Below the pieces are notes generated by a model, which worked only from the letters and a program-made list of their open reading frames with translations, was not told where the DNA came from and did no database searches. DNA of 34,304 nucleotides from Alkalinema sp. RU_4_3 (GTDB lineage Bacteria; Cyanobacteriota; Cyanobacteriia; Leptolyngbyales; Leptolyngbyaceae), in contig JAAUSA010000023.1 of assembly GCA_012031975.1 (NCBI GenBank), positions 1 to 34,304 of the forward strand. Direction: 5' to 3'. Each line of letters opens with the position of its first letter. Position 1 is the stretch's first letter. This document shows, in pieces, positions 1 through 34,304 of the stretch. Both the position numbers and the translations under genes were made by a program.

Positions 1-17
1 TGGGTCGATTGATACAT
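1..17 (-). CDS. Possible start of pstB (cut by window edge)
   Basis: An ATG on the minus strand (bases 17-15) opens a frame reading M-Y-Q-S-T before the window ends. It lies 20 bases downstream of the pstA stop, where pstB (the ATPase of the phosphate transporter) normally follows pstA. Only five codons are visible, so the identity rests on gene order alone. No convincing ribosome binding site is seen. Confidence 0.3.
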
Positions 18-37
18 GGTGAAATGCTAGATTGTAA

Positions 38-913
38 TTAACGAGCAGCCTTATTCTTGAGCACAAACCGGGAAACCACACTCAGGGTCAGCACTAGAAA
101 TGCCAAGACCAATGATGCCGTCCAGGCCAATTCATTCTGGGCCGTATCCGGGGAATTGGCGTAGTTGTAAATCAGGACGGACAAAGACGATGTGGTCGAG
201 AACAGGCCATTGGGATAGTCCTGACTAAACTGTGCGGTGAAAATCAAGGGTGCTGTCTCACCCATGGCTCGGGCCACAGCCAGTAACCCTGCCGTGGTCA
301 ATCCCGGTAATGCCGAAGCGACGACGACCTTGAATGTGGTTTGCATGGTATTTGCACCTAGGGCGGCGGAGGCCGATCGCTGCTGCGATGGAACCAGCTT
401 CAGGGCTTCCTCCCCGGCCAAAATCACCATGGGCAGCATGACCAAAACCAGGGCCGCACTACCCGCTAGGGCAGAGGGCGTTTGCATGGCAATGACCACT
501 ACGGCATAGGCAAACACCCCGGCTACGATCGACGGCACCGCACTCAAAATATTCACGGCAAATCGAATCGTTTGAGAAAGCCGAGACTGCTTGCCAAACT
601 CCGATAGGTAAATGGCTGTGACTAGGCCGATCGGTAGACTGATGACGGCGGCGATCGCCACCATTAAAAACGTCCCCAAAATCGCATTGAGAAATCCACT
701 CGGTTCTTCAATCAAGGCACGGGTGAGGACATTCCAGTTGAGCTGTTTGATCCCCGCCGTGACGATTTGGATCAGCAGCGACAGGAGCGGCAACAGTGCC
801 AGAACAATGGCGCCATAGGCGAGTACAGTCACAGTCTGACTGAAAATGCGTCGCCCGGCGGGCAGGGGTTTGATAATCTCCCTGGTCACGGGGTTGGGTT
901 GAAGACTTTGCAT
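38..913 (-). CDS. pstA: Phosphate ABC transporter permease PstA
   Basis: This is an inner-membrane permease subunit of the high-affinity phosphate importer PstSCAB. The 291-residue product is the usual size for PstA. It has about six hydrophobic segments, the first near residues 30-50, and the permease signature around 155-215, with the stretch ALGANTMQT and a later RAMGETAPLIFT motif typical of PstA. The ATG at 913 is preceded by AAGGAG at good spacing and lies only 3 bases after the pstC stop, so the two are translationally linked. It should pair with PstC to form the channel and receive phosphate from PstS encoded upstream. The reading frame is intact. Identity is very secure from family resemblance and gene order. 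Confidence 0.95.
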   Translation of the reverse strand: MQSLQPNPVTREIIKPLPAGRRIFSQTVTVLAYGAIVLALLPLLSLLIQIVTAGIKQLNWNVLTRALIEEPSGFLNAILGTFLMVAIAAVISLPIGLVTAIYLSEFGKQSRLSQTIRFAVNILSAVPSIVAGVFAYAVVVIAMQTPSALAGSAALVLVMLPMVILAGEEALKLVPSQQRSASAALGANTMQTTFKVVVASALPGLTTAGLLAVARAMGETAPLIFTAQFSQDYPNGLFSTTSSLSVLIYNYANSPDTAQNELAWTASLVLAFLVLTLSVVSRFVLKNKAAR

Positions 914-916
914 GAT

Positions 917-1890
917 TTACTCCTTGAATCCCAGGACCTTGACTAAATAGAGTGCACCCATATTCACCGCTAGCGTCAAGGCGAATAAAATCATCGCTAG
1001 ATACATTAATGCGCCGATGTGGGCGGGATCAAGTGCTTCTGGAAACTGGTTGGCCAAAATTGCTGGGATTGTATTCCCCGCATCAAAGAGCGAAACATTG
1101 AGTCGGTTAGAATTGCCTATTACCATTGTAACAGCCATGGTTTCACCTAAGGCTCGACCTAGCCCCAACATGATCGCCCCGATGATGCCGGACACACTCG
1201 ATGGCAGCAAAATCGAGAAGATCATTTCCCACTTAGTGGCTCCCAGGGCCATGGAGGCACTGCGCATTTCGGGGGGGACCGATCGCATCACATCCCGACT
1301 AATCGAAGAAATCGTCGGCAGAATCATGATTGCCAAAATCACCCCCGCCACGAACATACTGGGTCCAGCGGTTTCTGTACTGAAAAAAGGAATCCAGCCG
1401 AGGACTTTGTGCAGCAGTCCCTGAAGGGGTTTGAGCGCGGGGATCAAAACAAAGATCCCCCAAAAGCCAATGATCACGCTGGGATAGAGGCGATCAGCTC
1501 AATTAGAAACACGATCGGATCGCGCATCCAGATCGGCAGGAAATCTTCGCTGGTAAGGATTGCAACAGCCAGTCCGATCGGGACTGCAAACGATAGAGCA
1601 ATAGCCGAACTGACCAAGGTTCCATAGATATAGGGCAGGGCTCCAAAGACTAGATTGTTGACATCCCATTCTTGGTTGAATAGAAACCCCAATCCGTACT
1701 GACCGATCGCTGGGGCAGCCTGTTGGAAAATTACAAACCCCAGCCATAGAAGTAATCCCAGAACCGTCAAACTAACGCATAGACTGAAATTTATAAATAG
1801 GCGATCGATCGGGATGGCAGCACGTTTCCTATCAAGAATAGAATCTTCTTCTGGGATTCCGGGTCGTAAATCGGTGGTTGAGATTGTCAT
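917..1890 (-). CDS. pstC: Phosphate ABC transporter permease PstC (frameshifted in this sequence)
   Basis: This is the second permease of the phosphate importer. Two overlapping reading frames together give a normal PstC of about 324 residues. The first half (1890 to about 1480) ends in ELIASIPA followed by a stop. The second half resumes at once with IIGFWGIFVLIP, which in PstC follows directly on ELIA-IPS-V. Adding one base to the run of three G at 1481-1483 (plus strand) joins the halves without loss, so the break is a one-base deletion, probably a sequencing error. I chose the ATG at 1890 (MTISTTDLRPG). Longer in-frame starts would make the protein read through the terminator hairpin at 1912-1942 and do not resemble PstC. 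The later permease signature ALGATKWEM and RALGETMAVTMVIGN are intact. Confidence 0.9.
920..925 (-). promoter_or_regulatory. Shine-Dalgarno site of pstA
   Basis: AAGGAG on the minus strand, 6 bases before the pstA ATG at 913. It lies within the last codons of pstC, which indicates coupled translation of the two permease genes. Confidence 0.7.
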
Positions 1891-1911
1891 AGCGGCAGGC
1901 GTATTTGCGAG

Positions 1912-1942
1912 AAAAGGAGGCGGTTTGTTAAAAACCACCTCC
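1912..1942 (-). terminator. Intrinsic terminator between porin gene and pstC
   Basis: On the minus strand, GGAGGTGGTTT pairs with AAACCGCCTCC (one G-U pair) across a short TTAAC loop, followed by TTTT. It sits about 40 bases after the porin stop and 22 bases before the pstC ATG. It can end the pstS-porin message and let only part of the transcription continue into pstC and pstA. Confidence 0.75.
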
Positions 1943-1982
1943 ATTGCATGGTGTGAGATTATGTACCCTGACAAAACAACGT

Positions 1983-3770
1983 TTAGAAGGTCAGCGTGGT
2001 TCTAATCGTGCCGACATAAACGGTGTCGTTGTTATTGTTGCCTTCAGGATTGAAGAGCATGAATAACCCTGGGGTGACCGTGACGTTATCGCTGAGTTTG
2101 TAGCGATAGAAGGCTTCCAGATGGTAGGTGGCATCCTTGTCTTCCCGGCGGTTGGTCAAGACTGTACCGACGTTGGGACCGAAGTCGTTGTCGGTGCTCT
2201 TGGGAGGCATCCCAAAGATCAGACCGCCCAAGCTGCCTTCCTTGAATAGGTCAGGCATGGTCAAGGCTACGGCCCAGTTCCAGGAGGTGGCATTATCACC
2301 CCGGCGCACAGCGGGATCGAGAGCTGTTCCCTGGGCGGCAATGGTGTTGATCCGTTCGCGGGAGGTGGATTTGGTGTAGCCGACCCAGCCAGAGAGTCCC
2401 AGCTTAGTGCCGAGTTTCAAGTTCCCTTGAAGACCGTAGGCATTGGAGGCGGTTGCTGCCCCAGCGAAGGGGTTGTTGGCGAACAAGGTGCCTGTGCCAC
2501 CAGTGATCCCCGCACCATTGGTGTAGTAGGAATTAGCGTAGGTGAAGCCCAGACCGATATTTGGGTTAGGTTGGAAGACGAGTTGCGCCAGTGCTGAGTG
2601 GCTGCCATCAAACAAGCCATTCTTATCCGCTGGGTTACTCGCTGAGCCCGTGGGTACCAAGTAGCCCAAGGAAACGGTGAATTTCTCACCAATCTTACCT
2701 TCGCTGCCGAGCTTGCTATTGATGATGATCCCTGTACCCGTGGAGACCCGCAGAATGGGGTTGAATCGACCGAAGCGGCTGATCGAACCGTTGCCGCTCG
2801 ATTCCATGGGGCTGAGTGTGGGAATGGAATCGTTAAATTCCAAGCCATCACTGTTGCCGCCGCCCACAAAGACTGTGGTCAGGGGGTTGAGGGGGAAGCG
2901 ATATTCCAGACGATTGAGTTCGACCAGGTTCGCACCACCAGTGCTAACGCCATCAAACCCTAAACGAGTCTGGTCTGTTCCTGTCACACCACCACCAGCA
3001 CTGCCATTAAAGGAGGTGAGGTTGCGGGCTTGCAGGCGAGTTCTCAGGCGATCCTTACCGGAGAAACTGGTATCGAGTGAGAGACGAACGCGATTCCCGA
3101 AAATCGTGTTTTCCTGAACGCCACGAGGGACGCCTGCACCGTAGGCTGTATTGGTTGCTGCCTCTCTTGCTGCTGGAGTCAGCGCAGCATTGATCGGACG
3201 ATACTGGTCAGAGTTGAGGGCGCGATCGTCCCCCACAAGACCTGCAAAACCGACGATCACTTCACCGTTGAGTTTAGTGGTGGTGGAGAACTGCTGCTTT
3301 TCGAGTCTAGCGGTTCTGACATCTAGGCCATCCACTTTGCCCTTGAGTTCATCCAGTTCATTGCGGAACTCAGCTTGTAGGCGTTTGAGGGTGGCGAGAT
3401 CTTCCTTGGTGGCGAGCGTTGCTGTAGATGCAGCGATCAATTCGTTGACGCGATCGAGACAGGCATTGAGGCCCGCTGCAAACTCATAGCGAGTCAGGGC
3501 GCGATTGCCGCGATAGGTGCGATCGGGATAGCCTGCGATACAACCGTAGCGCTCAACCAAGGACTGCAAGGCTTGGAAGGCCCAGTCGGTGGGTTTGACA
3601 TCGGTCAATTGGGAAACGGAGGTAACTTGACCAACGCGGGTATCCCCTTTGTTTTCGCTGTAGTCCAGCAATTGCAGAGTGGTTTCCTTATCATTAGCCG
3701 AAGCAACTAGAGCAGATGCACCCACAAGCAGGGGGGCGACTAGCAAACTTAACCAAAAACGAACTGACAT
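1983..3770 (-). CDS. SLH-domain outer-membrane porin (SomB/OprB type)
   Basis: This is an outer-membrane channel of the cyanobacterial SLH-porin family (595 residues). A signal peptide (residues 1 to about 27, ending ALVASA) is followed by an S-layer homology domain near 50-110, with DWAFQALQSLVERYGC, GYPDRTYRG and LTRYEFAAGLNACLD. A coiled-coil stretch follows at about 120-165, then an OprB-like beta-barrel ending in Phe (TTLTF), as expected for an outer-membrane protein. The ATG at 3770 is chosen because GAGGAG lies 6 bases upstream; an earlier in-frame start adds 12 unlikely residues. The gene sits between pstS and pstC on the same strand and probably shares the Pho-regulated promoter, so a role in moving phosphate or phosphate esters across the outer membrane is inferred. 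Relatives have also been tied to iron uptake, so the substrate is open. Confidence 0.9.
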   Translation of the reverse strand: MSVRFWLSLLVAPLLVGASALVASANDKETTLQLLDYSENKGDTRVGQVTSVSQLTDVKPTDWAFQALQSLVERYGCIAGYPDRTYRGNRALTRYEFAAGLNACLDRVNELIAASTATLATKEDLATLKRLQAEFRNELDELKGKVDGLDVRTARLEKQQFSTTTKLNGEVIVGFAGLVGDDRALNSDQYRPINAALTPAAREAATNTAYGAGVPRGVQENTIFGNRVRLSLDTSFSGKDRLRTRLQARNLTSFNGSAGGGVTGTDQTRLGFDGVSTGGANLVELNRLEYRFPLNPLTTVFVGGGNSDGLEFNDSIPTLSPMESSGNGSISRFGRFNPILRVSTGTGIIINSKLGSEGKIGEKFTVSLGYLVPTGSASNPADKNGLFDGSHSALAQLVFQPNPNIGLGFTYANSYYTNGAGITGGTGTLFANNPFAGAATASNAYGLQGNLKLGTKLGLSGWVGYTKSTSRERINTIAAQGTALDPAVRRGDNATSWNWAVALTMPDLFKEGSLGGLIFGMPPKSTDNDFGPNVGTVLTNRREDKDATYHLEAFYRYKLSDNVTVTPGLFMLFNPEGNNNNDTVYVGTIRTTLTF

Positions 3771-3776
3771 AAAGCG

Positions 3777-3782
3777 CTCCTC
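3777..3782 (-). promoter_or_regulatory. Shine-Dalgarno site of the porin gene
   Basis: GAGGAG on the minus strand, 6 bases before the ATG at 3770. It decides the porin start against the longer in-frame option at 3806. Confidence 0.75.
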
Positions 3783-3839
3783 ACGACCGAAATTAATAAA
3801 ATACAAGCGCGATCGCCCAGCAGAAACCCATCCCGTAGA

Positions 3840-3865
3840 ATGCGTTTCTGCGAAGCAAAACGCAT
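3840..3865 (-). repeat. Hairpin between pstS and porin gene
   Basis: ATGCGTTT and AAACGCAT form an 8-base stem, extended by TGC/GCA inside with one bulged base, around a TTC loop. No T-run follows, so it is not a standard terminator. Its place just after the pstS stop suggests an RNA-stabilising or processing hairpin that would raise pstS over porin mRNA. Confidence 0.45.
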
Positions 3866-3874
3866 CACCGCCAT

Positions 3875-4939
3875 CTAATTACCGATCTGGTTAACCGCAC
3901 TGCGGGCCTGACCGACAATGCTATCGGGAATCTTGGCAAAGTCAAGACCGTTGTTGAGGTTTTGACCATTGCCCAGAACCCAGTTAGCCCAGGCTTTGAC
4001 GGCGTTAGCTTCCTCAGCATTCTTGTACTTTTTGTAGAACATCATCCAGGTGACGCCAGTGATCGGATAACCCTTGCTGGGGTTGCCATCAAACACTTGC
4101 AAATCAGACCCGAAGCTCATCGAAGCGATCGCATCATTTGTTTTCTGCAAATCAGCCTTGACATAGCTGCCGCTTGCATCCTGGACAGAAGCTTCGGTTA
4201 GACTGTTCTTCTTAGCGTAGGAATACTCGACATAACCGATCGAGTTGGGGGTTTGCTTAACCAAGCTAGCAACCCCTGCATTACCCCGGCCCTTCAGGCC
4301 ATCGACCTTCCAAGTGGGCGCTGTGGAAGCGCTGCCGCCAATGCTGCCTTTGAAGTAGCGATCTACTGTTGCAAGGTGGTTGACGAAGATGAAGGTTGTG
4401 CCGCTGCTATCAGCCCGCACGACTGTTTTAATCTCAGCGTCGGGTAGATTGAGACCGGGGTTCGCGTCCTTAATTTTGGCGTCGTTCCACTTCGTAACTT
4501 TTCCGGAGAAGATCCCAGCAAGGGCTTCGCGGGAAAGCTTGAGGTCGGAAACTCCAGAAACGTTAATCACAGGCACCACAGAACCACCAGCAGTGGGCAC
4601 CAAGACAATGCCGCGCTTACCTGCTTCACCTTGACCCTGTTGGGCGGCAGTCATGCCAGCGTCACTGCCGCCGAACTGCACGATCCCCGCGATCGTCTGA
4701 CGGATACCGCCACCACTGCCGATCGCCTGGTAACTGACCCGATCCTTGGAGTTCGCACTCCGATATTGTTTGATATACTCCTGGTAGAGCAAATCGGGGA
4801 ATGTTGCACCTGCACCCTTGATTTCGACAGCTTGCACGATCGCGCTTAACGCTGGCATGACAATGATTACAGCGGCCATTGCGGAGGTTGCAACGGCACG
4901 ACGAACGGTCTTGATGGAGAAAACTTGAGAGACAGCCAT
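3875..4939 (-). CDS. pstS: Phosphate-binding periplasmic protein PstS
   Basis: This is the periplasmic solute-binding subunit of the phosphate ABC importer (354 residues). An N-terminal basic and hydrophobic signal peptide ends near residue 38 (ALSAIVQA). The mature part begins with KGAGATFPDLLYQ, the usual PstS start. GSGGGIRQ, FGGSDAG and RADSSGTTF are family phosphate-binding loop motifs. The ATG at 4939 has AAGGA about 11 bases upstream. It is the first gene of the cluster and lies directly below a Pho-box array, so it should be induced by phosphate limitation through the SphS-SphR system. The frame is intact. Confidence 0.95.
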   Translation of the reverse strand: MAVSQVFSIKTVRRAVATSAMAAVIIVMPALSAIVQAVEIKGAGATFPDLLYQEYIKQYRSANSKDRVSYQAIGSGGGIRQTIAGIVQFGGSDAGMTAAQQGQGEAGKRGIVLVPTAGGSVVPVINVSGVSDLKLSREALAGIFSGKVTKWNDAKIKDANPGLNLPDAEIKTVVRADSSGTTFIFVNHLATVDRYFKGSIGGSASTAPTWKVDGLKGRGNAGVASLVKQTPNSIGYVEYSYAKKNSLTEASVQDASGSYVKADLQKTNDAIASMSFGSDLQVFDGNPSKGYPITGVTWMMFYKKYKNAEEANAVKAWANWVLGNGQNLNNGLDFAKIPDSIVGQARSAVNQIGN

Positions 4940-4998
4940 TGTTTTAATCGTCCTTACAGTCTATAAGGCAGGTAACCGATATCACATTACTATCTCTA

Positions 4999-5050
4999 GG
5001 GTTAAGTATGCAGAAACCTTAGGATAACCTTTGGTTAAGGGCAGTTAAAG
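4999..5050 (-). promoter_or_regulatory. Pho box array (SphR/PhoB sites) of pstS
   Basis: On the minus strand five 8-base units are spaced by 3 bases, an exact 11-base period. In order they are CTTTAACT, CTTAACCA, GTTATCCT, GTTTCTGC and CTTAACCC. The known cyanobacterial Pho box is a direct repeat of PyTTAAPyPy(A/T) with 3-base spacers, and at least three units fit well. The array ends about 60 bases before the pstS ATG, leaving room for a -10 element and leader. Confidence 0.8.
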
Positions 5051-5222
5051 CTTTAGGAATGCTGCTGCAAAAGGAGTTTAAATCTGATATTTTTTTGATC
5101 AGCCGTGTCTTTTTGCGTAACATTCCCTTATTATATGGGGGGCTAGCATCCAGGTTAGTGTGTCTTATATTGCGATTGGCTAGTTTTCAACCTAAGTATT
5201 TTTTTGCAGTGAGTCATTGACA

Positions 5223-6437
5223 ATGGTTCTAAGTCTTATTCCAAAGCCTAAGTATGAAGAAGAGGAAGCCGCCGCTGGGTCGCCTCGTACTCAGGCTGTA
5301 ACTGATTTTTCCGATGGGGCTCTAGCCCAGACGCTCCCCATCAGCCTCCCAGAGAAAATCCTGGGCAAAGTTGTGGCGGTTCTGACACCCCCTGAGGGGT
5401 TGCCTGGTCCGGTGAAGCTGTTCTATCGTCCAATCTTCTTGGGTGTCCTGGCCTTGCACGCTGCGTTGATTTTTGCACCTGCGGGTGGGCCACCTAAGGG
5501 CGAGAAGCCAGCGGAGAAGGAGAAGCCCCTGACGATTACGCAGGTGGCTACAGGTAAGGCCCAGCCCAAACTCACCAAGGTGCCCCTTTCCAAGTTGCCA
5601 CCGCCGACCAAGCCGACCTTGCCGAAGCTCGATCGCCCCACTCCACCCACTGCTCCGGTGGTCAAAACCCCCGATGCACCAACGCCGCCGCCCAAGGCCG
5701 ATACGCCGCCGCCAGCAGCGACGCCCCAGAATTCTACACCTCCAGCAAATCTGCCCAATGTGACGCCCGCACCTCCCGGTGGTGGTGCAAAAGCTGGCGA
5801 TCCCTTTGAGAACTTCCTAGATCATCCACAGGCTAAAGGTGTAGGTGCCTACTTTGAGGTCAGCAGTGAAACCCTTGCAGCAGTGGAAACCTTTTTTAAG
5901 GGACAAAAGGGGTTTGAAGTAAAAGATGGTGCAGGTCCCACGGGAGATCGCAAGGTATTGGCGATTTCAGCAGGTGGAAAAGCCATTTATATCGGATTGT
6001 TCAAGGACGGTAGCGGTACCGTCTACATCAAGGCTAACAGTGAAGCTGAAATTCCAGATAGCTTGGATAAAGTGAAGAAGGTTAAGGCAATGCCTGTTGC
6101 CTACGTCGATGTTATTCAAACCGCAGGTGCATCAGGGGGGGTTTCCATCAACGACTTTTCTGACCCTTCACCTTACATGATAGATGACACTACTAATGCA
6201 AACGGTGTCTTGAAGATAGATGTATTTACGTCAAATCCAAATGACACCTATGCTAGGCTCTTAGCCTCTGGTCTACAGGCTCCGAATTGTTTTAAGAGCA
6301 TTACTCCAGAAGCTCCATATAAGGGTGGTCCTCTATACAAGATGACCTCTGATACTGGTGACTTCTACCTGAATATTGTGCCCGCAGTCAACGGAACAGA
6401 CTCAATCGTTGTACTTTTTAGCGATCGCCCAAGTTAG
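5223..6437 (+). CDS. TonB-like energy-transducing protein, proline-rich
   Basis: The 404-residue product has an acidic cytoplasmic N-terminus (1-68), one membrane helix near 70-86 containing a histidine (LALHAALIF), and then a long Lys/Pro-rich stretch to about residue 190 with PKLTKVPLSKLPPP and TPPPKADTPPP. This matches the plan of TonB: a membrane anchor with a conserved His, then a stiff Pro-rich arm spanning the periplasm. Residues 190-404 look globular, but I do not recognise a classic TonB C-terminal domain. It faces exbD and exbB on the other strand, which supports a role in powering an outer-membrane receptor or envelope complex. The start is the ATG at 5223; a TTG two codons earlier is possible. 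The ribosome binding site is weak. Confidence 0.7.
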   Translation: MVLSLIPKPKYEEEEAAAGSPRTQAVTDFSDGALAQTLPISLPEKILGKVVAVLTPPEGLPGPVKLFYRPIFLGVLALHAALIFAPAGGPPKGEKPAEKEKPLTITQVATGKAQPKLTKVPLSKLPPPTKPTLPKLDRPTPPTAPVVKTPDAPTPPPKADTPPPAATPQNSTPPANLPNVTPAPPGGGAKAGDPFENFLDHPQAKGVGAYFEVSSETLAAVETFFKGQKGFEVKDGAGPTGDRKVLAISAGGKAIYIGLFKDGSGTVYIKANSEAEIPDSLDKVKKVKAMPVAYVDVIQTAGASGGVSINDFSDPSPYMIDDTTNANGVLKIDVFTSNPNDTYARLLASGLQAPNCFKSITPEAPYKGGPLYKMTSDTGDFYLNIVPAVNGTDSIVVLFSDRPS

Positions 6438-6461
6438 TCGCAGAGTTTCAGAGTGTTAGCA

Positions 6462-6492
6462 AGAGGTGGTAGATCTTCTACCCCTCTTTTTT
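6462..6492 (+). terminator. Intrinsic terminator of the TonB-like gene
   Basis: AGAGG-T-GGTAGA pairs with TCTACCCCTCT (one bulged T, TCT loop), followed by a run of six T. It lies 24 bases after the stop at 6437, before the oppositely oriented exbD. Confidence 0.85.
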
Positions 6493-6567
6493 ATTGCCCA
6501 GCTAAACCACAAAAAAATGGACAGCCGATCGCTCGACCATCCAAGGGAAAAAACGCATATTTAAGAA

Positions 6568-6969
6568 TTACTCAACAGCCAACGAAACGCGATCCCCGCC
6601 AATATCTCGCAGCACACCGATCGCCTTAATCACCTTCTCATAGGTCAGACTCTTATCCGCCTTAATCACCACCGATCCCTTAGGATTTTTCTTCAAATAA
6701 TCCACCACCTTCTCGGCCATCTGAGCCTCGCCCACAGGCTGATCATCAATAATCGTCTGGCCCTGACGGTTCAGGCCCACCACCATAGAATCCGGGACAT
6801 CCTGGCTCGCTCCCTGCTGGGCACTCGGCAGCGACACATCTTTGACCGTCTTCCCATTGGTCAACGTCATCGACACAATAATAAAGAAGGTCAAAATCGT
6901 CATCACCACGTCCATCATCGGCACGAGGTTCACCTCAGGCATCGCATTACTGCGGCGGCGAGTTTTCAT
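6568..6969 (-). CDS. exbD: Biopolymer transport protein ExbD/TolR
   Basis: This is a small inner-membrane protein of the ExbB-ExbD proton-driven motor (133 residues, normal size). The N-terminus MKTRRRSNAMPEVNLVPMMD leads into one membrane helix. Asp20 lies at the head of this helix and corresponds to the proton-carrying Asp of ExbD/TolR. The periplasmic part has VVIKADKSLTYEKVIKAIGVL, a typical ExbD tail. It starts 21 bases after the exbB stop, so the two form an operon. The motor would energise the TonB-like protein encoded opposite. Confidence 0.92.
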   Translation of the reverse strand: MKTRRRSNAMPEVNLVPMMDVVMTILTFFIIVSMTLTNGKTVKDVSLPSAQQGASQDVPDSMVVGLNRQGQTIIDDQPVGEAQMAEKVVDYLKKNPKGSVVIKADKSLTYEKVIKAIGVLRDIGGDRVSLAVE

Positions 6970-6990
6970 GGGTAATCTCTAATATTCAAT

Positions 6991-7790
6991 CTAGTATTTG
7001 GGCTTCAAAGACAGATCTTCCGGTGTAATAGGCTCATCCTCCGATCGATACCCTGCTTCCTGTTCAGCATAGGATCGATAGCCCCCCTGCTGCTGCTGGT
7101 TGGGCCAGCGTTCGTTCGCTTGACGCAAGGCCCGATTGGCTTCCTCAACGGCGGGCTCATACCACCGCTGCCGATAAATCAGCTCCAAATCCCCACCCAC
7201 CTTCGTGAAAAATTCCTCCTGCTGGGCTTGACAGGTCACAAAGACCCGCAGAAAAGCCAGAGCTATAATGGCCACGATCATCCCGCCCGCCGTCGTAATC
7301 AAAGATTCACCGATCCCCGCCGAAGCCGCAGCAAGACCCTCACTGCCCTTGCCACCAGCACCCCCAATATCCAAGTTCTCAAAGGTTTTAATCAAACCCG
7401 TCACCGTACCCAATAGCCCCAGCAACGGTGCGATCCCCACGGTACTTTCGAGCAGCTTATCGCCCCGGCGCATCTTCGCGAATTCTTCTTCGGCGGTGGT
7501 TTCTAAGGCCAAGCGGAAGGTCTCAGGGGTGGGGGATGTCAGCTTCAATGGCACGATCAAAAACGTCCGATCGGCAGATCCCTTGCCTTCTGAGCAATCA
7601 TCCTGGCATCCGTCAGGCTATATTCTGCCGCCTTCAGCACATCATGGGTAATCTTACTCTCTTGGATCATTAACCTGGCCCAAAATAGCGATCGCTCTAA
7701 CCCACAGGCGATTGTCAGTACCGATAGCCCCACCAGGGGAACCATCGTCGGACCGCCTGCTACGAGTGTTTCAAAAAGATTTTTCGACAT
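6991..7790 (-). CDS. exbB: Biopolymer transport protein ExbB/TolQ/MotA family (frameshifted in this sequence)
   Basis: This is the proton-channel subunit of the ExbB-ExbD motor. The first frame (from ATG 7790) gives an N-terminal helix VPLVGLSVLTIACGLERSLFWARL and ends at DLPIGRF. The second resumes with LIVPLKLTSPTPETFRLAL, then EEEFAKMRRGDKLLESTVG, the helix APLLGLLGTVTGLI and a third helix TTAGGMIVAIIALAFL. Adding one base to the run of five A at 7559-7563 (plus strand) restores a single protein of about 266 residues. The lesion is in a homopolymer and is most likely a read error. The C-terminal 50 residues are Gln/Glu-rich and divergent. The family is clear; whether it serves TonB or a Tol-like role depends on the partner. 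Confidence 0.88.
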
Positions 7791-7870
7791 AATTCCAGAT
7801 TGAGAATTTCCACTAATATCCCTTGCGCCCCCGCAACTCTATAAGCTTACTGGGATGTGTGGATTATTAG

Positions 7871-7970
7871 GTTAAGATCCGGTTATTGATTGACTAACAA
7901 ATGACTAATTGTCTCCAGGTTAACAAACTAAGCTGAAACGTTAACCCATTAGTAAACCCAGAATTAACAA
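7871..7970. promoter_or_regulatory. Array of TTAA/CTAA motifs at 11-base steps
   Basis: Between exbB and the Crp-like gene, units starting at 7871, 7882, 7893 and 7904 (GTTAAGAT, GTTATTGA, ACTAACAA, ACTAATTG) are spaced exactly 11 bases apart. A second, looser group follows: GTTAACAA at 7919, GTTAACCC at 7940, GTAAACCC at 7952 and ATTAACAA at 7963. The period equals that of the Pho box upstream of pstS, but the match to the consensus is weaker. It may bind SphR or another regulator on one DNA face and could control either divergent gene. Confidence 0.4.
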
Positions 7971-8017
7971 TTTCTAGTTACAGTGTTTTTGGCAACACAT
8001 TCAAGGCCCTAAACCTT

Positions 8018-8647
8018 ATGCTAACAATCCAGAGAAATGAGAGCGCTGATTCCCTCCGCCAAGGCCTCGAAATCCTGTATAAAAGTAGCAACGTGCAAAC
8101 CTTTCGGCGAGGGAGTGCGATTCCACTGTCCCTAAATCACATTTCGATCGTCCGTCAGGGTGTCGTCCACCTCGGCACCCTCTACCCCAACGGCGAAGAA
8201 TCGATGATCGGCATTGCCTGCACTGGCATGCCCTTTGGACTCTCCCTCACCCAAGTCGATCCCTACTACGCCACGGCCTTGTCCGACGTAACCATCGTCT
8301 CGCTCAAAACCACCGACGTCCAGGAATCGGAAGCCCTATCGCAACTGGTCATGCAATATTGCACCGATCGCCTCCGTCAAGTCGAAGCTCTGCTTGCCAC
8401 CGCAGGCTATCGCCGCGTCGAAGATCGCCTCCGCCAATTCCTTCTGTTGCTCGCCCAGGAAGTCGGCCAACCCACCGCCCTCGGCACCCGCATGAACGTT
8501 CGCCTGACCCACCAAGTGCTAGCCAACGCCACAGGCACCACCCGCGTCACCATCACCCGCCTACTGGGCCAATTGCGTAAAGAAGGTTGGCTACAGATCG
8601 ATCGCAATCATCATATTGTTATCTGCGATCAACGCCTAGCCGCCTAG
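8018..8647 (+). CDS. Crp/Fnr family transcription regulator
   Basis: The 209-residue product has a degenerate cyclic-nucleotide-binding-like beta-roll in its first half (RQGVVHLGTLYPNGEESMIGI). A dimerisation helix follows near 105-145 (DRLRQVEALLATAGYRRVEDRLRQFLLLLAQEVG). The C-terminal winged helix-turn-helix contains LTHQVLANATGTTRVTITRL, the Crp recognition-helix pattern, followed by LRKEGWLQID. No cAMP-binding phosphate cassette or Fe-S cysteines are apparent, so the ligand is unknown. It is not a clear NtcA. The gene is preceded by the 11-base motif array, which could be an autoregulatory or Pho-type control region. Confidence 0.88.
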   Translation: MLTIQRNESADSLRQGLEILYKSSNVQTFRRGSAIPLSLNHISIVRQGVVHLGTLYPNGEESMIGIACTGMPFGLSLTQVDPYYATALSDVTIVSLKTTDVQESEALSQLVMQYCTDRLRQVEALLATAGYRRVEDRLRQFLLLLAQEVGQPTALGTRMNVRLTHQVLANATGTTRVTITRLLGQLRKEGWLQIDRNHHIVICDQRLAA

Positions 8648-8663
8648 TCGTATTCAATATCTG

Positions 8664-8690
8664 GTAGGGGCGCATATCCCGCGCCCACTA
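8664..8690 (+). repeat. Dispersed palindromic repeat, copy 1
   Basis: GTAGGGGCGC, a few variable bases, then GCGCCC. The arms can form a GC-rich hairpin. Related copies lie at 20442-20469 and, inverted, at 32700-32722, all between genes. Confidence 0.55.
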
Positions 8691-8722
8691 TCATTGCCAC
8701 AACCCATCCAAGCTCAAACCAC

Positions 8723-9531
8723 CTAATCCAAACCATCCAACGCCTTCGGATCATCCAAAAAGCTATTGCCCGCAGTCCCCGCAGCAGGCGTCGGCGTTGC
8801 ACCCGCTGCCGCCTTGCCCTCTGACTTAGCATCCGGCCTTGTCGTCCCATCCGGCTTTCCCGCAGTCTTAGCATCCGGCTTCGCCCCCGGTGTATCCTTC
8901 CCCGAAACCACCTTCCCATCACTCGGCCCCGCAGGCGTCAACCGCTGCCAGTTCAATTCCCCCGACGGCAACATCGTAATCAACACCTTATCTGGCTCCT
9001 TCGATTTCCCATCGGGCTTATCGGCCTTAGGCGCAGTTTTGTCATCTGTCTTCTTATCTTCCTTCTTCCCTTCTTCTTTCTTCTCCGACCCGATCGCCCC
9101 CCTAATCGCACATTCCAACGTATCCCCCGGCTTAAACGTGTAATAGGCCGTCTTCGCCGGACAGTCCAACTCCACCTTCCCGACTTCCTTCTCCAAACCC
9201 GCTAAAATCGCATCCTGAACCTGTGGCATATGCAGCAACCCCTTAATGCTGGCCACCTTCCAGTCCACATTGCCCTCTGCATCCTTCTGCTGGACATCAA
9301 TATCAAAGCCATTGCCGCTATCGAGAATCCCCGTACAGATAAACCCCTTACTTGCCTGCTGCTGCACAACATCCTTCGGGCAGATCACCGATTTAATCGA
9401 ACTGCCTCCAGCCTGGACCAGCCCCTCTTGGATCAGCTTTTCAATCTTTGCAGCATCGATCGTCTTCCCGCAGCTACTCAAAAGCGCCGCCATTCCCGCT
9501 GCCAAAAAATAATAGAAGTATGTCTAGCCAT
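8723..9531 (-). CDS. DUF4333-like lipoprotein (frameshifted near its start)
   Basis: This is an envelope lipoprotein of about 269 residues. From the ATG at 9531 the frame reads MARHTSIIF and then breaks. Adding one base to the run of six A at 9504-9509 (plus strand) joins it to LAAGMAALLSSCGK, a complete signal peptide with the lipobox LSSC. Two related modules follow, near residues 22-90 (IEKLIQEGLVQ, VICPKDV, FICTGILDSG) and 95-150 (LDCPAKTAYYTFKPGDTLECAI), each with a Cys-Pro and a later Cys, as in DUF4333. The last 100 residues are low-complexity Lys/Asp/Pro/Ala and likely disordered. Without the repair the gene would start from a TTG at about 9503 and lose its signal peptide. It lies downstream of a Ser/Thr kinase on the same strand. 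Confidence 0.75.
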
Positions 9532-9721
9532 AGCAATAACTCAAAATCACAGATTGAAGCATGGTTAGTCTAACGTAGAATTTCCCCTTGAAAGTTAAGG
9601 TTAGGTAATCCCAGTTTAAAATTACCAAGGAGTACATTGCCATCAGACATAAGCGTAAATCAACTAGGGGTTGAAGCTCTCCAAGCTACCCCATCTGACA
9701 CAACTTTCGCCAAACCGCGCT

Positions 9722-11407
9722 CTACAGACCCAACTGGAACTTCTTCTGCGCCTGCACCTTCAGCTCCTCCGCCACCCGAATCTTCTGCTTCTCCAACTCA
9801 TTCTTCAACAGCTTCTTCGCCAACTGCTTACTCTCATTCGGATCGCCCACCACCCGCCAAGTCGCACTCGTCACCGACCACTCCCGCAAATTCGCCTTCA
9901 GCGCATCGCTAATCTTAATCGTTGTCACATAGGCGCACTTCTGCGGCAACTCCTTCGCAAAAAAGAGCAACTGATACTCACCCTTCTGACCCAACAGACG
10001 AATCATCTCCATGCCATGGCGCGACTTGAAATCTAAATAACAAGGCATCCACCTCGGTCCATTCTCATCATGGTACATATGATTATAAAAGGCCGTCACC
10101 CACAACGCCATCGGATAGGGCGTCTGCGTACAAAGCACATTCTTATAAACCAAGTTGTACAGCTTACTGAGCTTAATCTTCTTCACCTCCTCATAGGACT
10201 CCAGCATCACCCACAGCGTCGGAATCGTCTCCTTCCCAACCGTCATCACCTTAGAAAACACAATCTGCGCCACAGGCATTTCCTTGACCGGCCAAGCCGC
10301 ACTGCGCAGCAGCTCATCCGCAATCAACCCCGAACCCGTCATCCGAGCCGGACTATTTGGCCCCACCACTTCCTCCGCCGGAGAAACCGTTGGCGGTGGC
10401 AGATTCGGCAAATTGGGTAGATTGGGAGCCAGATTTGTGAGATCGAGGGCCTCCGCCGCCTGGGCCGCCTGACGATTCAGCACCTCCCCGATGCGATTAC
10501 TCAAATTCCGACTCGCCGAAAACCGCTCCTCAATCGGCTCCAAGGCCCGCAAAATATCCTGAATCGTCTTCGGACGCTCCTGGGGCGTCTTCGCCATACA
10601 GGCCATCACCAGATCCTCCAGCGCCTTCGGCACATTCAACCCAGGCTTCGCCACCTTCATCGGCTTCGGCACCTGATTCAAATGCGCCTTCAACCAGCCC
10701 CCAAAGGAATGGGTCTCCGCTTGAACTGGCAGTGTCGCCGTCAGCATCTCATACATCATCACGCCGAGACTGTAGATGTCCGACTGGGCATTCAGCTCCA
10801 AGCCCTCCATCTGTTCGGGAGATGAATAGACCATCGTCCCCATATAGGTGCTAGTCGCCCCAGCATCCTCCATCATCAACTTGGAGATCCCAAAATCCAA
10901 CACCTTCACAAACTCGCCCAAACTATGATCGCGAGTGATCAGAATATTGCTCGGCTTCACATCCCGGTGAATGATCGGACAGATCACCCCCTCCACATCA
11001 ATCCCCATATGGGCCATCTGCAGGCCCTGACAGATCTGACGCGTCATCATCAAAAAGCGCGGCAGCGGAATCGCCTGGCCCCGCATAATCTCATTCAGGC
11101 CGTAGCCCTCCAGATACTCCATCACATAGAAGGGCACATCATCGGCGTCCAGATCGTAGTCCGACACCCGCACAATATGAATACTCTTCTGGCCTAGCTG
11201 AGCACAGATACTCGCCTCCGTCCAAAACCGCTTCCGCATCCGCTCATTCAGCAGCGTCTGAGCCAGAAATTTGATCGCCACAATAGCGCCCCCCAGTCGG
11301 AGGTCACGGGCCTTATACACACGACCCATGGCACCTTTGCCAATCAGCTCCATGAGCTGATAGCGATTGTTTAGAGTCGTAATGCTCTTAGTTGCGGGAG
11401 CAGTCAT
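9722..11407 (-). CDS. Serine/threonine protein kinase with cyanobacterial C-terminal domain
   Basis: This is a Hanks-type kinase of 561 residues from the ATG at 11407; a GTG eight codons earlier is possible. The glycine loop GKGAMGRVYKA lies at 23-33 and the ATP-binding Lys46 in AIKF. The catalytic HRDVKPSN is at 147-154, DFGISK at 171-176, and YSSPEQ is the activation-segment end. All catalytic residues are present, so it should be active. A Pro-rich linker with the repeat LPNLPNLPPP is followed by a globular domain from about residue 360 to the end, with SKLYNLVYKNVLCTQTPYP and RWMPCYLDFKSRHG. I know no function for this domain. No membrane helix is seen, so the kinase is cytosolic. The lipoprotein gene lies 190 bases downstream. 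Confidence 0.92.
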   Translation of the reverse strand: MTAPATKSITTLNNRYQLMELIGKGAMGRVYKARDLRLGGAIVAIKFLAQTLLNERMRKRFWTEASICAQLGQKSIHIVRVSDYDLDADDVPFYVMEYLEGYGLNEIMRGQAIPLPRFLMMTRQICQGLQMAHMGIDVEGVICPIIHRDVKPSNILITRDHSLGEFVKVLDFGISKLMMEDAGATSTYMGTMVYSSPEQMEGLELNAQSDIYSLGVMMYEMLTATLPVQAETHSFGGWLKAHLNQVPKPMKVAKPGLNVPKALEDLVMACMAKTPQERPKTIQDILRALEPIEERFSASRNLSNRIGEVLNRQAAQAAEALDLTNLAPNLPNLPNLPPPTVSPAEEVVGPNSPARMTGSGLIADELLRSAAWPVKEMPVAQIVFSKVMTVGKETIPTLWVMLESYEEVKKIKLSKLYNLVYKNVLCTQTPYPMALWVTAFYNHMYHDENGPRWMPCYLDFKSRHGMEMIRLLGQKGEYQLLFFAKELPQKCAYVTTIKISDALKANLREWSVTSATWRVVGDPNESKQLAKKLLKNELEKQKIRVAEELKVQAQKKFQLGL

Positions 11408-11630
11408 TGGGGGGGGTACACTTTTCTGCACTGGACTGGTATAGACAAGTCTAAAGTGGGTAGATACATTTGGGGCAGATCAATTCAAGCTGTCACGCGC
11501 CCCAAGGAAAACCCCGGATTGTTTGAACTGAAAAACTCTACCTACAGTATGGACAGTCCAGCCTGGAAAATTAACCTTTACCCGTTAAATACTAGCGATC
11601 TCCTTGGGGTTTGAACCACTTATTTGGGCC

Positions 11631-12080
11631 TCAACCACGCTGACGCTCGATCGTAGCCTCCATGGCACTGCTCAGATAATGCCCCGACATGATCCCACTC
11701 GACCAAAGGTACTTATCATCCTCCAACCGATGCAGGGTCTCAAACCCTGTGCGCCGCTGCTTATCGCCCAAGGCCCAGTAGCGCTGAATGATCGATTCTG
11801 GGGCAATCCAGCCCTCACCCTCCACCCGACCCAACTCCGTATGCTGGAGCACAAAGGTATAGCGACGATCGTCCTGGTCAAAGCGTCCGCGAAACTGAAA
11901 ATCGATCGAAGGATGCTCCTCACTGCCGGGAAAAATCAGCCGCATCGCCATCGTGAACCAGCCATCGCGGCTCCAACTGACCAAAATCTTGCCCTTGACC
12001 GGAATGGGAATACCATTACGCTCCATCCAGTTGCCTTGCAGCATCCAGGTTCCAGGTTCAATAAGAAAGGTGTGATTCAC
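11631..12080 (-). CDS. Conserved hypothetical protein
   Basis: This is a 149-residue soluble protein without signal peptide or membrane segment. It is rich in aromatic and charged residues, with repeated beta-strand patterns (WMLQGNWMERNG, ILVSWSRDGWFTMAM, FQFRGRFDQDDRRYTFVLQHTELG), suggesting a lipocalin-like or other all-beta fold. It resembles uncharacterised cyanobacterial proteins, but I cannot name a family with certainty. It stands alone on the minus strand upstream of the kinase gene (224 bases away) and downstream of anmK. Confidence 0.7.
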   Translation of the reverse strand: MNHTFLIEPGTWMLQGNWMERNGIPIPVKGKILVSWSRDGWFTMAMRLIFPGSEEHPSIDFQFRGRFDQDDRRYTFVLQHTELGRVEGEGWIAPESIIQRYWALGDKQRRTGFETLHRLEDDKYLWSSGIMSGHYLSSAMEATIERQRG

Positions 12081-12140
12081 TGAGTTCTTGGGGGGAGGAG
12101 AAGCTGAGTATTCAGGGAATCATGCTAACATGCGCCGAAT

Positions 12141-13253
12141 TCAAGGGGCCTGGTGAATTTCCCCTAGAAGGGCCAGCTTCTTCGCGCCCGTCACCTCCGG
12201 GAGATTACCGGGATAGTCGTGGCGGCGCCAGTAGGCCAGCACCGCAAAGGCTATGGCCTCTTTGAAGTCCCCATTAAGCCCAACTTCATCGGTTGTCAGC
12301 AATTGACTACTGGGCAGGTGAGTTTGGAGGCGCTGGCGGAGATAGCCATTGCGGCTGCCCCCGCCACACAGTAACACCTGGTCCGGCAGCTTGGGCAAAA
12401 ACTGCTGATAACTTTGGGCAATCGACAGGGCCGTAAAGTCCGTTAGCGTGGCTAGGAAATCTGCGGGACTGAGGTGCTGGGCCTCTGTTTGACATCGATC
12501 GAGGTAGGCTGAGCTAAACAACTCCCTCCCCGTGGACTTGGGCGGTGGGGTGGTAAAGAAGGGGTGGGTGAGCCAGGTTTGGACGAGTTGGCTGTCGGGT
12601 TGGCCGCTGGCAGCCCATTGGCCATTGTCGTCGTAGGTTTGACTGCCTTGGGTGAGACGGGTGACGGCTAGATCGATCAGCATGTTGCCCGGCCCCGTGT
12701 CCCAGCCCAGGATCCGACCCTGGCGATCGGCGGGTAGATAGGTGACATTGCCAATGCCGCCGATGTTTTGGACGGCGCGATCGTGGGTTTTGTGGGTGAG
12801 GAGGGCGGCGTCTACGGGGGGGACGAGCGGTGCCCCCTGGCCGCCGAGGGCGAGGTCGGCGGTGCGGAAGTTGCTGATGGTGGGGATGCCTGTGGTGGCG
12901 GCGATTAGCGAACCTCGTCCTAGTTGTAGGCTGTAGCCTAGGCTGTTGCCCTGGGGTGGACGATGGAACAGGGTTTGACCATGGGATCCAATCAGGTCGG
13001 CAGGGGTCTGCAAACTCAGGGCGGCCTGGGCGAAGGTGAGGGCGATCGCGTCGTCGAGTTCCGCCATCTGCTCCATGGAAAGGGGAGCACCACCGCTGAC
13101 CGCTAGGATTTGCTGGCGGAGGGCTTCGGGATAGGCATAGGTGTGACCCTTGATGAGCGTCGCGGTCAGGCTATTGCCCTGGCCTTGGATATCTACGAGG
13201 GCCGTATCAATGCCGTCTACGGAGGTACCGCTCATTAGGCCAATGACTTTCAT
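12141..13253 (-). CDS. anmK: Anhydro-N-acetylmuramic acid kinase AnmK
   Basis: AnmK converts 1,6-anhydro-MurNAc and ATP to MurNAc-6-phosphate in cell-wall recycling, in the cytosol. The product has 370 residues from the ATG at 13253, the usual size. The N-terminal ATP-binding motif [15 protein letters not shown] is followed by [26 protein letters not shown] and [12 protein letters not shown], all hallmarks of AnmK. The glycine-rich [16 protein letters not shown] lies near 310. Longer in-frame starts add residues foreign to the family and overlap the divergent gene. The start is 78 bases from the oppositely oriented lipoprotein gene. Confidence 0.95.
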
Positions 13254-13331
13254 GGAAGAGAGATGGAGTTGGGTGTTTATCAGATTTACTTTAAAGTAAA
13301 AGGGCATACATCCCGGTTCGATCGGCATCCC

Positions 13332-14582
13332 ATGGGCATTCGTTTTGATTGGCGTCAGGTTTTGGTCTTTGTCCTCTTGTATTGCCTGGGGACGTCAGGG
13401 TTAAGTGGCTGTGCGTTGCCTCGGGTCTCGGCGGAAGCTCGCCTGTTTGCGCCCCTGAAGCTGGAGCTGGTGGATGACTATACGCTGCCGCCGACCAGTT
13501 TTCAGGATGTGCCCGTGGGGGGGCTGTCGGGGTTGGCCTATGACGCAGCTAAGGGCGTGTTTTATGCTGTTTCGGACGATCGCAGTGGGTTTGCACCTGC
13601 TCGGTTTTACACCTTAAAACCCAAGCTAGGTAAGGACAAAACCACGGGTCAGACAGAAATCAAAACCATTGATATCAAGACCGTGACGGCCCTGAAAAAC
13701 CCCAAGGGCGAAACCTATCCCCGCAATACCATAGACACCGAAGGCATCGTGCTGTCGCCTCGCGGGACGGTGTTTATCTCCAGTGAAGGGGTGGCCAAGG
13801 ATGGCATCGCACCCTTTGTGAATGAGTTTGATTTGCAGACGGGGGCCTTTGTGGGGGCCTTGCCGATTCCGGAGCATTACCTGCCGAAGAAGGGGCCGGA
13901 TGGAGAGCGGGAAGGGATTCAGGATAATTTGGGGTTTGAAGGATTGACCATGGGTGTCGATGGGACACCGGACCTGTTCCGGTTGTTTGTCGCGACGGAA
14001 AATAGTCTGGCCCAGGATTTGCCGCCCCAGGATTCAGAGGAGCCGACGCGGGTGCGATTGATGCATTACGCTGTCATGCAGGGGCGCGCTGATCTGACGG
14101 GGGAATATCTCTACGAGTTTGACAAGCCACCCTTGGGTACGGTGGAGCAGGGCCTTTCGGAAATTCTTTCGGTGGATAATGCCGGGCATTTTCTGGCCCT
14201 AGAGCGCACCTTTGGGCTGACCGGATTTAACGGCAAGATCTTCCAGTTTACCATGGCGGGGGCTTCAGACACGAGTGCGATCGCCGCCCTCCAGCCAAAG
14301 CCCCCCCAGGCTCCCACCCCGGTGCACAAAACCTTGGTGCTGGATTTGGCGGACCTGGGGATAGCGATCGACAACGTCGAAGGTTTAGCCCTAGGCCCCG
14401 TTTTGGCCGATGGTTCCAAGAGTTTGCTCATCGTCAGCGACGACAACTTCAACAAGGACCAGGTCACCCAATTCCTGCTCTTCCGTCTGGTCAACGAAGA
14501 CGAACCACCCATCCCACCGCTGAAACCGACGCCTGCTGCGGTCAAACCTACGGTCAAACCCACGGTTAAACCCGGTCCCTAA
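13332..14582 (+). CDS. Phytase-like esterase-domain lipoprotein
   Basis: This is a secreted lipoprotein of 416 residues. From the ATG at 13332 the product begins [18 protein letters not shown] and has the lipobox LSGC near residue 29. The mature part carries [23 protein letters not shown], then [27 protein letters not shown] and VEGLALGP. These fit the esterase-like phytase family (PF13449), a beta-propeller fold thought to act on phosphate or sugar esters. The tail is a short Pro-rich repeat (PTVKPTVKP). A role in releasing phosphate outside the cell is inferred from the family only. It is divergent from anmK and followed by cpcT after 29 bases. Confidence 0.85.
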
Positions 14583-14611
14583 AGTCGCTATGCTAAGAGA
14601 CGACCTGCACA

Positions 14612-15229
14612 ATGCAACCTAATCTGGCCATGACAAGCGCGATCGACATTCCAACCCTAATCCATTGGATGGCCGGGGAATTTAGCAACCAAGCCCAGGC
14701 CTTTGAAAACCCACCGTTTTTCGCCCATATTCGAGTGTGCATGCGACCGATGGCGTTTTCAGTGCTCGGTGCTCCGGCATTGTTCTTGGAGCAGGCCTAT
14801 GACTTTGCCCAGGATCAGCCCTACCGGATTCGGATTTTGAAGTTTGTCATTGAGGACGGGAAAATCGCTGTGCCCCACCTGCGACCCAAGGATGACAAGC
14901 AGTTTCGAGGGGCGGCCCGCGATCCGGAGTTGCTCAAAACCTTGACAATGGAGGATCTCGATCCCATGTGTGGCTGCGGCATGGATGTGACCTGGACAGG
15001 CACCAGCTTCAAAGGTCGGGTCGAGCCGGGCAAACAATGTCTAGTCGATCGCAATGGCCAAACCACTTATTTAGACAATGAATTTGAAGTCTCTGAAGGC
15101 GGAAACATACTCGATAGCTGGGACATAGGCCGGGATTTGGAAACCGAGGAGCGGGTTTGGGGCTCGATCGCCGGGCCGTTTCACTTTACAAAAGTCCAGA
15201 GTTTCGCGATGGAGCTAGACCTAGGCTAA
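14612..15229 (+). CDS. cpcT: CpcT/CpeT-family phycobiliprotein lyase
   Basis: This lyase attaches phycocyanobilin to a beta-subunit cysteine of a phycobiliprotein (Cys-153 in phycocyanin for CpcT). The 205-residue length is normal. Family hallmarks are WMAGEFSNQAQAFENPPFF near the N-terminus, AHIRVCMRPM, LEQAYDFAQDQPYRIRI and MCGCGMDVTW, followed by a conserved GKQCLVDRNG and YLDNEFEV. The ATG at 14612 is used, but the ATG at 14630 (MTSAID) would fit the family equally well. Its presence implies a phycobilisome-bearing cyanobacterium. Assignment to CpcT rather than another member of the lyase family is probable, not certain. Confidence 0.88.
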   Translation: MQPNLAMTSAIDIPTLIHWMAGEFSNQAQAFENPPFFAHIRVCMRPMAFSVLGAPALFLEQAYDFAQDQPYRIRILKFVIEDGKIAVPHLRPKDDKQFRGAARDPELLKTLTMEDLDPMCGCGMDVTWTGTSFKGRVEPGKQCLVDRNGQTTYLDNEFEVSEGGNILDSWDIGRDLETEERVWGSIAGPFHFTKVQSFAMELDLG

Positions 15230-15265
15230 TATTTGGTTGCTATGTTGTTCGCCTGTGAATAAGCT

Positions 15266-17025
15266 ATGAAAACTCAAACAAATGGACTCCTCGCTACCTT
15301 GGCCCTGGGTCTGTTACTCAGCGCCCCCGGCAGTCTCGGCACGGTGGTGCGAGCCGTTGAGGAAGGCACTCCCCCCACCAGTGCCAGCAGCCCAGCGCCC
15401 ACAACATTCCCTGTCCCCACAGCCTTCCCGACGGGCGGCAGCATCAAGATTGATGGCTCGACCAGCATGGCGGCGATCAACCAGTCCTTGCAGAAGCAGT
15501 TTGTGTCGAAGTTTGGTGAGGCCAAAGTAGAGCTGGCAGCCAATGGCACCGAGAAGCCCTAGAGGCGGTTGGAAAAGGCGAGATTGACCTGGCGGCGATC
15601 GGGCGGCCCCTGACCGATGCGGAAAAGGCCCAGGGTTTGGCGGAGTATGTGATTAGTCGGGAAAAGATCGCGATCATTGTCGGTGCAGACAATCCCTTCT
15701 CCGGCGATCTCACCTTCAAACAGTTTGCCCAGATGTTTCGCGGAGAGCTGACGGACTGGAGTAAGGTCGGTGGAACTGGGACCATTCGGTTCATCGATCG
15801 CCCCAGTTCCAGCGACACCCGCAAATCCCTCAGCACCTACCCTGTATTCAAGGAAGGCAACTTCGCCGTCGGGGCCAATGGCAAAACCCTCGATGCCGAT
15901 GACACCGCTGCGCTGATTAAGGACTTGGGTAAGGATGGGATTGGCTATGCGATCGCCTCCCAGGCCCTGAACCAGGCGGGCGTCAAGGTGCTCTCCATGC
16001 ATAAGACCCTGCCCGACGACCCGCGCTACCCCTATTCCCAGCCCCGCAATTACGTTTACAAACCCGGCGCCGACGGCAACCCTAGCCCAGCGGCCCTGGC
16101 CTACCTCGGCTATGCCACCTCCCCGGAGGGTCAGACAGCGGTGAATGAGGCGAATAAAACCGAAGCGGCTGCCGTGGCCCAGGGCGCTGCGATCGCTCCA
16201 AGCCCTAGTCCTTCTGTCGCCACCAGCCCGAGTCCTGCCGCCAGCGCTGCCCCCGCCGCGATCGCTCCCCCTTCAACGGCCCCCAACTATGCCAACTGGT
16301 GGCTACCTGCCCTCCTCGGCACCGCCTTCCTCGGCTGGCTGGCCAGCAAACTCCTCAAGGGCGGTTCCCACCCGGTCGGCACCTGGGGTGAAACGATCGC
16401 CCCAGCCGCCGCCCCAGCAAAGGCAACCATGCCAACTCCTGTCAAACCCGTCGTCCCTACACCCGTAACTCCGGCAGCTAAACCTGTCGAACCGATCGCC
16501 AAGCCCCCAGCCAGCACCACTACCACAACACCCACTACCACAACACCCACTACCACAACACCCACTACCACAACACCCACTACCACAACAGGCTTAGGAA
16601 CTGCTGCGGCAGGGCTCGGTGCCTTGGGACTGGCCGGGGCAGCGGCGGCAGGCGTGGCAAAGGCCAGCGAAACGTCAACGCCTGTGCCGCCTGCGATCGA
16701 TCTCCATAAAAGCTGGATTGCCCTCACGCCCAAAACGGGGGATGAGGCAGAGGCCGAGTGGCATATTCTGGACAGCGATCGCGCCGTCATCCCCAATCTG
16801 CCCTCCCGTGAGACCCAGGTGCGGGTCTATGACATCACAGGTGGCATCGACTTGGAGAAACAGCCCGCCCACAGCGTTCAGTACTACAACTGCAAACCCA
16901 ACGACAGCAAAGTTTCGGTGACGCTGCCCGATGGCGATCGCGAATATATTGCAGCGGTGGGCTACATCACGGGCGATGGGCGATGGTTCAAGATGGCCCA
17001 GTCTCTGCCACTTAAACGCCTCTAG
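15266..17025 (+). CDS. PstS-like domain, membrane helix and DUF4912 fusion (frameshifted in this sequence)
   Basis: This is a composite membrane protein of about 586 residues. A signal peptide (1-30) is followed by a PstS-type substrate-binding domain (about 55-300: IKIDGSTSMAAINQ, LAAIGRPLTDAEK, FIDRPSSSDTRKSL, KDGIGYAIASQ). A disordered Ala/Pro stretch comes next, then one membrane helix (NWWLPALLGTAFLGWLASKLL), a Thr/Pro repeat encoded by 15-base units, and a C-terminal DUF4912 domain (about 480-586: WIALTPKTGDEAEAEWHILD to WFKMAQSLPLKRL). The frame breaks after NGTEK at 15554-15556. One extra A or G there gives NGTEKALEAVGKGEIDLAAIG and restores the family sequence. With the binding domain outside and the tail inside, the layout suggests a sensor of a periplasmic ligand. 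No transporter genes flank it. Confidence 0.8.
16517..16590 (+). repeat. 15-base tandem repeat coding Thr/Pro
   Basis: About five perfect copies of CCACTACCACAACAC, in frame, coding a TTTTP pentapeptide repeat between the membrane helix and DUF4912. Copy number is likely to vary between strains. Confidence 0.9.
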
Positions 17026-17615
17026 TGACGACGGCTGGGGGTGGCTTCAGGTTCGTAGATCCAGAGGGAGAAGCCCACACCGTAATTGCCAGGGGTGATC
17101 ATGACGCGATCGCCCCTGGCACTGAGGCGCTGGCCAAGGGTCATGGCAGCTTCCTCCTGTTCCATGGTTTTGACGAGGCTGTAGTATTCGCTGTTGAGGG
17201 TGATGGCAGTGAGGGGCTTGTCCAGGTCGGGGACGCGGATTTGGCAGGTTTTGAAGTCCCAGCGGCGGCGGAGGAATTTGCAGAAGCCTTCCTGGGGTTC
17301 GGGTTTGGCTGGGTTGACGGGGACGGCGTTGATCAGGGGACGGGCAAAGCGCTGGCCGTCGGCTTCTTCGACCCAAAGGCTATAGCCGCGTGGATTTTTG
17401 GTCAGGACGACTTGGTTGCCGCGATCGATCAGACGTTGGGCCGAGTCGTTGATTTTTTCGAGGGTCGGGAGACAGCGCACAAAGCTGTAGCAGCGGCCCT
17501 GCCAGAAGATGCCCGCGAGGGGCTTGGCTTCATCGGGGATGTCGATGTGGCAGGTTTCGTACTGGGTGCGATCTTCGAGTACGGGCGCAGGCGTGGAGAT
17601 CGTGTTTGGGGACAT
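17022..17615 (-). CDS. Conserved hypothetical protein with two tandem repeats
   Basis: This is a 197-residue soluble protein made of two related modules of about 70 residues, one near 20-90 and one near 125-195. Paired motifs are YETCHIDIPDEAKPLAGI with FKTCQIRVPDLDKPLTAI, and YSFVRCL with YYSLVKTM. QRLIDRGNQVVLT also pairs with QRLSARGDRVMIT, and GYSLWVEE with GFSLWIYE. This points to an ancient internal duplication and a pseudo-twofold fold. The ATG at 17615 (MSPNTIS) is chosen because upstream in-frame codons look non-coding. Its stop overlaps the stop of the convergent gene in a shared CTAG. I know no function for it. Confidence 0.75.
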   Translation of the reverse strand: MSPNTISTPAPVLEDRTQYETCHIDIPDEAKPLAGIFWQGRCYSFVRCLPTLEKINDSAQRLIDRGNQVVLTKNPRGYSLWVEEADGQRFARPLINAVPVNPAKPEPQEGFCKFLRRRWDFKTCQIRVPDLDKPLTAITLNSEYYSLVKTMEQEEAAMTLGQRLSARGDRVMITPGNYGVGFSLWIYEPEATPSRRH

Positions 17616-17719
17616 GGCACAAAGGACCCATTGGACAACGAGGGATTCATCCCTAGGATGCCCCGGCAGGTGGGTGGGTACCTCAGCGTTTGTATGCAAT
17701 CTTACTAGGACAAACTGCG

Positions 17720-18919
17720 CTATTTCTGTAGATCGCCCCGTTTCCGGGCTGCGGTGAAGGTTTGGTAGTCGGTGGTGGTGGTATGGGCGGCGGTAGCAAC
17801 CCAGGCGAGGAGGGGATCGCGCCATTGTTCGTGGGTTTCAGCCCATTGTTTGAGCTGGTCGGCGGTGGCACTGCTGCCCCGGCCACTGCTGCGGAGCTGG
17901 CCCCAGGCGGTGACTTGGGCCATGGCGGTGATGAGATTGGTGAGGCGTTTGGGTTTGTCTTTGACGGTGTGAAGTTCGATTTTGTCGTTGCTGGGTTGGA
18001 GTTCGCGCAGGATGTAGCTGCTGTTTGGAGAAGCTATGGCGCTCAGGAGGGCCGGGGGAGATTCTTGGTTTTGGTGCTGGATTTGGAGGATGCGATCGGC
18101 CTCGGTGGGGAAGTTTGGCAGACTGGGGCTAAACGCCGGGACACAACTGGGGCGGGCAGCTTTGAGATCGAGGAGGTAGTTGCGATCGGGTCCCCCTTTT
18201 CCTTCGATCAAGATGAGGTAGCGGGCTAATCCGAGGCTACCAGTTCCGGCGATGCGGGCGGCAATGTCGAGAATGGTGAAGAACTCCGGGTCTTCAGTGT
18301 GGCTGTTCTGCCAGGGTTTGAGCAGGTCGCGAATCGGTTGTTGTTGGGCTTCGGGGAGGAGGATGGATTTGCCCTCGATTGCCTTGAGCTGGCGACGTTT
18401 GCCATCTTTGACGGTGCGTTTGTCGAGGAAGGTGGGGCGATCGCGATCGGCGAGTCCTCTAATGGCGTCCTGGAGAAACCCTGTGGCGGTGGTGGCCGAG
18501 AGGGTTTTGGCTTTTTGGGTCAGGAGGGCGGTGAGGTAGCTGTCGAGGAAGAGGGTTTGAAGGTCGGACAGGTCGCTGGGGGTGAGCTCCAATTCTGAGG
18601 CAGCTAGGGTGAGGCTGGTGAGCCAACGGGCCAGGTCCCAACTGGCGGGGGCGAGGGCTCCTTCGTCGAAGTCGTTGATGTCGAAGTAGACGGTGCGATT
18701 GTCGCCCTTGTAGGTGCCGAAATTTTGCAGGTGGAGGTCGCCGCAGGACCAGACCAGCGGGGATTCGATCGGGGTTTCAAACTCGTAAAAGAGATGGCAG
18801 GTTCCGCGCAGGAAGCCGAAGGGGGAGGCAGCCATGGCGGCATATTTCAGGGCGATGCGATCGGATGGGTAATCACGGTTGAATTGGACAATCCGATCGA
18901 GGACAGAACGCGATACCAT
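17720..18919 (-). CDS. DUF2252 family protein
   Basis: The 399-residue cytosolic protein belongs to DUF2252, related to the aminoglycoside-phosphotransferase/kinase-like fold. Visible motifs are FLRGTCHLFYEF, CGDLHLQNFGTY and FDINDFDEGALAPASWDLARW, which hold the HLxN and D-x-D pattern of that fold; later come KRRQLKAIEGKS and ARYLILIEGKG. The substrate is unknown. The ATG at 18919 is used; a TTG five codons earlier also fits. The gene is divergent from ffh with only 37 bases between the start codons. Confidence 0.88.
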   Translation of the reverse strand: MVSRSVLDRIVQFNRDYPSDRIALKYAAMAASPFGFLRGTCHLFYEFETPIESPLVWSCGDLHLQNFGTYKGDNRTVYFDINDFDEGALAPASWDLARWLTSLTLAASELELTPSDLSDLQTLFLDSYLTALLTQKAKTLSATTATGFLQDAIRGLADRDRPTFLDKRTVKDGKRRQLKAIEGKSILLPEAQQQPIRDLLKPWQNSHTEDPEFFTILDIAARIAGTGSLGLARYLILIEGKGGPDRNYLLDLKAARPSCVPAFSPSLPNFPTEADRILQIQHQNQESPPALLSAIASPNSSYILRELQPSNDKIELHTVKDKPKRLTNLITAMAQVTAWGQLRSSGRGSSATADQLKQWAETHEQWRDPLLAWVATAAHTTTTDYQTFTAARKRGDLQK

Positions 18920-18956
18920 AGGTAATCTGGCCAAAGTACTACTCTAAACTGCTTTT

Positions 18957-20433
18957 ATGTTTGACGCACTCTCCGATCGCTTAGAAGAAGCCTGGAAAAA
19001 ACTCCGGGGCCAAGACAAGATCTCTGAGTCAAATATTAAGGATGCACTGAAGGAGGTGCGGCGGGCGTTGCTGGAGGCGGATGTCAATCTCCAGGTGATT
19101 AAGGATTTTATCGCGGAAGTTGAGACAAAGGCGATGGGCGCGGAGGTGATCTCTGGGGTGCGTCCGGATCAGCAGTTTATTGAAATCGTCTATGAGCAGT
19201 TGCTGGATGTGATGGGGGAGGCGAATGTGCCTCTGGCCAGCAATCCGACGAAGCCGACGATCGTCCTGATGGCAGGTCTGCAAGGGGCGGGTAAAACCAC
19301 GGCGACGGCGAAGTTGGCGTTGGCGCTGCGGAAGGAGGATCGTAGCTGTCTGCTTGTGGCGACGGATGTCTATCGTCCGGCGGCGATCGACCAGCTCAAT
19401 GCCCTGGGTAAGCAGATTGGGGTGCCCGTGTTCGATCTCGGGACCGATGCGAAGCCTGTGGAGATTGCCCGGCAGGGTGTGGAGCGGGCCAGGGCTGAGG
19501 GGGTTGACACAGTCATTATCGATACGGCGGGTCGTCTGCAAATCGATGAGACACTGATGGGGGAGCTGGCGGAGATTAAACGCACGGTCAACCCCGACGA
19601 AGTGCTGCTGGTGATCGATGCGATGATCGGTCAGGAGGCGGCGAATCTGACGCGGACGTTCCATGAGCAGATTGGGTTGACGGGGGCGATTCTGACCAAG
19701 TTGGATGGGGATACCAGAGGCGGGGCGGCGCTTTCGGTGCGGAAGATTTCGGGGCAGCCGATTAAGTTTGTGGGTGTGGGGGAGAAGGTGGAGGCGTTGC
19801 AGCCGTTTTATCCCGATCGGATGGCGTCGCGGATTTTGGGGATGGGGGATGTGTTGACCCTGGTTGAGAAGGCGCGGGAGGAGATCGATCTTTCGGATGC
19901 GGAGGAGTTGCAGGAGAAGATTCTGGAGGCGCGGTTTGACTTCTCAGATTTTCTGAAGCAAATGCGGATGCTGAAGAATATGGGATCGCTGACCGGGATC
20001 ATGAAGCTGATTCCGGGGATGGGGAAGATGATCGATGATGAGAAGATGAAGGAGGGGGAGAAGCAGCTCAAAAAGCGGAGATTATGATTGGGTCGATGAC
20101 GATGGAGGAACGCAAGGATCCGGATCTGTTGGCTTCGTCGAATAGTCGGCGGAAGCGGATTGCGAAGGGGTCGGGTTGTTCGGAGAAGGATGTGTCGGAG
20201 CTGGTGGGGAATTTCCAGAAGATGCGGAATATGATGCAGATGATGGGCCAGGGGGGGGCATTCCTGGCATGGGCGGCATGGGTGGATTCCCTGGCATGGG
20301 TGGATTCCCTGGCATGGGTGGTCCTGGCGGTATGGGTGGGATGCCTCAGCAGCGGCCTGGTTGGAGAGGTGGGCCTGCGCAACCGCAGAAGAAGAAAAAA
20401 GATAAGAAAAAGAAGGGGTTTGGGAGTTTGTAA
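18957..20433 (+). CDS. ffh: Signal recognition particle protein Ffh (two frameshifts in this sequence)
   Basis: Ffh is the SRP GTPase that binds signal sequences and SRP RNA and targets proteins to the membrane. The N domain (1 to about 90) and G domain carry GLQGAGKTTATAKLA (G1), VIIDTAGRLQIDE (G3) and TKLDGDTRGGAALS (G4). The Met-rich M domain follows, with MKLIPGMGKM and the RNA-binding SRRKRIAKGSG. The frame breaks at a run of five A (20070-20074) and again at a run of eight G (20251-20258). Adding one base to each gives a single protein of about 492 residues, ending in a Gly/Met/Pro repeat and a Lys-rich tail. Since ffh is essential and both breaks sit in homopolymers, they are most likely read errors. 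Confidence 0.93.
20278..20330 (+). repeat. 18-base tandem repeat in the ffh tail
   Basis: ATGGGTGGATTCCCTGGC occurs twice in tandem (20278 and 20296), followed by a shortened third copy. It encodes MGGFPG repeats at the end of the Ffh M domain. Confidence 0.75.
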
Positions 20434-20441
20434 GACGTTCC

Positions 20442-20469
20442 GTAGGGGCGCGTTGCACGCGCCCGCTAT
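20442..20469 (+). repeat. Dispersed palindromic repeat, copy 2
   Basis: GTAGGGGCGCGTTGCACGCG followed by CCC; complementary GCGCG/CGCGC arms form a hairpin just after ffh. It may serve as a transcription end, although no T-run follows. Confidence 0.55.
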
Positions 20470-20534
20470 ATTTGCGTCAAACGATAATTAGAGTGGATGC
20501 GATCGCCATTTTGGACTTTACTGGCAATTGTCCA

Positions 20535-20606
20535 TCAAGCCAGAATGATTTGGCCCAGCCGATCGAGAATCTGCACCAAGTTCATACCGTCGAAGTGCCA
20601 TGACAT
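20535..20606 (-). CDS. Possible 23-residue ORF directly after the serine hydrolase
   Basis: Its ATG follows the stop of the serine hydrolase gene with no gap (TGAATG), which would allow coupled translation. The product contains HFDGMNLVQILDRLGQIILA, which would form an amphipathic helix. There is no family match and it may be chance. Confidence 0.2.
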   Translation of the reverse strand: MSWHFDGMNLVQILDRLGQIILA

Positions 20607-21541
20607 TCAGAGGGTTTTCATCGCCTCGACGATCGCCCCCGATATAAAAGGCAAAATCTCTTCATTCTTATTGTGCTCCCGACCTTCCGTAAACACCGTT
20701 AGCAGGTAGGGTTTTACATCAGGGATTTCGATGTAGGCAGTGTCATGGCGGGTCCAGCTCGTGTAGCCAGCCTTGGACCAGAGTTTGGCAGTTTGGGGCA
20801 AACCTGCGCCGAGGAATCCTGTGACTTGGTTTTCGGGGTCGGCTTGGAGAATGGTAGGGGCGATCGATCGCGCCAATACATCCATCATGGCTTGAGACCT
20901 GGCTGGGGTGACTGCAATCCCGCCGAGGATGCTGTGGAGGAGGCGGGTGGTGGCGTCGGTGGTCAGCATGTTGCGGTTTTCGAGATTTTCACCGTAGAAG
21001 GCGCGTTCGCGTCCGTAGGGGCCGTCGCCCCAGGTTTTTTGGCAGCAGTTGATGGTGGCGAGTTCCTCCCATTTGAGGGACTGGAAGTAGCGGTTGATGA
21101 TGGTGCGCTGTTGTTTCCAAGTGGCGAAGGGGCCGGGGGGGAGTTCGGGGCCGCTGGTGGTGCCGGTCAGCATGTCGATGACGAGTCCTGTGCCGTCGTT
21201 GCTCGATTCGGTGATCATGTCTCGCATGGCGCGATCGAGTTCCGCACTCTCAGGCATCATGCCGCTTTCTAACCATTCGTGGGCGGCGACGAGGTAGAAG
21301 AGTTGACGATGCTGGCGGGGTAGATGTTTTCGAGGCCGCGATAGCTGAAACCACGCGGGCTCTGTTTCCAAAATTCTTCGGCGCTGAGGGCTCCGCCTGT
21401 GTTGACTAGGCATGGTGGCTCGTAGACGATCCAGGTTAGGGCGATCGCGTTTTTTGCCAGTTCTGGGAAGCGCTGCCAGGTGTCGGCGAGTACGCTGGTG
21501 GCCAGGGTTTGCAGTTGGGAATCAGCACGAAAAAACGGCAT
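20607..21541 (-). CDS. Beta-lactamase-fold serine hydrolase (frameshifted in this sequence)
   Basis: This is a class A beta-lactamase-like serine hydrolase of about 311 residues. The first frame (ATG 21541) runs to ENIYPASIV and breaks; the second resumes as LFYLVAAHEWLESG. Adding one base at 21303-21304 restores PASIVKLFYLVA, which completes the catalytic SxxK motif (S-I-V-K). Downstream are ESSNDGTG (position of the SDN motif) and KAGYTSWTRHD (KTG-like motif with Ala for Thr). No signal peptide is visible, so it may act in the cytosol or be exported in another way. Relatives in cyanobacteria are uncharacterised; penicillin hydrolysis should not be assumed. It lies next to creD. Confidence 0.8.
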
Positions 21542-21593
21542 AGATCAATCGAAGTAGGTCGGTTCAATTATTCTATGCCGCTATGGGTGTTTC

Positions 21594-23078
21594 CTACGGG
21601 AGGGGGTCCTCAAAGGGGAGAGGTTCGGGGGGGCGGGCGATCGGTCTCGGGCTACTGCTATTGAACCAGTCCACCTTGCGGGTCAGGAACATCACGACCG
21701 AGAGGAAGCCGAAGAGGCCGATCGATCCCAGCAACAAGGAGTAGTCCTGACTGGCCAAAACCACGTACAGGTAGCTGTAGAGCGAAACCTGCATGATGCC
21801 GACGATGCTGCCGCGCCGCTTGGCCTGGAGGACAGACATGGTATAAGTTGTGATCATGATCACAACTGCAACACTGGCAACGGCGTAGGCCGTATGGAAG
21901 CCAAGGTGCTCAGAAAGCGCCAACTGCAACAGGTAGAACAGGCACATGGCGACGCCGACCATCATGTATTGCAGGGGGTGAACCCGCAGTTTGGCCACGA
22001 CTTCAAACAGCCAAAGTACGGCGAAGGTCAGGACCAGGAAGAGGAAGTTGTACTTGATGCTGCGTTCGGCGAGGCGATAGTTGTCCGTGGGGGAGAGCAG
22101 ATCGACACCAAACCGGGTGTCGTAGATGGTGCGCTCGTTGACGGGGGCATCGACGTTCCACTGTTGGGGGAAGTTGCGGCCCAGGAAGGAAACGTCCCAG
22201 CTTGCTTCAAAGCCGCTCTTGGTCACCTTGGGTTTTTCGGGGAGCCAGCCGCCTTGGAAGCTGGGGTTGGCCCAGTTGGAGGTGAGGTTGACTTTGGTGA
22301 ATTTGCCCATGGGGACGAAGGAGAGCTGTTCGCTGCCGCGTACCTCTAGGGGGAGTTTGAAGGTAAAGGTCTTGGCCTCCATGCGATCTTTGAGCAGGAC
22401 GTGGATGCCTGTGTTGGGGGAAAGTTTGGCTGGGGGCTGGATGGTTTTGCCGGAGCCATAGGTGCGATCGTTGTAGATCGGTGAGCTGGGCATATTGAAG
22501 TCCCCCTCGTTGGAGGGTGTATGGAGTTTGCCGAGACCTGGTTCGAAGAGGATCGCGGTGCCGTTCCAGTCGAGTTGGACTTGGTTGGTGATCGCGCGGG
22601 TGTCGGCGACTTGGACGCTGAGTTCGGCTTTGTTCCAGAGGATGTCTTCGGGTTTGATGCCCCAGTTGCTTAGATCGGGGCGATCGAATTGCCCTGAAAT
22701 TTCGAGTTTGCTGGTGTAGACCGGGATGTCGAAGATGCCGCGATGGCGCATCTGACTGTCCATGGTGCCGGAGATCTGGAGCTGCTCGGGCAGGAAGGTC
22801 GCTTTCTGGGTGGTGGTGACGACTTTGTCATCTTTGCCCACCCGTCGAAGGTAGGGCACGATTAGGCGCGGCCCCACGATGGTCTGGGCGGATCCCCATT
22901 TGCCTGTGACTTCGGTGACGGCTTGTTCGCGGATGTTTTGGCGCTCGTTGATCAGGCCGTACATCATGAAGGTGGGGATCTGTAGCAGCAGCACAAGGAA
23001 GCCGACTACAAACAGTTTTAAAAACTGCGAGTTGCGTACCTGCTCGAAGACGGCGGGTGGGGAGGACGATGATGTCAT
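21594..23078 (-). CDS. creD: CreD-family inner-membrane protein
   Basis: The 494-residue membrane protein belongs to the CreD family (cell envelope integrity, induced by CreBC in enterobacteria). One N-terminal helix (residues about 20-42, LFVVGFLVLLLQIPTFMMYG) precedes RQNIREQAVTEVTGKWGSAQ and GPRLIVPYL, both CreD hallmarks. A large periplasmic domain extends to about 345, followed by roughly five helices, with LHPLQYMMVG-type residues (RVHPLQYMMVGVAMCLFYLL) and LSEHLGFHTAYAVAS. The start ATG at 23078 has a weak ribosome site. Its neighbour is a beta-lactamase-fold protein; CreD has been linked to beta-lactam response in other bacteria, so the pairing may be meaningful. Confidence 0.9.
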   Translation of the reverse strand: MTSSSSPPAVFEQVRNSQFLKLFVVGFLVLLLQIPTFMMYGLINERQNIREQAVTEVTGKWGSAQTIVGPRLIVPYLRRVGKDDKVVTTTQKATFLPEQLQISGTMDSQMRHRGIFDIPVYTSKLEISGQFDRPDLSNWGIKPEDILWNKAELSVQVADTRAITNQVQLDWNGTAILFEPGLGKLHTPSNEGDFNMPSSPIYNDRTYGSGKTIQPPAKLSPNTGIHVLLKDRMEAKTFTFKLPLEVRGSEQLSFVPMGKFTKVNLTSNWANPSFQGGWLPEKPKVTKSGFEASWDVSFLGRNFPQQWNVDAPVNERTIYDTRFGVDLLSPTDNYRLAERSIKYNFLFLVLTFAVLWLFEVVAKLRVHPLQYMMVGVAMCLFYLLQLALSEHLGFHTAYAVASVAVVIMITTYTMSVLQAKRRGSIVGIMQVSLYSYLYVVLASQDYSLLLGSIGLFGFLSVVMFLTRKVDWFNSSSPRPIARPPEPLPFEDPLP

Positions 23079-23210
23079 AGAGGTTTGTTACCAGGTATCC
23101 AGTTGGGTAGGGTCTTCAAGTTCATACCCAGGAATTCCGGAAACCTATGCGATCTGTTACTCAAGTTCATCCCCTGGCATTGGCAATGATTGTCCCGTTA
23201 GTTGAACGCC

Positions 23211-23582
23211 CTAGGGTAAATTGAGCGTGTGTTTCAGGGCGGGATCGACATCCGTTGTGGGTACTGTGCCAATCACTCGATACAAGGCTGATATGGTGAT
23301 TGTGGCCAAATTGTCAGTCATCACTACTGAGTCAGACAGTAGGCCAGACTGCTTACCTACGGGAGAATTCAGCCGAATGGTGACACGACTGGGGTGCCCC
23401 GAGCGAAACATTTGGCTGGTGATCATCGCGACAATAATCTGGGGGAGTCCTGTCTGGAGATCGTTGGCTTGGATGACTAGGGCTGGGCGGGTTTTGGCGG
23501 TGGTGAGGTCGGCATTTGGGAAGTTGACGAGTACCACGTCGCCGCGTCTAAAGGTTGGCTTTGGCGGCATCGTAGTTGTCAT
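23211..23582 (-). CDS. MazF/PemK-type toxin
   Basis: This is a sequence-specific mRNA endonuclease toxin of the MazF/PemK family (123 residues). FRRGDVVLVNFPNADLTTAKTRPALVI carries the family N-terminal strand pair and the conserved Arg-Pro. VAMITSQ and GLLSDSVVMTDNLATI match the second half, and the tail ends in a helix. It overlaps the 3' end of the antitoxin gene by 35 bases, a normal layout for such pairs. Active-site residues typical of MazF (Arg in KTRPALV, Thr/Ser in ITS) are present, so it looks functional. Confidence 0.88.
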   Translation of the reverse strand: MTTTMPPKPTFRRGDVVLVNFPNADLTTAKTRPALVIQANDLQTGLPQIIVAMITSQMFRSGHPSRVTIRLNSPVGKQSGLLSDSVVMTDNLATITISALYRVIGTVPTTDVDPALKHTLNLP

Positions 23583-23799
23583 AAATACTCATTTCGGGGC
23601 TGTTCCAATCTTCTGAGAAGGTGGCGAGACTGGTGCGCAGAATCTCGGCTTGTTCGAGGTCAATGCCCTGAGAGGCTAAATCGATCGTGTTTGGCTCGAT
23701 AAAGGTCACGATCACCCGCGCTCCTTCCCGCGCGTCGCTGGAAGGCTCCGTCAGTTCGATATGACCGTTGCGATAAATACCTTCAACGCTGGTTAACAT
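23548..23799 (-). CDS. Antitoxin of the MazF-type toxin
   Basis: The 83-residue protein lies directly before the toxin and overlaps it by 35 bases. The N-terminal half (VEGIYRNGHIELTEP, REGARVIVTFIEP) resembles small DUF104-like antitoxin beta-barrels that bind DNA. The acidic C-terminal half (EQAEILRTSLATFSEDWNSPEM) would wrap the toxin. A strong ribosome site (CAGGAGG) precedes the ATG at 23799, consistent with antitoxin being made in excess. Function is inferred from position and shape. Confidence 0.75.
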   Translation of the reverse strand: MLTSVEGIYRNGHIELTEPSSDAREGARVIVTFIEPNTIDLASQGIDLEQAEILRTSLATFSEDWNSPEMSIYDNYDAAKANL

Positions 23800-23803
23800 T
23801 TTG

Positions 23804-23810
23804 CCTCCTG
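23804..23810 (-). promoter_or_regulatory. Strong Shine-Dalgarno site of the antitoxin
   Basis: CAGGAGG on the minus strand, 4 bases before the ATG at 23799; among the strongest ribosome sites in the window. Confidence 0.75.
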
Positions 23811-23977
23811 GGATTGCGGCGACCTCATAGGTGTCATTTTAGCTCAGAGGCGCGATCGCGCACCTCAGTAGATCGAGCCCCAACCCGATCGACCCCAAGG
23901 CTATCCCTTCGCCTGCCCCACGATGAGCGCGATCGGCCTTTAACCCAGGACAATGATTACCCTAATTTCTTCAATGC

Positions 23978-25042
23978 CTATTTCCCTATAGTAAAAGTTG
24001 GCATTTCAGGAGAAATCGGCGCTTCTTTAGCAATTTTGCAAGCCAGGGAAATCATCCTTACAACAGAATGCAAGCAATATTCAAGCGCATCAGGAGCAGA
24101 TTCATCATCTTGCTTAGAAGCTTCAATCCATTCAGAAGTCGTCTCAAATGGAGAGCCTTTTGAACGAATTTTCTTTACTGCGAAAGGATCAGATGGTATT
24201 GGGAAATAGATTGAAGGTAGATTTTCTAAGCTGCTATCAGGAAGAAACCTCCTGATGATAAATCCACGGCCTGTTGCCTGCCCCAAAGGCACGTAGTGAA
24301 CAACTAAATCCCGGTAAGCAGATAACTTTGCTAACCACCCCTCCTCAGCTTCGTCGGTTATTCTATAAATCTCAGAAGCTATTGAGATATCCACAATTCC
24401 ATCTTTACCTATTTGTTTTCTCAAGGATGTCATTAATCGAATTCGATTATCCGGATTTAGAGAATTTTTGAGTACAAAATTTGCAACGAATTCAGCCAAA
24501 TAATCTCGAAGAGTACATAACTCTCGCAAAAGATCATGAGTTTCTAAATAGATAGAAAACGAGTTAAGCGTTTCAATTTTACCAGGAGAAAAATGCTGCT
24601 GCTCGCACAAAGACCAAAGCTCAACATTGTATGATTCAGATAATTTTCGGAGCCTTAGTTTACAAGCTCTTATCTCAAAAGAAATTCGACTACAAATATC
24701 CATTAATTCAACTTCCCCTGCCTTAAATGCAGCATTGGCTAAATAACTCCACTGACTCTCCAATTCTGCATTTTCTTGACCAGCGTGGAAGGGGTACCAT
24801 GTAGGCGGGTAGTATCCCTGTGCCTGCTGAAGATTCTCATAGTAATCAATCCCTACAATTTTGAATCGCAATGAGGTTAAACTCAACGGCAAATCATGAT
24901 ATTTTTCTATCGAAAATGTGTGTATGGGGTTGTCGTTTTTGCCAAGAGGAATAATAACTTCTGCTCCTGGATTGTTAACGGCTCTCAGCCCACCTAATAA
25001 ATGAACTATACGAGTAACATTGTGCCACGTTCCTTTAGTCAT
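23978..25042 (-). CDS. Unknown protein with HEPN-like R-x4-H motif
   Basis: I do not recognise this 354-residue protein as a named family. It is soluble, mostly helical in its middle (about 90-200: FEIRACKLRLRKLSESYNVE, ETHDLLRELCTLRDYLAEFV), and carries AYRDLVVHYVP near residue 250. R-D-L-V-V-H is an R-[N/D]-x3-H motif as in HEPN ribonucleases. A Ser/Pro/Phe-rich region and a final helix (EYCLHSVVRMISLACKIAKE) follow. The ATG at 25042 has AGGA 6 bases upstream. The gene is AT-richer than its neighbours and contains no HIP1 octamer, both signs of transfer. It lies upstream of the toxin-antitoxin pair and beside an ftsH remnant, in an accessory patch. A role in defence or as a toxin is inference. 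Confidence 0.65.
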   Translation of the reverse strand: MTKGTWHNVTRIVHLLGGLRAVNNPGAEVIIPLGKNDNPIHTFSIEKYHDLPLSLTSLRFKIVGIDYYENLQQAQGYYPPTWYPFHAGQENAELESQWSYLANAAFKAGEVELMDICSRISFEIRACKLRLRKLSESYNVELWSLCEQQHFSPGKIETLNSFSIYLETHDLLRELCTLRDYLAEFVANFVLKNSLNPDNRIRLMTSLRKQIGKDGIVDISIASEIYRITDEAEEGWLAKLSAYRDLVVHYVPLGQATGRGFIIRRFLPDSSLENLPSIYFPIPSDPFAVKKIRSKGSPFETTSEWIEASKQDDESAPDALEYCLHSVVRMISLACKIAKEAPISPEMPTFTIGK

Positions 25043-25144
25043 GCAAGTTCCTAAAAAAAATCGGAGATTTTGCTATTGTAGCTTTGCTCTAGATGATAGT
25101 AGAAGATTCTTGCCATTCCACCGAACCGTACTAGCGTCATTCAG

Positions 25145-25186
25145 GCAAAAAAGAAGGCTTGGAGTCCATGGACTCCAAGCCTTCTT
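25145..25186 (-). terminator. Intrinsic terminator with perfect 36-base palindrome
   Basis: Bases 25151-25186 form a perfect palindrome with 18-base arms (AAGAAGGCTTGGAGTCCA and its complement). On the minus strand it continues into TTTTTT. It would end transcripts coming from the ftsH remnant and ribBA. Confidence 0.85.
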
Positions 25187-25210
25187 CAAATCTGACAAGC
25201 TAACCTAAAC

Positions 25211-25523
25211 CTAGGCAATACTCGCCATCTTCACATCATTGGTCGCGAGCAACTCTTGCCGTTCCTCCGCATCCACGGTTTCCTTCTCCATCAGCATCGC
25301 AGCCAACTTATCCAGCACCACGCGGTTTTCCACCAGGGTTTGCTTGCAACGACGGGTACGCTTGGTCAACCAAATTCTACACCTCATCATCGATCGCCGC
25401 CGCCGTTTCATCGGAGAAATCGCGCTCCGCTATGATGTCCCGACCCAGGAACATACTGCCCTGCGATCGACCCAACACCACAGGCCCAAGCCGATCGCTC
25501 ACACCAAAGCGAGTCACCAAACG
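25211..25523 (-). pseudogene. ftsH: 3' remnant of an ftsH gene
   Basis: Only about the last 105 residues of FtsH, the membrane AAA zinc protease that degrades damaged membrane proteins, are present. Translation gives RLVTRFGVSDRLGPVVLG, then SMFLGRDIIAERDFSDETAA, then AIDDEV followed by an in-frame TAG and NLVDQAY. After one extra base come KQTLVENRVVLDKLAAML, MEKETVDAEE and LLATNDVKMASIA. The catalytic HEXXH and AAA parts are missing, and the match begins 12 bases after the ribBA stop. It is a recombination remnant with an intact terminator behind it. An in-frame stop, an extra base and the missing 5' part make it non-functional, though the extra base could be a read error. Confidence 0.85.
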
Positions 25524-25535
25524 ATTGATTCAGTA

Positions 25536-27278
25536 CTACGCTGTCTCAGCCACCAAGACAGGAACCGCCGCCTCAACCCGCGAGAACCCATAGATCGTCT
25601 GCAACTGCCAACAGTCATCCTTCAGCGCCGATAGCTTCTCCATTGGATAGAGATGGCGATCGACCTGCACCTGTTGCAACCCATTCAAAGGATCCGCACC
25701 GCTGGCCACAATAAACACAATCTGGTCCACGGTACTCGCCTGGGCAAGACTCGTCAGGAAATGGTGGACAGCCTGGTGATGCTGGTGGGTTTTGTCGCAG
25801 TACCAGTCAGAGTTTTCGCCAAGGGTTTCCTCGGAGCCGAGATTGATAATCAGGGAGGCTGGACCTAGGACCGCATTGGCCACGGGTCTGGTTTCCTCCT
25901 GCAAAGTCAATCCCAAACTCTGGGCCATGAATCGAATCCGCTCCAGCCGCTCGTAACGCTCCGTCAGACTTTGTGGATCGTCACACCAGGAAAGGGCGAT
26001 CGTGGCCAAGGCGCTGCGCATGAACAGGTGGCCCAGTTTCTCCGCCTTAGTCGTCAGGTAGACCGAATTGTGGGGGTTGGCTTCAATGAGCAGGGGGACG
26101 CGATCGATCAGTTCTAGACCATAGCCCTTCAATCCAGCGATCTTACGGGGATTGTTAGTAATCAAACGCACCTGACCGACCCCCAGGTCATTCAGAATCT
26201 GGGCACCCACGCCGTAGTCGCGCAGGTCGGCGGGAAACCCCAATCGTTCGTTGGCTTCCACCGTATCTAAACCCATATCCTGGAGGGAGTAGGCTCGGAG
26301 CTTGTTCACCAGCCCGATGCCACGGCCTTCCTGGCGCAGATAGACAATCACACCTTGGCCCGCATGTTCAATCATCTTCATGGCCGCCTGGAGCTGACCT
26401 CGGCAGTCACAGCGCAGGGATCCTAGGGCATCACCCGTCAGGCATTCCGAATGGACCCGCACCATAATCGGCTGGTGGGCAAACTCCTTAGGGTCGCCCT
26501 TGACGATCGCCACATGCTCCGTACCATCGAGCTGATTGCGATAGCCATAGATCTGAAAGGTACCAAACTGCGACGGCAGCTCCGCCACGGTCTCACGGGT
26601 GACGAAGCGCTCATGGCGCAGGCGATAGGTGATTAGGTCGGCAATGCTGATCAGTTTGAGATCATGGTCGCGGGCATATTCCACCAGTTCAGGCAGCCGG
26701 GACATTGAGCCATCGGGGTTTTGGATCTCGCAGATCACGCCTGCGGGGGCCAACCCAGCCAACACTGACAGATCCACCGCCGCTTCGGTATGGCCCGCCC
26801 GCTTCAGGACGCCGCCATCGCGGGCACGCAGGGGGAAAATATGGCCAGGGCGACGCAGATCGCTCGGTATGGTGTCTGCTGCCAGGACCAACTGGATGGT
26901 TTTCGATCGATCCTCCGCCGAGATGCCCGTGCTGACGCCATGCTTGGGGGAAGCGTCGATGCTGACGGTAAAGGCGGTTTGATTTGGATCAGTGTTATTA
27001 CTGACCATCAAGGGAATATCAAGTTCATCTAGGCGCTCACCTGTCATCGCAAGACAGATCAGGCCTCGGGCATGGACGGCCATAAAGTTAATCATCTCGG
27101 GCGTGGCAAACTCCGCTGCGCAGATCAGATCGCCTTCATTTTCGCGATTCTCATCATCCACAACGACGATCGCCTTTCCAGCCTTCAAGTCAGCAAGGGC
27201 TTCCTCAATGGGGTCAAAGGTGAGCGGTGAGCTAAAACCGGGGTGGCAAATCTGAGTGAGAAGTTCAAAGCGGAACAC
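25536..27278 (-). CDS. ribBA: Bifunctional RibBA (DHBP synthase / GTP cyclohydrolase II)
   Basis: This enzyme makes the two riboflavin precursors: 3,4-dihydroxy-2-butanone 4-phosphate from ribulose 5-phosphate, and the pyrimidine from GTP. The RibB domain (about 20-220) has [29 protein letters not shown] and [28 protein letters not shown]. The RibA domain (about 225-420) has [24 protein letters not shown] with zinc-binding Cys, then [22 protein letters not shown] and [11 protein letters not shown] further C-terminal extension of about 150 residues ([18 protein letters not shown] onward) is seen in other cyanobacterial RibBA proteins. The start is a GTG at 27278, as no ATG precedes the catalytic region. 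Length 580. No FMN riboswitch is seen upstream. Confidence 0.93.
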
Positions 27279-27589
27279 CAGTTAAGTTTTGTTAGGCTTT
27301 ATCAAATTATTCTAAGCTTATTCACGGATGGTTGGTTGGTATCAGGAAGAACCTGAGATCGCCGGGACATCCGGAGGAAGCTGCTGTCGATCGCGAGGTT
27401 TAGAGAATATAAAGATTAGTAGATGTAGCACCCGAACCCTGTTTTTTCTTCGCGTCAATCTACACCAGGATAGATGACAGGAACGAAAAAATAAAGCTAC
27501 TCGCTCTTTCTCAGGAGAAAAGTCGTCGCACCGAATCAAGACATTGGGCATTACAATGCAGCAATCTCTATTGAGGTCGAGCGTAAGTA
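27279..27589. other. Divergent promoter region of ribBA and argC
   Basis: This 311-base stretch between ribBA (minus) and argC (plus) must hold both promoters. I see AT-rich patches (for example TTATCAAATTATTCTAAGC near 27299, GAGAATATAAAG near 27402) but no riboswitch, tRNA or reliable operator. Confidence 0.5.
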
Positions 27590-28663
27590 ATGGGTGATGC
27601 AGGGCGGGTTCCAGTCGGTATTGTGGGGGCTTCAGGCTACGGCGGCGTGCAGTTGGTCCGTCTGTTGCAGGATCATCCCCTCCTTGAGGTGGTTTACCTC
27701 GGGGGCGACAGTAGTGCGGGGAAGGACTATGTGGATGTCTACCCCCATCTGATCGGTGCTGTCAATCTTAAGGTTGAGCCGATTGATGTGGATGTGATCG
27801 CCGATCGCTGCCGAGTGGTGTTTTTGGGACTGCCCAATGCCTTGGCCTGCGATATGGCACCAAAACTCTTGGAGCGGGGCTGTAAAGTACTGGACCTTTC
27901 GGCGGACTACCGTCTGAAGGATATGGCGGTCTATAAGCAGTTCTATAGCTCGGATCTCAAGGGGAAGGTGCGATCGGACGGCGATGTATTGGAAACCGCC
28001 GTCTATGGCCTGCCGGAACTGTATCGTGAGCAGCTCAGAGAGGCTAATCTTGTGGGCTGTCCAGGCTGCTATCCGACAGCGAGTCTGCTGGCCCTGGCGC
28101 CTTTGTTCAAGCAGGGCTTAATTGAGACGGATACGGCGATCATTGATGCGAAGTCAGGGACGTCGGGGGGAGGCCGCCAGGGGAAGGTCGGCATGTTGCT
28201 GGCTGAGGCGGATAACGCGATCGCCCCCTATGGCTTGGTGCGTCACCGCCATACGCCGGAAATTGAGCAGGTCTGTTCGGATCTGTCGGGCCGGGAGGTG
28301 CAGGTGCAGTTCACGCCGCATTTGGTGCCGATGGTGCGGGGGATTTTGGCGACGGTCTATGCGAAGCTGCGGGATCCGGGGCTGGTGCGGGATGATCTGT
28401 ATACGATCTACAACGCCTTCTATCGGAATAATCCCTGGATTAGGATGCTGGAGCCGGGCGTTTATCCGGCGACGAAGTGGGCCTACGGTACGAATCTTTG
28501 CTTCATCAGTGTGGAGGTTGATCCGAGGACCGATCGCGTGATCGTCATGTCGGTGATTGACAACCTGATGAAGGGTCAGGCGAGCCAGGCGGTGCAGTGT
28601 CTGAATCTGATGATGGGTTGGGATGAGACCTTGGGTCTGCCGAAGGTGGCGTTTTATCCCTAA
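27590..28663 (+). CDS. argC: N-acetyl-gamma-glutamyl-phosphate reductase ArgC
   Basis: ArgC catalyses the NADPH-dependent reduction of N-acetylglutamyl phosphate, the third step of arginine synthesis, in the cytosol. The 357-residue length matches the family. The Rossmann motif [18 protein letters not shown] opens the protein. The catalytic Cys lies in [19 protein letters not shown], followed by [15 protein letters not shown] and the catalytic-region His in [10 protein letters not shown]. The C-terminal part contains [19 protein letters not shown] and [20 protein letters not shown]. The ATG at 27590 has GAGG about 13 bases upstream. The frame is intact. Confidence 0.96.
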
Positions 28664-28673
28664 TCGAAACCCC

Positions 28674-29483
28674 TTAGCCCCCTCGAAACAGGCGATCGTG
28701 TTGTGCGTCGTAGAGTTTTGAGGGGGTGATTGTTTGGGTGGAGGTTTCGCCCTGGTAGATCTTGGGAACGGTGGGAAGGACGAGGGCCGGGCTGACCAGG
28801 TAAAGAACGGTGCGGGTGAGGCCGTGGGTTTGGCTGGTGGTGGCGAGATTGCTGAGGGGCACAAGCCAGATTTGTTCGTCGGGCCAGCCGAGGCGATAGC
28901 AGATGGCGACCGGGGTGGTGGGTGGATAATGTTGGAGGAGCTCGGTTTCGGCGGTGGTGATGTTTTTGGCGGACAGGTAGAGGGCGAGGCTTGCTTGGTG
29001 AGCGGCGAGGCTGGCGAGTTCCTGGGGTTGGGGCAGGGCGATGCGGCCACTCATGCGGGTGAGGATGATGGTTTGAATTTGCTGGGGCAGGGTGAGTTCG
29101 ACCCGCAGGCGGGCGGCGGCGAGCTGGTAGGCGCTGACGCCGGGGATGACTTCAAAGGGGATGTTGGCGGCTAGGAGACCCATCATCTGTTCTTGAATCG
29201 CGCCGTAGAGACTTGGATCCCCGTCGTGGAGGCGGGCGACAGTATGGCCTGAGCGGGTGCGATCGATGATGATCGCCAGAATTTCTTCTAGGGTTTTGTC
29301 TGCGCTGCCAATGATTTCGACGCCTGGATCGATGTCGGCGAGCATTTCGGGGGGGATCAGGGAGTCGGTGTAGAGGATGACCGTGGCTTGGTGGAGGCGG
29401 CGGTAGCCGAGGCGGGTGATCAGTTCGGGATCGCCGGGTCCGGCGCCGATGATGTAGACGGTGGGTGGGGTATGGGTGGTCAT
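28674..29483 (-). CDS. cobM: Precorrin-4 C11-methyltransferase CobM
   Basis: CobM transfers a methyl group from SAM to C-11 of precorrin-4 in corrin (vitamin B12 type) synthesis. The product is 269 residues from the ATG at 29483 (MTTHTPPTVYIIGAGPGDPE), which carries the SAM-methyltransferase loop; a longer start adds 20 unlikely residues. VARLHDGDPSLYGAIQEQM, FEVIPGVSAYQLAAARL and TRMSGRIALPQPQELASL identify CobM. ICYRLGWPDEQIW is near the end. It is convergent with argC, 10 bases away. No cobalamin riboswitch is seen, and no other cob gene lies in the window. Confidence 0.93.
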   Translation of the reverse strand: MTTHTPPTVYIIGAGPGDPELITRLGYRRLHQATVILYTDSLIPPEMLADIDPGVEIIGSADKTLEEILAIIIDRTRSGHTVARLHDGDPSLYGAIQEQMMGLLAANIPFEVIPGVSAYQLAAARLRVELTLPQQIQTIILTRMSGRIALPQPQELASLAAHQASLALYLSAKNITTAETELLQHYPPTTPVAICYRLGWPDEQIWLVPLSNLATTSQTHGLTRTVLYLVSPALVLPTVPKIYQGETSTQTITPSKLYDAQHDRLFRGG

Positions 29484-29497
29484 CTTGGGGAAACTGT

Positions 29498-29591
29498 CCG
29501 GATTAGGGCCTGCGTTCTGAGTATAGGGAAGTGGTAGATGCACCCTGACTTACCCCCCAGAATTAAACCTCTGGGGTTTATTTTTTTAAAG
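29498..29591 (+). ncRNA. Candidate small RNA unit A (terminator-ended repeat)
   Basis: First copy of a duplicated unit of about 95 bases. It holds a -10-like GAGTATAG, a conserved stretch GGGAAGTGGTAGATGCACCC, and the hairpin CCCCAGA/TCTGGGG (29555-29576) followed by TTTATTTTTTT. No plus-strand gene ends here, so the terminator would belong to a short transcript started inside the unit. Confidence 0.4.
29555..29587 (+). terminator. Intrinsic terminator of unit A
   Basis: Seven-base stem CCCCAGA/TCTGGGG with an 8-base loop, then TTTATTTTTTT. Confidence 0.75.
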
Positions 29592-29627
29592 CAGGGGTTG
29601 ATGTTCAAACAGAAATTTCAAATTCCT

Positions 29628-29723
29628 CCGGATTGCACCCAGGATTCCGAGTATGGGGAAGTGGTAGATGCACCCTGACTTACCCCCGGAAATTAAAACC
29701 TTCTGGGGTTTATTTTTTTAAAG
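29628..29723 (+). ncRNA. Candidate small RNA unit B (terminator-ended repeat)
   Basis: Second copy, offset by 130 bases from unit A. The central stretch GAAGTGGTAGATGCACCCTG is identical; the hairpin is CCCCGGAA/TTCTGGGG with one G-U pair (29684-29708), followed by TTTATTTTTTT. Stem changes are partly pairing-preserving, which suggests selection on RNA structure. Confidence 0.4.
29684..29719 (+). terminator. Intrinsic terminator of unit B
   Basis: Eight-base stem CCCCGGAA/TTCTGGGG with one G-U pair and a 9-base loop, then TTTATTTTTTT. Confidence 0.75.
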
Positions 29724-29739
29724 GGCCTGGAACTGGGTT

Positions 29740-29764
29740 AATTCTAGTCTGGCTGACTAGAATT
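29740..29764. promoter_or_regulatory. Perfect dyad upstream of a secreted-protein gene
   Basis: AATTCTAGTC and GACTAGAATT are perfect 10-base inverted arms around TGGCT. It ends 36 bases before the ATG at 29801. No T-run follows, so an operator for a dimeric regulator or an mRNA leader hairpin is more likely than a terminator. Confidence 0.5.
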
Positions 29765-29800
29765 GGAACGCCGACCGAATCTCATTCAGGACTGATTGAA

Positions 29801-30832
29801 ATGTTTCATTTTTGCCGATCGCGCGCCCTTCCATTGCTGACAATCGCCCTAATTGCTGGCCCCACTGCTGCCTGGGCTGAGGTCAAACCCACCACCACAC
29901 CACCGATCGTCCCCAGCGATAGCCAACAAAAAGCCCCTGCGCCAACAATCGCCACCGATCGCCCAGGCTTCAAACTCATCAGCACCGGATCCAATCCCAG
30001 CCAAACCCTACGTTACCAGCCCACCGTCGGCAGTCGCCAGGTCCTCACGGGCAAACTCAGCCTCACTGCCCAGGTCAGCGCCCTTGGCAATCCCCTGACG
30101 CAGCCCCAACTGCCCGACGTGGCGCTCCAGCTCGAAACCACGGTCAAACAGGTGGCGGCAAACGGCGATATCACCTATCAGTTGAAATATACCAAGGTCG
30201 ATGCCGAGGGCAACTTGACGGGCACGGCGGCTAAAATTCGCGATCGCCTCAAGAGCACCCTCGAAGGGGCCACGGGCGACTTTGTCATGGATAGCCAGGG
30301 GGGCCGCAAATCCGGCAGTATCAAGCTGCCGAACCCCAAGGACGAGGTGGACCAAACCCTGGTCAACCAGCTCACCCAGTCCCTGGACACACTCAACGTG
30401 CCGCTGCCGACGGAGAAGGTGGGGATCAATAGTGAGTGGCAGAGTACGACGGTGATCCCGGTGCGCGATCGCACGGGCAAGGAACAAACCCGCCTGACCC
30501 AGATCGCCACCTACAAGCTGGTCGATCTCAAGGATGGGATGGCCAATGTGACGGTGGCTTTGCAGCAGACGGGGGATATTTCAGGAATCGCGATTCCGAC
30601 GATCGGTGGTCTGAAGGTTCAGCTCAAGGGGTTCCAGTCCGATGGCTCGGGGCAGATGGGCCTATCGCTGAAGCAGGTGATGCCCAGCAAGGTGGATTTG
30701 AGTCTGAAGACCAATGTGCAGGTTGAGACGGCGCCGGGGAGTGGGCCGTTGCCTATTGCGATCGCGTTGGATGCGAATAGTACGGCGTTGTTGCGCCTGA
30801 GTGATGGTGGCCTGATCAAAGCGGCAAAATAG
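29801..30832 (+). CDS. Secreted hypothetical protein
   Basis: This is a 343-residue exported protein of unknown function. A signal peptide (MFHFCRSRALPLLTIALIAG to the cleavage-like AAWA, residue 26) precedes a Pro/Thr-rich linker. A large beta-rich domain follows, with strands such as VALQLETTVKQVAANGDITY, TKVDAEGNLTGTA, EWQSTTVIPVRD, GMANVTVALQQTGDI and VDLSLKTNVQVETAP. The pattern resembles uncharacterised DUF6263-like secreted proteins; this is a weak assignment. The ATG at 29801 is chosen because it opens the signal peptide; codons upstream are in the repeat region. Confidence 0.75.
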   Translation: MFHFCRSRALPLLTIALIAGPTAAWAEVKPTTTPPIVPSDSQQKAPAPTIATDRPGFKLISTGSNPSQTLRYQPTVGSRQVLTGKLSLTAQVSALGNPLTQPQLPDVALQLETTVKQVAANGDITYQLKYTKVDAEGNLTGTAAKIRDRLKSTLEGATGDFVMDSQGGRKSGSIKLPNPKDEVDQTLVNQLTQSLDTLNVPLPTEKVGINSEWQSTTVIPVRDRTGKEQTRLTQIATYKLVDLKDGMANVTVALQQTGDISGIAIPTIGGLKVQLKGFQSDGSGQMGLSLKQVMPSKVDLSLKTNVQVETAPGSGPLPIAIALDANSTALLRLSDGGLIKAAK

Positions 30833-30845
30833 TTAAGAATCCGCC

Positions 30846-31005
30846 ATCAGAGTCCTGTAGGGACGGCCCGACTAGCCCGCAATTCATTCGCGGGCGTTTA
30901 GGCAGCAATGATTAGAGCCCAAATCGCGAGGTGATCTGATTGCCGCGCACAGGGCCTGCGAATGAATTGCAGGCTAATCAAACACCGTCCCTACAGGACT
31001 CCGAT
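30846..31005. mobile_element. MITE-like inverted-repeat element
   Basis: Terminal arms GAGTCCTGTAGGGACGG (30850-30866) and its exact complement (30985-31001) are extended to 21 bases with one mismatch. Inside each arm lies a second 23-base pair of segments (TAGCCCGCAATTCATTCGC and its near complement), itself locally palindromic. The whole element of about 160 bases can fold into a long hairpin and codes for no protein, as expected for a non-autonomous transposable element. Confidence 0.6.
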
Positions 31006-31029
31006 CCCTCGTCGTTCAAGCCCAAACCC

Positions 31030-31494
31030 TTACTTCAAGCCCAACTCCTGGATCTTGGCATTCACGGCCTTCATCGTGTCAGGATTGCCCATCTGACTCT
31101 GGTACTTATTGAACTCATCCTTCGACAGGCCATGCTTCTTCACAGCGGCCCCCGCAAACCGAGCAAACTCACTGCAGACACCCTGGACTTGCCCCCGCAC
31201 GCCTTCGCCCACTTGGCCTAGGTTGCTACAGACATTTCCAGGCACATTGCCGCCCGTACTTTCCTTGACCTGACGCATCATCTGACGGCGCTGCTTCTCA
31301 ATCTCAAACGCCGCCCGCACATAGCGCGTAAACCCATCTTCCGACTGGGCCAACGCGGTGCCAGAGGGCTGCGATAGCACCGTCGGCATCACCAAAGTCG
31401 TCGCCATCGTGCCGAGAGAAAGACTGCCCAGCAGCAGAACGCGAGCAGCGGAACCGGTAAAAATGGACTTCGATCGAAAAGCAGCGTTCATCAT
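31030..31494 (-). CDS. DUF4168-like secreted protein
   Basis: The 154-residue product has a long signal peptide ending near residue 50 (SGTALAQS) and a small helical domain. FTRYVRAAFEIEKQRRQMMR and the later helix SKDEFNKYQSQMGNP fit the DUF4168 pattern common in cyanobacteria. Two cysteines (VCSNLG and VCSEFA) could form a disulfide. Its function is unknown. The ATG at 31494 is the first of two adjacent ATG codons, without a clear ribosome site. It lies 145 bases downstream of holA on the same strand. Confidence 0.75.
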   Translation of the reverse strand: MMNAAFRSKSIFTGSAARVLLLGSLSLGTMATTLVMPTVLSQPSGTALAQSEDGFTRYVRAAFEIEKQRRQMMRQVKESTGGNVPGNVCSNLGQVGEGVRGQVQGVCSEFARFAGAAVKKHGLSKDEFNKYQSQMGNPDTMKAVNAKIQELGLK

Positions 31495-31639
31495 AGGAGA
31501 TGTGACATTCCAAAAACTTGCACAGTACGTAACCTTATTTATTGAGAACTATTCTAGAGGCGATAAGTTCCTGGGAAAAGGGAGAACTTTCGGAACTCCG
31601 CCGCAACCATTGATACTTATCTTCTACGGAGGGATTTAA

Positions 31640-32638
31640 CTAGCGCCGCCGTGTTTTAAACAACTGGCATAGCTCGATCACCTTCGTTTGCAAAGCTGCA
31701 ACCTCTTCTAATCCTTGACGCTTCAGGCCAAATTCGAGTTCCAACAAGAGGGGTAGGGCTTTCTGGAACTGAATGGTGGAGAAAGCCGACAGTTCCTGGC
31801 GCAGGAAGTACAACTGCTTGGGATTGCCCAGATCTGCGGCCTTGGCGATCGCACTATCATCCCGTTCTCCGGCATCCAGCATGGCCTTAATCCACAGACG
31901 CTGGCGAAACTGTCCGATCAGTGTAGCGACAATTCGCAGGGCTGGCTCATTTTGACTGAGTAAATCCGCCACGAGTTCCAGGGATTGGCCTGTGTCGCCC
32001 TGGCGGATCGCGGCGGCTAGCTTCAGGGAGCTTTGGGAGGTGGCGGTGACTAGGGGGGCGATCGCGTCAGCGGTCAGCGGGGTTTTGGTATCGATCGCAA
32101 ACAGCCGGATTTTCTCCAGTTCGTTATGGAGTTGGCGGGTATTGTTGCCGACGGCTTCGACTAGGAGATCGATTGCCCCCGCATCCAGTTTGACCCCGAT
32201 TTCCTGGGCGGTTTGGCGGACTTGCTGGGCTATTTGGTCGGTTTTCCAGGGGGGGATGGGGCTGAATTCGCGGACCTGGGCCTGCTTTTGGAGGAGTTTG
32301 GTCACCTTGAGGCGGCCGTCGGGTTTGCTGGTACTGGTCAATAGGAGGGTGGTGTGGTCGGGGATGATGGGGAGGGTGCGATCGAGTTCTGCTAGCAGTT
32401 CGTCGGAGCAGCGGCTGGTCAAGTGGGTGTTCATTAGCCAAACCAAGCGTGAGCCCAGGCCGAAGGGGGGCGTTAGGGATTGGTTGAGGGCCTGGATGAC
32501 GCCTGTGTCGCCTGTGTCGCCGCTGATGCGATCGAAGTTGAAGCTGGCCCAGTCTGGGTCTAGGGTCTTTTCCTGCAACAGTTTGACTGCCTGTTGGAGG
32601 GCGAAGTCGTCTTCACCCCAGTAGAAATGAATCGCCAT
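31640..32638 (-). CDS. holA: DNA polymerase III subunit delta HolA
   Basis: HolA is the delta subunit of the clamp loader, which opens the beta clamp at DNA replication. The 332-residue length is normal. IHFYWGEDDFALQQAVKLL opens the protein (family start YxxGED), followed by FGLGSRLVWLMN, LLLTSTSKPDGRLKVTKLL and EFSPIPPW. The helical collar is seen in AIDLLVEAVGNNTRQLHNEL and PALRIVATLIGQFRQRLWIK. The ATG at 32638 is the only fitting start. The reading frame is intact. Confidence 0.93.
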   Translation of the reverse strand: MAIHFYWGEDDFALQQAVKLLQEKTLDPDWASFNFDRISGDTGDTGVIQALNQSLTPPFGLGSRLVWLMNTHLTSRCSDELLAELDRTLPIIPDHTTLLLTSTSKPDGRLKVTKLLQKQAQVREFSPIPPWKTDQIAQQVRQTAQEIGVKLDAGAIDLLVEAVGNNTRQLHNELEKIRLFAIDTKTPLTADAIAPLVTATSQSSLKLAAAIRQGDTGQSLELVADLLSQNEPALRIVATLIGQFRQRLWIKAMLDAGERDDSAIAKAADLGNPKQLYFLRQELSAFSTIQFQKALPLLLELEFGLKRQGLEEVAALQTKVIELCQLFKTRRR

Positions 32639-32699
32639 GGTTGATGTTTTGTTGGGGTTGGCGGTTTTTTGGGGTTGGGTGGGTGGTGGCTCAAGTCAA

Positions 32700-32722
32700 G
32701 GGCGCGAACATCGCGCCCCTAC
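32700..32722 (-). repeat. Dispersed palindromic repeat, copy 3 (inverted)
   Basis: On the minus strand GTAGGGGCGCGATGTTCGCG is followed by CCC; same family as the copies at 8664 and 20442, again between genes. Confidence 0.55.
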
Positions 32723-32772
32723 GGGGAATTGCCACAATACCCTATCACTCTTCCTTCTTCTCTCTTCCTTCT

Positions 32773-33933
32773 TCATTCTTCTAACTGTCTGCCCCGCCAG
32801 GTCCAACCCCAGCCTGTCTCGGTTTTTAAGACGGAGGCGATCGCCATCCCCGCCACTAAAATCCCCCCCAATCCCTGTAACCACCAATATTTTGTCTGGC
32901 TGTCCAGGGCTAAGGCGATGGAATGGCGCATTTGATAATGTAAACCCCAGGCTCCAACCATGAGAGCCAGCAAACCCAAATCCGTCCCGGTCCAATGGGG
33001 TGCATGGAACGCAAGGGCGATCGCGACGCCCCCCGGTACGGAATACAACAGCAGCATCAGCCCTCCTAGCAATACCATCATTGCCACACTGCGATTGGCC
33101 CCAACATAGAGAACCTTCGTCCAGCCCTCCCAAAGGGCCGACCAATTTTGATACATCCGCAGCCGCGCAATCTTCGCGCCTAGCCAATATTGGGAGTTAA
33201 ACCCCGCCTGCTTCACCAAGCGGGCCAGGGCCACATCTTCGGCAACGCGATCGCCCACGCCTCGGTGGCGCCGATGGCTTCGTAGACCGATCGCCGGAAG
33301 GCCATGATCGGCCCCGCTGCGTAGGCGGTTTTGTTCCTGGGGTTGCGCATGGCGTCGGAGTTCAGGGAGACCAGCAAATTCATAAAAATTAGGGGCTGCA
33401 CTAGCCATTCCACTAGGGAGCCACAGACTAAGGCCGGAATGCAGTTGAGAAAATCGACGTGCTGCTGGGTCATGGTGTTGAGCAGCGTTTCAAAGGCTCC
33501 CCGGCAAATTTGCACGTCCGCATCAATGAACAATAGGAAATCCCCAGGACTGGCTTGCTCCACCCCCTGAACGCAGGCCCAGTTTTTCCCTGCCAGTGCT
33601 CGCCTTGGGGTCGGGCAGTCCGGCGATCAGGTGGAGTCTTGGATCTTGGCGATCGCGCGCCATACCCTGCAAAATCGCCCAGGTTTGATCGTTGGATCGA
33701 TCGTCCACCACCCACAGCCCAAACTGCTGAGCCGTCATTTCGGTACTATCCAAAATCGACGCCACACAGGCGGCGATATTATCCGCTTCGTTGTAGGCCG
33801 GGACAATTACGCTGAGGGTTTGGTCAGAGCGTTGAGTATTTGTCTGAAACTGGGGGAGGGCGGCGATCGCCCGCCGCAATACCCAGAAATAACCCACTAA
33901 ACTCGCCAAGGAACACAATAGCCAAACCAGCAT
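32773..33933 (-). CDS. Family 2 membrane glycosyltransferase (three frameshifts in this sequence)
   Basis: This is a membrane-bound GT2 glycosyltransferase of about 387 residues once repaired. An N-terminal helix (LVWLLCSLASLVGYFWVL) precedes the nucleotide-sugar motif SVIVPAYNEADNIAACVASI and VVDDRSND. After two one-base breaks (33603-33604 and 33583-33587) the frame continues with FLLFIDADVQI, the metal-binding D-x-D. It continues through YAAGPIMAFRRSVYEAIGG, breaks again near 33268-33271, and resumes as HRGVGDRVAEDVALARLV, which holds the catalytic-base ED. LGAKIARLRMYQNWSALWEG and three to four C-terminal helices follow. The layout fits HpnB- or CruG-like enzymes acting on hopanoid or carotenoid acceptors; the substrate is not decided. 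The ATG at 33933 has GGAG upstream. Confidence 0.85.
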
Positions 33934-33943
33934 AGGAACTCCG

Positions 33944-34304
33944 TTAGAATTGCAGCTCTTTCTGTCCGTCCCTAAAGCGTACTGCGCGAACCTGGAGCGA
34001 GGGGTTGCCCGTTAAGGTTTTCTCCATACTGCCGAAGAATTCGAGCTGCTCGCAGGCGGATAGGGCACTGAAGGGCCGCTTCGCATCGGTGGGGAGCCGC
34101 AGATCCACGGTGGCGGTGCCGTTTTCCACCTGGACGCGGTAGTTGACCACGCGGAAATCGGGGGAATTGCTATTGGCGATCACCTGGCCCACCGCCGCAT
34201 TGGCATCCACAGGCCCAGGCATTTCCACCTTCTGGGGAACCAGGCCGTTGCATTGGGCATCGGCTTTGTAGATGTTGAGGGATTTGGCGCTGTTGGCCGT
34301 CGCG
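33944..34304 (-). CDS. GerMN-like domain protein (5' end outside window)
   Basis: This is the C-terminal 119 residues of a protein whose start lies beyond the right edge; the frame stays open to 34304. The visible part has LNIYKADAQCNGLVPQKVEM, then VNYRVQVENGTATVDLRLP, SALSACEQLEFFGSMEKTL and VRAVRFRDGQKELQF. The pattern NGTATVDL followed by an SAxEQLxFxxSxxxTL helix and VxxVxxxxDG is that of GerMN domains, found in many secreted cyanobacterial proteins. The assignment is moderate because the N-terminal part is missing. The glycosyltransferase begins 11 bases after its stop, so the two form an operon. Confidence 0.6.
   Translation of the reverse strand, partial: ATANSAKSLNIYKADAQCNGLVPQKVEMPGPVDANAAVGQVIANSNSPDFRVVNYRVQVENGTATVDLRLPTDAKRPFSALSACEQLEFFGSMEKTLTGNPSLQVRAVRFRDGQKELQF

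Follow-up and report, generated by a model that had tools for sequence, protein, structure and literature searches.

A stand-alone, horizontally moving gene with a predicted HEPN-type ribonuclease domain in the cyanobacterium Alkalinema sp. RU_4_3: a candidate for abortive-infection defence

A recently acquired gene of an uncatalogued family is present in a stretch of 34,304 nucleotides (referred to here as the window; contig C227 of a 5.25 Mb source genome) of the cyanobacterium Alkalinema sp. RU_4_3. The gene occupies positions 23978–25042 on the minus strand, starts with ATG and has 354 codons encoding 354 amino acids, and the list of open reading frames of the window confirmed it as real. 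The sequence, a structural model and full-length homologues indicate an N-terminal alpha/beta domain followed by a HEPN-like helical domain. The favoured reading, held with somewhat better than even confidence, is that the product is a stand-alone HEPN-type endoribonuclease that carries a regulatory domain of its own at the N-terminus and serves in abortive-infection defence. The protein probably cleaves RNA at a HEPN-type active site and, by shutting the cell down, may block phage infection.

The base composition of the gene (GC 39.4%, GC3 0.32) is unlike that of the flanking ribBA, creD and MazEF-type genes (GC 52–58%, GC3 0.61–0.78), as claimed in the original prediction. Late acquisition, which had also been proposed, held on the basis of this deviant composition and of a genome comparison in which none of the 41 other genomes of the host's family (0/41) carried the gene. 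Apart from the window copy, a sample of 386 genomes of the phylum contained no more than two complete copies and a remnant. The absence of HIP1 sites had been taken as a further sign of acquisition and was dropped as evidence. The gene does contain 0 such sites, but the 28 sites in the 34.3 kb window correspond to only ~0.87 expected per 1,065 bp, with a probability of finding none of ~0.42, and with only ~0.9 expected the absence is therefore uninformative; the HIP1-free stretch (23860–28216) also spans the host-like ribBA. No unoccupied insertion site was found, and the neighbourhood on the ribBA side differs in the relatives examined. A decayed 3′ end of ftsH lies between ribBA and the HEPN-like gene (25202–25500, minus strand); it encodes the C-terminus of an M41 peptidase (Pfam 2e-5) and contains an in-frame stop and a frameshift.

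Comparison of copies in different genera showed that DNA homology ends close to the edges of the gene. The copies of Coleofasciculus (L007) and Dolichospermum (L008) are 85% identical in DNA over 1,162 bp, and the shared DNA consists of the gene and 65 bp upstream and stops at the stop codon, with unrelated surroundings. The window copy is 77% identical to both, over the coding region and little beyond. An element upstream of the window gene (25073–25084, minus strand; AAGCTACAATAG) has a counterpart, AAGCTACGATGG, in the corresponding position ahead of the L007 and L008 homologues, the consensus common to the three copies being AAGCTAC(A/G)AT(A/G)G. This element is a candidate −10 promoter region that would travel with the gene. 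Further upstream, a perfect hairpin followed by a T run (25151–25186, minus strand; fold −33.3 kcal/mol, z −5.8), which was missed by a simple terminator scanner, is a predicted terminator insulating the gene from upstream transcription. Because of the limits of homology, the common upstream element and the hairpin with its T run, the HEPN-like gene appears to move on its own as one self-contained unit. Dolichospermum ST_sed8 (L020) retains only a 70-bp remnant at the site holding the whole gene in L008 and L009. The remnant (within L020 7980–8747) lies around the catalytic motif and is 100% identical to L008, with flanks mostly 84–93% identical; the rest of the gene was lost, and the 70-bp piece is fused in frame to the downstream ORF. 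In Paucibacter sp. B2R-40 (L021 165–1697), a fragment of a homologue is fused in frame to what, judged by eye, resembles a tyrosine recombinase of the integron type, hinting at integrons as possible movers of the gene.

The gene had been described as an orphan, a description that did not stand: full-length homologues exist in three phyla or more. The distinct homologues number at least 14 and come from Cyanobacteria, Planctomycetes and Beta- and Gammaproteobacteria, several of them being on plasmids, including full-length copies on plasmids of Trichormus and Acinetobacter. An alignment-based scan of genomes returned 15 loci, including two remnants and two near-identical pairs, and one more homologue was present in a further proteobacterial genome. 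The family has a sporadic distribution and moves horizontally. Single-protein scans of genome and viral collections for close relatives returned nothing, and phage records and viral contigs, the latter also covered by the alignment scan, contained no relative. Pfam and NCBIfam gave no credible match for any aligned family member, PADLOC-DB 2.0 models matched 0 of 13 members, PHROGs gave no match for the query protein, and none of the family libraries tied any member to HEPN; sequence searches of the PDB also gave no credible relative. Since homologues exist and the libraries give no credible match, the gene belongs to an uncatalogued family rather than being an orphan. Because Pfam, NCBIfam and PADLOC (2023) do not recognise the family, nor PHROGs the query, it is overlooked by annotation pipelines. 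A block of 3.5 kb is shared at 99.9% identity between a Legionella MAG and the betaproteobacterium Eoetvoesiella caeni (L012 414–3913 and L013 94–3593), which implies either recent transfer or mis-binning. This block contains a 253-aa gene without an assigned role, the HEPN-like gene and a PD-T4-6-type kinase.

The original prediction had pointed to an R-D-x3-H motif in a helical protein, and both features were found. The motif R244-D245-L-V-V-H249 (24296–24313, minus strand) has the Rx4-6H form with a polar residue after the arginine, and helices make up most of the protein from residue 94 onward. Conservation was counted on 13 aligned proteins with ~26–77% identity to the query. The arginine and the histidine are invariant (13/13), and position 245 is D in 12 proteins and N in one. 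R179, D180, Y181, A183, E184, W236, Y243, L246 and P252 are also invariant in 13/13; when labels were shuffled among the invariant columns, the Rx4-6H spacing arose 15% of the time. The AlphaFold2 model (pLDDT 82, pTM 0.85) predicts a core of four helices: helix 1 (residues 111–147; 24602–24712), helix 2 (161–190; 24473–24562), helix 3 (236–257), which carries the motif, and helix 4 (319–338; 24029–24088), all on the minus strand. Short helices are present between helices 2 and 3, and a long insert with a beta hairpin (260–279) separates helices 3 and 4. In the published HEPN layout helix 3 ends with the Rx4-6H motif, R is followed by a polar residue, mostly N, D or H, and the conserved acidic residue, when present, is on helix 2 (PMC3710099). 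A second acidic motif, Ex3[KR], is typical of HEPN domains and not universal (PMC3710099). The window protein has the invariant segment R179-D180-Y181-x-A183-E184 on its predicted helix 2, with the acids D180 and E184 not in the exact Ex3[KR] form.

Structural comparison of the model with HEPN proteins gave a mixed outcome. VIA-align placed Csm6 (6tug, Z 8.2) and five or more HEPN toxin entries, including 8xdj (8.0), 6m6w (7.9), 5yep (7.7), 8xeh (7.6) and 7bxo (7.3) all among the top matches, with nearly the whole of the 130-residue toxins aligned, but these scores lie inside the range stated by the tool for helical bundles, unrelated helical proteins scoring Z 7–9 and GPCRs 7–8. Foldseek with the model returned nothing below E 0.3. 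In profile comparison (hhalign), RDLVVH was aligned on the RN-x3-H motif of the HepT set, and 19 of 150 block shuffles were equally good; no significant match was obtained to the HepT, AbiU2, Cthe_2314 or DUF4145 sets. The proposed signature of a HEPN ribonuclease therefore stood in its motif and fold layout, with HEPN topology and HEPN toxins among the best structural matches, and did not extend to structural scores above background or to significant HepT profile similarity. The helical domain might instead be a non-catalytic bundle in a binding or adaptor protein, with R-D-x3-H playing a structural part. The overlap of the structural scores with the helical-bundle background and the non-significant profile similarity would fit such a protein, which is nevertheless improbable, as the arginine, the polar residue, the histidine and the helix-2 acids occur at the expected HEPN active-site positions in three phyla. 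Outside the motif, HEPN families are highly divergent, and a non-significant profile match therefore lowers confidence in the HEPN assignment rather than excluding it. Taking motif, register and predicted topology together, this assignment is considered very likely.

Among known systems, the HepT toxins of the HEPN/MNT type (MntA-HepT; PDB 6m6w, 7bxo, 5yep) share with the model the four-helix bundle, R244 and H249 in register with the R-N-x3-H of HepT, and a structural coverage that is nearly full-length. In contrast to HepT, the window protein has an extra N-terminal alpha/beta domain and a long insert between helices 3 and 4, and its sequence similarity is not significant. No gene of an MNT nucleotidyltransferase was recognised beside the window gene or its homologues in the ORFs and annotations examined, and for this reason the family is not placed with HepT/MNT. 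Csm6 of type III CRISPR systems (CARF-HEPN; 6tug) has a similar layout, with a regulatory N-terminal domain and a C-terminal HEPN ribonuclease, whereas a fold search with the N-terminal domain of the window protein alone gave no CARF match. Other stand-alone HEPN families, AbiU2 and Cthe_2314 among them, resemble it in having a site of the R-polar-x3-H type and in being stand-alone or defence-linked genes (PMC3710099), but no HMM match was found to these families, and the hhalign scores for AbiU2 and Cthe_2314 were no better than those of reversed controls. The window family may work in the manner of other HEPN ribonucleases known from conflict systems, such as HepT, Csm6 and Abi proteins. It would be a new family, so far unannotated, of the highly diverse HEPN superfamily, and it corresponds to no known PADLOC system.

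The N-terminal alpha/beta domain (residues 1–90; 24773–25042, minus strand), delimited from the model and the alignments, spans residues 10–84 in the full model and is proposed to have a sensor or regulatory role. The alignments show R11, H14, G17, G18, N23, P32, G64 and G76 to be invariant. The domain modelled alone (pTM 0.65) gave weak fold matches to vasohibin (Z 5.6) and Sm-like barrels (Z ~4), with no clear relative and no CARF match. From the analogy with other sensor-HEPN proteins, we infer that this domain regulates the ribonuclease. In the proposed mechanism, the gene would be transferred singly between distant bacteria, and the N-terminal domain would keep the enzyme off until a trigger related to infection or stress. 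The helical domain would dimerise, bringing two R244-D245-x3-H249 sites opposite one another, and the predicted HEPN site would cleave RNA independently of metal, leaving 2′,3′-cyclic phosphate ends. Translation would then halt, and growth arrest or death would restrict the spread of phage. A bolder version, in which HEPN ribonucleases of this family form a single-gene abortive-infection system in at least three phyla and their own N-terminal domain, of unrecognised fold, directly senses phage, is plausible but tentative, and is given somewhat less than even weight. If active, the protein would extend the known HEPN effectors by a compact one that is encoded by a single gene and has an unclassified sensor domain built in. 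The two residues R244 and H249 make the hypothesis easily testable.

A position upstream of a MazF-type pair on the same strand had been reported for the gene and was confirmed. A gene of the PemK/MazF toxin family lies downstream (23211–23582, minus strand; Pfam PF02452, 7.9e-18; GC 54%), preceded by a small ORF (23548–23799, minus strand) that is in the antitoxin position as judged from its location and overlap and has no Pfam match. The gene and this pair could form one toxin-antitoxin or defence module, being on the same strand with the gene only 178 bp upstream of the antitoxin-position ORF. Such a module is very improbable, as the pair is host-like (GC 52–54%, GC3 ~0.61, vs 39% and 0.32 in the gene), a HIP1 site lies within the gap between the gene and the pair, and no MazEF-type pair was seen adjoining the other homologues. 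The partnership was dropped on composition and non-conservation, and the toxin gene is probably a neighbour outside the system. The original description of a lone gene without a partner agrees with the homologue loci, in which no constant partner was found. Since the partners change between loci, the family member alone probably forms the functional unit.

Homologues often have defence genes as neighbours, which points to a role in defence; the cyanobacterial copies are mostly among ordinary genes or toxin-antitoxin pairs and not in defence islands. Among the neighbours are a PD-T4-6 kinase (L012/L013; E 1e-165) and a SIR2_2 protein (L015). L018 has a 1,547-aa NACHT/NCAB2 protein whose end lies 30 bp ahead of the homologue's start, L016 an AbiJ-NTD3 protein that begins immediately behind the stop of the homologue, L017 a type III methyltransferase fragment and L005 a VWA-PP2C-kinase triad. 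This set was picked by eye, and its counts are suggestive and do not amount to an enrichment figure. A PADLOC search with ten more distant genes of five of these loci returned a single weak match, to a GTPase-like protein, which is probably irrelevant. If the proteins are active, the homologue loci would mark new defence neighbourhoods in cyanobacteria, planctomycetes and proteobacteria. In L015, a 311-aa gene (7057–7992) overlaps the start of the homologue by 4 bp; its first part appears PIN-like by eye, without a confident Pfam match.

The HEPN ribonuclease may instead serve stress response or mobile-element maintenance and not phage defence, as a toxin restrained either by its N-terminal domain or by an antitoxin encoded elsewhere. 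Some copies are in plasmid or parA/toxin-antitoxin contexts, including L003 and L071 with ParA and the plasmids of Trichormus and Acinetobacter. Toxin-antitoxin pairs flank the Acinetobacter, Rheinheimera and window copies, with RelE-NadS and Txe/YoeB beside the Acinetobacter copy and CcdAB beside that of Rheinheimera. Such a role is nonetheless judged rather unlikely: the family has no conserved antitoxin-like neighbour, and the NACHT, AbiJ-NTD3, SIR2_2 and PD-T4-6 partners are those of phage defence. The Dolichospermum copy L008 also has a BstXI-type restriction system ~3–5 kb downstream. This BstXI-family restriction-modification system (L008 12258–14347) is absent from the otherwise closely syntenic L009.
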